Positions 1 through 47,392 of a stretch of DNA of 47,392 nucleotides are shown here, in pieces. The DNA lies in NCBI GenBank assembly GCA_040880525.1, contig JBBDIG010000009.1, positions 1 through 47,392 on the forward strand, given 5' to 3'. Source of the stretch: Bacteroidia bacterium (GTDB taxonomy: Bacteria; Bacteroidota; Bacteroidia; CAILMK01; JBBDIG01). A program made the translations under genes and the position numbers. Numbering within the stretch: the first letter of the stretch is position 1; the number at the start of each line of letters is the position of its first letter. A model generated the notes under the pieces. The model saw only the letters and a list, made by a program, of their open reading frames with translations, was not told the DNA's origin and ran no database searches.

Positions 1-166
1 GTACCATTGCTCCGCCTGAAGTGCCATTCCAGCCTTCATTTTCTCCTTTCCAGATGGTTTCGCCACAGCGGTTGTAGATCGAGAGTTGGCCCGTGGCCGG
101 ACTTATCCGGCTGGAAAGCCGAATTAATGTAGGTCCCAATTGCATTGGGACAAGCCCGGCAACGGG
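1..166 (-). pseudogene. C-terminal fragment of a T9SS/gliding-type secreted protein, running off the left edge
   Basis: Read on the minus strand, this stretch is open to the left edge and encodes LSIYNRCGETIWKG followed by NEGWNG. This matches the consensus of the gliding-motility-associated (type B) sorting domain, IYNRWGE-(V/I)(F/W)...WDG, which directs export through the type IX system. The usual Trp of NRWG is Cys here. Upstream the frame enters a palindromic repeat and meets a stop at 168-170, so no full gene precedes it inside the window. The remainder may lie beyond position 1. It is either the decayed 3' end of a large adhesin-like gene or a duplicated scrap. The match is read from consensus memory, not from an alignment. 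Confidence 0.45.
29..87. repeat. 59-base direct repeat, copy A
   Basis: This copy is identical to 269-327 except for one base (G at 77, A at 317). The repeated unit encodes the IYNRCGETIWKGENEGW part of the T9SS-like domain on the minus strand. Copies start 240 bases apart, with a REP/BIME-like element between them. Confidence 0.9.
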
Positions 167-250
167 CTACCATGGCTGGATGACTCCGCTCTCCTACCCG
201 GCCCTGATATTCCGCTGTCGTGGAATTGTCCGATAACAAATCGGACCTAC
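129..250. repeat. REP/BIME-like element: three GTAG-footed hairpins
   Basis: Three perfect hairpins lie within 122 bases. 133-151 has an 8-base stem and 3-base loop and is preceded by GTAG at 129-132. 153-168 has a 6-base stem and is followed by CTAC at 167-170. 228-246 has a 7-base stem and 5-base loop and is followed by CTAC at 247-250. The outer two form an inverted pair, with GTAG at both outer feet. A GTAG foot next to a short palindrome is the classic signature of REP sequences mobilised by REP-associated tyrosine transposases (RAYT), and inverted pairs are called BIMEs. No RAYT gene is visible in the window, so mobilisation in trans is inference. Confidence 0.7.
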
Positions 251-268
251 ATGAGCAACTGTTCCGTC

Positions 269-327
269 CCAGCCTTCATTTTCTCCTTTCCAGATGGTTT
301 CGCCACAGCGGTTGTAAATCGAGAGTT
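269..327. repeat. 59-base direct repeat, copy B, with T9SS-like domain fragment
   Basis: Second copy of the unit at 29-87. On the minus strand it again reads LSIYNRCGETIWKG and NEGWDGT, then runs straight into the palindrome at 228-250. The domain is therefore cut off here, which marks this copy as non-functional. Confidence 0.85.
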
Positions 328-344
328 CCCCGCTCCCCGCTCTC

Positions 345-389
345 GCTCGCCTCTGGCGAGTGTGAACTATCCCCAGGCGTCCCGCCTAC
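345..389. repeat. Dispersed two-hairpin repeat, copy 1
   Basis: Hairpin CTCGCC/GGCGAG (346-360), a 14-base linker beginning TGT, then AGGCG-TCC-CGCCT (375-387) followed by AC, so that the foot again reads GTAG on the minus strand. The same layout, the same 14-base linker length and an identical second hairpin recur at 31799-31843. The two loci belong to one dispersed palindromic family. Confidence 0.6.
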
Positions 390-562
390 GGTGATTGCAA
401 TAATTGTTTCATCCATTCACAAAAGTTGAAGCTACCGCACCACCGTCACATTTCCTTTAAAGAAATGCGGGGCGGCAGTATCGTCCTTTTTCTTCGTTTC
501 TCAACGCTACAGCAGGTCAATTACAATCATACCTCTACCTCCGGAATAATTTACTGATGATT

Positions 563-596
563 AACCCTCCAAGAGTATCAAAACTCTTGGAGGGTT
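563..596. repeat. Long perfect hairpin (14-base stem), possible terminator of the Coq4-like gene
   Basis: AACCCTCCAAGAGT (563-576) pairs perfectly with 583-596 across a 6-base loop. It lies 28 bases beyond the stop codon of the minus-strand Coq4-like gene. There is no T-run, so factor-independent termination is uncertain. It could equally be a dispersed intergenic palindrome. Confidence 0.6.
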
Positions 597-624
597 GGGA
601 CGGGACGGATAAGGAATTTCAGGT

Positions 625-1116
625 TTATTCTTTCTCAAATATCATCCTCCGTATTTTTTCAGTTTCAGCACCCAATAATTCCTGAAAATCCCAGTCATGA
701 AATTTGTTAGCGTTTTTGCCCGTGCAAAATGCCCGGTAGAAATCTTTCCAGTATTCTGGGTAAAAAGCCGCGGAAACAAACGTGCAGGCAACATAAGGAA
801 GAGACCACCTTCCGTTTCCCAACGGAACAAACTGGATACAGGCTTCATCTTTTATTGTAGTTCCATAATTAAATAAGACATGGTAAACATCATGAAACTC
901 TGCCATTGGAATCACTTCCAGGTTATGCCGTTTCAGGAAAATGCCTACATCCCTGCCCAAGGTACCTTCAGGCATTTTGCTCAATGATTCAACCGTGACA
1001 TTCCAAGGTTTTCTGTTTCTCCTCATGTACAGGTATAGCGGACGTAATCCGTAAGCAATTTTCCAAGATAGCTTTTCCCGGAAAGATTGTTTATTTTTAA
1101 GTTTTAATGTTGACAT
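625..1116 (-). CDS. Coq4-family protein
   Basis: This 163-residue protein carries the putative metal-ligand motif of the Coq4 family, HDxxH-x11-E: His75, Asp76, His79, eleven residues, Glu91. An MPEGTLGR segment stands before it at 48-55 and an NKFHDWDF segment near the C terminus. Coq4 in mitochondria and proteobacteria helps assemble the ubiquinone biosynthesis complex. Bacteroidota normally make menaquinone, so the role here is probably different or in another lipid/quinone pathway (inference). No signal peptide is seen; the protein is likely cytoplasmic or membrane-associated. A palindrome, ACTTTG-N5-CAAAGT, lies about 50 bases upstream. The neighbours are repeats on one side and a weakly supported small frame on the other, so the gene appears to be a single transcription unit. 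Confidence 0.75.
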   Translation of the reverse strand: MSTLKLKNKQSFREKLSWKIAYGLRPLYLYMRRNRKPWNVTVESLSKMPEGTLGRDVGIFLKRHNLEVIPMAEFHDVYHVLFNYGTTIKDEACIQFVPLGNGRWSLPYVACTFVSAAFYPEYWKDFYRAFCTGKNANKFHDWDFQELLGAETEKIRRMIFEKE

Positions 1117-1164
1117 ACGAAAGCGTTGTTATTTGTTGTATTCATAGTCAAATTATCTGAAAGT

Positions 1165-1181
1165 ACTTTGAGCTACAAAGT
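1165..1181. promoter_or_regulatory. Palindromic box ACTTTG-N5-CAAAGT upstream of the Coq4-like gene
   Basis: Perfect 6-base arms around a 5-base centre, 48 bases before the minus-strand start codon. A second copy with 7-base arms lies at 1427-1445. The size and symmetry suit an operator for a small dimeric repressor. The regulator is unknown and none is encoded nearby. Confidence 0.5.
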
Positions 1182-1214
1182 GATGTGGCAAATTTTTTTA
1201 GCGTTTTAAAAGCG

Positions 1215-1421
1215 TCATTCAAGTCCAGCAGAACGAACTGTTATCGCTGCTTTGCATTCCCCGTATAAGGTGTTGGGAAGTTGCAGCGTTTTCAACGCCA
1301 AGCAACCGATCGCAATCTGGTGATTCCGGAAAGTGATACAAATCCCGGGGGCATGTTCCAATAAGCTTTTTACCTCTGCCGAAGCGTATAGGCAATATGC
1401 TTCCTGATTTAAAGTGATCAT
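1215..1421 (-). CDS. Possible 68-residue protein of unknown function (weak)
   Basis: An ATG-started frame (MITLNQEAYCLYASAEV...) begins 5 bases after the 1427-1445 palindrome on the minus strand. I recognise no family. An overlapping frame (1219-1560) contains VRFIGLAEAS, which resembles VHFIGLAEVS in the TrmN6 gene downstream. The locus could therefore instead be a decayed relative of that gene with no real product. The support is only the start codon placed after the palindrome and a protein-like composition. Confidence 0.2.
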   Translation of the reverse strand: MITLNQEAYCLYASAEVKSLLEHAPGICITFRNHQIAIGCLALKTLQLPNTLYGECKAAITVRSAGLE

Positions 1422-1426
1422 AAAAG

Positions 1427-1445
1427 TACTTTGTGTTGCAAAGTA
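1427..1445. promoter_or_regulatory. Second palindromic box TACTTTG-N5-CAAAGTA
   Basis: 7-base perfect arms around TGTTG, followed by further AAAGT repeats. It is related to the box at 1165-1181 (same ACTTTG/CAAAGT arms, same 5-base spacing), 262 bases away. It includes TACTTTG on both strands, close to the Bacteroidota -7 element, so a bound protein would cover the promoter. Confidence 0.5.
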
Positions 1446-1829
1446 AAGTAAAGTAAAAGATTTGAAAGAAGGTTGTATCGTGGAGAAATAATTTATTGGT
1501 CTCTTTTCCCGCAGATGCTTCCGCCAGGCCAATAAAACGGACACCTTCCGAGGTGAGCAAATGGCTAAATTTTACCTTCGCTCCAGCTCAATGATGTTTG
1601 ATATCATAATAAGTCAGGTTGTAGCCGACTATTTTACTATGATTAATAAAAATATGTCAACAAATAAAGCGAGATATTTTGGTTATTTCAATCAACTCGA
1701 AAGTAATTGATTTGACGTTGGTGATCCAGGAAAGACGCTTTAAAGTTCAAGTGAAAGTGCTTTAAAAGAATTACGCAGTGATATCCACTAAATATTAAAA
1801 TCCCGAAAAGACAAGCGCTATCCAGATTC
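1446..1829. other. Intergenic, with a short TrmN6-like coding remnant at about 1518-1556
   Basis: On the minus strand the segment VRFIGLAEAS is nine-tenths similar to VHFIGLAEVS of the TrmN6 gene (bases about 2047-2080). The base differences fall mostly at third codon positions, as expected of two diverged coding sequences. No intact frame surrounds it. 1560-1829 is AT-rich and otherwise featureless. Confidence 0.3.
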
Positions 1830-2561
1830 TCACTCTGCCGGACCCAATGCGCCCGGAAAATGAAACGCCTTTGTCATCTCAATATATTGTCCGGTATAAT
1901 GCGCAGGATTGCCTTCGCGGATAACGATCATTTCTTCCGCAACTGCCTGCGGGTCTTTGCTGAATTCCAGGAGCATTCGATTGGGAGGATGCGAAGTGGT
2001 CGGCTTTACGAGTGCCTTTTTTAGGAGGTGAAGGGGAGATACTTCTGCAAGACCGATAAAATGGACGGCTTCTGTAGTGGGTAGCACCAGGCAGATTCGG
2101 CCTTTGGCTGAAAGCAGTAAAAGACTAAAGTGCAGCAGATCGCACAACGGAAGCCGATCATCGTGGCGGGCCGTGGCACGATGCAGCTTCTGTGGCTTCA
2201 GCGAATTGCGGAAGTAAGGTGGATTGCTGATGATGAGGTCAAAATGATTGTGGTTTGTTTTGGCAAATTCCTGCAATGATATTTGCGATACAGCAATTTG
2301 CGAGGGCCATTTGCTTTGCTTCACATTCAGCCGGGCCAGCTCTGCCGCCTTTTCGCTAACGTCAATGGCTGCGATATTGACAGTGGTTTTCTGCGCCATC
2401 ATTAATGCCAGCGCTCCGGTGCCGGTTCCCACATCCAGGATGGAGCGCGCCTCAAGGGGTTGCACCCAGGCGCCCAGCAGCATCGTATCCGTCCCCAGCG
2501 GGAAGACCTCCGCATTCTGCTGCAAATCGAATTCTCTGAATCTGAATATTATTTCCGCCAA
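1830..2561 (-). CDS. trmN6: tRNA1(Val) (adenine(37)-N6)-methyltransferase
   Basis: This 243-residue SAM-dependent methyltransferase has motif I DVGTGTG at residues 43-49 and the N6-adenine catalytic signature NPPY at 113-116 (followed by FRNS). Together with the length, these match the YfiC/TrmN6 family, which methylates A37 of tRNA-Val. The N-terminal FRFREFDLQQ segment and the MLLGAW stretch are typical of the family. It acts in the cytoplasm. The neighbouring genes are unrelated, and 56 bases separate it from the secreted protein upstream. The main alternative would be a related HemK-like or rRNA N6-methyltransferase, but the absence of extra domains and the small size favour TrmN6. Confidence 0.85.
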   Translation of the reverse strand: MAEIIFRFREFDLQQNAEVFPLGTDTMLLGAWVQPLEARSILDVGTGTGALALMMAQKTTVNIAAIDVSEKAAELARLNVKQSKWPSQIAVSQISLQEFAKTNHNHFDLIISNPPYFRNSLKPQKLHRATARHDDRLPLCDLLHFSLLLLSAKGRICLVLPTTEAVHFIGLAEVSPLHLLKKALVKPTTSHPPNRMLLEFSKDPQAVAEEMIVIREGNPAHYTGQYIEMTKAFHFPGALGPAE

Positions 2562-2617
2562 TTCATTTTATTAAACAGAGGTGCTAATTATTAAAATAAC
2601 ACAAAACAGAAAATACC

Positions 2618-3553
2618 TTATATATTCTTAGCCATATTTCTTATATCCTTTGCCTTGAGATTGCGACCGGAACCTGCATGTTCAGAATACATTACCTCAC
2701 CGGTAGCAGAATTAATAATACTTAATGTCTTTTGAAACTGGCTTTTGGTATACATAAGATAATAAAAAGGATTCGTATCTTTTAGTATCCGGTCATTAAG
2801 TTCTTTTATAGAAACAATTTCATAATCATAAACATAGTCCTTCATTAATTCCCCTGCCGTTAGCTTATCCGATTCGCTGTCAGTGAATTCATTAAACTTA
2901 ATAAGCACATAATCCGGAATATAGAGCTTTTCATTCCTTAGTACTTTTAGCTTTTCTTTATTAATTATTTTATCTTTTAATGTTATTTCCTTTTTAGCAG
3001 TAAATCCCTGGTTTATTTGTTGAATATAGTTTTTTAAATAACCCTTATCCCAGTTTCGCACACGGCCACCCAGATCAGCATCTTGCCGGAAGAGTTCGTA
3101 TTGTGCATCTACAAGGTTATGATCAGGGAACATTTGTATTCTGGCCACCGGCCTGATGTCTTTCTCTGAAAATTTTTTATTTCGCATAAAGAACCTGTCC
3201 CGTGGATACCAAAGCGAAAGGTACAGGTAAACATAAGAACCCCTGCGATAGGAGTCCAGCTCCCAGCGGAACGTAAGAAATGTAACGTTCCTGCCAAATA
3301 CCTTACTCATATCCTCCTTACAAATAAAATCAAGCCTCGTAAAAGTCCAGTATTTCCTGTAAATCCTTTTATATTCTTTGGCAATTTCCGAGTCTGGATC
3401 GTTCATTACCACGTAGGTAACTCCACCCTGCAATTCCGGTATTTTCTCTACGTTTGATATTAATACTTGCGCATCTGAATTTACCGCTATAAATCCGAGA
3501 AATATGATTAATACGATCAATTTCAGAAGGTTTAATCTTTTGCTCATCGTCAT
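2618..3553 (-). CDS. Secreted protein of unknown function
   Basis: A 311-residue protein with a clear signal peptide: Lys/Arg-rich start, hydrophobic core LIVLIIFLGFIAV and a cleavage-like site near SDAQ (A-Q, common in Bacteroidota). The mature part is rich in charged and aromatic residues and has no motif I recognise. It ends with KAKDIRNMAKNI and lacks a T9SS tail, so it is probably periplasmic. Two in-frame ATGs (3553, 3547) are possible starts. It is the last gene before the decayed ATPase gene and is not obviously in an operon with trmN6. Its base composition is more AT-rich than the ABC-F gene further upstream. Confidence 0.6.
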   Translation of the reverse strand: MTMSKRLNLLKLIVLIIFLGFIAVNSDAQVLISNVEKIPELQGGVTYVVMNDPDSEIAKEYKRIYRKYWTFTRLDFICKEDMSKVFGRNVTFLTFRWELDSYRRGSYVYLYLSLWYPRDRFFMRNKKFSEKDIRPVARIQMFPDHNLVDAQYELFRQDADLGGRVRNWDKGYLKNYIQQINQGFTAKKEITLKDKIINKEKLKVLRNEKLYIPDYVLIKFNEFTDSESDKLTAGELMKDYVYDYEIVSIKELNDRILKDTNPFYYLMYTKSQFQKTLSIINSATGEVMYSEHAGSGRNLKAKDIRNMAKNI

Positions 3554-3635
3554 TTAAATTTGGTTTGTGACTGCAATATCCGCATTTAAGCACTTCCCTC
3601 CAAATGCGCTTTAGCTATGGATGCTTAGCCACCAA

Positions 3636-3966
3636 TTAAATCCACTCTTTCAATTGTTGGAATGGGGCGCTGTAACGCTGCTCTATCGCTTTTAACCATT
3701 CAGATATTTCAGGTAATTGAGTGAGTGAAGATGTGCCAATAGAAAAAGTTTCGATTGTCATTAAAGCGTACTAAATCCCCAAGATAAACAGGTTCATTTA
3801 GCAGATATGGCGCAGAGAACAAAGCCAGCGCCTCAAGAATATTTGACTTCCCCACATTAGGCCGCCCAATAAAAAGGTTGATCCGTTTGCACCGCAGCTT
3901 CATCTCCTTTATGGATTTGAAGTTTCTGATCTCAAGTTCAGTAATGAAATTCTTATTCACCTCCAC
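3636..3966 (-). pseudogene. AAA/OLD-like ATPase gene, internally deleted and frameshifted
   Basis: The first 77 residues are a good N terminus of a RecF/OLD-type ATPase: ITELEIRNFKSIKEM, then a Walker A GRPNVGKSN, then NILEALALFSAP. The frame then degrades to HIFTHSIT and stops at 3709. Shifted by one frame, the minus strand continues with LPEISEWLKAIEQRY and FQQLKEWI ending at 3636, which looks like the C terminus of the same kind of protein. Such ATPases are usually 350-450 residues, so the middle (including Walker B and the ABC signature) is gone. A large internal deletion with a frameshift is the simplest reading. It was probably a defence-type or orphan overcoming-lysogenisation-like ATPase. 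Confidence 0.65.
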
Positions 3967-4058
3967 GGCTACTATTGTTTCGTTCGGATGTCAAAAGTAG
4001 ATATTTAGAAGCTTCTCTTTTTTAACGTGATCATTGAATCTTAAATCTTTACGCATTT

Positions 4059-6014
4059 TCACACTTCCCGTTTCTTCTCTTCAAATTTCTCGAATTCTTC
4101 CTGCGCTTCGGTCCATTCATTCATGGCGGCTTCCAGGCGGGCTTTCAGCTTATCGTACTGTGTAAAAGTATCGTGGCTCATGGTCTTGAACTTGGCGGGA
4201 TCGGCCATGTCGGCTTCGTGGCTGGCGATGGATTTTTCCAGTTTTGCCACTTCCTTTTCCAGGTCTTGTACCTGTTTGCGCCATTTGCGCTGTTCGCGGT
4301 CCAACTCTTTTTTTGCCTCGTAGCGGGCTTTGTTGTCAACCGGCTCATTTACAGGGGCAGCGGCCTTTTTTTCATCCGCCTGCCGGCCAAGCTCATCCAG
4401 GGTTTCCAGCTTCTTTTTGCGCAGGAATTCATACACATCACCCGGAAATTCGCGGGTTTTCTGATCCTTGAACTCCACCACCTTTTGCGTCAGCCCTTTC
4501 AGGAAATCACGGTCGTGGGAAACGAGGATGAGAGTACCGGTATAGTTCTGTAGCGCCTGCTTCAGCACATCCTTGCTACGCATGTCGAGGTGGTTGGTAG
4601 GTTCGTCCAGGATAAGGAGGTTAACCGGTTGCAGTAGCAGGCGCGCCAATGCCAGGCGGGAGCGTTCGCCTCCACTCAGCACCTTCACTTTCTTGTCCAC
4701 ATCCTCACCGCTGAAGAGAAATGCTCCCAGCAAGCTGCGGACTTTCAGGCGCATTTCTCCGGTCGCTGCATTGTCAATTACCTGGAATGCAGTCAGGTCC
4801 TGGGGCAGGCGGTCGGCTTCGTCCTGGGCATAGAATCCGAGCGACACATTGTGGCCAGGTTTCATAGTGCCCTCAAAATTTTCGCGGCCTCCGATGATTC
4901 GCGACATGGTGGATTTCCCTTCGCCATTTTTTCCTACAAACGCCACCTTTTCCCCTCTGTGTATCTCCATTGAAACGTGGTCCAGCACAAGGTTATCATC
5001 ATATCGTTTGCTCAGGTCTTTTACGTCCACCACCACGAGCCCGGATCGTGGCGCATCCGGAAAACGGAACTTTATAGAAGAAGTATCCTCTTCATCTAGC
5101 GTAATGCGCTCAATTTTATCCAGTTGCTTTATCCGGCTCTGAACCAGCGTGGCCTTTGTATTCTTGGCCCGGAATCGCTCAATGAATTTCTCGGATTGTT
5201 TTATCTGTTTCTGCTGGTTTTCATAAGAAGATTGCAGTTGTTCCCTGCGTTCCTGCCGTAATTCCATGTAGCGGCTATAGTTGGAAGGATAGTCGAAAAC
5301 GCTGCCGTTGCTGATCTCAATAGTGCGGTTGGTGAGATTATCCAGGAATGCCCTGTCGTGCGACACGAGGAATACGGCTCCGACATACGATTTCAGGAAT
5401 TCCTCAAGCCATTGGATGGACTCAAGGTCTAAGTGGTTGGTCGGTTCATCCAGAAGAATGACGTCAGGCTGCCGGAGCAGGATCTTGGCCAGCTCTATCC
5501 GCATCCGCCATCCACCGCTGAAGGTGCTTGTGGGAGCGTCAAAATCACTGCGCTCAAATCCAAGCCCCGTCAGCACTTTTTCCGTTTCACCTTCAATGCC
5601 GTGCCCGCCAAGCATGGTGTAGCGCTCGTTGGCTTCATGCTGTTTGTTCAGCAACTCCAGGTATTCAGCCGATTCGTGATCCTGCCGGTGGGCCACTTCA
5701 TCCGCCAGCGCATCAATGGTTTTTTCAAGTGCTTTTAACTCAGCAAAAGCCGAAAGCGCTTCCTCATAAACGGTCTTTCCTTCCTGATGTACCATCTGCT
5801 GAGGCAGGTATCCGATCTTCCTCCCACGTGGTAATACCACCTCTCCCACGTCCGGCACATGCTCACCGGCCATGATCTTGAGTAGCGTGGATTTCCCCGC
5901 ACCGTTGCGGCCCACAAGACCAATGCGTTCACGAGCGTTTACTGTAAAAGAAACATCATCGAATAGAATGCGGTCAGCAAAAATGACCGCCAGTTCAGAG
6001 GCAGTTAATAACAT
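4059..6014 (-). CDS. ABC-F family ATPase (translation factor type)
   Basis: A 651-residue protein with two ABC ATPase domains and no membrane segments. The first has Walker A GRNGAGKST near residue 36, signature FSGGW and Walker B LLDEPTNHLD. The second has GKNGEGKST, signature LSGGERSRL and LILDEPTNHLD. The charged linker between them (ENQQKQIKQSEKFIERFRAK) is the ABC-F interdomain arm that reaches into the ribosomal E/P sites. A C-terminal coiled coil (about 560-650) resembles the Uup/YdiF type. ABC-F proteins act on stalled ribosomes, and some give antibiotic protection; nothing here points to resistance. The promoter -7 element at 6019-6026 ends only a few bases before the ATG, suggesting a leaderless or near-leaderless mRNA. 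Confidence 0.9.
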   Translation of the reverse strand: MLLTASELAVIFADRILFDDVSFTVNARERIGLVGRNGAGKSTLLKIMAGEHVPDVGEVVLPRGRKIGYLPQQMVHQEGKTVYEEALSAFAELKALEKTIDALADEVAHRQDHESAEYLELLNKQHEANERYTMLGGHGIEGETEKVLTGLGFERSDFDAPTSTFSGGWRMRIELAKILLRQPDVILLDEPTNHLDLESIQWLEEFLKSYVGAVFLVSHDRAFLDNLTNRTIEISNGSVFDYPSNYSRYMELRQERREQLQSSYENQQKQIKQSEKFIERFRAKNTKATLVQSRIKQLDKIERITLDEEDTSSIKFRFPDAPRSGLVVVDVKDLSKRYDDNLVLDHVSMEIHRGEKVAFVGKNGEGKSTMSRIIGGRENFEGTMKPGHNVSLGFYAQDEADRLPQDLTAFQVIDNAATGEMRLKVRSLLGAFLFSGEDVDKKVKVLSGGERSRLALARLLLQPVNLLILDEPTNHLDMRSKDVLKQALQNYTGTLILVSHDRDFLKGLTQKVVEFKDQKTREFPGDVYEFLRKKKLETLDELGRQADEKKAAAPVNEPVDNKARYEAKKELDREQRKWRKQVQDLEKEVAKLEKSIASHEADMADPAKFKTMSHDTFTQYDKLKARLEAAMNEWTEAQEEFEKFEEKKREV

Positions 6015-6018
6015 GGTG

Positions 6019-6026
6019 CAAAGGTA
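6019..6026 (-). promoter_or_regulatory. Promoter -7 element of the ABC-F gene (TACCTTTG)
   Basis: TACCTTTG on the minus strand fits the Bacteroidota -7 consensus TAnnTTTG. Its downstream edge is 4 bases from the ATG at 6012-6014, so transcription should begin at or next to the start codon. No good TTTG -33 box was seen. Confidence 0.5.
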
Positions 6027-6120
6027 AAGACGCTAAAGCCGGAATTGGCTATCGACTGTTAGCTGTTGGCGATTGGCCGTTGGCAATGAGGACGCCATGA
6101 GGTCGCTCAGAAAAGTAATT

Positions 6121-6147
6121 TTTGCCTAAGGCTGTATATTACCTTTG
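6121..6147 (+). promoter_or_regulatory. Promoter of the TonB receptor operon
   Basis: TAccTTTG at 6140-6147 with TTTG at 6121-6124. The 15-base spacer is shorter than the usual 17-23. The -7 box overlaps the upstream TTG codon at 6145, which favours the ATG at 6169 as the true start. Confidence 0.45.
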
Positions 6148-6168
6148 TCGCTCTTTCCACCATATCCT

Positions 6169-8502
6169 ATGAAACTATTTGCGGGGAGTTTACTGCTCCT
6201 GTTTTGCCTCCTACCTTTTAATGGGAATGCCCAGAAATACACGCTTAGCGGATACATTAAAGATTCCACCAGTGGCGAAGCGCTGATTGGTTCAACCGTT
6301 TATCTGCCCCGCCAGGAGACAGGTGCTGCCGCCAATGCCTATGGTTATTACTCTATTACATTGCCGGCCGACACGCTGGATATGGTGGTCAGCTATGTGG
6401 GCTATGAAAGCCTGGCGAAGCGGATAATCCTGGATCGCAACCGCACGCTCAATATTTCTCTCATTCCGCAGGCCACTATGCTGAAAGCAGCGGTTGTAAC
6501 GGATAAAAAGTCGCGGGAAAATGTAGAGGCACCAAAAATGAGCACTATCGAGGTGAGCGTGGAAACCGTAAAGGAAATGCCTACAATTGGTGGGGAGAAA
6601 GACGTGCTGAAAACATTGCAGTTACTGCCGGGCGTACAAAGCGGCAATGAAGGATCGGCTGGCTTTTACGTGCGCGGTGGCGGCCCCGACCAGAACATGA
6701 TCATGCTTGATGAAGCTGTGGTTTACAATCCGTTTCACCTCTTTGGTTTCTTCAGCATTTTCAACCCGGATGCGCTGCGGAACATCACCCTCATTAAAGG
6801 AGGGTTTCCGGCCAGGTATGGTGGCAGGCTCTCTTCCATCCTGGACATGAGCATGAAGGAGGGCAACTTGAAGGAATACCATGCGGAGGGAGGCATTGGC
6901 CTGATTGCATCGCGCATTACGGCTGAAGGGCCGATCGTTAAAGATAAATCATCCTTCATGGTGAGTGGCAGGCGCACCTATGCTGATGCCGTGGTGCGGC
7001 CATTTTTACCGAAGGGAGAGGATGGTGCCTATTATTTTTATGATGTAAATGGAAAGGTTAATTATAAATTTTCTGATAAAGACCGCATCTACCTTAGCGG
7101 GTATCATGGAAAGGATATTTTCTTTACTAAATTAACAGATGATGATTTCAAACTACGCTATCAGGTGGACTGGGGCAACAATACCGGCACCCTGCGCTGG
7201 AACCATATTTTTACTCAAAAGCTCTTTTCAAACACCTCTCTAATTTATAATGATTACGGTTTTCGGGTCAATTCAGAATTTGATTCAATTAACGTGGGAC
7301 TTTTTTCCGGCATCCGGGACATCACCCTTAAATCAGATTTTGATTATTTTCCAAATACCCGGAACAAATTAACTTTTGGTTTTAATTTCTCCCTGCACCG
7401 GTTTATTCCACAGGCCATCAAAGGCAGTAAGGAAGAAATTGAGGAGGAACTTGGGATCCTGTTCCCGCCTGATCAGGTTAAGAATGTAAACGAATCGGCA
7501 GTTTATGTTAATGATGAAATTATAATTTCTGATGATTTGGCTATAAGCCTGGGTGTGCGAATTCCTTGGTTTAATTATAAAAGCACCAATTATTGGAGCG
7601 TGGAGCCGCGGGTAACGGGAAAGTACAGCCTTTCGGCCAATTCCTCCTTAAAGGCTAGCTATACGGTGATGAACCAGTACCTGCACCTGGTGAGCAGTTC
7701 CTCCATTTCCATTCCGCTTGATTTGTGGGTGCCCAGCAGCGATATTGTAAAACCGCAAATTGCACAACAGGCGGCCGTTGGGTATTTTCAGAATTTCTTT
7801 GACAATAAATACGAAGCAAGTGTAGAGCTTTATTATAAGGATATGCGAAACCAAATAGAATACAGGCCTGGTGCGAATGTATTCTTCAATGATAATATTG
7901 ATGAGGAATTTATCTTTGGGAAAGGTTGGAGTTATGGCGGTGAGTTCTTTTTCAGGAGGCGGGAGGGGCGGCTCAATGGCTGGGTAGGCTATACGCTGGC
8001 ATGGTCCGAGCGGAAATTCCCTGATGTGAACCGGGGGCTTACGTTTCCGGCCAAGTATGACCGAAGGCATGATCTATCTGTAGTGGCATTTTATAATTTC
8101 TCTAAAAAGTGGAGCTTCTCTGCAGTCTTTGTTTATGGAAGCGGGCATTGGGTTACTTTTCCAAAAGGAAGCTACACATTGCCTGTAAATGGTTGGCAGG
8201 ATAATAATTCGTGGTGGATGAATGCCTATCCGGGTGGATCTTTTAATCACTATGAAGGAAGGAACAACCAACGGCTTAGGGCGTACAACCGCCTGGATGT
8301 TGGGCTTAAATATACCGTCCCTGACAGCAAGTGGGATTCAGAATGGCGTCTGGATATATATAATTTATACAGCCGAAGGAATGCTTATTTTATTTATCCG
8401 GTTAAAGAAAAAAACCCGAACAACAACCTCACAAGAACCTATGCCCGGCAAGTTTCCCTTTTTCCAATGATCCCTTCTATCAGTTATAATTTTAAATTTT
8501 AG
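6169..8502 (+). CDS. TonB-dependent receptor with carboxypeptidase-like regulatory domain
   Basis: A 777-residue outer-membrane transporter. After a signal peptide ending near GNAQ, it has a CarboxypepD_reg-like beta-sandwich (SGYIKDSTSGEALIGSTV ... YGYYSITLP), then the TonB plug domain (LKTLQLLPGVQSG, GFYVRGGGPDQN), then a long beta-barrel ending with the aromatic-rich SYNFKF. It is smaller than SusC proteins and lacks a SusD partner. It imports an unknown ligand using TonB energy. The start at 6169 is chosen because the signal peptide begins there and the promoter covers the earlier TTG. It is followed after 4 bases by a DUF4249 lipoprotein and then a small barrel, a common Bacteroidota arrangement. 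Confidence 0.9.
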   Translation: MKLFAGSLLLLFCLLPFNGNAQKYTLSGYIKDSTSGEALIGSTVYLPRQETGAAANAYGYYSITLPADTLDMVVSYVGYESLAKRIILDRNRTLNISLIPQATMLKAAVVTDKKSRENVEAPKMSTIEVSVETVKEMPTIGGEKDVLKTLQLLPGVQSGNEGSAGFYVRGGGPDQNMIMLDEAVVYNPFHLFGFFSIFNPDALRNITLIKGGFPARYGGRLSSILDMSMKEGNLKEYHAEGGIGLIASRITAEGPIVKDKSSFMVSGRRTYADAVVRPFLPKGEDGAYYFYDVNGKVNYKFSDKDRIYLSGYHGKDIFFTKLTDDDFKLRYQVDWGNNTGTLRWNHIFTQKLFSNTSLIYNDYGFRVNSEFDSINVGLFSGIRDITLKSDFDYFPNTRNKLTFGFNFSLHRFIPQAIKGSKEEIEEELGILFPPDQVKNVNESAVYVNDEIIISDDLAISLGVRIPWFNYKSTNYWSVEPRVTGKYSLSANSSLKASYTVMNQYLHLVSSSSISIPLDLWVPSSDIVKPQIAQQAAVGYFQNFFDNKYEASVELYYKDMRNQIEYRPGANVFFNDNIDEEFIFGKGWSYGGEFFFRRREGRLNGWVGYTLAWSERKFPDVNRGLTFPAKYDRRHDLSVVAFYNFSKKWSFSAVFVYGSGHWVTFPKGSYTLPVNGWQDNNSWWMNAYPGGSFNHYEGRNNQRLRAYNRLDVGLKYTVPDSKWDSEWRLDIYNLYSRRNAYFIYPVKEKNPNNNLTRTYARQVSLFPMIPSISYNFKF

Positions 8503-8506
8503 AAAA

Positions 8507-9364
8507 ATGAGAATTCTTAATATTTGTTTCTTTATTTCAACTCTGTTTTTTTATGCCTGCCAGGAAACCATCGAGATTCCTTATGAGGACTATGATGAAA
8601 AAATTGTAGTGTATTGCATGCTGGAGCCAGGGAAACCGCCCCAGGCCAATATCATGGAGAGCAAGGGGTTGGACACACCAGACGAATTGCAGGGTTCGGT
8701 TGTTTTTTTAAATGATGCAGTAGTTACCTTATTTGAAGGCACCACTGCTCATCCAATGTATTTGGTAAAAGGGGTTGAGCAGTTGCCCGATGGTGGAGAT
8801 ACTTATTACTTTACAGACACTGGTGTAACTATTGAGATTGGTAAAAGCTACCGTTTGGAAGTGATGCAGGGCGGCAGGCTGGTAAGTGGTGAAACTTATG
8901 TCCCGGCCCAGGTCCCGGTTACTTCGGTAACCCATGATGTGGTGAGCATTGATTACGAGGATCCTTCTGGTTATATTAGCGGTACAATAAGGATTAAATA
9001 TTTCTTTGATAATCCTGCAGGAATAGGGGACAATTTTGAAGTAGTAAATTTTAACGATGTTTCATTTAGCCTAAGCAATTATGATGTTGAAAGTATTTTG
9101 CGCGATTCAATCCAGGAAAGGCACGAGAATGAGGTGCTGTATTATTTCTCTTCACAAGCCCATGAGGTACAGCTAATCGCTTACACGATAAATTATCCAA
9201 AAACCACTGCGGATTTCATAGAATCCCTGGCCAGTGCGAAATACTCCGGGCAAGATCCCTTTTCTGAGGTGAGTGAAGTGGTGTCCACCATCAGTGGTGG
9301 AATTGGGCTATTTGGTGCAAGGACGGTCAGCGATACCACTACCTGGGATCTTAAATTGAAATAG
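8507..9364 (+). CDS. DUF4249 family lipoprotein
   Basis: A 285-residue lipoprotein with a signal peptide and a lipobox ending at Cys (LFFYAC). The N-terminal mature part IEIPYEDYDEKIVVYCMLEPGKPPQANI and the following immunoglobulin-like strands match the DUF4249 family, almost always encoded beside TonB receptors in Bacteroidota. The likely role is a surface or periplasmic accessory of the adjacent receptor, perhaps ligand capture (inference from context). It begins 4 bases after the receptor stop and is followed 3 bases after its own stop by the next gene, so the three genes are almost certainly one transcript. Confidence 0.8.
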   Translation: MRILNICFFISTLFFYACQETIEIPYEDYDEKIVVYCMLEPGKPPQANIMESKGLDTPDELQGSVVFLNDAVVTLFEGTTAHPMYLVKGVEQLPDGGDTYYFTDTGVTIEIGKSYRLEVMQGGRLVSGETYVPAQVPVTSVTHDVVSIDYEDPSGYISGTIRIKYFFDNPAGIGDNFEVVNFNDVSFSLSNYDVESILRDSIQERHENEVLYYFSSQAHEVQLIAYTINYPKTTADFIESLASAKYSGQDPFSEVSEVVSTISGGIGLFGARTVSDTTTWDLKLK

Positions 9365-9367
9365 AAG

Positions 9368-10048
9368 ATGCGAACACTCATTATTTTAGGATTAATTTTA
9401 TGCATGGCCGGCACACTAGCAGGGCAAACGCAAGCGGACACCGTGAAGAAGCGGATCATTTATTTAAATGCAGGGATTGATTTTAAAGTAGCTGGAATTT
9501 CAGCACAAGTAAACCGGGAGTTCAGTGGAGAATATCTGATTGGCTCCTCCCCTCCCGAATGGGAATGGCGAGAGCGGTCGTTCTCCAAATCGGACTTTAT
9601 GGATAATTATAAAGTTAAAATGTATGGCTTTCATATTTCGCTTTCGCCAATTAAAGCGGTTACTGCCGGGCTTTCCTACCGTGGGGTTTTATTGAAAAAG
9701 CAATGGGATGTGCCTGCGGGTTTCTTTATGATTACCGGTACACTGGCCTATAACCATTACTTTAAAAGTGCCCCGGGGTTGTTTATTACTTTAGGCGGTG
9801 CAGGTGGCAGCTTTCAGGGTACTGATGCCGGGACAGGGCGCGAGATGTATTTTTCAGCAAGGCCAGGCATTGGGTACAGGATAGCCGACCGTTTTACGTT
9901 TATGGCCAACTACAACCACGACTGGATGCTCTACCGTTACCATCCCGAACCATATTATTATGACAAAAGGCAAATGGACAATGCAACCTGGCAATTTTCC
10001 TACGTCAGCCTCACGTTGGAATATCATTTCCACCTCATCCCGGACTAA
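9368..10048 (+). CDS. Outer-membrane beta-barrel protein, third gene of the TonB operon
   Basis: 226 residues with a signal peptide (LIILGLILCMAGTLAGQT). The rest shows alternating hydrophobic strands, many Tyr/Phe/Gly residues and a final strand ending LTLEYHFHLIPD, as in small outer-membrane barrels. No specific family is recognised. Its tight spacing after the DUF4249 gene suggests it works with the receptor. The predicted strands are read by eye. Confidence 0.65.
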   Translation: MRTLIILGLILCMAGTLAGQTQADTVKKRIIYLNAGIDFKVAGISAQVNREFSGEYLIGSSPPEWEWRERSFSKSDFMDNYKVKMYGFHISLSPIKAVTAGLSYRGVLLKKQWDVPAGFFMITGTLAYNHYFKSAPGLFITLGGAGGSFQGTDAGTGREMYFSARPGIGYRIADRFTFMANYNHDWMLYRYHPEPYYYDKRQMDNATWQFSYVSLTLEYHFHLIPD

Positions 10049-10273
10049 AAGTCCCGGGGGCGTTTCCTTCATTCTGTCACCTATAGCCTTTGATTTTTGC
10101 AAAAGCGTCAGTGCTGTCAGTGAATTTTTTTCAGGATTTCTGCCAATAAATCTTTTGTACTGACAAAATTTAGCCTCTGGTTGCTCCAATTTAGTGTTTG
10201 CAAATTATTTGATTAAGTGGGTTTATCAATGATTTTATTCAATTTGATAAACGTAACTTAAACCAATAAAAAC
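10049..10273. promoter_or_regulatory. Leader region of the small heat-shock gene, with inverted repeat
   Basis: AT-rich 225-base intergenic stretch. GTTTATCA at 10221-10228 and TGATAAAC at 10245-10252 form an 8-base inverted repeat with a 16-base centre, placed about 30 bases before the start codon, where an operator could lie. No CIRCE element and no clean TTTG/TAnnTTTG pair was found. Confidence 0.3.
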
Positions 10274-10280
10274 AGGAGGT
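10274..10280 (+). promoter_or_regulatory. Strong Shine-Dalgarno sequence of the small heat-shock gene
   Basis: AGGAGGT, 4 bases before the ATG at 10285. Bacteroidota mostly initiate without such strong anti-SD pairing and use A-rich leaders, so this near-perfect SD stands out. Confidence 0.75.
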
Positions 10281-10284
10281 TATT

Positions 10285-10707
10285 ATGGCACTTGTTAGAT
10301 TTAATGAAATGGACGCGATCCCCGGATCTTTCAGCACTATGCTGGACAGGTTTTTTGAAGATGCAGTAAAAACCAAGGATGGCAATTTCCGTCCCCAGGT
10401 TGATGTATCAGAGACCGAAGATCAATATGAGATTGCTGTTTCTGTACCCGGTCTGAAGAAAGAGGAGTTTAATGTTGAGGTGCAGCAAAATTCCCTGGTC
10501 ATCAGCGGAGAGCGGAAGTTCGTTCGTCAGGAAAATAAAAAGCATCATGTGGTGGAATCGCATTATGGTTCTTTCTACCGGATGTTCACCTTGCCTGATG
10601 ACATAAAAGCAGACAGTATTGATGCTTCTTATGAAGGTGGCATTTTGAATATTGCAATTCCCAAAGACAAGGAAAAAACTGCCACTAAGCAGATAAAGGT
10701 GAAATAA
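10285..10707 (+). CDS. Hsp20/alpha-crystallin small heat-shock protein
   Basis: 140 residues with an alpha-crystallin domain at about 35-130: PQVDVSETEDQYEIAVSVPG, then GERKF, the SFYRMFTLP strand and the closing signature GILNIAIPK (the family A-x-x-x-G-I/V-L motif). It is an ATP-independent holdase that binds unfolding proteins in the cytoplasm. The length is normal. The start is fixed by a strong SD. It stands alone, with its own terminator immediately downstream, and is likely induced by stress, although no known heat-shock operator is seen. Confidence 0.93.
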   Translation: MALVRFNEMDAIPGSFSTMLDRFFEDAVKTKDGNFRPQVDVSETEDQYEIAVSVPGLKKEEFNVEVQQNSLVISGERKFVRQENKKHHVVESHYGSFYRMFTLPDDIKADSIDASYEGGILNIAIPKDKEKTATKQIKVK

Positions 10708-10738
10708 GGGAAACCGGCTAATTAATTCAAATTAAGAA

Positions 10739-10772
10739 GGGAAAGTTCCGGAAGGGCTTTCCCTTTTTTTTT
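10739..10772 (+). terminator. Rho-independent terminator of the small heat-shock gene
   Basis: GGGAAAG (10739-10745) pairs with CTTTCCC (10757-10763), followed by a run of nine T. Confidence 0.9.
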
Positions 10773-10790
10773 GATATTAAAATAATAAAC

Positions 10791-10985
10791 ATATGCCCAG
10801 GAGGAGCTTGTAGCTGAATTAACCTCTGCCTTCATCTGTGCTTCTCTCGGATTTTCAAAGATCATTACCAACAATACCGGCTATTTGAAGGATTGGCTTA
10901 AGGTGGTATTGAAGAATGATCACCGTTTCATCTTTAAAGCAAGTAGTCACGCTGTAAAAGCAAGTGAATACATTTTATCCCAAAC
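10791..10985 (+). pseudogene. C-terminal fragment of an ArdC-like antirestriction protein
   Basis: The plus strand reads YAQEELVAELTSAFICASLGF, then NTGYLKDWLKVVLKNDHRFIFKASSHAVKASEYIL. This closely follows the C terminus of ArdC-type zincin-like metallopeptidase proteins: AREELVAELGAAFLCAELG, then YLxxWLKVLKxDKRxIFxAAxxAxKAADYL. A stop codon lies directly upstream (10785-10787) and the N-terminal ssDNA-binding domain is missing. At about 10980 the sequence passes into an Rhs fragment on the opposite strand. ArdC genes usually ride on plasmids and conjugative elements, so this is a relic of one. The assignment is from remembered family consensus. Confidence 0.65.
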
Positions 10986-11553
10986 GGGTAGTAGTCTTGC
11001 GCACTTACCACATCTGCCAGATAATAGTCAATCCTTTCATTCCCACTGGTATCCTGAGGCAATTTTCTGTCTGTGACCACTACGAGTACGTTCCCCAAAG
11101 ATTGGTCAATTCATACAGTCTTTGACCCCTACAGCGCCTGAAATGAGTGGTATCGGTAACCGTTGTTCCTGAATCCAAATAAGTAATGTCTGTAAGCGTT
11201 CCTTCTTCTGCGTCAAATATACCTTTATAGTGGAACCACTTCAGCGTAAGGCTGTCGTGCTTGTAAGCGCCAAGCCGAGAAGATCCGTACATGTTGTGCT
11301 CTTTCAAATGATAATTTTCTGTAACGTACAACGTGCCATTCAGCCCTAATCGTTCAATCAGTTCATCATAATCGGTAAAGGTACCAGTTACGGTATTGCC
11401 AGTTTGATACGTTGATTCTCTTTCGCACTGCTGCATCTCTAATGTTTGTACTTCCTGATCATGGCGGTTAAAGGTACGAGTTACACTGCATAATCTTCCA
11501 TTGGCATTCCAGATTATTCCGTTAAACTCGCACCAGCAAAGGCTTTATCCAGA
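10934..11553 (-). pseudogene. Rhs/YD-repeat core-region relic with a frameshift
   Basis: On the minus strand, MYGSSRLGAY and then RGQRLYELTN match the conserved core of Bacteroidota Rhs-type proteins (YGSSRLG ... RYELTNHLGNV). After ELTN the frame runs to a stop at 11080. In the next frame the protein continues as LGNVLVVVTDRKLP, then IDYYLADVVSAQDYYPFG, exactly the expected continuation, and ends at 10934 in unrelated sequence. One frameshift near 11093 and loss of both ends make this a pseudogene; Rhs proteins are normally far longer than 1000 residues. The 3' end merges with the ArdC-like fragment. Confidence 0.75.
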
Positions 11554-11645
11554 AATAATAAGGATTAGTGCTATTCCTTTGGTTTAAAAGATAAACCTGT
11601 AATGATAATGAAAGACTTTGAAGCGCATTGTACCCCACCTCCACA

Positions 11646-11686
11646 TAAAAAAAACCCGTTGCGAATATTCGATTCATAACGGGTTT
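11646..11686 (-). terminator. Terminator of the tRNA operon
   Basis: On the minus strand, AAACCCGTT (11678-11686) pairs with AACGGGTTT (11652-11660) around a 17-base loop, followed by a T-run (11646-11654 as A on the plus strand). Confidence 0.85.
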
Positions 11687-11698
11687 AATTAAAAAGCG

Positions 11699-11781
11699 TG
11701 CCCAGGGCGGGACTCGAACCCGCACGACCAGAGGCCACCACCCCCTCAAGATGGCGTGTATACCAATTTCACCACCTGGGC
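11699..11781 (-). tRNA. tRNA-Leu (anticodon GAG)
   Basis: 83 bases on the minus strand, beginning GCCCAGG and ending CCTGGGC plus discriminator A. Anticodon stem CCATC/GGTGG with loop TTGAGGG gives anticodon GAG. A long variable arm (class II) and T arm with GGTTCGAGTCC confirm leucine. CCA is not encoded. It lies downstream of tRNA-Arg in one transcript. Confidence 0.95.
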
Positions 11782-11787
11782 AATTCA

Positions 11788-11803
11788 GTGATCCCATCAG
11801 GAC
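11788..11803. repeat. Duplicate of the 3' end of tRNA-Arg (16 bases), possible attachment-site remnant
   Basis: TGATCCCATCAGGACT occurs here and again at 11853-11868, where it is the 3' end of tRNA-Arg, 65 bases away. Integrases often recombine at tRNA 3' ends and leave such direct repeats. No integrase is present, so this is at most a scar. Confidence 0.5.
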
Positions 11804-11853
11804 TTCCCGACAAAAAACCGGGATAAACTTCTCGTCTGATGATCTCACCTTCG

Positions 11854-11927
11854 TGATCCCATCAGGACTCGAACCTGAAACCTACTGCTTAGAAGGCAGT
11901 TGCTCTATCCGGTTGAGCTATGGGACC
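11854..11927 (-). tRNA. tRNA-Arg (anticodon TCT)
   Basis: 74 bases on the minus strand, GGTCCCA paired with TGGGATC plus A. The anticodon stem ACTGC/GCAGT carries loop CTTCTAA, giving anticodon TCT. D arm and T arm (GGTTCGAGTCC) are standard. CCA is not encoded. First gene of the two-tRNA operon. Confidence 0.95.
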
Positions 11928-11968
11928 AAATCCTTCATCCGGTAGTTTACTACCTGAAAAAAGAGGTG

Positions 11969-11976
11969 CAAAGATA
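11969..11976 (-). promoter_or_regulatory. Promoter -7 element of the tRNA operon (TATCTTTG)
   Basis: Exact match to TAnnTTTG on the minus strand, about 42 bases before the mature 5' end of tRNA-Arg. The -33 region is not a clear TTTG. Confidence 0.6.
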
Positions 11977-12080
11977 ATTGTTCTTCTGAAAAAATCAGGG
12001 TGAACATTCACTTTTCAGGCAGAGCTAATCAAAACTTTCACCAGGAAAAATCATTATAGCTGTTGAATAAAAGAAGAAAT

Positions 12081-13070
12081 ATGGCTTTAGGAAGATTTCA
12101 CATCAGCCATTTATGGAGCCTGCTGAAAGAAACTTATATTGAATGGAACGAGGATGAACCTTTCAGGCTGAGTGCCGTGGTGGCCTATTATGCAATTCTA
12201 TCACTTCCTGCGCTGCTGGTTATCATCATTGCTGTAGCGGGGACGATATTCGGGCCTGATGCCATAAAAGGAGAGATTGCCGGACAAGTGAGCGATATAG
12301 TAGGTTCCGAAGCCGCAAAGCAAACCGAAACAATGATCGCAGAAGCAAGCATGAGCGAGCGAACGGTTACTGCCACCATCATTGGCATTGGTACGCTGAT
12401 CTTTGGCGCAACAGGTGTTTTCTTTCACTTACAGAAATCACTGAATGAAATTTGGGGCGTAAAATCCCAGCCCAAGCGTGCATTCCTCGGCCTGCTGCGC
12501 GACCGTGCATTTTCCTTTGGAATGGTCATGGTCATTGCATTTCTCCTCCTGATCTCTCTTATTGTTTCTGCTGCCCTCTCCGCGCTGAGCAATTGGATCG
12601 TAAGCCAGCTTCCGGGATGGACTATTTATTTTTTCAGGTTCATTGATCTTATAATCTCCCTCGGCATCATCACCATCCTTTTTGCCTTGATATTTAAAGT
12701 ATTGCCAGACGTGAAAATAAAATGGCGGGATGTCTGGACGGGAGCCGTTGTGACTTCCGTGCTGTTTGTAGCCGGCAAATTTGCCTTAGGTCTCTATTTC
12801 AGCGAGGCCGATCCCGGATCAGCCTATGGTGCGGCAGGCTCTGTCATCGTAATTCTGATCTGGATCTCTTATGCCTGCCTGATCCTTTTCTTTGGGGCAG
12901 AATTCACACAGGTTTACGCCCGCAGATATGGCGATCGGATTGAGCCTGCCGACTATGCAGTGCGTACGGCAGACTATTTCACCAACCGCAGAGACCGCAT
13001 CCTGGATCGCGAAGCCAAACGAAAGAATAAGATACAGGAAATTCGACTCAGGAAAAAAAAGGATCAATAA
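12081..13070 (+). CDS. YihY/BrkB family inner-membrane protein
   Basis: A 329-residue protein with about six membrane helices typical of the YihY/BrkB (formerly RNase BN) family. The early PFRLSAVVAYYAILSLPALL segment and the later GAAGSVIVILIWISYACLILFFGAEFTQVYA segment are the family's best conserved parts. The C-terminal tail is Lys/Arg-rich and cytoplasmic. The biochemical role of the family is unsettled; a transporter or envelope role is usually proposed. I chose ATG 12081 rather than TTG 12063 because AAGAAG stands before it and the protein then begins MALGRFHISH. It is transcribed away from the tRNA operon and convergent with clpC. Confidence 0.88.
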   Translation: MALGRFHISHLWSLLKETYIEWNEDEPFRLSAVVAYYAILSLPALLVIIIAVAGTIFGPDAIKGEIAGQVSDIVGSEAAKQTETMIAEASMSERTVTATIIGIGTLIFGATGVFFHLQKSLNEIWGVKSQPKRAFLGLLRDRAFSFGMVMVIAFLLLISLIVSAALSALSNWIVSQLPGWTIYFFRFIDLIISLGIITILFALIFKVLPDVKIKWRDVWTGAVVTSVLFVAGKFALGLYFSEADPGSAYGAAGSVIVILIWISYACLILFFGAEFTQVYARRYGDRIEPADYAVRTADYFTNRRDRILDREAKRKNKIQEIRLRKKKDQ

Positions 13071-13201
13071 CTCTTATAGGCAATCAATGCTTACCACACA
13101 TCAGGTACAGGACAAGAAAAATATTTTAATTCTAATTATTGATTTATTAAAATAGAAACTAAATTTTAACATTAAAATAATTACAGTTTAAAATTAATGC
13201 A

Positions 13202-13237
13202 AAAGGCCGTCTCGACTTAATGTCTGAAACGGCCTTT
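13202..13237. terminator. Bidirectional terminator between the BrkB-type gene and clpC
   Basis: AAAGGCCGT (13202-13210) pairs with ACGGCCTTT (13229-13237). It lies 28 bases beyond the clpC stop and 130 bases beyond the BrkB-type stop; on the minus strand it ends in TTTT. Confidence 0.75.
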
Positions 13238-13265
13238 GCTATTTATTATTTACTCATTCAGTGCA

Positions 13266-15815
13266 TCACTTTCCACCTTTCTTTTTGCCGCTTTCCTCGG
13301 CTTCGGTATTTTTAGCGGCCTGGATCTTTATCTCCAGTTCCTCACTATCCTTGGGCAAGTCCACTTTGATCACATCGCCCTCCTTTATCTTGGATTTTAA
13401 GATTTCTTCGGCAATGGCATCTTCCAGATATTTCTGGATAACGCGCTTGAGGGGCCTCGCACCGTATTTGGGATCAAACCCCCGGTCAGCCAGGAAAGCC
13501 TTAGCCTTGGGCGTCAACTCAATTTTGTAATTCATCTGGTTGATGCGATTGTACAACAAGTCGAGCTGAAGGTTAATGATCTCATGGATGGCCTCCTTAT
13601 CAAGGCTGTTAAACACAATTACATCATCAATCCGGTTAAGGAACTCTGGAGAGAAGGTACGCTTCAGCGCAGTTTCAATAACGCCTTTCGTATACTCATC
13701 AATTCCTTCTTTAATGGCTGTAGTGGAAAAACCAACACCTTTACCAAAGTCCTTCAACTGGCGGCTGCCAATGTTGCTGGTCATTATGATAATAGTATTT
13801 CTGAAGTCTACCCTGCGGCCCAGGCTGTCTGTGATAAAGCCTTCATCCATGATCTGGAGCAGGATGTTATATACATCCGGATGCGCCTTTTCTATTTCAT
13901 CCAGCAGGATCACTGAGTAAGGTTTTCTGCGCACCTTTTCAGTAAGCTGTCCGCCTTCTTCATAGCCAATATATCCCGGAGGGGCACCAACCAGCCGGCT
14001 TACCGCGAATTTCTCCATATACTCGCTCATATCAATTCTGATGAGCGCATCATCAGTGTCAAACAAATAACGGCTGAGAACTTTCGCCATTTCCGTTTTT
14101 CCCACCCCGGTAGGCCCCAGGAAAATAAAGCTTCCGATCGGACGGTTCGGATCTTTCAATCCGGCTCTGGTTCTTTGAATGGCCTTGGTCAGTTTTTTTA
14201 TTGCCTCTACCTGGCCAATAACCTTACCCTGAAGTTCCTGCTCCATGTTCAGGAGCCTGATGCCTTCACTCTGTGCTATCCGTTTTGTTGGGATGCCGGT
14301 AACCATTGCCACAACTTCAGCAATATCCTCTTCCGTCACACTATAGCGCTGCTTCTTGGTTTCCTCTTCCCATTTATACTTTTCGATTTCAAGCTGCTCC
14401 AGAAGTTGCTTTTCCCTGTCGCGCAGCTTGGCAGCTTCCTCATACTGCTGGCTTTTTACCACTTTATTTTTCTCATCCTTAATGTCTTCAATCTTCTTTT
14501 CAAGATCAAGGATATCCTGCGGAACGTGAATATTGGTAATATGGACCCTTGCACCGGCTTCATCCAATACATCTATGGCTTTGTCCGGCAAATACCGGTC
14601 GCTGATATAACGTTCGCTCAGTTTGACGCATGCCTCAATCGCCTTGTCGTCATAATTCACTGAGTGGTGATCTTCATATCTTTCTTTGATATTGGTGAGT
14701 ATCTCCACGGTTTGTTCGGGAGTGGTGGGATTTATCATTACCGGCTGGAATCTTCGTTCCAGAGCGCCATCCTTTTCAATATACTGGCGGTATTCGTCTA
14801 GCGTAGTGGCTCCGATGCACTGAATATCTCCGCGCGACAAAGCAGGTTTGAACATATTGGATGCGTCCAGAGACCCTGATGCTCCGCCCGCTCCAATGAT
14901 GGTATGTAACTCATCAATAAAGAGGATCACGTTAGGATTTTTCTCCAGTTCATTCATTACCGCTTTCATCCGTTCTTCAAACTGTCCCCGGTACTTTGTT
15001 CCAGCCACCAATGAGGCCAGATCCAGGGAAACGATGCGCTTATTGAAAAGCACCCGGCTCACCTTTCGTTGCGTAATGCGCAGGGCCAGACCTTCAGCAA
15101 TTGCGGTTTTACCTACCCCGGGTTCCCCGATCAATACCGGGTTGTTTTTCTTTCTGCGGCTGAGGATCTGAGAAACGCGCTCTATTTCCAGCTCTCTTCC
15201 TACAATCGGATCCAGTTTGCCTTCTTCAGCACTACGCGTCAGATCTTTTCCGAAATTGTCTAGTACCGGTGTTTTGGATTTAACTTCAGAACTCTTGCGG
15301 CTTTGGCCATACCCTTTTGAGGGATCGCTACGCTCGAAATCTTCCTCGGCAGGATCCTGAGGATATTCACCTTTGGGAGAATAGAATATATCTTCCAATT
15401 GCTCTTTAAAGGCTTCATAGTTCACCAGGTATTGATTCAGCACCTGGGCTGCTATGTTGTCTTCATCTCTCAGAATTGAGAGCATGAGGTGCTCGGTTCC
15501 GATCAGATCGCTCTTGAAAATTTTAGCCTCCAGGTATGTTACCTTCAGTACTTTTTCCGCTTGTTTGGTCAAAGGAATATTACCGGTAACTTTCTTGTGA
15601 GATGCCGTATTGCGAATGGTATCTTCCACGGTCTTCTTCAACCTGATCAAATCGGAATCGAGGCTTTTTAATGTTTGGATGGCCTTTCCTTCTCCTTCGC
15701 GTAAAATGCCGAGGAGTAAGTGCTCCGTTCCTATATAGTCGTGGCCGAGACGGATGGCTTCTTCCCTGCTGTAGCTGATCACGTCCCTGACTCTGGGTGA
15801 AAATTTAGCTTCCAT
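13266..15815 (-). CDS. clpC: ATP-dependent Clp protease ATP-binding subunit ClpC
   Basis: 849 residues from the ATG at 15815 (MEAKFSPRVRDVI); the open frame extends 38 codons further but that extension is not protein-like. In order: double Clp-N repeat (about 1-150), AAA1 with Walker A GEPGVGKTA and Walker B ILFIDELHT, a middle region with a UVR-type segment (EEAAKLRDREKQLLEQLE), AAA2 with GPTGVGKTE and VILLDEIEKAHPD, and the C-terminal D2-small domain. These mark ClpC rather than ClpB (no long M-domain propeller). It unfolds substrates for ClpP in the cytoplasm. It appears monocistronic. No CtsR-like operator was recognised upstream. Confidence 0.95.
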   Translation of the reverse strand: MEAKFSPRVRDVISYSREEAIRLGHDYIGTEHLLLGILREGEGKAIQTLKSLDSDLIRLKKTVEDTIRNTASHKKVTGNIPLTKQAEKVLKVTYLEAKIFKSDLIGTEHLMLSILRDEDNIAAQVLNQYLVNYEAFKEQLEDIFYSPKGEYPQDPAEEDFERSDPSKGYGQSRKSSEVKSKTPVLDNFGKDLTRSAEEGKLDPIVGRELEIERVSQILSRRKKNNPVLIGEPGVGKTAIAEGLALRITQRKVSRVLFNKRIVSLDLASLVAGTKYRGQFEERMKAVMNELEKNPNVILFIDELHTIIGAGGASGSLDASNMFKPALSRGDIQCIGATTLDEYRQYIEKDGALERRFQPVMINPTTPEQTVEILTNIKERYEDHHSVNYDDKAIEACVKLSERYISDRYLPDKAIDVLDEAGARVHITNIHVPQDILDLEKKIEDIKDEKNKVVKSQQYEEAAKLRDREKQLLEQLEIEKYKWEEETKKQRYSVTEEDIAEVVAMVTGIPTKRIAQSEGIRLLNMEQELQGKVIGQVEAIKKLTKAIQRTRAGLKDPNRPIGSFIFLGPTGVGKTEMAKVLSRYLFDTDDALIRIDMSEYMEKFAVSRLVGAPPGYIGYEEGGQLTEKVRRKPYSVILLDEIEKAHPDVYNILLQIMDEGFITDSLGRRVDFRNTIIIMTSNIGSRQLKDFGKGVGFSTTAIKEGIDEYTKGVIETALKRTFSPEFLNRIDDVIVFNSLDKEAIHEIINLQLDLLYNRINQMNYKIELTPKAKAFLADRGFDPKYGARPLKRVIQKYLEDAIAEEILKSKIKEGDVIKVDLPKDSEELEIKIQAAKNTEAEESGKKKGGK

Positions 15816-16083
15816 ATTGAGATTAAAATTTATATCTTTAAAACACTCTCGCCTGTAAAAGTCAAATACTACGCCAACGCCCTGGTGATAAATGCTTGCG
15901 CCATTTTGCCAAAACCGTTGACTTTTCAACCTTACGAATCTGCCAGATTGCCTGCTAATGTAGGCAACTCTTTATTCTATTGGCAATGATTTTTTCCACA
16001 CAAAGTTTCAGGAAATTTTATTTCTTATAATCAGAACAACCTCTGCCTGCTCACAATGTATGTTTTTTTATAAAATTATAAAA
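15816..16083. other. clpC upstream region
   Basis: AT-rich stretch containing the clpC promoter. TAGTATTTG on the minus strand is near but not equal to the -7 consensus. A small hairpin, TTGCCT/AGGCAA, lies at about 15951-15970. No coding signal was seen. Confidence 0.3.
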
Positions 16084-16122
16084 TAAAAAACCGGACAGAT
16101 AATATTTTCTGCCCGGTAAAAA
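16084..16122 (-). terminator. Terminator of the T9SS protein gene
   Basis: On the minus strand, ACCGGGCAG pairs with CTGTCCGGT (one wobble) around an AT-rich loop, then TTTTTTATTTT. Confidence 0.8.
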
Positions 16123-16146
16123 ATATAGTAAACGAGATACTTTCTC

Positions 16147-18588
16147 TTACTTCACAACTGAAAAGGTGATCATCTCCACATCCTTTTCATTTTGTATCCG
16201 CAGAAAATAAATCCCCTGATGCAAACCATTGATGTTAAAAATTATATTGTTCTCACCTTTTGCTACTTCCCTTTCTGAGGATTCGATGGTGCGCCCTGCT
16301 ATATCCTGAATACTAATTAAATAGGATGCGGGTCTATCTGAATTAAGGCTCAACCGGAAATGGTAGCTGGCAGGATTTGGGAAAATACGTGCTGCAAATG
16401 ATGCAGGTTGCTCCTTTAAGCCGGTTTGTTCATCATCTATTACAATAATCGTTTTTTCCTTAACATCAATGTCTGCAATGTTCGCAGTATTTTCCAATTC
16501 CAAAATGATCGTGTCATTCGGATCCATGGTAGTGTTATCTGTAATGCTGAGCGTAAACGTGGTGTAGGTAAAAGAATTAGGGGGAAATGTGATCGTTTTG
16601 GGAGTGATCGAAAAATCAGTTCCTTCAGATGCCGTGGTCCCGGGGGCGACATTCACCTCAACTTCTACCGGTACGGATTGCGTATTCGTCAGCGTAATGG
16701 CCAGTTCGATGCTGCCGGTATCTTCGCTCACAGAGAGCACACCCGGCTCAAATGAAATTACGGCCCTTTGTTCGAAAGACCCAATGTCGTTCAGGTCGCG
16801 CGGCAGGATCTTCCAGTTACTGAAACTGAAGTACATGATGCCTCTCAGATATGGTAAAAATTGGTTGCGGGTTAAGGAGTCTTCCGCGAAATTGTCAGCG
16901 ATCCTGGTACTGTAGTCATCCACCCGTAAGCCAGCAGTTGTATTGAGTTGTTCCCCAATAGCCCATTCTCCAAAGTAGCTGGGCGAATCTGCATTATTAG
17001 TGGCAATAAAAACATTATCAAATTGTACCAGCATTCCTTCATAAGCTTCTGAGTAAGCGTTTGCACCAGTCCGCACTGAATCCATGGGAAGGCCGGTAAC
17101 GGCAGCCGGGAGCTCATTTCCATGAGAGATTACCTCATAAGTTATATTCTCAAGATGCGTAACGTTAAATATTTCCGTCACAATTGCTGAAGTGATTTGG
17201 ATGCTATCTCCCCGGTGTAAATTCACGATACCATCTCCGGCCCTTGCACGCAGGAAAATTCCTGAAAAAGGAGTGGTTCCATCCTGTATTGTTGTCAGGC
17301 CCAGATCATTCAGGGTTGCTATTACTACTCCTCTCACGTTGATATTTCTCAGCGTATCATCCTCCCAAATGGAAGAGCCGCCACCACTTGGAGTGCGCTG
17401 AATATTGCGGATAGACCGGATGCCGTTGTCCAATACCTGCACTACATACCCTGTCTGCAGCGAATCCGGCACAAAGGAACTTCCTCCGTCAGCATCTTCG
17501 GAACTAACCCAATAATAGATGTAGGCCCCATCCGCTTGTGCAGGGATCTGTGCGCGATAAATACTGTCCTGAATTTCAACCATTGCCACTTCGGAAATGG
17601 AACCGGTCGTACCCACACGATAGTGGAGCGTTGCGGAAGCGACTGCGTCATTTTCGTCAGAAATCCGGCCGGTCACCTCAATTGCATCCGTGGCAGAAGG
17701 AACGGTGGGCGTACGCGTTACGGATTCAATAAATGGCGGTGATACCACGGGGCCAATATCATTCGTATCGCGTGGACCTATCTGATATCCGAAATTCTCG
17801 GTCTGCACAATAATGCCCCGCACGTAGGAGATCTCAGAACCTTCAACAGGCGGTGTGAAATTGTAGCCTGCCGGTGTAGGATTGTCAGACGTATTATCAT
17901 TTCTGAACCATCCCGAAACGTCTCGGACGCCAATTCTATTTCCTTTTGAATCCTGGAGAGACCAGAACCAGCGGCTACCGCTTGCCGTAATATCCACTAC
18001 TTTCACGTTTCGGAATTCTACTAATACTCCTTCCCAGGGTTCGGCAGTTTCCATTTGCTCTACTTGATTTCCTGATCCATCATTTTGCATAAAATCTTCA
18101 ATTTCCAGAAGTTCCGGCTGTAAGTTGACAGGAGTAAGATTGGTGATCTCCGACTCTACCGGCATTACGTGCAATTGGGTTGAACCTTCAAACTCGCGCA
18201 CCTGCCCGGTAACTTTCACGGTGAGGCCACGGACCATATTATCCATAAACTTTACCTCGGTCATTAACTGGTCAAGGTCATAACCCTGAAAGGCAGAAGG
18301 TTCAGCCATCACTTCAATGCCTCCGAAAGGCATAGGGGCCTCAGTTTGTATCCATGTGGATTTGCGACTTCTGCTCGTACTTAAGCCGTACCAACCGGGA
18401 TCAAAGCTTACCACGCCTTCAATTGTTACGGTGTCTCCATACTGGAAATTGGCAGGATCATCCTCCCCATTCTGAAGGTCTTGCGGGTTCACATATTGAA
18501 TGCTGTCAATCGGAACCACAGGACCGTGTTGCGCATTTAAAGCTATCATTGTCAAGCTGAAAAACGCCAGCATCGTAATCTTTTTCAT
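16147..18588 (-). CDS. Large secreted multidomain protein with Calx-beta domain and T9SS sorting signal
   Basis: 813 residues from ATG 18588 (MKKITMLAFFSLTMIALNAQ, a signal peptide cut near NAQ). In order: an OB-fold-like region (DTVTIEGVVSFDPGWYG ... WIQTE), a second such segment, an immunoglobulin-like segment (DAIEVTGRISDENDAVASATL ... YYWVSSEDADGG), another OB-like part (INVRGVVIATLNDLG), a Calx-beta domain (SEGTDFSITPKTITFPP ... IIVIDDEQTG), and a type A T9SS sorting domain (RIFPNPASYHFRLSL ... GLHQGIYFLRI). It is exported to the surface or medium; the substrate is unknown. The start is supported by a promoter -7 box at 18616-18623. Upstream codons to 18651 are read-through. Confidence 0.82.
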   Translation of the reverse strand: MKKITMLAFFSLTMIALNAQHGPVVPIDSIQYVNPQDLQNGEDDPANFQYGDTVTIEGVVSFDPGWYGLSTSRSRKSTWIQTEAPMPFGGIEVMAEPSAFQGYDLDQLMTEVKFMDNMVRGLTVKVTGQVREFEGSTQLHVMPVESEITNLTPVNLQPELLEIEDFMQNDGSGNQVEQMETAEPWEGVLVEFRNVKVVDITASGSRWFWSLQDSKGNRIGVRDVSGWFRNDNTSDNPTPAGYNFTPPVEGSEISYVRGIIVQTENFGYQIGPRDTNDIGPVVSPPFIESVTRTPTVPSATDAIEVTGRISDENDAVASATLHYRVGTTGSISEVAMVEIQDSIYRAQIPAQADGAYIYYWVSSEDADGGSSFVPDSLQTGYVVQVLDNGIRSIRNIQRTPSGGGSSIWEDDTLRNINVRGVVIATLNDLGLTTIQDGTTPFSGIFLRARAGDGIVNLHRGDSIQITSAIVTEIFNVTHLENITYEVISHGNELPAAVTGLPMDSVRTGANAYSEAYEGMLVQFDNVFIATNNADSPSYFGEWAIGEQLNTTAGLRVDDYSTRIADNFAEDSLTRNQFLPYLRGIMYFSFSNWKILPRDLNDIGSFEQRAVISFEPGVLSVSEDTGSIELAITLTNTQSVPVEVEVNVAPGTTASEGTDFSITPKTITFPPNSFTYTTFTLSITDNTTMDPNDTIILELENTANIADIDVKEKTIIVIDDEQTGLKEQPASFAARIFPNPASYHFRLSLNSDRPASYLISIQDIAGRTIESSEREVAKGENNIIFNINGLHQGIYFLRIQNEKDVEMITFSVVK

Positions 18589-18615
18589 AGGTGTATGAGT
18601 TTTAAAATGTAGGTG

Positions 18616-18623
18616 CAAAAGTA
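18616..18623 (-). promoter_or_regulatory. Promoter -7 element (TACTTTTG)
   Basis: Exact TAnnTTTG on the minus strand, 27 bases before the ATG at 18588, giving a leader of roughly 20 bases. No clear -33 box. Confidence 0.55.
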
Positions 18624-18722
18624 CAAGTTGCATCCTGAAGCCCTGAAGCATTCAATATGAAATTACTGCTAAAAAAGGATTATCAGCGGTGAAAACCCGA
18701 AAAACAACCAACAGATCCTCAG

Positions 18723-20363
18723 CTACTTACGGATGAACACCTGTTCGCCTCCCAGCCAGGTTTGAGACACCTGCAATTGCCAGAGTGAATCTTCAGGAGC
18801 CGTCATAAGGTCTTCCTCAAAAACCACGAAATCAGCGAATTTTCCAGTTTCAATGCTGCCTTTTTCCGTCTCTTCAAATGCGGCATAAGCTGCCCAGATA
18901 GTCATGGCGCGCAGAGCTTGCTCCCGTGTCAGTGCATTTCCGGGCTGGAATCCTTCGGGTGGAAAGCCGTCCTTGTCTTTTCGTGCCACAGCCGCATAGA
19001 AACCAAACAAGGGGTTGATATCCTCAATCGGGAAATCGCTACCTCCTGCCACCAGGCCTGCCGACTTTTGCAGGTCCTGCCAGGCGTAAGCATACTCAAC
19101 GCGTTCATTGCCAAGCCTGTCAGCCGCCCAATACATATCTGAGGTGGCATGCGTAGGTTGCACGGATGGGATGATATTGAATTTGCCGAATTTGGGAAAA
19201 TCCTCCACACTGATCACCTGGCAATGCTCAATACGCCAGCGCCTGTCATTTCCTTCGCCCAGGGCATCTCCATAAATATCAAGAATGAGCTTGTTTGCAC
19301 GGTCTCCAATTGCATGTGTATTCATCTGGAATCCCAGTTCCTTCATCTCCTGCGCGAACTTCACATAATAGCCGGGGTCTTGCAGAAGGAAGCCGTTCTT
19401 GCCGGGCTGGTCAGCATATCCTTCCAATAGTGCCGCACCATAAGAGCCGAGGGCGCCATCTGCATAAAACTTAAAGGAGCGTACATTCAGGCGCTCCGTT
19501 TTATAAGGTCCGTTTTTATAATAATGCTCAATATTTTGTTCATCAGGCGTAAGCATTGCATAGATGCGCATCCTGAGTTTTGAGTTTTTTTGCAGCGAAT
19601 CTATCAGGTCAATCTTTGCTTTATCCAGGCCCGCATCGCCTACTGAAGTGAGGCCAACCTCAAAGCATCTTTCCTCTGCACTCGTCAGCGCTTCAATATT
19701 TCTTTGTGCAGACGCCCGGGGTACCACTGCCTGCACCAGTTCCATAGCATTATCTACCAGAATCCCTGTGAGGAGACCATCTCTCATGCCTATCTCACCA
19801 CCATCCACGGAGGTTGTGGAATCAATTCCTGCGAGCTTCAGGGCGTGTGTATTCGCGATTGCTGCATGGCCGTCAATGCGCCTGATGAAAACCGGGCGGT
19901 CAGGAAAGAGGCTGTCCAGCTTCCTGTTTTCCGGAAATTCTTTTACCGGCCAGTCATTCTGATCCCACCCGCGTCCTAATATCCATCCCTGGCTGTTCTC
20001 ATCGCCATATTGCTTTACGCGCTGTACCACGTCATCCCATGACTTTGTTCCCACCAGGTCGAGTTCAGAGAGATTGATCCCGAACCAGTAGAAATGGCAA
20101 TGTGCGTCAATCAGTCCCGGATAAATGAATTTGCCCTGCATATCAAGGATTTCGTCAGCCTCATATCGCTCAAGGATTTCTTCGTCAGGGCCGGTAGCCA
20201 CAAATCTTCCATCCTTTACCGCAAAGGCAGAAACCTGGGAAAAGCCGCTGTCTACCGTATAAATGGTTGCATCGTGAATAATGAGATCTACTTTTTCTTT
20301 GGAAGTGCAGGCCATGAATAAAATTGTAAACAGGAGTTTCAGGATGAGCAGGTTATACCGCAT
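18723..20363 (-). CDS. Amidohydrolase 3 family metal-dependent hydrolase (YtcJ-like), lipoprotein
   Basis: 546 residues with a lipoprotein signal (LLFTILFMACTSKEK, lipobox Cys at about 19). The catalytic domain begins VDLIIHDATIYTVDSGF and contains the metal-binding HxH in GLIDAHCHFYW. Later come QMNTHAIGDRAN (His ligand), RIEHCQVIS (His ligand) and GGSDFPIEDINP (Asp ligand), the standard amidohydrolase-3 set. The family hydrolyses C-N bonds of varied substrates; the real substrate is unknown. It is anchored in the inner or outer membrane facing the periplasm. The next gene upstream is 27 bases beyond its start codon, so the two may share a transcript. Confidence 0.88.
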   Translation of the reverse strand: MRYNLLILKLLFTILFMACTSKEKVDLIIHDATIYTVDSGFSQVSAFAVKDGRFVATGPDEEILERYEADEILDMQGKFIYPGLIDAHCHFYWFGINLSELDLVGTKSWDDVVQRVKQYGDENSQGWILGRGWDQNDWPVKEFPENRKLDSLFPDRPVFIRRIDGHAAIANTHALKLAGIDSTTSVDGGEIGMRDGLLTGILVDNAMELVQAVVPRASAQRNIEALTSAEERCFEVGLTSVGDAGLDKAKIDLIDSLQKNSKLRMRIYAMLTPDEQNIEHYYKNGPYKTERLNVRSFKFYADGALGSYGAALLEGYADQPGKNGFLLQDPGYYVKFAQEMKELGFQMNTHAIGDRANKLILDIYGDALGEGNDRRWRIEHCQVISVEDFPKFGKFNIIPSVQPTHATSDMYWAADRLGNERVEYAYAWQDLQKSAGLVAGGSDFPIEDINPLFGFYAAVARKDKDGFPPEGFQPGNALTREQALRAMTIWAAYAAFEETEKGSIETGKFADFVVFEEDLMTAPEDSLWQLQVSQTWLGGEQVFIRK

Positions 20364-20389
20364 TCTTTGGCAGGTTGGATTATCAGTGG

Positions 20390-20875
20390 TTATTTGCAGG
20401 TAAGATATTGTGCAAAAAATGTTTTCTCCGCAAATGCGGCTTCAGCAGCGGCAGTATGTTCAAAAACGTTGAGGAACAGCACGGGCTGGCCTCCTTCTCC
20501 TTTATGTAGCAGTGCATAAGTCCCAAATTCAGTCAATCTTAATAAATAATGTTGCCCCCACTCATCGTCCCTGTGAGCAGCGAGAGCAGGATGAGTTCTA
20601 ATAGCTGCGATTACTGAATCTGCTTCGCCAAGTGGCAGCGCAATAAAAGTAACCCGGCCGGGAGCTGTTACCACTCTCGTTAAAGGCACATTTTCGAGAT
20701 ACAAGATATCCTCTGCTATGGCAATATATTCCCGGTAACTTTTTGAATCCGGTGCGGTAAGTATATCGTCAGGGGCCGGGCGGAAACATGCCAGGCCCAA
20801 TATCTTCTCTTCTGCAGTGCTGCAGGCCGCCATTACAGTGAGCATAAAGAAAGCAGCTACACTTTTTAATTTCAT
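20390..20875 (-). CDS. Small lipoprotein of unknown function
   Basis: 161 residues from ATG 20875 (MKLKSVAAFFMLTVMAACSTAEE, with the lipobox Cys at 18). The mature part has no motif I recognise and ends FAEKTFFAQYLTCK. Eleven codons before 20875 are open but precede the signal peptide and overlap the terminator region, so they are rejected. The gene sits 27 bases upstream of the amidohydrolase on the same strand and may be co-transcribed. Likely periplasmic. Confidence 0.6.
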   Translation of the reverse strand: MKLKSVAAFFMLTVMAACSTAEEKILGLACFRPAPDDILTAPDSKSYREYIAIAEDILYLENVPLTRVVTAPGRVTFIALPLGEADSVIAAIRTHPALAAHRDDEWGQHYLLRLTEFGTYALLHKGEGGQPVLFLNVFEHTAAAEAAFAEKTFFAQYLTCK

Positions 20876-20887
20876 AATAGAAGACAA

Positions 20888-20924
20888 ATAAAAAAACCCG
20901 GACCGCAATGCCAGTCCAGGTTTA
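20888..20924 (-). terminator. Terminator of the TRL-like gene group
   Basis: On the minus strand, AAACCTGGAC pairs with GTCCGGGTTT (one wobble), followed by a T-run. It separates the TRL genes from the downstream lipoprotein gene. Confidence 0.8.
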
Positions 20925-20947
20925 GTTTGAATGATTGAAAAAGAAGA

Positions 20948-21238
20948 TTACTCGCCAGTTACCACTGTGGTATAGGTGGTTTTAAAAATCCCGGCTTTAA
21001 TATGAAAGTCCACCGTTGCGACCTTTTCAATGCGGCCATTTTCAGCAGCCTGGGCTATTCCAATATCTGCGTCCATAGGACGGATAAAGCCAAGAATTAC
21101 TGAGTAACTTGCTTTGCCCACTTTTGTACCTACTGAATTGTCAGTAACCTGAAGTGGTAAGCCCACAGAACAAGATGAAAGTCCTGTTGCAAATAAAATA
21201 GCTAATAGTATGTTTTTCATTTTCATGATTCTTTTCAT
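20948..21238 (-). CDS. TRL-like family lipoprotein (copy 3)
   Basis: 96 residues. Lipoprotein signal ending LSSC, then PLQVTDNSVGTKVGKASYSVILGF, an AQAAENGRIEKVATVDFHIK block and a terminal VVTGE. The N-S-x-G-S/T-K-x-G motif, the A-A-x-N-G-x-I helix and the V-D strand are those of the TRL family of small lipoproteins, whose function is unknown. Several in-frame Met codons (1, 5, 7) leave the exact start open. It is the third of three related genes in a row, ending before a strong terminator. Confidence 0.75.
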   Translation of the reverse strand: MKRIMKMKNILLAILFATGLSSCSVGLPLQVTDNSVGTKVGKASYSVILGFIRPMDADIGIAQAAENGRIEKVATVDFHIKAGIFKTTYTTVVTGE

Positions 21239-21259
21239 TTAAAATTTAGACAAAGATGA

Positions 21260-21601
21260 TTATTCACCGGTTACAACTAATTCCCATTTCAGCCACAATA
21301 CATAATTCGTCACCTTCAGGTCAACCGTGGCGACTTGAGAAATTCCTGCATCTTCAGCAGCCTCACGAATACCATAGTTACCATTGAAGCACAGGCCGTT
21401 GCTGATCATTCTCAATGATGAAGGCATGGTTCCTCCTGAAGCAGGATTATAATAGCGCGTAGACAAAAGGCAAGTGTTAGAAGAAACACCTGTTTTTGAT
21501 GCAATGGAATTGTTCGTAGCCTGAAGTGGCAGGGTGGTACTGCAAGATGAAGTAAATCCTGCTATCATCAGTCCGAGTATTATTACTTTTATTGATTTCA
21601 T
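21260..21601 (-). CDS. TRL-like family lipoprotein (copy 2)
   Basis: 113 residues with lipoprotein signal (IAGFTSSC). The same scheme as its neighbours: PLQATNNSIASKTGVSSN, a longer insert (about 45-75), then IREAAEDAGISQVATVDLKVT and a terminal VVTGE. It shares PLQ-T-NS and VVTGE with copy 3. The insert with extra Cys residues is unusual. It lies 21 bases before copy 3 and probably shares its transcript. Confidence 0.7.
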   Translation of the reverse strand: MKSIKVIILGLMIAGFTSSCSTTLPLQATNNSIASKTGVSSNTCLLSTRYYNPASGGTMPSSLRMISNGLCFNGNYGIREAAEDAGISQVATVDLKVTNYVLWLKWELVVTGE

Positions 21602-21633
21602 TGTTAGCCAATTTTTTTGTGGTTAAGAAAAGG

Positions 21634-21900
21634 TTATTCCCCGTAAACAGAAGTTTTGACCGAGAGAGGAATGATGAAATACTTGTATTGAAATTCAGTG
21701 GCGCCAATTTTATCAACGTTTCCATTATTTGCCGCCTTCTTATAAGAATAGTCAGCGTCCGGATTAAAAAGCACCCTTTCTTTGGCCACGCCTACTTTAG
21801 ACCCAATCGGATTGTTGGTAACCGTAACAAAGCTCATAGTACATGATGTGCAAAACAGCATCAAGCCACCAACGAGCAGCGGTAGCATCAGTTTCTTCAT
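21634..21900 (-). CDS. TRL-like family lipoprotein (copy 1)
   Basis: 88 residues with lipoprotein signal (LMLFCTSC). VTVTNNPIGSKVGVAKERVLF, then SYKKAANNGNVDKIGATEFQYK and a terminal VYGE follow the TRL layout closely. It is the most divergent of the three in its C terminus. A promoter-like TTG-N21-TATATTCG lies upstream on the minus strand (about 21937-21968), so this is likely the first gene of the group. Confidence 0.72.
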   Translation of the reverse strand: MKKLMLPLLVGGLMLFCTSCTMSFVTVTNNPIGSKVGVAKERVLFNPDADYSYKKAANNGNVDKIGATEFQYKYFIIPLSVKTSVYGE

Positions 21901-22032
21901 TTTTATTTGTTTTTTGTGAGATGAAATAATGTGCGAATATAGAAAAGTAATTTACAATTGGTCAATCTTAAAAAATTTCTTGATTCGGATAGAAATACAG
22001 GTTCACGGCAGGTTTTAAGGTTGCCTGATTAA

Positions 22033-23454
22033 CTAGTGGATCAAATTGAAGAGCCGGCCCCACCTGATCTTGCTAAGTCCTCCACCATCAGTATCCCAGG
22101 ACATCCATATAAAGAGAGGTTTGCCAACGATATGGTTCTCCGGCACAAAGCCCCACATGCGTGAATCCAGGGAGTTGTGACGGTTATCTCCCATCATCCA
22201 GTAATAGCCCATCTTAAACTCATACTCCTCAAGCGGCTGCCCATTGAGATAGACGATGCTGTCGCGCAGTTCCAGAGACGGATTGTCTTCGTACACTTTT
22301 ATCGGCCGCTCATAAACATGATAGTTGTGAACGGTCATTGCTATTCTATCTCCTTTCCGTGGAAGATATACCGGACCATAGTTGTCAATATTCCATTGCA
22401 GCTCCGGCTCAAAGGGATAAATCTCAGGCTGCTTGAATCCTTTAGGCAATACAATCTTCTTGACATCCTTGACCACCGGAATAGCTGCAATCTCTGCAGC
22501 CGCGACTTCTGTCATCTTAATTTGATAGTTGGTGCTGTTCAAAGCCTGATATTCTGTAATGTCATATTTGCGCAGCATCCTCTTATTGAAGATCGGCTGC
22601 TCCGTCACCACCTCAAAAGTAAACTGTGATTCTTCCGGCTGCGGCAACGCTACTCCGTCAATGTGTATCATCTGGTCCACAATACTCAGTGAATCGCCCG
22701 GAATGCCGACACATCGCTTGATGTAGTTGTCCTTTTTATCTACAGGCCGGCCATCTTCGCGTGGATAATTAAAGACCACGGCTTCCATCCGCTCCACATC
22801 GCGAAAGCCCGGCAAGCGGTTATAGGGAAGTTGCAGCAATTCAATATAGGATTTGGTCCCGAAAACCGGCAACGTATTATGCACCAGCGGAAAGGAAAGA
22901 GGCGTATTCGGGATGCGCGGCCCATAATGTACTTTGCTCACAAACAGAAAATCCCCGATCAACAGAGACTTTTCCATGGATGATGAAGGAATAGTAAATG
23001 CTTCTATCAGGAACCAACGGATCACGGTGGCAGCGATCAATGCAAAGATGATGGCATCAGCCCACTCCCTTGCTTCAGAGCGTTTGCCGCCCGGACGTTC
23101 CAGCTTGCTTCCCTTTCCGTAATATCGCGCATCAGAGAAGGCCAGGTAGGGCAGGTATATAAAGGGGAAGAATATGGCGGCCAATTGTGCTCCGAGCCCG
23201 AATTTTCCGAAAGATTTGATGAGGTCAATGATCATCACTGCCAGCACCAGCAGACCCACCACAGGAATAAATAGCATGATGATCCACCAAACCGGGCGGC
23301 CAATAAGTTGCAGCCAAATCACGGCATTATAGATGGGTACAATGGCTTTCCATCCCGCCTCTCCTGCCTTTTCAAAAAGCTTCCACAGCCCGATGGCAGA
23401 GGGAACGATCCATATTATCAATAAGATTATGTAAACAATAGTACCTGCTTCCAT
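22033..23454 (-). CDS. lepB: Signal peptidase I
   Basis: 473 residues. The N-terminal ~125 residues form three or four membrane helices resembling a DUF5684-like module (WIVPSAIGLWKLFEKAGEAG). A further membrane anchor precedes the peptidase S26 domain: the catalytic Ser is in PSSSMEKSLLIGDFLFVSK, the catalytic Lys in NYIKRCVGIPGDSL, and the final box is MGDNRHNSLDSRMWGFV. The long stretch between the Ser and Lys boxes and the membrane module are usual in Bacteroidota. It cuts Sec signal peptides on the outer face of the inner membrane. It is the last gene of the parA-parB-DUF5683-dapB-lepB cluster, 27 bases after dapB. Confidence 0.95.
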   Translation of the reverse strand: MEAGTIVYIILLIIWIVPSAIGLWKLFEKAGEAGWKAIVPIYNAVIWLQLIGRPVWWIIMLFIPVVGLLVLAVMIIDLIKSFGKFGLGAQLAAIFFPFIYLPYLAFSDARYYGKGSKLERPGGKRSEAREWADAIIFALIAATVIRWFLIEAFTIPSSSMEKSLLIGDFLFVSKVHYGPRIPNTPLSFPLVHNTLPVFGTKSYIELLQLPYNRLPGFRDVERMEAVVFNYPREDGRPVDKKDNYIKRCVGIPGDSLSIVDQMIHIDGVALPQPEESQFTFEVVTEQPIFNKRMLRKYDITEYQALNSTNYQIKMTEVAAAEIAAIPVVKDVKKIVLPKGFKQPEIYPFEPELQWNIDNYGPVYLPRKGDRIAMTVHNYHVYERPIKVYEDNPSLELRDSIVYLNGQPLEEYEFKMGYYWMMGDNRHNSLDSRMWGFVPENHIVGKPLFIWMSWDTDGGGLSKIRWGRLFNLIH

Positions 23455-23481
23455 TGCAGAAATTTATCTTTTAAACTGAAA

Positions 23482-24204
23482 TTAACTAATTACGTCTCTC
23501 ATTGTGAATACCCCGGTTTTGCCGATCAGCCACTCTGCAGCCAGCACCGCGCCCAGGGCAAATCCTTTCCGGCTGAAGGCTTCGTGCCTGATGACTAATT
23601 CATCAATGGCAGAGCGATAGCTCACCTCATGGATCCCTTTCACGTCTCCTTCCCGGATCGAGACCACCGGCAACACCGCACCTTCTGCTTGTGCTTTATC
23701 GCCTTGCATAAACCCTTTCCAGCGCTTTTTAGTATTTGAATTTTGAAGAATAGCATTGGCCAGTGTCACGGCAGTTCCACTTGGTGCATCCAGCTTCTGA
23801 GTATGATGGGTCTCCCTGATCCTGGCCTCGTAATTTGGATATCGATCCATGATTGCCGCCAACTCTTCATTAATACGAAAAAGAATATTTACGCCCAGGC
23901 TGAAATTCGTGGCGGTGAGCATGGCTGCGTTTTTCTTTTTGCACGCATTGCTTACCTCGTCAAAACGGTCGTACCAGCCGGTTGTCCCTGCCACCACGGG
24001 TATCCCGGCTTCGATGCATTTCAGGATATTGTCGGGGGCCGCATCTGGCGTAGTAAATTCAATGACCGCATCAGCTTCCGCGAGCTTTTCACTTGTTGTT
24101 TGCGCAGCGTTATCAATCCGGTGCAATATGGTATGGTTTCTTTCGAGGGCCACTTGTTCCACTTCTTTGCCCATTTTGCCATATCCGAGTAAGATGATCT
24201 TCAC
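23482..24204 (-). CDS. dapB: 4-hydroxy-tetrahydrodipicolinate reductase
   Basis: 240 residues. The N-terminal Rossmann fold reads GYGKMGKEVE, the loop VIEFTTPDA and GIPVVAGTTGWYDR follow, and the substrate/catalytic segment is ETHHTQKLDAPSGTAVTLA (catalytic HH..K). This is diagnostic of DapB, which reduces dihydrodipicolinate in the lysine and meso-diaminopimelate pathway in the cytoplasm. The length is normal. Its start overlaps the end of the DUF5683 gene by 4 bases (ATGA), indicating translational coupling. Products feed peptidoglycan and lysine synthesis. Confidence 0.96.
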   Translation of the reverse strand: MKIILLGYGKMGKEVEQVALERNHTILHRIDNAAQTTSEKLAEADAVIEFTTPDAAPDNILKCIEAGIPVVAGTTGWYDRFDEVSNACKKKNAAMLTATNFSLGVNILFRINEELAAIMDRYPNYEARIRETHHTQKLDAPSGTAVTLANAILQNSNTKKRWKGFMQGDKAQAEGAVLPVVSIREGDVKGIHEVSYRSAIDELVIRHEAFSRKGFALGAVLAAEWLIGKTGVFTMRDVIS

Positions 24205-24806
24205 TTTCCTAATTTGATTTTGAGGCTCACAGTTAACTGCGAAGGGGGTGCAATATTACCTAAATTCGGCTGAAGGGGCTGCCCCAGTCCAAGCGACAGA
24301 TCGTCCGAAACATCAAAGGTGCTCAGGTGCGCGTCCACATAGGCATCGGCAATATTGAGCAGGTAAACCACAGCCGAAATGATGATGGCGAAATCCCGGC
24401 CTCTGCGATATACATCCCGGCCAGCTATCACTGCATTATCAGAAAGATCCGGTCGCGGATCTATGCTTGTAGTATCGTTATTAAGCCTAATGAGAAGCGA
24501 CTTTTTATACTCCTTATAAAGTCCGTGGTTGTAGTCAATAACCAGCCCCAGACCTACGGCCCCGGCATAAATGATCGGGATCTTCCAGTACTTTTTATTG
24601 CTGAACTGACCCCATCCCGGAAGGACCGCACTTTGAATCGCGATCCGCTTCGCCCTTTTTTGGTCAGGCGTCAGCGAATCCTTTTTTGGCTTAGGATCTT
24701 CAGAAAGATAAGAGGGTTCCGGATCTGAAAGTGAACTGAAATGTTGCTGTGCTGAAGAGGCTACGGAAAAGCCCAGCAGAAGCAATAACAAAAGGCATTT
24801 TTTCAA
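24201..24806 (-). CDS. DUF5683 family protein, secreted or membrane-bound
   Basis: 201 residues with a signal peptide ending near ASSAQQ. The segment KRAKRIAIQSAVLPGWGQFSNKKYWKIPIIYAGAVGLG is characteristic of DUF5683, followed by one more hydrophobic helix (FAIIISAVVYLLNIADAYVDAHL) and a short tail. The function is unknown. The family is recurrently found between parB and dapB/lepB in Bacteroidota, as here. Confidence 0.82.
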   Translation of the reverse strand: MKKCLLLLLLLGFSVASSAQQHFSSLSDPEPSYLSEDPKPKKDSLTPDQKRAKRIAIQSAVLPGWGQFSNKKYWKIPIIYAGAVGLGLVIDYNHGLYKEYKKSLLIRLNNDTTSIDPRPDLSDNAVIAGRDVYRRGRDFAIIISAVVYLLNIADAYVDAHLSTFDVSDDLSLGLGQPLQPNLGNIAPPSQLTVSLKIKLGK

Positions 24807-24848
24807 GCCAGATGGAGTTTTGCTACAGCGATTGCAATATTCGTTCTC

Positions 24849-25760
24849 TTAGTTTCCAAGCATATCAGTAATCTTCTGCAAATCCTCTTCAGAAGTAAAA
24901 GGAATCAGAATTTCTCCCTTCTCACCTTTCTGTGCCTTGATCTTCACTTTGCGGTCCAGGCCTTTGCCGAGACGCCTTTCCCAGATTTCATATCGCCACA
25001 GTTGGAAGTCATCCTTATCCTGTAGCTTTCGCTGTGTGGCCGGTTGTGAGGCGGCAGCCGGAGCGGCTTCCCGGCTTTTTTGCACAAGCTGCTCAGCCGC
25101 ACGTACTGACAATCCTTTGTCAACGATCTCATTCAGGAATTCCAACTGCAACGCAGGATCATCCACGTTAATAAGTGCGCGTGCATGTCCCATCGAAATT
25201 TTGTCATCGCGCAGGGCCGCCTGTAATTCGTGCGGCAGTTTCAGCAGGCGCATGTAGTTGGCTACGGTACTCCGCTTTTTACCCACGCGTTCGGCAAGTT
25301 CATCCTGCTTCAGACTGCACTCTTCCAGCAGCCGCTGAAAACTCATGGCTACCTCCAGCGCATTCAGTTCCTGCCGCTGAATATTTTCGATGAGCGCCAT
25401 TTCCAGCATCTCCTGATCGTTCGCTATGCGCATGTATGCCGGAAGCTTCTTCAACCCGGCTCTGATGCTTGCCCGTAATCTTCGCTCTCCGGAAATGAGC
25501 TGGTATTTTCCATACCCCACCTTTCTTACGGTAATCGGCTGTATGAGGCCATGTACTTTAATTGAATCCGTAAGCTCCTGAAGCGCTTCCTCGTCAAAAG
25601 CTCCACGAGGCTGAAAAGGATTTGCCTCAATTTCATTTACAGGAATTTCAGAAATAGAATTCACCGGCATCGGATTGCGTCCGGTGGGATCAGTGTTGCT
25701 GTTTTCTAATAAAGCTGTCAGTCCTTTTCCCAAAGCTGTTCTTTTCCCTATTGTGGTCAT
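24849..25760 (-). CDS. parB: Chromosome-partitioning protein ParB
   Basis: 303 residues. ParB N-terminal CTPase domain with the conserved GERRLRASIRAGL box, a preceding NPFQPRGAFDEEALQELTDSI, then the helix-turn-helix KQDELAERVGKKRSTVANYMRLLKLP (about 140-165) for parS binding, and a C-terminal dimerisation domain (LEEDLQKITDML-like end). It loads on parS as a clamp and works with ParA in origin segregation. It starts 2 bases after the parA stop, so the two are co-transcribed. No parS-like TGTTTCACGTGAAACA was noticed in the window. Confidence 0.94.
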   Translation of the reverse strand: MTTIGKRTALGKGLTALLENSNTDPTGRNPMPVNSISEIPVNEIEANPFQPRGAFDEEALQELTDSIKVHGLIQPITVRKVGYGKYQLISGERRLRASIRAGLKKLPAYMRIANDQEMLEMALIENIQRQELNALEVAMSFQRLLEECSLKQDELAERVGKKRSTVANYMRLLKLPHELQAALRDDKISMGHARALINVDDPALQLEFLNEIVDKGLSVRAAEQLVQKSREAAPAAASQPATQRKLQDKDDFQLWRYEIWERRLGKGLDRKVKIKAQKGEKGEILIPFTSEEDLQKITDMLGN

Positions 25761-25762
25761 AT

Positions 25763-26566
25763 TTAATTTGCGTTTACTTGGTGTACCTGAGCACTGGAAC
25801 TCAGGCCGTTTTTTATCATGATCTCCTTGGCCAGATGGAGATAATTCACGGCTCCTTTTGAACTCACATCATGCAGGATCACCGGCAGGCCAAAGCTTGG
25901 CGCCTCGCTCAGCCGCACGTTTCTTTGAATGATGGTATTAAATACGAGTTGCTGAAAATGGGTCTTTACTTCGTTCACCACCTGGTTGCTCAAATTAAGG
26001 CGCGCATCATACATAGTAAGCAGAATGCCTTCAATTTCGAGGTCGGGATTCAGGTTGCTCTGTACGATCTTGATCGTGTTGAGGAGTTTGCCCAAACCTT
26101 CCAAAGCAAAATATTCGCACTGTACGGGGACGAGCACCGAATCGGCCGCAGTGAGTGCATTTACCGTAATAATGCCGAGTGACGGAGAACAATCTATCAG
26201 GATGAAATCGTAATCATCTTTCACCTGTGCAATGCTCTTTTTCATCATTCGCTCCCGTTCCGGCATATTGATGAGTTCTATCTCAGCGCCCACCAGATCT
26301 ATGTGAGAAGGGATGAGGTGCAGATATTCAATCTCTGTATTGATAATGGCCTCACGGGGATGCAGGTTGTTGATGATGCACTCATAAATGCTCGTCTGAA
26401 CGGTGCGGGGATCGTAACCTACGCCTGAGGTGGCATTGGCCTGGGGATCAGCATCTATAAGTAATGTTTTAAATTCCAGGGCAGCAAAACTGGCTGCAAG
26501 GTTCACAGCCGTGGTGGTTTTACCTACTCCACCTTTTTGATTTGCCAGCGCGATTATCTTACCCAT
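25763..26566 (-). CDS. parA: Chromosome-partitioning ATPase ParA (Soj)
   Basis: 267 residues from ATG 26566 ([19 protein letters not shown]); two codons earlier another ATG exists. The deviant Walker A KGGVGKTT, the [12 protein letters not shown] switch and the [15 protein letters not shown] Walker B region identify a chromosomal ParA. It is a nucleoid-bound ATPase that moves ParB-parS complexes. It is first in the parA-parB-DUF5683-dapB-lepB cluster. The upstream 120 bases are AT-rich and should contain the promoter, but no clean consensus was seen. Confidence 0.94.
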
Positions 26567-26689
26567 TTTCAATTTTTTTCATTCAATATTTAATAATGTA
26601 CTCCCATCAATTTCGCAAAGAAAAGAAAATTATCTCCCTGAACAGGGTCGGGAAATGAAGCAGTTCGCGATAAACTCTTCATCCTGTTT

Positions 26690-27370
26690 TCAAAAGTCCC
26701 TGCTCTCTCCTATCCTCATCAGCACCAGCTCTTTCCCCTTATGCCTGAAGTTATCCACAGCTTCCTGATGATCAATTTCAATTTGTTCAAAAGTATCGTA
26801 ATGCATTCCAATAATCCGGTTGCAATTGATGAAATCGCTGCACCGGATGGCATCCTTCACGCCCATCGTATAGCTATCTCCCAGCGGCAGGAAGGCAAAA
26901 TTAAGATCAAACTCCTCTGCAATCAGCTTCATGTCGTAAGTAAGCCCCGTATCTCCGGCAAAGTAAAAACTGCCTTCAGCCGCTTCCACCACAAATCCAC
27001 CGGGGTTGCCCGCATACGTTCCGTCAGGAAGAACGCTGGAGTGCATGGCCACAACATACTTTACCCTGCCGAAATCAAAATTTACAGATCCGCCAATATT
27101 CAATCCCTTCACCTTTTTAATGGTCTTTTCAGAATAATAGCGGACGATCTCAAAAGCTGATATTACCGTAGGCTCACTGTTTTTGTACACTTCCAGCACA
27201 TCTGCCACATGATCTTCATGGCCGTGAGAAATCAGCAGGTAATCAGGCCTTACGGTTTTAATATCTATTTCCTTTGCCAGCTCATTGGGCGAAATAAAAG
27301 GATCGAAGAGCAACTTCTTTCCGCTCACTTCCACCATAAAGCAGGAATGTCCATAGTATGTAACCTTCAT
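26690..27370 (-). CDS. Metal-dependent hydrolase, UPF0173 (metallo-beta-lactamase fold)
   Basis: 226 residues. MKVTYYGHSCFMVEV start with the family His, the metal-binding motif HGHEDH (LLISHGHEDHVAD), then MHSSV, FAGDTGLT (Asp ligand) and the late GMHYDTF with a His. This is the UPF0173/YtkL type, which binds two metal ions; the substrate is unknown. Cytoplasmic. The start codon is 25 bases from the divergent peptide-binding lipoprotein gene, so the promoters overlap. Confidence 0.9.
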   Translation of the reverse strand: MKVTYYGHSCFMVEVSGKKLLFDPFISPNELAKEIDIKTVRPDYLLISHGHEDHVADVLEVYKNSEPTVISAFEIVRYYSEKTIKKVKGLNIGGSVNFDFGRVKYVVAMHSSVLPDGTYAGNPGGFVVEAAEGSFYFAGDTGLTYDMKLIAEEFDLNFAFLPLGDSYTMGVKDAIRCSDFINCNRIIGMHYDTFEQIEIDHQEAVDNFRHKGKELVLMRIGESRDF

Positions 27371-27395
27371 AGGTTTCGTTTATTTGCAGGCTGAT

Positions 27396-29084
27396 ATGCG
27401 GGATTATAAACCGGGGCTAAATTACTGTTTATGGAAAGGGACGACCGGGATGGTTATCCTCTTGCTGTGGATAACTATATTCTCCGGATGTGGACAAAAT
27501 TCCACAGAAAACCACAAGAAAACTTTTTACTGGAATATGCACAGCGGCATCCGCTCGCTGGATCCCGCTTTTGCCCGTGCCCAATTCGACATTTGGGGAT
27601 GCAATCAACTTTATAACGGCCTTTTGCAACTTGATGACAGTTTGCAGGTGGTTCCGGCCATTGCACGTGGATATCAGGTAGAAGACGGTGGAAAACTTTA
27701 CCGCTTTCACCTGCGGCAGGATGTCCGTTTTCATGACAGCCCCGTGTTCCCAAATGGAAAAGGCAGGCGCGTAGTGGCAGCCGATTTCGTATTCAGCTTC
27801 AACCGGCTCATTGATCCTGCGCTGGCTTCGCCCGGTGCCTGGATATTCAATGACAAGATCATCTTCGATTCCACTGCAACTCCGCCCACCGGGAGCTTTA
27901 CGGCCATTAACGATTCCACGCTGGAAATACGACTGCGCGAACCGTTCCCGCCTTTTGCCGGATTGCTGTCAATGCAGTACTGCTCTGTAATTCCGCATGA
28001 AGCCGCCAGTTTTTTCGGAAAGGATTTCAGACGGAATCCTGTGGGAACTGGGCCGTTCAGGTTTGGCAACTGGGACGAAGAAAATATGCTGGTGCTGAAA
28101 CGAAACGACCACTATTTTGAAACGGAAAACGGGCAGCCACTCCCCTACCTCGATGCTGTGTGCATCAGCTTTATGGCCAACCGGCAGAACGAGTTCTTCG
28201 CTTTCCTGCAACACAATCTCGACCTGCTCTCCGGCATTGATCCTTCTTTTAAAGACAACCTGCTGACGCCACAGGGAAAGCTGCGCCCGCAGTTCGAGGG
28301 TGAATTTGTGATGGAGAAAATCCCCTTCCTGAACACCGAATATTTTGGCATCCTCCGCGACACCAATAGCCCCGTATTGCGCAACAACCCGCTAAGGATG
28401 CGGCAGGTGCGCCAGGCCATCAATTATGGCTTCGACCGGGAAAAGATGATGCGCTACCTGCGCAACAATATTGGCCGTCCAGCTACGGCAGGCATGGTAC
28501 CGCCCGGCCTGCCCTCCTTCAGCGCCAAAGCGGTGGAAGGATATTCATACAACCCGCAGAAAGCACTACGACTGCTTGAAGAAGCCGGATTCCCGAACGG
28601 GCAGGGGCTGCCGGAAATCGCCTGCTTTACCAATCCTACTTATATGGACATAGCCGTTTTCATCCAGCGCCAGTTGCAGGACATTGGCATACGCCTGAAG
28701 ATAGAGACCACGCCTCCGTCCGAGCACCGGCAATACATGGCCGAAAAGAAAATGCCCTTTTTCCGTGCAAGCTGGATAGCCGACTACCCCGATGCCGAAA
28801 ACTACCTGGCCCTTTTCTACAGCCCCTTCAAAGCCCCGGCAGGCCCCAACTACACCCACTTCGGCAACCCCACCTTCGACAGCCTATACGAAGCCTCCCG
28901 CCTCATCACCAACGACTCCGCCCGCTACCCCCTCTACCACCGCATGGAGCGCCTCGTAATGGAAGACGCCCCGGTAGTGGTACTATTCTATGATGAGGTA
29001 ATCAGGCTCATTGGAAATGATGTGCGCGGTTTGAACCGGAATGCTTTAAATTTGGTGAGTTTAAAGCGGGTGAGGAAGGAGTGA
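27396..29084 (+). CDS. Peptide/oligopeptide-binding lipoprotein (SBP_bac_5 family)
   Basis: 562 residues from ATG 27396. After a short cytoplasmic lead and a lipoprotein signal (MVILLLWITIFSGC) comes an extracellular solute-binding family 5 protein: ARGYQVEDGGKLYRFHLRQDVRFHD, the VGTGPFRFG segment, VRQAINYGFDREKMMRYL and RASWIADYPDAENYLALFY near the end. It would bind peptides (or nickel-like ligands) in the periplasm for an ABC importer, but no importer genes are adjacent. The last 600 bases are strikingly C-rich, unlike the AT-rich gene that follows 20 bases later. TTG 27384 is rejected as a start. Confidence 0.88.
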   Translation: MRDYKPGLNYCLWKGTTGMVILLLWITIFSGCGQNSTENHKKTFYWNMHSGIRSLDPAFARAQFDIWGCNQLYNGLLQLDDSLQVVPAIARGYQVEDGGKLYRFHLRQDVRFHDSPVFPNGKGRRVVAADFVFSFNRLIDPALASPGAWIFNDKIIFDSTATPPTGSFTAINDSTLEIRLREPFPPFAGLLSMQYCSVIPHEAASFFGKDFRRNPVGTGPFRFGNWDEENMLVLKRNDHYFETENGQPLPYLDAVCISFMANRQNEFFAFLQHNLDLLSGIDPSFKDNLLTPQGKLRPQFEGEFVMEKIPFLNTEYFGILRDTNSPVLRNNPLRMRQVRQAINYGFDREKMMRYLRNNIGRPATAGMVPPGLPSFSAKAVEGYSYNPQKALRLLEEAGFPNGQGLPEIACFTNPTYMDIAVFIQRQLQDIGIRLKIETTPPSEHRQYMAEKKMPFFRASWIADYPDAENYLALFYSPFKAPAGPNYTHFGNPTFDSLYEASRLITNDSARYPLYHRMERLVMEDAPVVVLFYDEVIRLIGNDVRGLNRNALNLVSLKRVRKE

Positions 29085-29104
29085 AAAACTAACCATTGAA
29101 GAAT

Positions 29105-30313
29105 ATGCAGATGATTAAAAAAATAACTCCATACTTTCAAGTTGAAGATAATTATGTAAAACAATTTGTGATCGATATTATTCCAGTAGATGTCAACTCG
29201 GGAGTTTACATCCTAACCGAAGAAGAACAAAAGGTTATGTACTTCCAAGAATACCACTTAATTGCTAATTGTAACTTTCTTACATTCTGCCAGCACCACA
29301 GTATCGAAACCGAGAATCATTTAACATCATATTTTACCAAAAAGGGCACTGCTAAATTTTTAGTTGAAAATGATCTAAATATTTTCTATGGGGGAATCAT
29401 TTTAGATTACCTTGAGTATTATCCAGAATACCAGAAAACTTTAATGCTAAAATACGATAAGGAAATAAAGATTAGGAAAATCGCCTATGAGAAAGTTTAT
29501 TCAATTGTCGGAAGAGGTGCACACAGATGGTACATAAATCTGTTTGAAGAATGTTTCCTCAGTAACCAAAACACCTATTTAACAGCAGCTGGCTTTGAAA
29601 TAAATAATATTGAGAAAATTCTCTTGGCATCAAGGACAACGATAGTGCGCAATATTGAAAAATTAAAAATCCACAATATTATTTCCTGCGAAATTGATGG
29701 CAGGAATATTCACTACTTAAAGTTCAACTTAGAATTTATCCCAGCCAATTGGCAATCGGCTCCTTCTCTTTTCTCATCAGCTTTTTATCAAGATAAATCA
29801 TCAACCTTGCATAGTTTCACTTGCATTAACAGTCTATTAAAACCTGTAAAAGAAAATAAGAAACGAGAAGGAAATAATTCAAGTAAAGTAAATGTATCAC
29901 AAGACTATATAAAAATCACTGAGAATAATATTAAAATAGGAGACAAATCAGAAGCAGCGGCTTATCAATACGAATTAGATAGATTAAAAGATTTAGGGGT
30001 CGAAAATGCTAATGACTTGGTTGTCTTAGTATCTGAAAACTCAACTTTGGGATATGATATACTCTCTTGTGATTTAAATGGCAAAAAAAGATTTATAGAA
30101 GTAAAGACAGTGAAGCAAACCGGACAGTACAAACGCTTTTACCTCACAAAAAATGAATTAGAAAAAAGTCAAACATTAGATAATTACTACATATATATAG
30201 TAATCTATAGCAATGACAAACCAGAAGTCGCAATGATTCATTGCAAGAATATTGCTGACTCGGAGTACTTCTTGATCAGGCCGACAGAATATGAAGTACT
30301 AATAAACTATTAA
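29105..30313 (+). CDS. Winged-helix plus DUF3883 (PD-(D/E)XK nuclease-like) protein
   Basis: 402 residues. The first ~150 match nothing I recognise. A winged-helix-like segment follows (LLASRTTIVRNIEKLKIHNI ... GRNIHYLKF, about 165-205). The C-terminal ~115 residues fit DUF3883: GDKSEAAAYQYELDRLKDLG, then GYDILSCDLNGKKRFIEVK and RFYLTKNELE. GYD plus IEVK are the expected PD-(D/E)XK nuclease residues, so a DNase or restriction-like role is plausible (inference). DUF3883 is often found in restriction and phage-defence loci. The gene is much more AT-rich than the upstream gene, which suggests transfer. No partner helicase or methylase is adjacent. ATG 29111 is a possible later start. Confidence 0.7.
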   Translation: MQMIKKITPYFQVEDNYVKQFVIDIIPVDVNSGVYILTEEEQKVMYFQEYHLIANCNFLTFCQHHSIETENHLTSYFTKKGTAKFLVENDLNIFYGGIILDYLEYYPEYQKTLMLKYDKEIKIRKIAYEKVYSIVGRGAHRWYINLFEECFLSNQNTYLTAAGFEINNIEKILLASRTTIVRNIEKLKIHNIISCEIDGRNIHYLKFNLEFIPANWQSAPSLFSSAFYQDKSSTLHSFTCINSLLKPVKENKKREGNNSSKVNVSQDYIKITENNIKIGDKSEAAAYQYELDRLKDLGVENANDLVVLVSENSTLGYDILSCDLNGKKRFIEVKTVKQTGQYKRFYLTKNELEKSQTLDNYYIYIVIYSNDKPEVAMIHCKNIADSEYFLIRPTEYEVLINY

Positions 30314-30900
30314 ATATTTATTCGCTTTAGGCTGGCACCTGCCTGTGGCGCATGTCCTATGCAGCTACCCGCTCGCATTATATCACACCACCAGATTTTT
30401 CCCTCCGCTATCGCTGCGGTACCCATGACACATTTTATTATATATCTAAAAAAGAGACATATATTTCAATTGCCAGTTTGTTGAGCCCACTCCCACTTCT
30501 TGTCATTTCGAGTATTTATTTTAAGGCATTAAAAATGAAAGATTTAATGACAGGTCTGGCAGGATGCATGTGCCTACACGCTCAGTAGCGTAGGGTTTAA
30601 ACCCTACGCTACTGAGCCAAGAAAGAGCCTGATCATGAGTGCCCTTACAACATCTGTCATGGGTGCCAGCGGGAGAAATCCTAGCTCGCAGAAAGAACGG
30701 TCAGTGATATTCCAACCTATCCAGGTTTTCTCGCATTCGCGAGAAATGCCAAAGGGGGTGCTTGCGTGTATCTTTTTGATCTTTCCGGAATTCGCGTTAT
30801 TTACTTGTCGGCATTAACGATTGCTGTACAATTCAGTACAACTCTCCAGGGAACACTTCCGGAATTATCGGAGCGTGTAAATCGGAGTCGCCATCCAGCA
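30314..30900. other. Intergenic, palindrome-rich
   Basis: No credible gene. Besides the 36-base palindrome (30581-30616) there is a hairpin TTTCTCGC-ATTC-GCGAGAAA at 30727-30746. The short open frames here lack start signals and any protein-like pattern. Confidence 0.5.
30581..30616. repeat. Perfect 36-base palindrome
   Basis: Two 18-base arms, CTCAGTAGCGTAGGGTTT and its exact complement, meet with no loop. GTAG occurs in both arms, recalling REP feet. It lies about 270 bases downstream of the DUF3883 gene. As RNA it would form a very stable hairpin. Confidence 0.9.
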
Positions 30901-30923
30901 TAGTATTGGAAATACTATATTTG
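30901..30923 (+). promoter_or_regulatory. Promoter and operator-like palindrome of the zeta-toxin gene
   Basis: TAGTATT-GGA-AATACTA (30901-30917) is a perfect 7-base inverted repeat. It overlaps TATATTTG (30916-30923), an exact match to TAnnTTTG. The start codon GTG 30928 (or ATG 30937) follows at once, so the message is nearly leaderless. A palindrome on the promoter is what an autoregulated toxin locus would have. Confidence 0.55.
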
Positions 30924-30927
30924 TAGT

Positions 30928-31502
30928 GTGAAAAAGATGTATATCATAGCCGGGCCGAATGGTGCGGGAAAGACTACGCTGTCTTATACGATCCTGCCGG
31001 AGATATTCGCATGTGAGGAATTCATAAATGCGGATGAAATTGGAAGGGTATATCTCCGCTAAACTCAGAAAAAGCCAGAATTCGCGCTGGACGGTTGATG
31101 TTACAAAGGATAAAGGAACTGTTAAATCAGGGAGAATCTTTTGCTTTTGAAACTACCTTGGCAACCAAAACATATCAGAACTTAATTAACTCTGCTAGGA
31201 AACTTAATTATGAAGTTATACTTCTTTTTTTGGCTTTGGATTCTTCTGAATTGGCCATTCAACGCGTATTAACAAGAGTCATTGAAGGAGGACATAATAT
31301 TCCGGTTGATACGATTAAAAGGAGATTTGATAATGGACTAAGGAATCTTTTTAAAATCTATCTGCCAATCGTAGATAAATGGATTATAATTGATAATTCA
31401 ACAGAGAATTTTGAATTCATTGCAGAAGGATCAGAATCAGAGGTAATCATAAGGAGCAAAAACAAGTGGATTGATTTAAACAAAAAACACAATGGATATT
31501 AA
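30928..31502 (+). pseudogene. Zeta-toxin family kinase gene, frameshifted
   Basis: Frame 1 encodes [23 protein letters not shown] (Walker A) and FINADEIGR, then a stop at 31060-31062. Shifting by -1 near 31041-31047 continues [27 protein letters not shown], then FAFETTLATKTY, ILLFLALDSSELAIQRV, VIEGGHNIPVDTIKRRF and a normal C terminus ending at 31502. The joined protein matches the zeta-toxin/UDP-GlcNAc kinase-like family throughout (ETTL, GGHNIP boxes). The gene is therefore broken by a single base change, unless the base is a sequencing error. The second frame overlaps the next gene by 11 bases. Confidence 0.8.
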
Positions 31503-31674
31503 AGTACAACTTAGGGAATTGGAAGAAAAAGTTAACTTAGGACTTAAAGAAGCTTATCGCAAGATGGCTGTTTTTAAAAAGAAAAATAACAGTCCTTTAA
31601 TTGTCTCTCGTGACGGAAAGGTTACTGTGATTCCCCCGGAACAAATACTCCCGACAACAAAAGCTAAAAATTAA
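31492..31674 (+). CDS. Small partner protein of the zeta-toxin locus (antitoxin-like)
   Basis: 60 residues: VQLRELEEKVNLGLKEAYRKM, then VFKKKNNSPLIVSRDGKVTVIPPEQIL. Proteins with this layout (charged helix, then NSP-hydrophobic-V and a KV-I-P tail) often sit beside zeta-type toxin genes in Bacteroidota (from memory). It overlaps the toxin frame by 11 bases, so translation is probably coupled. The antitoxin role is inference: order and family are suggestive, but no antitoxin domain is recognised. The gene remains intact although the toxin frame is broken. Confidence 0.55.
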   Translation: MDIKVQLRELEEKVNLGLKEAYRKMAVFKKKNNSPLIVSRDGKVTVIPPEQILPTTKAKN

Positions 31675-31774
31675 TTTTCTAACTGAGCATACTTTCGGAT
31701 TCGTGTATCGAAGCCATTTTTACATATCCATGAGTTCAGGTTTCAGCCATTGGATTTATGGCAACTTGGAAGAT

Positions 31775-31861
31775 GGGAGTTTCACTCCCCCGCTGTCGCT
31801 CCGCATACTTGCGGAGTGTCAGCTATTACGAGGCGTCCCGCCTAATTTAGCCCCGAGGGCT
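31775..31861. repeat. Cluster of four hairpins; dispersed two-hairpin repeat, copy 2
   Basis: GGGAGT/ACTCCC (31775-31789), CTCCGCA/TGCGGAG (31799-31816), AGGCG-TCC-CGCCT (31831-31843) and AGCCC/GGGCT (31849-31861). The middle two, with a 14-base linker starting TGT, repeat the layout at 346-387, and AGGCGTCCCGCCT is identical there. Confidence 0.65.
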
Positions 31862-32032
31862 GAAAATAGCTCACATTTTGCTAAAAGGCGGAGCGAGAGC
31901 GCGGTTGTATCTATTGCAGATTGGCGAGACGGAAAAAAATTATAAAATTTTGATTATTCGATAAATTAATTGAAGAGAACTTTTCAAGAATTATTTATTT
32001 GATTAATTCCTTTAAAAAGTAACGGGTAATTC
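31862..32032. other. Intergenic, no gene seen
   Basis: Continuation of the repeat region, then AT-rich sequence without a protein-like reading frame. Confidence 0.4.
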
Positions 32033-32152
32033 TTAAAATTTTTCTACTTGTTTTTTATACCATGCAACAAATTTCCAGGCCTCTCTAACGGGCCATGAAA
32101 TTCCGAAACCTTCACGAAATGCAAGTTCCAATAATTGATACCTCCTGGACAA
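32033..32152 (-). CDS. Possible 39-residue protein (SRRYQLLELAFREG...), or a remnant
   Basis: The minus strand reads SRRYQLLELAFREGFG, then ISWPVREAWKFVAWYKKQVEKF and a stop at 32033. The composition is strongly protein-like (amphipathic, conserved-looking SWPxREAWxFV). No ATG exists; a TTG at 32150-32152 could start it. The frame is open for 22 more codons upstream with a hydrophobic, less convincing sequence. I do not recognise the family. It may be the tail of a decayed gene in the accessory islet. Confidence 0.3.
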   Translation of the reverse strand: MSRRYQLLELAFREGFGISWPVREAWKFVAWYKKQVEKF

Positions 32153-32306
32153 AATCAAAGCAAAATTGCACAAAACCTTACAGCAGCAAGCCAAAAGAAA
32201 AATACCTGCTTTAGCACTTCATTCGATGAGATGAACTAAGTTCGCCTGAACATGCGAAACCCGAATCCGCACCAACAGCGGATTTTAAACACCGGACAGA
32301 TCAAAT

Positions 32307-32338
32307 TTTGTAAATCTCAAGAAGAAAAATTAGCTTTG
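32307..32338 (+). promoter_or_regulatory. Promoter of the multi-PAS kinase gene
   Basis: TTTG (32307-32310), 20-base spacer, TAGCTTTG (32331-32338): a full match to the Bacteroidota sigma-A consensus. Transcription would start near 32345, about 35 bases before the ATG at 32380. Confidence 0.75.
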
Positions 32339-32379
32339 ATTTGCTGACATGAACCGGTCAGCTTTTGAAGTACCAGCAA

Positions 32380-35300
32380 ATGAACAAAACCCCGGGCAAC
32401 AACAGGTTCCGGACCCTCCTGTCATATAAGCTCCTGGACTCCCCCTCCGAAAAAGAGTATGATGACATTTGCGGTCTGGCTGCACTTATTTGTCAAACTC
32501 CCATAGCCGCCATATCACTGGTTACGGATAGTGTAACATTTTTCAAATCACGGCTGGGCTTTGAAATAGCGCAAATTCCTGCGATTCAATCTTTCGACTC
32601 TTTTGCGATCCAGCGGCCATCAGAGATCCTGTTCGTAGAAAATGCCCCGGACGACCCGCGTTTCAGCAAAAATCCGCTTGTGGCGGGCGCATCCAACGTA
32701 GTTTGCTATATGGGAGTTCCGCTTGTTTCGCCAGAGGGAGATGCGCTGGGTGCACTGTCAGTGATGGATCGCAAACCCAGGAAATTGGACGCAAACCAAA
32801 TTGAGGCGCTCAAGGCACTGGCACGCCAGGTAGGGCAGTTATTTGAACTGCGGAAAGGCCAGTTAGCACTCAGCCAAAGCAAAACGTCCGTGGAAAATGG
32901 ATCCAAAAGGCTCACCAACATTGCAGAGACTGCACGCACGGCCACCTGGGAGTGGAATATTGAAACCGGAGAGGTACAAATAAATGATCGCTGGGCTGAA
33001 ATTTCTGGGCATACCAAGGAGGCACTCCTTCCCATGACTATAGACACCTGGAAAAGAATGATTCACTCCGAAGACCGGCAACTTTTTGACGAAAAAGTAA
33101 AGGAGTGCTTAGAAAAAAAGGCTGAACATTACCAGATAAAATATCGCATGATCCATAAAGAAGGAGACACAATTTGGATCAACGATCGCGGAGAAATATC
33201 ACGCTGGGACGAGGATGGAAAGCCGCTGAGTGTGGCAGGAACACATTCGGATATTTCTCAGCAAAAAATTACAGAGCATCAATTCAACACCATTACCAAC
33301 AATATCCCTGGAGTGGTATTTCGCTATCAGCGCTACCCGGATGGCCATGACAACCTGCAGCAGGTGAGCAATGGCGCTTTGCAACTCTGGGGATTCTCTG
33401 CAGAGGAAGTGATGCGAAATAACAGGGTGGTGTGGGAGCGTTACGATGAACGTGATTTGGAGAGCCATGTCAAATCCATCGAAGAATCTAGCCTCAGCCT
33501 GAGTTTTTGGCAGCATGAATGGCGGTATCGCCATCCTGATGGTTCGCTCCGCTGGCATAAGGGTTCCGGAAACCCTTCCCGCCTTGCAGATAACAGCATT
33601 ATCTGGGATTCTATCATCCTGGACATTACACCACAAAAAGAGGCAGAAGCGCAATTAACCCAAACATTAAAAGCCCTGCAAAAACGTGTAAATGAGCAAA
33701 CCTGCCTGTTAAATATTTCCGGGTTAAGCCAGATTGACCAAAGCCTTGAAGAATTGCTTCAAATGGCCGTATCGTTTCTTCCCGGTGGTTGCCAATATTC
33801 AGATATTACAACAGCAGCTATAAAATATAAAGGAAAGATTTACAAAACAGCCGGACATAGAAAAACGAAATGGCAACTGCAGCGAACAAAACAAACTTTT
33901 GAAGGGGAAATACTGGAAATCACAATAGCCTACAAGAAAGAAAGGCCTGCTGCCTTCGAAGGGCCATTCCTGAAGGAAGAACAACAGTTGCTGGAAAGCG
34001 TTGTTGACAGCCTGGCACTTAACATCAACCAGGTATTAGTCAGAAAAGCCAATGATATTATTCTCAACGCAACAGAGGAAGGAATTTATGGTATTGATAA
34101 GAATGGCCTTTGCAGCTTCATAAATCCTTCTGCAGCAAAAATGCTGGGCTTTACACCGGCAGAATGTATAGGAAAAAATATCAATAACCTCATTCACCAG
34201 CACAACGCAGATGAATTTTATGTAAAAGAGGAACGTGATGTTTATCTGGCAAATCAGTTCCGGAAAGGCTTCCAGAATTCAGAAGATATATTTTGGCGCA
34301 AGGACGGCAGCCATTTTTTCGTAAACTACTCCTCCACCCCGATATTGGAGAACGGAAAAGTGGAGGGGGCAGTTGTAACTTTTAATGACATTACCGCCAG
34401 GAAAAACGCTGAAACGCAGTTGCAGCTTAGCGAAAAACGCTACAGGAGCTTGGTGGAAAATGGAGCTGATGCCATCGTGATATTAGGACCTGATGGCAGT
34501 AATTCCTACGTGTCGCCATCTATTACAAAGGTATTGGGATACACTGAGGAGGAGGCCCTGCAACTCAATTTATTTGAGGTTATCCATCCTGATGACCGGG
34601 AAGAGGTCTCAATAAAAATGCAGGAGGTAATGCAAAACCCCGGAAAAACACTGGAGGGAGTAAATGCACGGACCAGACACAAAGACGGCTCCTGGCGCTG
34701 GCTGGAAGCCAATGTAACCAATTTGCTCCACGACCCGGCTATCAATGGAATCGTGGATAATTTCAGGGATGTAACCGAAATTATTGAACTCCACCATCTC
34801 CTGGAAAATGCCAATCAACTCGCGAAACTGGGAGGCTGGGAGTTAAATTTAGACAATAACATTATTTACTGGTCCACCATCACCAAACAAATCCATGAAG
34901 TGGAGGAAGATTACATGCCTTCACTGGATGAAAGTTTAAGGTTCTATCCGAATGGCGTAAAAGAGGAAGTTCGCAACATCCTCTCAGAGATTTCTAAAAC
35001 AGGTGGAAGCTTCGATTTTGAAAGGTCAATTATTACGGCAAAAGGAAATGAACGCTGGGTAAAGGTGATTGGCAATGCAGAGATGCATGATGGAAAGTGC
35101 CGAAGAATATCAGGAAGCTTGCAGGACATTAGCCGGCAAAAAATTACCGAGATTGAACTGCAAACGGCTTTTGAAGAAAAAAACAATATTCTGGAGAGCA
35201 TTGGCGATGCATTCTTTGCAATAGATAAAGACTGGACGGTAACCTATTGGAATAAAGAAGCAGAAAAAATTCTCTTTAAAAAGAAACAAGAAATTGTAGG

Positions 35301-36651
35301 AGAAAATCTCTGGAAAATATTTAATGATGCCACCGAAACCAATTCTTTTACAGAATATAAGCGCGCTATGGATACCGGTGAAACCATTCATTTTGAAGAC
35401 CACTATCCCACTACCGGCCAGTGGTTTGAGGTGAGTGCATATCCCTCTGAAAAAGGTTTGTCAGTTTATTTTAAAGACGTAAGCATCCGCAAAATTGCGG
35501 AGAAGCAATTCCGACAGTCCAATGAGCGTTTTGAGAAAATTGCCGAAGCCACCAATGATGCTATCTGGGATTTCAACATGGTAGAAAATGAGCTGTTTTG
35601 GGGCAAAGGATTTAAAACACTATTTGGACACGACCCGGAGGTGATTAAGCCAAGCTTTGAGCTGATGATAAGCCTGATACACCCGGAAGACAGGCAGGAG
35701 GTGATGGAACATATTATGGCATTCACAAAAGACCCGGAAGCCATAAACTGGTTCTTCGAATACCGGCTCAAAATGAATGATGGAACGTATGCTTTTGTAA
35801 TTGACAGGGCCATTTTTATTAGAGACCGCAAGGGCAAGGCATTGAGGGCAGTAGGCGCAATAACTGATATTTCTTATCGCAAGGAACATGAGGATTCACT
35901 AAAAAAACTTAATGCAAAACTCGAAGCCAGGGCGCGTGAACTGGTAATTTCCAATGCAGAGCTTGAACAGTTTGCTTACGTAGCCTCGCACGACTTGCAG
36001 GAACCCTTGCGCATGGTGAGCAGCTTCCTCACTCAGTTAGAGAAAAAGTATGGCGAAACACTTGATGACAAAGCCAAAAGATATATACACTTTGCCGTGG
36101 ACGGGGCCAGGCGCATGAGGCAGATCATCCTGGACTTGCTGGAATTTTCGAGAGTTGGCAAACATGAAGAGGAGCAAGAAACAATTCGCCTGAATGAGGT
36201 TACCGATGAAGTTTTAAAACTCCTCCACAGAGAAATTAAAAAATGCAAAGCCACCATTCATGTAAGTCATTTACCAGAGGTCTATTCATTTAGGACTCCT
36301 CTCATCCATATTTTTCAAAATCTTATCAGCAATGCCATTAAATATGTAGATCCAAATGAATTGCCGGTAGTCCGGATCATGGCCAGGTCTCAGGGCAACG
36401 AATGGCTCATTTCGGTGAGTGACAATGGCATTGGCATCGGGCAGGAATATTTTGACAAGATATTCGTCATTTTCCAGCGGCTCCATATCAAAGAAGAATA
36501 CAGCGGCACCGGGATGGGCCTGGCAATCGTAAAAAAGAGCGTTGAAGGACTGGGCGGCCAGATTTGGTTAAATTCCGAAGAAGGGCAAGGAAGCACCTTT
36601 TATTTTACCCTCCCTCAAAATAACGGATCAGTACTTACTCTCCCTTTATGA
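32380..36651 (+). CDS. Cytoplasmic GAF/multi-PAS sensor histidine kinase
   Basis: 1423 residues from ATG 32380, with no membrane segment. In order (approximate): GAF 10-155; PAS 180-295; PAS 300-425; a second GAF-like region 440-560; then five more PAS modules between 560 and 1175, several with PAC tails (WRWLEANVTN, VDNFRDVTE); DHp with the phospho-acceptor His in YVASHDLQEPLRM; CA ATPase with N box (NLISNAIKYV), G1 (VSDNGIGIG), F (IFQRLH) and G2 (GTGMGLAIV). It has no fused receiver, so it should phosphorylate a separate regulator, most likely one of the two downstream proteins. The ligands of the PAS domains are unknown. It is one of the largest genes of the window, and PAS count may be off by one. 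Confidence 0.92.
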   Translation: MNKTPGNNRFRTLLSYKLLDSPSEKEYDDICGLAALICQTPIAAISLVTDSVTFFKSRLGFEIAQIPAIQSFDSFAIQRPSEILFVENAPDDPRFSKNPLVAGASNVVCYMGVPLVSPEGDALGALSVMDRKPRKLDANQIEALKALARQVGQLFELRKGQLALSQSKTSVENGSKRLTNIAETARTATWEWNIETGEVQINDRWAEISGHTKEALLPMTIDTWKRMIHSEDRQLFDEKVKECLEKKAEHYQIKYRMIHKEGDTIWINDRGEISRWDEDGKPLSVAGTHSDISQQKITEHQFNTITNNIPGVVFRYQRYPDGHDNLQQVSNGALQLWGFSAEEVMRNNRVVWERYDERDLESHVKSIEESSLSLSFWQHEWRYRHPDGSLRWHKGSGNPSRLADNSIIWDSIILDITPQKEAEAQLTQTLKALQKRVNEQTCLLNISGLSQIDQSLEELLQMAVSFLPGGCQYSDITTAAIKYKGKIYKTAGHRKTKWQLQRTKQTFEGEILEITIAYKKERPAAFEGPFLKEEQQLLESVVDSLALNINQVLVRKANDIILNATEEGIYGIDKNGLCSFINPSAAKMLGFTPAECIGKNINNLIHQHNADEFYVKEERDVYLANQFRKGFQNSEDIFWRKDGSHFFVNYSSTPILENGKVEGAVVTFNDITARKNAETQLQLSEKRYRSLVENGADAIVILGPDGSNSYVSPSITKVLGYTEEEALQLNLFEVIHPDDREEVSIKMQEVMQNPGKTLEGVNARTRHKDGSWRWLEANVTNLLHDPAINGIVDNFRDVTEIIELHHLLENANQLAKLGGWELNLDNNIIYWSTITKQIHEVEEDYMPSLDESLRFYPNGVKEEVRNILSEISKTGGSFDFERSIITAKGNERWVKVIGNAEMHDGKCRRISGSLQDISRQKITEIELQTAFEEKNNILESIGDAFFAIDKDWTVTYWNKEAEKILFKKKQEIVGENLWKIFNDATETNSFTEYKRAMDTGETIHFEDHYPTTGQWFEVSAYPSEKGLSVYFKDVSIRKIAEKQFRQSNERFEKIAEATNDAIWDFNMVENELFWGKGFKTLFGHDPEVIKPSFELMISLIHPEDRQEVMEHIMAFTKDPEAINWFFEYRLKMNDGTYAFVIDRAIFIRDRKGKALRAVGAITDISYRKEHEDSLKKLNAKLEARARELVISNAELEQFAYVASHDLQEPLRMVSSFLTQLEKKYGETLDDKAKRYIHFAVDGARRMRQIILDLLEFSRVGKHEEEQETIRLNEVTDEVLKLLHREIKKCKATIHVSHLPEVYSFRTPLIHIFQNLISNAIKYVDPNELPVVRIMARSQGNEWLISVSDNGIGIGQEYFDKIFVIFQRLHIKEEYSGTGMGLAIVKKSVEGLGGQIWLNSEEGQGSTFYFTLPQNNGSVLTLPL

Positions 36652-36755
36652 AACAAGTGTATTTATAAACACCAGAATTCCGCAATCATGGCAAGCTTCA
36701 TTAAATGTATTTCAAATGAGCTAACTTTTACTATTAAATTCATAAAAAAATTTTC

Positions 36756-37196
36756 ATGAAATCTATTCATATCTTATTGGTAGAAGATAACGAGGGTGAT
36801 ATTATCCTCACTACAGAGGCCTTAGAGGACAGCAAAATCATTAATACGCTTAGCGTTGTAAGAAATGGAAAGGAGGCGCTCGATTATATTTTTAAGCAGG
36901 GAGAATATGCCAATGCACCAAGCCCTGACCTTATCCTGCTGGACATTAATCTGCCATTAAAAAGTGGCCATGAGGTTCTGAGTAAAATTAAAAGTACTGA
37001 CGCTGTTATGCATTTTCCTGTCATTATGCTAACCACCTCTTCTTCAGAGAAAGACGTGCTCATGTCATATAAACACCATGCGAATTGCTACATCAGCAAA
37101 CCTGTGGAAATAGGGCAATTTTTAGATGCCATTACAAGCATAGAAAACTTCTGGCTAAATATTGTAACATTACCGTCAAATGCAAAAAGACAATAG
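36756..37196 (+). CDS. Single-domain response regulator
   Basis: 146 residues forming one receiver domain of the Rcp1-like class: VEDNEGDIIL (acidic pair), LILLDINLPLKSG (phospho-acceptor Asp), LTTSSSEKDVL (Thr/Ser) and CYISKPVEI (Lys). No output domain. It begins 104 bases after the kinase and overlaps the next gene by 17 bases. It probably takes phosphate from the multi-PAS kinase and passes it on or acts by protein contact (inference). Confidence 0.9.
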   Translation: MKSIHILLVEDNEGDIILTTEALEDSKIINTLSVVRNGKEALDYIFKQGEYANAPSPDLILLDINLPLKSGHEVLSKIKSTDAVMHFPVIMLTTSSSEKDVLMSYKHHANCYISKPVEIGQFLDAITSIENFWLNIVTLPSNAKRQ

Positions 37197-38193
37197 TCTG
37201 TATAAAATTTTAGTAGTTGAGGATAATCCGGGCGATTTGCTCCTCGTAGAAGACTACCTGGAGGAAGCTATTGTGGCGCCCGTTATTTTAACTGCGCAAA
37301 ATTTTGAAGAAGCACACGATGTATTAACGCAAGATTCAGGGCAAATTGATGCGGTGTTGCTCGATCTCACCTTACCTGATTTACAGGGAGAACCCCTCAT
37401 AAAAGAAATCATATCAGTAGCCGGAGAAACACCGATTATTATTCTTACGGGATACACCGATCTGGCCTTTGCCACGCGTTCTATTTCCTGGGGCGTATCG
37501 GATTATCTGCTGAAGGACAGCCTCAGTTCCGCAATGCTTTATAAAAGTATTTTATATAATATAGAAAGGAACAAGTACCTGGTGAGCCTGAAGGAATCGG
37601 AGCAGCGCTACTCCGATCTGTTTCACCTAAGCCCGCAACCCATGTGGGTTTATGATGTGGAAACCCTGGAATTTATGGATGTAAATGATGCGGCAGTTAA
37701 TCAATATGGTTATTCGCACCAGGAATTTGTAAACATGACCATCAAAGCCATCCGTCCCAAATCCGAAATACCCAAAATGGAGAAAGGAGTAGAACAGGTA
37801 AGGGCAAATGACAAGCTTTTCTCACAAGGACAATATTTACACAAAAAGAAAAACGGGAAGTTAATTATTGTGGAAATTCGCAGTAACATAATTTATTATA
37901 ATGGACGGAAAGCTGAAATAGTACTGGCTTCAGACGTTACTGATCGCCACAAACAAATACAAGCCATAGAGGAACAAAATAAAAAGCTCCGGGAAATTGC
38001 CTGGACCCAATCCCACAAAGTACGTGCACCAGTGGCTCGCATCATGGGCCTGCTGGAGATTTTAACTGACAAGGACAATACACCAAGTGAAAATAATGAA
38101 TTACTGCGATATTTAATGGATTCAGCAAAAGAACTGGATAACATCATCCGTGAAATTGTTTCAACTTCGCATAAAATAGATTCCCCGGAATAG
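37180..38193 (+). CDS. REC-PAS-DHp protein lacking a kinase ATPase domain
   Basis: 337 residues. Receiver domain (1-125: VVEDNPGDLL, VLLDLTLPDLQG, LTGYTD, YLLKD), PAS domain (about 140-265: YSDLFHLSPQPMWVYDVETL ... IVLASDVTDRHKQ), then a DHp-like helix with His in WTQSHKVRAPVARIMGLLEIL, and the protein ends about 60 residues later. The CA (HATPase) domain expected after a DHp is missing and nothing downstream encodes it. Either the gene was truncated long ago, or the protein is a phospho-acceptor or adaptor that pairs with the large kinase. Its 17-base overlap with the preceding regulator implies coupled translation. Confidence 0.85.
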   Translation: MQKDNSLYKILVVEDNPGDLLLVEDYLEEAIVAPVILTAQNFEEAHDVLTQDSGQIDAVLLDLTLPDLQGEPLIKEIISVAGETPIIILTGYTDLAFATRSISWGVSDYLLKDSLSSAMLYKSILYNIERNKYLVSLKESEQRYSDLFHLSPQPMWVYDVETLEFMDVNDAAVNQYGYSHQEFVNMTIKAIRPKSEIPKMEKGVEQVRANDKLFSQGQYLHKKKNGKLIIVEIRSNIIYYNGRKAEIVLASDVTDRHKQIQAIEEQNKKLREIAWTQSHKVRAPVARIMGLLEILTDKDNTPSENNELLRYLMDSAKELDNIIREIVSTSHKIDSPE

Positions 38194-38198
38194 TTTGC

Positions 38199-38239
38199 AA
38201 TTTCAGAATCCTCGCTTTCCATTAAAAGAAACTGAAATT
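38199..38239. terminator. Inverted repeat between convergent genes
   Basis: AATTTCAG (38199-38206) pairs with CTGAAATT (38232-38239) across 25 bases, between the convergent REC-PAS gene and porin gene. AT-rich, so a weak terminator at best. Confidence 0.4.
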
Positions 38240-38265
38240 CATATAAATATCCGGTATTTGTTTTT

Positions 38266-40206
38266 TTAATTAACAAATTCCCATGCTAAACCAAAAACAA
38301 AATTCCTGGGTTTTAATGGATAATTTGGAAGATAAAAATAACTACTGCCGGTAAACTCCTGGTTGGCATGTTCTAGTTTTGCAAAAATCCTGAACCGCGT
38401 GATCTCGGCATTAAAGAAAACATCAAAATGTGGATAATTGCCAACGGTAATGCTGTCCTGCAAAGCCAGTTGAGAAATGGGAGGTAAATACCTGGCTGCC
38501 TTGTAGGCTGTATTATAATTCAATATAACTCCCACCTGGATATGAAATTTATCTTTAATAATTTGATCAAAAGCCAGGGTAGTATTAATGAGAAAATCAG
38601 GCAGGCGCAGCAGATCATTTGAAAGTACAGGCTGATACAACAGCACATTATCCATTACAAAATGTTTGGTTTTAAATACCTTTTGCAGTTTGAGTTTCAG
38701 ATATGGAATGGCCTCATTTGCCTGAACCGGAATTTCGGTGCTGTCAAAATATGGGTAATTGCCGATGCGCATAAATTCGGCTGTGAGCGCAGCATTTTCC
38801 TTCGCATTGACAAAACCACCGAAAAGTCGCTGATGATTCACCCGCTGCAATTCCTGTAACCAACGGTAATGATTGGAACTGTAATACTGAAAGATAAATG
38901 GCACTGAGGTCTGCGCTGCAGAAATTCCCGCCATCAGATTCCAGTTTTTATATACAGGATATTGCGCCTGAGCTTCTCCGTGGTAATTTCCGGACAGATA
39001 GCCTGCGGTATGAAGGGAAGCGTGGGTCTTAACCCTCAGCCGCTCAAGCCGGAAATGAAATCGCCCCTGAACTTGCAGTTGATTAGTCGCAAATTCCAAC
39101 GAAGAAGAACCCACCTCATTGTAGGCATGGCTCACTGTAAACGCCAAAAGCCAGGGCCGCTCCCTGAACACCGTTACGCTGTCAGTATCCCGCACGGCAC
39201 GATAAGGTGCCGAAGAAAGCGTGAATTCATTGCGCAGCTCGGAAAAAAAGATAGAATCACTGGTAGCGAGCGGATTATCATAAATGTGCCTGTAAAATGC
39301 TGAATCCGGAGCCTCGTCTTCATATTGATGTTTTGTTTGCCGGTACTGAAATGCGTGGCTCAGGTAGAAGGATGGAAACAGCTTTTTGCGCGTCAGGCTA
39401 TCAGCCGGACTAAAGATGCTTTTGTATTTACCGAAATAATAATACTGTTTTGCAAAAAGTTGGGTTTCCCGCCACTGCTGGCTGGCACTGCCCAGGTTCA
39501 CGTTCATATTGATTTTATCAAAGGCAGAAAGCGTATCAAATAAGGGCTGGCCAAATTTGGATGATCCGCTGTCGCTGATGAGCGGGTTGATAATACCGCC
39601 ATTTTCCTGTGTACGATACCTGTTTACGATAACGTTGGCGAGGAGCCGGTAGCGCTGGTTTTTCGTCTGGAAATTATTGAACAGTGCTATTTCAGTACTG
39701 GCTGTGCTTTGCTGCTGATAATAGCCCTCTGACCCTCCTCCCCGTATCTTCAGGCCAACATTCCATCCCGGATTTATATTGCGCGTATGCAGCGCCTCCA
39801 GGATCTGAAGGTTGGTACCTCCGCCCTGCACGTAATACAGGCGGGTGTAAGGAGTAAAGGTATTGTAATATCGAATGTTCTGCCGGGTGGTGCGATACAG
39901 ATCCCATTGATTGAATCCCAGTTCGAACTGCTGGCCGGGCATCTCATATTGCAGCGGGAAAGCCGGGCTGCCATAAACCGAAGTATGCAGGTAGAAACGG
40001 GCCCTCGCATAAATAGGATCATATTGGGCAAAGTCAACGAGCAGGCTATCCTGAACCTGAAGTGAATCGTAATGAATATCAATGAGTTCCTCGGTGGTGA
40101 ATAACACCCGGACGCTGTCATCCGGCACAGCCGTTTCCTGGGAATGGATAGCGGTGTGAGAAGCAAGAAATAAGAATAGCAGGAGTACCCGTGAAGCTGT
40201 CATCAA
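38266..40206 (-). CDS. Putative outer-membrane porin (Porin_10 family)
   Basis: 646 residues with a signal peptide (VLLLFLFLASHTAIHSQ). After a short acidic region the mature chain has the Porin_10 hallmarks: ARFYLHTSVYGSPAFPLQYE, QFELGFNQWDLYR, the YVQGGGTNLQILEALHTRN and PGWNVGLKIRGGGSEGYY. The rest is a barrel of alternating strands ending in VFGLAWEFVN with a C-terminal aromatic strand. It is expected in the outer membrane as a channel of unknown specificity. Its start overlaps the stop of the choice-of-anchor gene by ATGA, so it is translated from the same mRNA. Confidence 0.82.
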   Translation of the reverse strand: MMTASRVLLLFLFLASHTAIHSQETAVPDDSVRVLFTTEELIDIHYDSLQVQDSLLVDFAQYDPIYARARFYLHTSVYGSPAFPLQYEMPGQQFELGFNQWDLYRTTRQNIRYYNTFTPYTRLYYVQGGGTNLQILEALHTRNINPGWNVGLKIRGGGSEGYYQQQSTASTEIALFNNFQTKNQRYRLLANVIVNRYRTQENGGIINPLISDSGSSKFGQPLFDTLSAFDKINMNVNLGSASQQWRETQLFAKQYYYFGKYKSIFSPADSLTRKKLFPSFYLSHAFQYRQTKHQYEDEAPDSAFYRHIYDNPLATSDSIFFSELRNEFTLSSAPYRAVRDTDSVTVFRERPWLLAFTVSHAYNEVGSSSLEFATNQLQVQGRFHFRLERLRVKTHASLHTAGYLSGNYHGEAQAQYPVYKNWNLMAGISAAQTSVPFIFQYYSSNHYRWLQELQRVNHQRLFGGFVNAKENAALTAEFMRIGNYPYFDSTEIPVQANEAIPYLKLKLQKVFKTKHFVMDNVLLYQPVLSNDLLRLPDFLINTTLAFDQIIKDKFHIQVGVILNYNTAYKAARYLPPISQLALQDSITVGNYPHFDVFFNAEITRFRIFAKLEHANQEFTGSSYFYLPNYPLKPRNFVFGLAWEFVN

Positions 40207-41612
40207 TCAGCTTTCAAAATTCTGAAAGATTTTGTGAATTCTTCTCCGCTTAGCGTAAGGATATACATTCCCGGATACAGGAACTGCCGTGTACCTACCT
40301 TCCACCGGTTTTCCCCTGAAGGAAATCTTCTTTCCAGAGAGAACAATTCCTGCCCCAAAAGGGTGTGCATTGACATTTGCATTTGCTGATCCACGGACAA
40401 TTCAAAAACCAGCGAGAAATGATCAATAAATGGATTGGGGGATAGAATTGCGTCAGGAAATTCTTCTTTTGAAGGCGTATAATACAGCGTATCCAGTTTA
40501 AGAAGAAAGAGCCCATTTTCAAGATCGGAAGCTGCTATGATCCCGGATGGAAAAAAGGGATAAATTCCCCAGCATCCCAACATGCCGCCATACCCGGTAT
40601 TTTGTGGGTAGGTGTCATACGCATCAATAAATTCCGGTTCTTCAGGATTTGAAATATCAAAAACCACCACGCCTTCATGGTAATAGGAAATATAAAGATA
40701 TTCATCGCGGATGAAAGGATTGTGCGGAATAGAACCTTCATTCCAATTATAACCCAACAACGATTTTAATTTCAGGTCAGTAGGATCAGAAGCATCAAAT
40801 AGTTTGAGCCGGGTATGGTGGGTTTCATCCGCCATGATCAGCAGCTTGCTGTTCGCAGCGCGCCAGGAGCTGTGATTATATCCCTGGTCAGGATAAATTT
40901 GCAGATCCGTTATGAGTTTTGGGTTCACCGGATCGCGGTAATCGTAGATCATAAAACCGTCATCGCCTACCGAGCAGTAGGCCGTGTCATTCTCTACAAA
41001 TACGTCATGTACTTCTGAAAACAGCGGATCGCCTCCTACTACGGGCGGCTTTAAACGTGAGATAAGGACAGGATTCACAGGATCATCAAGAGACAGCACT
41101 GCCATTGGAGCATACCCTGTAGGAGTTGCATTATCAGCGAGATAAAGGCGGCTGTTTTCTACAAAAATATTGTGCGTCTGAATGCTGAACTGGTTGCTGT
41201 CATAAACCTTGTGAACGGAATCAGGCAAATAGCTGAGATCGAATATCTGGAGGGAACTGTTGTTTTCATCCGCCACCGCGTAGCAATAATTCAGGTAGGT
41301 TTTAAAATCGCGGTGAATACAGCCCGGAGCTTTGCCGGCCTCTACATCGCATAGCACGGGTTTTTCAGGATCGGTGATGTCGAAAAAGTAAATGCTGTCA
41401 TAGCTGCCCATTATCACGAACTCACGTCCCTGGCTATCTACCCATCCCCATATATCATTGAAAATTTCGCTTCCTCCCGGACTGAGATCTTCATTATTCC
41501 AGTTTGCCTGAAGCTTCAGTGAGCGTACCATTTCCACTTCTTCCTGCGCACTTGCAGTAAAAGCAAAAAGCATCAGCAATAAAAGGAGCGTATTTCTAAA
41601 GAAGTTGATCAT
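40203..41612 (-). CDS. Choice-of-anchor B family protein with T9SS sorting domain
   Basis: 469 residues. A signal peptide (LLLLMLFAFTASAQ) is followed by LVIVD-like beta-propeller repeats: FFDITDPEKPVL, IHRDFKTYLNYCYAV, LQIFDLSYLPDSV, THNIFVENSRLYLA, SEVHDVFVENDTAY, GYNHSSWRA. These are signatures of the choice-of-anchor B family. The C terminus is a type A T9SS sorting domain (AILSPNPFIDHFSLVF ... FLYPGMYILTLSG ... SFRILKAD). It should be exported to the surface. It overlaps the porin (downstream) and the nucleoside phosphorylase (upstream) by 4 bases each. Confidence 0.88.
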   Translation of the reverse strand: MINFFRNTLLLLLMLFAFTASAQEEVEMVRSLKLQANWNNEDLSPGGSEIFNDIWGWVDSQGREFVIMGSYDSIYFFDITDPEKPVLCDVEAGKAPGCIHRDFKTYLNYCYAVADENNSSLQIFDLSYLPDSVHKVYDSNQFSIQTHNIFVENSRLYLADNATPTGYAPMAVLSLDDPVNPVLISRLKPPVVGGDPLFSEVHDVFVENDTAYCSVGDDGFMIYDYRDPVNPKLITDLQIYPDQGYNHSSWRAANSKLLIMADETHHTRLKLFDASDPTDLKLKSLLGYNWNEGSIPHNPFIRDEYLYISYYHEGVVVFDISNPEEPEFIDAYDTYPQNTGYGGMLGCWGIYPFFPSGIIAASDLENGLFLLKLDTLYYTPSKEEFPDAILSPNPFIDHFSLVFELSVDQQMQMSMHTLLGQELFSLERRFPSGENRWKVGTRQFLYPGMYILTLSGEEFTKSFRILKAD

Positions 41613-42427
41613 AAGGAGGAAATGAGCGCCTTGATGAGTCGCGTCATTTTGGGTTCGGTTTTCTGCGCAGCGGCAATGACGTCTTCAACCGTAACCGGTT
41701 CGAGAATTTCATGCCAGCCTTCATCAGTCACCACGGATATAGCAAAACATTTCAGCCCCATTTGCACCGCTACTAAAACTTCCGGTATGGTGCTCATTCC
41801 CACCACATCTGCCCCCATCACCTGGATCATCTTGTATTCTGCTGCTGTTTCCAGATTTGGCCCCTGCACGCTTGCATAAGTGCCCACATGGATCGGGATC
41901 TTGTTTTCCCTCGCAATGGCAGTTGCCTTCCGGATCATTTCGCGGTCGTAAGGCTCATAGAGATCAGGGAACCGCGGACCAAGCTCAGGATAATGGCGGC
42001 CCCGCAAAGGGTTTTCCGGCAATAGATTGATGTGGTCATTCAGCACCATCAGGTCGCAAGTGCGGATGCTGGGATTTACCGAGCCACATGCATTGGATAC
42101 GAAAAGCCGGGAAATGCCCAGGAACTTCATTACCCGCACAGGAAACGTGACTTCTTCCATTGAGTAGCCCTCGTAATAGTGAAACCGGCCCAGCATGGCC
42201 ACCACTTTTTTCCCGCTCAGCATACCGAATACCAGTTTGCCATGATGGCTTTCAACCGTGGAAATTGGGAAATGCGGGATTTCGTCATAACTCAGAGAAG
42301 TGATGATCTCCACCTCTTTAATCAAGCCGCCAAGGCCGGTTCCCAGTATGACTCCATACTCCGGCTCAAAGTCAGTCTTGCTTTTAATAAATCCAACAGT
42401 CTCAGTAATCTTTTGAATTAAATCCAT
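41609..42427 (-). CDS. punA: Purine nucleoside phosphorylase (trimeric NP-I type)
   Basis: 272 residues. Phosphate-binding GTGLGGL, VESHHGKLVFG, GRFHYYEGY, the NACGSVNP loop (family usually NAAGGVNP) and the ribose/base-binding GTYASVQGPNLETAAEY, GADVVGMSTIPEV. It cleaves purine nucleosides with phosphate to give the base and ribose-1-phosphate in the cytoplasm, in purine salvage. The Cys and Ser replacing Ala and Gly in the loop are mild changes and not expected to abolish activity. It is the first gene of the ATGA-overlapped trio, an odd pairing of an intracellular enzyme with envelope proteins. Confidence 0.93.
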   Translation of the reverse strand: MDLIQKITETVGFIKSKTDFEPEYGVILGTGLGGLIKEVEIITSLSYDEIPHFPISTVESHHGKLVFGMLSGKKVVAMLGRFHYYEGYSMEEVTFPVRVMKFLGISRLFVSNACGSVNPSIRTCDLMVLNDHINLLPENPLRGRHYPELGPRFPDLYEPYDREMIRKATAIARENKIPIHVGTYASVQGPNLETAAEYKMIQVMGADVVGMSTIPEVLVAVQMGLKCFAISVVTDEGWHEILEPVTVEDVIAAAQKTEPKMTRLIKALISSL

Positions 42428-42481
42428 TTTTCATCTTTGAAATTATCAGGGCAGAATCCACCAGAGCTTTTGAAACCCTGA

Positions 42482-42934
42482 TCATTTTACGCGGGTCCAG
42501 GTTTGAGAACGACCCAGCAGCGAAAACCCCAGATAACCTCTCACTGTCAGTGTATTCGCATCCTCCAGCGTTAATTCGCAGCTATATTCCTTACCTGAAG
42601 AGGGGTCGTAAATATCCCCATCTTCCCATTTGTTGCCACCTTCATATTCCAGATTGCTCAATATTACCAGTCCTTCCAATGGCCGGCTACGGAGTTCTGT
42701 TTCAGGGTTGTTTTTGTCACGTTTGGGTTCACCCTCATCATTTAGTGGTTGGGTCAAATCAGCAAGCTTTCCAAAATATTTGTTGCCTTGTCTGTAAATC
42801 TTCACCTTGGCCTTCTTGTCCTCAGTCCACCAAAGACCGGCTATATCATTGGCAGTTTGTGCGGCAGTTTTAAGCGGTATCTGAAAACAGACAAAAAGCA
42901 AGATCAGCAAGAAATGGTTTTTCATTTTTATCAA
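42482..42934 (-). CDS. DUF2147 family secreted protein
   Basis: 150 residues with a signal peptide (FLLILLFVCFQIPLKTAAQ). The mature domain fits DUF2147: IAGLWWTEDKKAKVKIYRQGNKYFGKLADL, LEGLVILSNLEYEGGNKWEDGDIYDPSSGKEYSCELTL, RGYLGFSLLGRSQTWTRV. A small beta-sandwich expected in the periplasm; function unknown. It ends 54 bases upstream of the phosphorylase gene on the same strand and could share its transcript. An inverted repeat (ATCAGGG/CCCTGAT) sits around its stop codon. Confidence 0.85.
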   Translation of the reverse strand: MIKMKNHFLLILLFVCFQIPLKTAAQTANDIAGLWWTEDKKAKVKIYRQGNKYFGKLADLTQPLNDEGEPKRDKNNPETELRSRPLEGLVILSNLEYEGGNKWEDGDIYDPSSGKEYSCELTLEDANTLTVRGYLGFSLLGRSQTWTRVK

Positions 42935-42990
42935 GTTTTAAAATTAATAGCCAAACAAATGGCAATATAAATCTGTCAAAGGAAATTTTT

Positions 42991-42998
42991 CATCTTTG
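42991..42998 (+). promoter_or_regulatory. Promoter -7-like element (CATCTTTG)
   Basis: One mismatch to TAnnTTTG (C for T), 38 bases before the GTG start at 43036. No clear -33 box. Confidence 0.35.
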
Positions 42999-43035
42999 CA
43001 CCCGTTTTCTGCATTTACCCATAAAAAATCTCCTT

Positions 43036-43578
43036 GTGAAAAGTTTTCCCATCATTACTGTTATAGGTCTTTTGTTTTGTATTTCTTCAGCCACAGCACA
43101 AGAGGGCCAGGAAGATACCGCAATAATTTCCACGGTAGATTACAAATACGCACTTGGAGTGCGCGGTGGAGCCGTTACAGGTTTCAATGCCAAAATGATG
43201 ATTGCGCCCCAGGATGCCATCGAAGTAATAGGAGGTTCAGGCTGGAAATATTCCGGCTTGCAGCTCATCGCGTTGTACGAACGCCACGCAGGTGCTTTCC
43301 AGTCTCACGTGGATGGGATGAACTGGTTTTTTGGAGGTGGATTGCATACCGGCCTTTATGACAATGTTTCTTATAAGAACATAAACAGGGATGTGCCCTC
43401 CAAAAGCGGGGACTATTTGGTAGTGGGAATAGACGGGATCCTGGGTATTGAATATTTTATCGGTGAAATTCCATTCACCCTGGGGCTTGACATCAGGCCT
43501 ACGCTGGACATTGTTCCCAAACCGGATTTTTTCCTGGCCGGAGCCATCTCCATCCGCTATGCATGGGGCCGGCAATAG
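43036..43578 (+). CDS. Small outer-membrane beta-barrel protein of unknown function
   Basis: 180 residues starting at GTG 43036. Signal peptide (IITVIGLLFCISSATAQ), then a barrel-like chain: YALGVRGGAVTGFNAKMMI, IEVIGGSGW, GMNWFFGGGLHTGLY, YLVVGIDGILGIEYFI, FTLGLDIRPTLDIV and a last strand GAISIRYAWGRQ. The repeating G-G and aromatic pattern resembles eight-stranded OmpX/outer-membrane beta-barrel families. Function unknown. It is divergent from the DUF2147 gene and convergent with the SOUL gene. Confidence 0.65.
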   Translation: MKSFPIITVIGLLFCISSATAQEGQEDTAIISTVDYKYALGVRGGAVTGFNAKMMIAPQDAIEVIGGSGWKYSGLQLIALYERHAGAFQSHVDGMNWFFGGGLHTGLYDNVSYKNINRDVPSKSGDYLVVGIDGILGIEYFIGEIPFTLGLDIRPTLDIVPKPDFFLAGAISIRYAWGRQ

Positions 43579-43586
43579 TCCGCCAA

Positions 43587-44213
43587 TCAGCCCTTCGGAT
43601 GAAAATCTTTTAAGCTCACAGCCACCGCATTCTCGCGCTGCACGAGCTGCATCGGGTCGTTGTATATAAAGTATTCAAAGGCCTCTTCGTGCGCAATGTT
43701 GCGTCCTTCCAGAATGCTCATCAATTCCTGCTGTTTGCTGAAGAAATCAATCTTATCAGCCCGTCCTTCAAATTTCAGCAAGGCTTTATAGCTCCCTTCG
43801 GTTTTATGAATATTGATCTTATTGGAAAGCGGCCGTGGCAGCTTATCCATCGCATACTCTTTCGGCAGCACCAGGGTCATCGTTCCTTTGCCTGAAGCAT
43901 CATCATATTGCACAACCATAGGCTTGGTCATCTCAATTTCCTGGCGCACATCGTTTTTCCCGGAAAGGTAGCCATATAGCGTTTTAAAGCCCTTTTTGAG
44001 CATTTCTTTGTAGCCACCAGTTCTTACTACTGTGGCCATGACCACAGGCGGATAGTATCGTATCTCAAAATCCTGGGTGCCTTCCACGCGGCTGCTGGGT
44101 CGTTCAGCCGTGAATTTATTGGTAAGAACTTTTTTGGCCTGCCATGCGGCAAAGACAGCAGAACCAAAAAGGGCGGTTTTAAGCAGCGTTTTGAATCGCA
44201 TAATTTTCGTCAT
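43587..44213 (-). CDS. SOUL heme-binding family protein
   Basis: 208 residues. After an N-terminal hydrophobic segment (TALFGSAVFAAWQAKKVL) the SOUL domain reads FEIRYYPPVVMATVVRTGGY, GFKTLYGYLSGKND, IEMTKPMV, TMTLVLPKEYAMDKLPRPLS and KIDFFSKQQELMSIL, a good match to SOUL/HBP proteins. Members bind heme or other tetrapyrroles weakly; the cellular role in bacteria is unknown. The start could also be Met5 (44201). It stands alone between convergent and same-strand neighbours. Confidence 0.85.
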   Translation of the reverse strand: MTKIMRFKTLLKTALFGSAVFAAWQAKKVLTNKFTAERPSSRVEGTQDFEIRYYPPVVMATVVRTGGYKEMLKKGFKTLYGYLSGKNDVRQEIEMTKPMVVQYDDASGKGTMTLVLPKEYAMDKLPRPLSNKINIHKTEGSYKALLKFEGRADKIDFFSKQQELMSILEGRNIAHEEAFEYFIYNDPMQLVQRENAVAVSLKDFHPKG

Positions 44214-44377
44214 TTGGATTTGCAGCTAAGGAACACGCTCCCGAACCGGATTGTTTGAAAGCCAGCCCCAGCATAAAAGAACCCCGCAAAAGTTTATAGT
44301 TAAATATAAATATTAAAAATAAATTTATCCAAATAATTTAAATTCTATTGCCTATTGCAAAAAGCCAATTAAATAAA
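44214..44377. other. Intergenic, no gene seen
   Basis: AT-rich 164-base gap downstream of DUF5995 and upstream of the SOUL gene, presumably containing the SOUL promoter. No clear -7 box was read. Confidence 0.3.
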
Positions 44378-45142
44378 TCATTCCTGTAAGGTAGCAATTA
44401 CCTCTCGCATATCTTTTTCCTCAAAATGAGTAATTAGTTTTAATGCTAAATTTAAAGGTAAAAATCCCGGGTTGATCATTTTGTCAGCCAGTCGGGCATA
44501 CGTTTCATCAGCCTGGATGATGCGCTGCTCCTGCTCCGCATTGCAAAGTGGAAATAGATCACAGGCCAGGTCCCACGCACATTGCCGGGCCTTTATCATG
44601 CTAAAGCCCATAAGCTTTTCGTCAGTCCTGTGTCCGATTAAATCTAGCAACACCATGAGCCTTGAGACCTTTCCGACCCGCCTTTGTATCTCGTTCACCA
44701 ATCCTAAAAGAATGAGATTCACGGTAAAAAAATCATTTTTCAATGCCTGGAGATCGCCCCCGGCTGAAAAGGCCGAGACAGCTATTCCCAAATCGAGGTT
44801 GATGTGGGCATTCATCCCCAGCATTAAGTGCTGAACAATTGACAAATCTTTGTGGGATGGCTCAAATGATCTTTGCCAGCAAAGCCTTACCGGGCGGTCT
44901 TCCACGTAATTGTAATAAGCATCCAGGTATAATTCTGCAAAAACAATATCGAAGAGCGCCATGCGGCTATTGTCCTCGAATCGTTTTTCCAGCACCGCCT
45001 GCTTAATGGCGCTGGTCGTCCTGCGGTAGGCATAAGCAAAAATTCCGATCGGACTATTTGCCTGAAGTTCCCGCGCTATGATGAGGTCCAACTCCTCAAG
45101 GACGTCATCAATGGTATGTAGGTTCCGGTCCATTTGCTTCAT
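44378..45142 (-). CDS. DUF5995 family protein
   Basis: 254 residues, mostly helical. IDDVLEELDLIIARELQ, GIFAYAYRRTTSAIKQAV, FEDNSRMALFDIVFAELYLDAYYNY and the QHLMLGMNAHINLDLGIAVSA block are the conserved parts of DUF5995. The function is unknown; no signal peptide, so cytoplasmic. His residues in QHLMLGMNAHINLD could bind a metal (inference). No operon partner is evident; 195 bases separate it from the next gene upstream. Confidence 0.82.
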   Translation of the reverse strand: MKQMDRNLHTIDDVLEELDLIIARELQANSPIGIFAYAYRRTTSAIKQAVLEKRFEDNSRMALFDIVFAELYLDAYYNYVEDRPVRLCWQRSFEPSHKDLSIVQHLMLGMNAHINLDLGIAVSAFSAGGDLQALKNDFFTVNLILLGLVNEIQRRVGKVSRLMVLLDLIGHRTDEKLMGFSMIKARQCAWDLACDLFPLCNAEQEQRIIQADETYARLADKMINPGFLPLNLALKLITHFEEKDMREVIATLQE

Positions 45143-45337
45143 TAATGGGCGAAGCTAAGGATGGCGAATGAAACGGGATCAAAAAATCCACAGAACCCCA
45201 GGTGGCCTGCCAGCATTTGCAGGGGATCAAACTTTAAGTTATCGAAGATCATTGGGCTAAATCGAATTTATTTTCCCAAAATTATTAAAATGATAATCAG
45301 ATAAAAATAAAGAGCTATTTCTATTTCCTTTAAAAAT

Positions 45338-45670
45338 TCAGTATTTGATCACTCTGCCTTTCTCCAGTAGCGTAATGGCGGTTTTCCAGTCAGGTAGGGT
45401 ATCGGTATCCAGGGTCGTGGTTCTGATTTCCCGGGCAATTTCATGTGCCTTTTTCATTGCCTGCAAGTGGGCACCGATAGTAGCAAACTCCCTCATATCC
45501 TCCTCAGTTTCCCAAAGTGTCATGGTGTAATGTTTTGTCCACCATCCTCTTTTCTTAAAGCGGATACATTTGGTGGCATTTAGTTGCCTGACAATTTTCA
45601 TTGCACTGTATGACAGTGCAAAAAACCTGAACGGATCTTTGAGTTCTATTGAAGTGATAACAACTTTCAC
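45338..45670 (-). CDS. Monooxygenase-like dimeric alpha/beta-barrel protein
   Basis: 110 residues. KCIRFKKRGWWTKHYTMTLWETEEDMREFATIGAHLQAMKKA is the typical core of antibiotic-biosynthesis-monooxygenase-like ferredoxin folds (WETEEDMREF...GAH..AM), which often act as small oxygenases or heme/flavin binders. The substrate is unknown. It begins 2 bases after the stop of the fatty acid desaturase and is surely co-transcribed with it, so a role linked to lipid oxidation is possible. It could also be an unrelated DUF3291-type protein. Confidence 0.55.
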   Translation of the reverse strand: MKVVITSIELKDPFRFFALSYSAMKIVRQLNATKCIRFKKRGWWTKHYTMTLWETEEDMREFATIGAHLQAMKKAHEIAREIRTTTLDTDTLPDWKTAITLLEKGRVIKY

Positions 45671-45672
45671 TT

Positions 45673-46806
45673 TTACCTGTCAGCTTTGGTAGCAGCGGCT
45701 GCAAGTGCAAGCCTGTCATACTTGCCGGTTCCCAATTGATTAAGCAGCGAAAAATGGCTTCTTAGTGCACCGAAAAAAGTTTTGTGCTGATAATAGGGCA
45801 CATCAAATTCCTCAGCCGTTTCCTTAACGATTGACGAAATTCTTTTGTAATGAACATGGCAGATATGAGGAAAAAGGTGATGCTCAATTTGAAAATTCAA
45901 GCCACCAATAAGCCATGAAAACCATTTGCTGTTATTTGCAAAATTGGCCGTAGTACGCATTTGGTGAATGGCCCAGTTATTTTCCACGCCCCCGGTTGGG
46001 TCCGTTTCATAAAAATCAGTTTCCTGAATAACATGGGCAGATTGAAAGATAAACGCCAGCAGCAAGCCGCTGATGAAGTGCATCATTAAAAAGCCCAAAA
46101 GCACCTGCCACCACGGCAATGCAATTAAAATAATTGGCAGACCCAGGGTTAGTGCAACGTACCAAGCTTTATTAAAAAGCACTTCCCGAAAAGCCTTTTT
46201 AAGGGTAATTCCCTGCTTTGCCAAAAGTTTAGTTTTGCTATATTTTATCACCGATTCAAAATCCTTGCTCAGGAACCAATAAATAGTCATTAGCCCATAA
46301 AAGAAAGGTGCATAAAAAGCCTGAAACCTAAAGTACTTTTTTCTTTTTTGATTGGGTGAAAAACGCATGATCGGCTTCTCAATATCTGAATCGTAGCCAT
46401 CAATATTGGTGAAGGAATGGTGCAGCATATTGTGCTGAATTTTCCAGTTGGTATGATAGGCTCCGATAAAATTAACCAGAAACCCCAATACGTTATTGAC
46501 CTTTTGGTTGCTTGAATATGAGCCATGATTTGCATCATGCATAATCGCCAAACCAATTCCTGACATTCCCAGGCTCATCAGAACCCACATGAGCATAACC
46601 GGCCAAAGGGTGGTTACCACACCCGTCAGCATAAGCCCGAAAGGGACAAAATACAGGGCAAGCATAAAGGCTGTTTTTGCCTTCATGTCGAAGTTGGCGT
46701 GCCTGGAAAGGTTGTTATCTTTGAAATGTTGGTTTACCTTTTTCCGCAACTCTTTGATGAATTCCGGCCGGTCTTCCATGTTAAACTTTACTGCTGGGAT
46801 ACTCAT
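45673..46806 (-). CDS. Membrane fatty acid (acyl-lipid/acyl-CoA) desaturase
   Basis: 377 residues with three His boxes of the membrane desaturase family: HDANHGS, HNMLHHS (expected HxxxHH) and QIEHHLFP. Membrane helices lie at about 45-100 and 170-260. The QIEHH box (Gln first) is typical of front-end or linoleoyl-CoA-type enzymes. It introduces double bonds into acyl chains using a di-iron centre and electron donors encoded elsewhere. A promoter -7 box (TAACTTTG) is at 46884-46891. The small monooxygenase-like gene follows in the same operon. Confidence 0.92.
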   Translation of the reverse strand: MSIPAVKFNMEDRPEFIKELRKKVNQHFKDNNLSRHANFDMKAKTAFMLALYFVPFGLMLTGVVTTLWPVMLMWVLMSLGMSGIGLAIMHDANHGSYSSNQKVNNVLGFLVNFIGAYHTNWKIQHNMLHHSFTNIDGYDSDIEKPIMRFSPNQKRKKYFRFQAFYAPFFYGLMTIYWFLSKDFESVIKYSKTKLLAKQGITLKKAFREVLFNKAWYVALTLGLPIILIALPWWQVLLGFLMMHFISGLLLAFIFQSAHVIQETDFYETDPTGGVENNWAIHQMRTTANFANNSKWFSWLIGGLNFQIEHHLFPHICHVHYKRISSIVKETAEEFDVPYYQHKTFFGALRSHFSLLNQLGTGKYDRLALAAAATKADR

Positions 46807-47392
46807 AAATTCTTGTGGTAGTTGATTTTAGCTTCAGGAAGGCTGGTTTTACCGATCCTGAATGTCACCGCCTTTGATGTCCCCAAAGTTACCATATATG
46901 TACCATGTTTATGTTTCGGGGCAAATAATTTTGATTTGATCAGAGAAAATCACGTTTCCAGTCATTGGGTGTTTTCGAAGGGGACAACCGCCTCCCCGGC
47001 AGAGTGTCTGCCGGCTCATAAATTTTCCAGCCTCCCAAACGCTGCCTTCGTTCAAGACGCTACGGAACCATCAGTTATTTTTTCCGGCCTTTTGTTATTC
47101 TCAAACATTAAAAACAGAAGTCTCCCTAAAAGCAGTTTTTTATCATTATGAAAATTACTATACCCTTTTATTTTTTGATGAATAAACATTAAAGGAAACA
47201 TAACAAATAATAACCATTGAGAAGTGCTTTGCTTCCTGTCTATTTCAACTTTTGCGGGTTTAAATCTGTGTTTTACAGCTACATAGTTATATTGATCCAG
47301 TGTGAGAGAAGCGACATGCTGGAGGCCGTTATAATTTTTTAATAGGTATAGGCTTTTAGATCGCAATTCTAAAGTGCTGATTTAATTCGTTT
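46807..47392. other. Intergenic to the window end; no convincing gene
   Basis: Holds the desaturase leader and an isolated perfect hairpin, CCGGCAGA-GTG-TCTGCCGG (46996-47014). A 104-codon frame on the minus strand (47052-47366) is open but lacks a recognisable family, a ribosome site or neighbours, so I do not call it. Confidence 0.5.
46884..46891 (-). promoter_or_regulatory. Promoter -7 element of the desaturase operon (TAACTTTG)
   Basis: Exact TAnnTTTG on the minus strand, implying a leader of about 70 bases before the ATG at 46806. No TTTG at the ideal distance. Confidence 0.5.

Follow-up and report, generated by a model that had tools for sequence, protein, structure and literature searches.

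A stand-alone DUF3883 nuclease gene with a probable winged helix in its unclassified front end, from a horizontally acquired islet of a Bacteroidia genome

The window analyzed here, a stretch of 47,392 nucleotides from a Bacteroidia bacterium (contig JBBDIG010000009.1), contains an intact forward-strand open reading frame (ORF) that runs from an ATG at 29105 to a stop at 30313 and encodes 402 amino acids, with an in-frame TTG at 29096 as a possible alternative start. Its features are collected in Table 1. The spacer between the stop of the preceding SBP_bac_5 gene and this ORF measures 20 bases (29085-29104), and the two genes differ in composition: G+C and GC3 are both 0.318 in the 402-amino-acid gene, against 0.529 and 0.637 in its neighbor, with a G+C of 0.446 over the whole window. 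A sequence-only reading of this DNA had described an orphan gene in an AT-rich islet, lying 20 bases after a far more GC-rich gene and accompanied by neither helicase nor methylase. Each of these points was borne out, as the spacing is exact, 31.8% stands against 52.9% G+C, a dip in G+C extends over ~29.0-32.4 kb, and no helicase or methylase was present among the neighboring ORFs scanned. No defense gene adjoins the ORF and no defense gene cluster surrounds it; no modification enzyme that would protect self DNA was found nearby, and no promoter or terminator signal rose above chance.

Table 1 Features of the 402-amino-acid gene and its surroundings (window coordinates).
Feature	Position	Strand	Basis or remark
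Intact family-5 solute-binding-protein (SBP) gene	27384-29084		PF00496
Whole G+C-poor islet, SBP gene to PAS/histidine-kinase gene	29085..32364	.	relatives in the order lack it at their SBP-purB junction
Whole gene: unclassified N-terminal module followed by a probable winged helix and the DUF3883 nuclease	29105..30313	+	
N-terminal segment, residues 1-116, without database match	29105..29452	+	none of 29 other DUF3883 proteins from the class is related
Helical core and probable winged helix-turn-helix (HTH), residues 117-231	29453..29797	+	shared with 215-aa ORF L009:2109-2756
DUF3883 / NOV_C PD-(D/E)XK nuclease domain, residues 253-402	29861..30310	+	PF13020 at 29951-30235
E283, near-invariant glutamate of the first nuclease helix	29951..29953	+	alignment
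D318 of GYD, predicted metal-binding aspartate, invariant	30056..30058	+	alignment
E332-V-K334 of IEVK, predicted catalytic (D/E)xK, invariant	30098..30106	+	alignment
E351 of the NE helix, invariant	30155..30157	+	alignment

Further along the islet, a broken toxin gene had been said to follow. The toxin is real and frame-broken, although it is not directly next, since ~620 bases of apparently non-coding DNA separate it from the 402-amino-acid gene. It corresponds to a zeta-like toxin kinase (PF06414, 4e-7) that is split between two frames, one with the P-loop part (from 30933) and one with the rest of the gene (31095-31502). Followed by an overlapping 60-amino-acid ORF, maybe its partner, the broken kinase (30933-31674 as a whole) resembles the remnant of a toxin-antitoxin-type pair. 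The islet also holds dispersed repeats on both sides of this remnant. Upstream of it, ~198 bases (30486-30682) are 94% identical to a place on another contig (G000:C26:101774-101971) beside a methionyl-tRNA formyltransferase-like gene, and they enclose a perfect 38-base palindrome, GCTCAGTAGCGTAGGGTTTAAACCCTACGCTACTGAGC, which recurs in at least 4 other places of the genome (twice on C28, and on C41 and C52) as a dispersed palindromic repeat. Downstream, the repeat-like DNA at 31786-31914 matches contigs C21, C6, C22, C42 and C19 at 80-92%.

The gene neighborhood of relatives bears on the origin of the islet. The block parB-parA-hydrolase-SBP is kept in three relatives of the order, and purB comes after the SBP gene within ~280 bases in one genome (G005) and ~650 in another (G002). 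In the genome of the window, purB is found elsewhere, on contig C33, and the islet occupies the place after the SBP gene. Because the 402-amino-acid gene interrupts this conserved parB-parA-hydrolase-SBP-purB neighborhood, it is an acquired accessory gene, and composition and synteny together show this acquisition, a recent and horizontal one. The position of the islet at the SBP-purB junction places the acquisition there and argues against a housekeeping role. Nor are the homologues fixed housekeeping genes, since no more than 35 of 395 genomes of the class contain DUF3883, and the full architecture, in which this front half is joined to DUF3883, was present in no other genome among those searched.

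The C-terminal part of the protein belongs to the DUF3883/NOV_C family, which has been described as a 'novel REase domain' (PMC3710099). Residues 283-377 match PF13020 far beyond chance (E 3.4e-17), with a score of 62.7 bits against a gathering cut-off of 22.1, in agreement with the initial assignment of a DUF3883 C terminus with GYD and IEVK motifs, to which D318 and E332/K334 correspond. Alignment of the window protein with 21 DUF3883 loci drawn from a scan of viral contigs gave a 21-sequence alignment in which G316, D318, S321, I331, E332, V333, K334, E351 and Y364 are invariant and E283 is nearly so. Among these, E283, D318, E332 and K334 make up the canonical E...D...ExK set of PD-(D/E)XK nucleases.

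An AlphaFold (AF2) model of residues 253-402, built on the DUF3883 alignment (mean pLDDT 79), displays a helix-three-strand-helix-strand core, as expected for the PD-(D/E)XK alpha-beta-beta-beta-alpha-beta fold. A sequence search of the PDB turned up no DUF3883 protein. The top structural match of the model is the SPARDA DNase (VIA-align Z 9.8 over 114 residues, 3.8 A), and further matches comprise NhoI/Eco15I (Z 9.1-8.9), the homing enzyme I-Ssp6803I (9.0), the archaeal Hjc resolvase (Z 8.9, 2.7 A) and DpnI (Z 7.6), with HinP1I, SwaI, RecU and EcoRV also in the list. Foldseek E-values reached only ~0.006, and the weight of this comparison comes from the consistency of the list, headed by PD-(D/E)XK DNA-processing nucleases, and not from single rows. 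The nearest solved structures being nucleases, nothing in the model speaks against a nuclease site formed by the GYD/IEVK residues. Judged by its residues and by the model, the C-terminal half is predicted to be nuclease-competent.

The front half is of a different kind. Residues 1-240 had no match in Pfam, NCBIfam, PHROGs or the PDB, in keeping with the earlier reading of the first ~150 residues as matching nothing known, and the front half recurs in 0/29 of the other DUF3883 proteins of the class. Relatives were sought in 395 class and 395 phylum genomes, in viral contigs (with P0001 and the relative described below as queries), in phages and in plasmids. A single partial relative emerged, an ORF of 215 residues from an uncultured member of the same order (genome G011, locus L009 at 2109-2756, CAILMK010000269.1), which carries no nuclease domain. 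The two share 27-30% identity, reliable over residues 117-231 (2.5e-6 in one genome). No others were detected in those sets or when 84,980 species genomes were scanned for patterns, a scan that relied on weak peptides and that relatives may have escaped. Two further matches (L007 and L008) were spurious, one being a beta-repeat secreted protein and the other a stop-ridden frame, and most low-scoring matches were due to chance, with internal stops or unrelated proteins.

The core common to both proteins ends in a pattern typical of winged helices, SRTTIVRNIEKLKIHNII followed by a hairpin-like wing; within residues 117-231, SRTTIVRNIEKL resembles a recognition helix and IISCEIDGRNIHYLKF a wing. 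Only one low-scoring match, a Fic protein (L114), has its HTH in register: its C-terminal winged helix aligned with the front half in hhalign at a probability of 7% (E 0.005), modest statistics given that 1/200 shuffles scored as well and that the family was picked after a 395-genome screen. The proposal of a winged-helix-like segment ahead of DUF3883 thus fits the residue pattern and the register of the Fic match, and in view of the weak statistics it is likely rather than proven; we consider a true winged helix at about residues 140-215 to be quite probable. Since the front half falls into no catalogued family, DNA recognition by it is a guess from the residue pattern. An AF2 model of the whole protein with its one relative reached a pLDDT of 29 and was not used. 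The helix spacing had also prompted a Crp/Fnr reading of residues 20-215, which was rejected: a comparison by hhalign with 19 Crp/Fnr proteins from the order and the class gave probabilities of 0.2-1.8%, and Pfam detected neither a cNMP-binding barrel nor HTH_Crp. Homology to BpuJI_N was likewise rejected, as the best hhalign match covered 13 columns at a probability of 1.8% (range 0.1-1.8%) and Pfam returned no BpuJI_N (PF11564) in the protein at E<=10.

The nuclease half, for its part, is akin by sequence to known single-gene defense proteins, namely PD-T4-1 and the candidate PDC-S36. PD-T4-1, a single-gene anti-T4 defense protein whose domain is given as a PD(D/E)XK nuclease (PMC10952713), was the best PADLOC model for the window protein (PDLC04021, E 1.9e-26, residues 255-400 against positions 227-377 of 383). 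Both have a DUF3883 C terminus, a length of ~400 amino acids and a stand-alone gene on mobile DNA. The window protein is nevertheless not a member, since genuine members span positions 4-382, whereas here the N-terminal ~225 positions of the model are unmatched and give way to an unrelated module that probably contains a winged helix. A plasmid relative, WP_000889012.1, is by comparison a full-length PD-T4-1 (4.6e-205), encoded near tet(B) on a Salmonella IncI resistance plasmid (L010:3269-4471). PDC-S36 (PDLC05008), a candidate phage-defense family, also ends in DUF3883, but has its own conserved N terminus (the KHQNISAVL region), which is absent here, and the window protein matches only positions 112-246 of 280. 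Elsewhere in this genome, on another contig (G000:C7, L005:1150-1977), a further DUF3883 gene encodes a full-length PDC-S36 candidate (1.2e-91, model positions 6-278).

These comparisons extend to other front ends, and reveal DUF3883 as a plug-in nuclease with many interchangeable partners. In prophage nucleases it is fused to MrcB_N (McrB-like; L024, 4.6e-50) or to DUF3427 (L022, 4e-16), which follow the same front-plus-nuclease plan with the same nuclease, although their front ends are named families that bear no similarity to that of the window protein. Viral contigs and genomes also contain front ends of the PD-T4-1 type (L021) and several unnamed ones (L098, L170). In BpuJI, a type IIS enzyme, and in BpuJI_N-DUF3883 fusions, an HTH recognition front is joined to an Hjc-like PD-(D/E)XK nuclease, the layout proposed here, whereas the recognition halves lack significant similarity to that of the window protein and no methylase was seen among the neighbors scanned. 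The fusion is demonstrated by Pfam for L094 (BpuJI_N at 5.2e-102, with a sequence match to the recognition-domain structures 2vla/5hlt), and L092 from viral contigs and L174 and L177 from genomes look alike, which ties the BpuJI architecture to DUF3883. Since such fusions exist, and since two HTH motifs mediate DNA binding by the BpuJI recognition domain (PMC9240713), a DNA-reading front end followed by DUF3883 is an established working plan, and it is chiefly this plan that leads us to the mechanism proposed below. DUF3883 is common on mobile DNA, with a gene flanked by those for repressor and integrase in a Vibrio phage and matches in 1,110 plasmid records (826 conjugative), and its triggers are little understood; many of the listed plasmid places have no gene in the plasmid table. 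What is known here is the single-gene nuclease plan of DUF3883, and what is new is the unclassified, probably winged-helix front end, another uncatalogued one for this nuclease.

The best explanation, which we hold to be somewhat probable, is that the gene encodes a horizontally acquired, single-gene restriction-like DNase that cuts incoming DNA as an anti-phage or anti-plasmid defense. The N-terminal module with its winged helix would recognize a sequence or feature of the incoming DNA, and the DUF3883 domain would then cut the recognized DNA, probably as a dimer and with Mg2+, so that the cell would be protected against phage or plasmid in a layout comparable to PD-T4-1 and BpuJI. The defensive role is suggested by analogy with these two proteins and by the prophage location of relatives. 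A compact defense or transcription-coupled system had been envisaged from the sequence. The nuclease fold, the stand-alone gene, its acquisition and its kinship to defense proteins are consistent with the former, which we still infer, while nothing was found for transcription coupling. If the front end is indeed a DNA-reading winged helix, the protein would be a compact natural example of retargeting a generic nuclease.

Several of the same observations could be read otherwise. A type II(S)-like restriction endonuclease, with the layout of BpuJI, a different recognition domain and a methyltransferase partner lost or located elsewhere, possibly now an inactive or harmless remnant, would account for the resemblance of the nuclease model to Hjc and type II enzymes and would have precedents in the BpuJI_N-DUF3883 fusions, L094 with its match to BpuJI structures among them, and in DNA recognition by HTH motifs. 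Yet no cognate methyltransferase lies among the scanned neighboring ORFs, and similarity between the front half and BpuJI_N is not significant, which makes this reading an unlikely one. In a distinctly unlikely alternative, the nuclease is silenced by its own DNA-binding half, through promoter repression or signal sensing in a toxin-antitoxin-like or Crp/Fnr-like manner, and is freed on infection to cause cell death or dormancy. The long helix-HTH spacing resembles Crp/Fnr by eye, but the hhalign probabilities against Crp/Fnr sets given above speak against it. This alternative also draws on the 215-residue ORF, the sole front-half relative without a nuclease, which overlaps a HEPN-like ORF as if one regulator served different effectors; against this, it is one case only and the HEPN call rests on a motif.

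At that locus (L009:2109-3300), the second ORF contains a HEPN-like RxxxxH motif (RNQFVH), for which no Pfam, PADLOC or informative PDB match was obtained, and the pair may form a two-gene effector system, although the contig ends inside it. The front half might then be a new, interchangeable sensor or DNA-binding module, fused to a DUF3883 DNase here and placed before an overlapping HEPN-like RNase candidate in CAILMK010000269.1, so that an undescribed one- or two-gene defense class would share a common trigger. We regard this as quite improbable; still, what most deserves attention is the front half, together with its recurrence next to the HEPN-like gene. Least probable, and very doubtful in our judgment, is the reading in which the gene is a passenger, now decaying and without current function, left from a degraded mobile element. 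The frame-broken zeta-type toxin gene and the repeat-like DNA of the islet are in keeping with such decay, but the ORF itself is full length over 402 codons and has kept all of the invariant nuclease residues.
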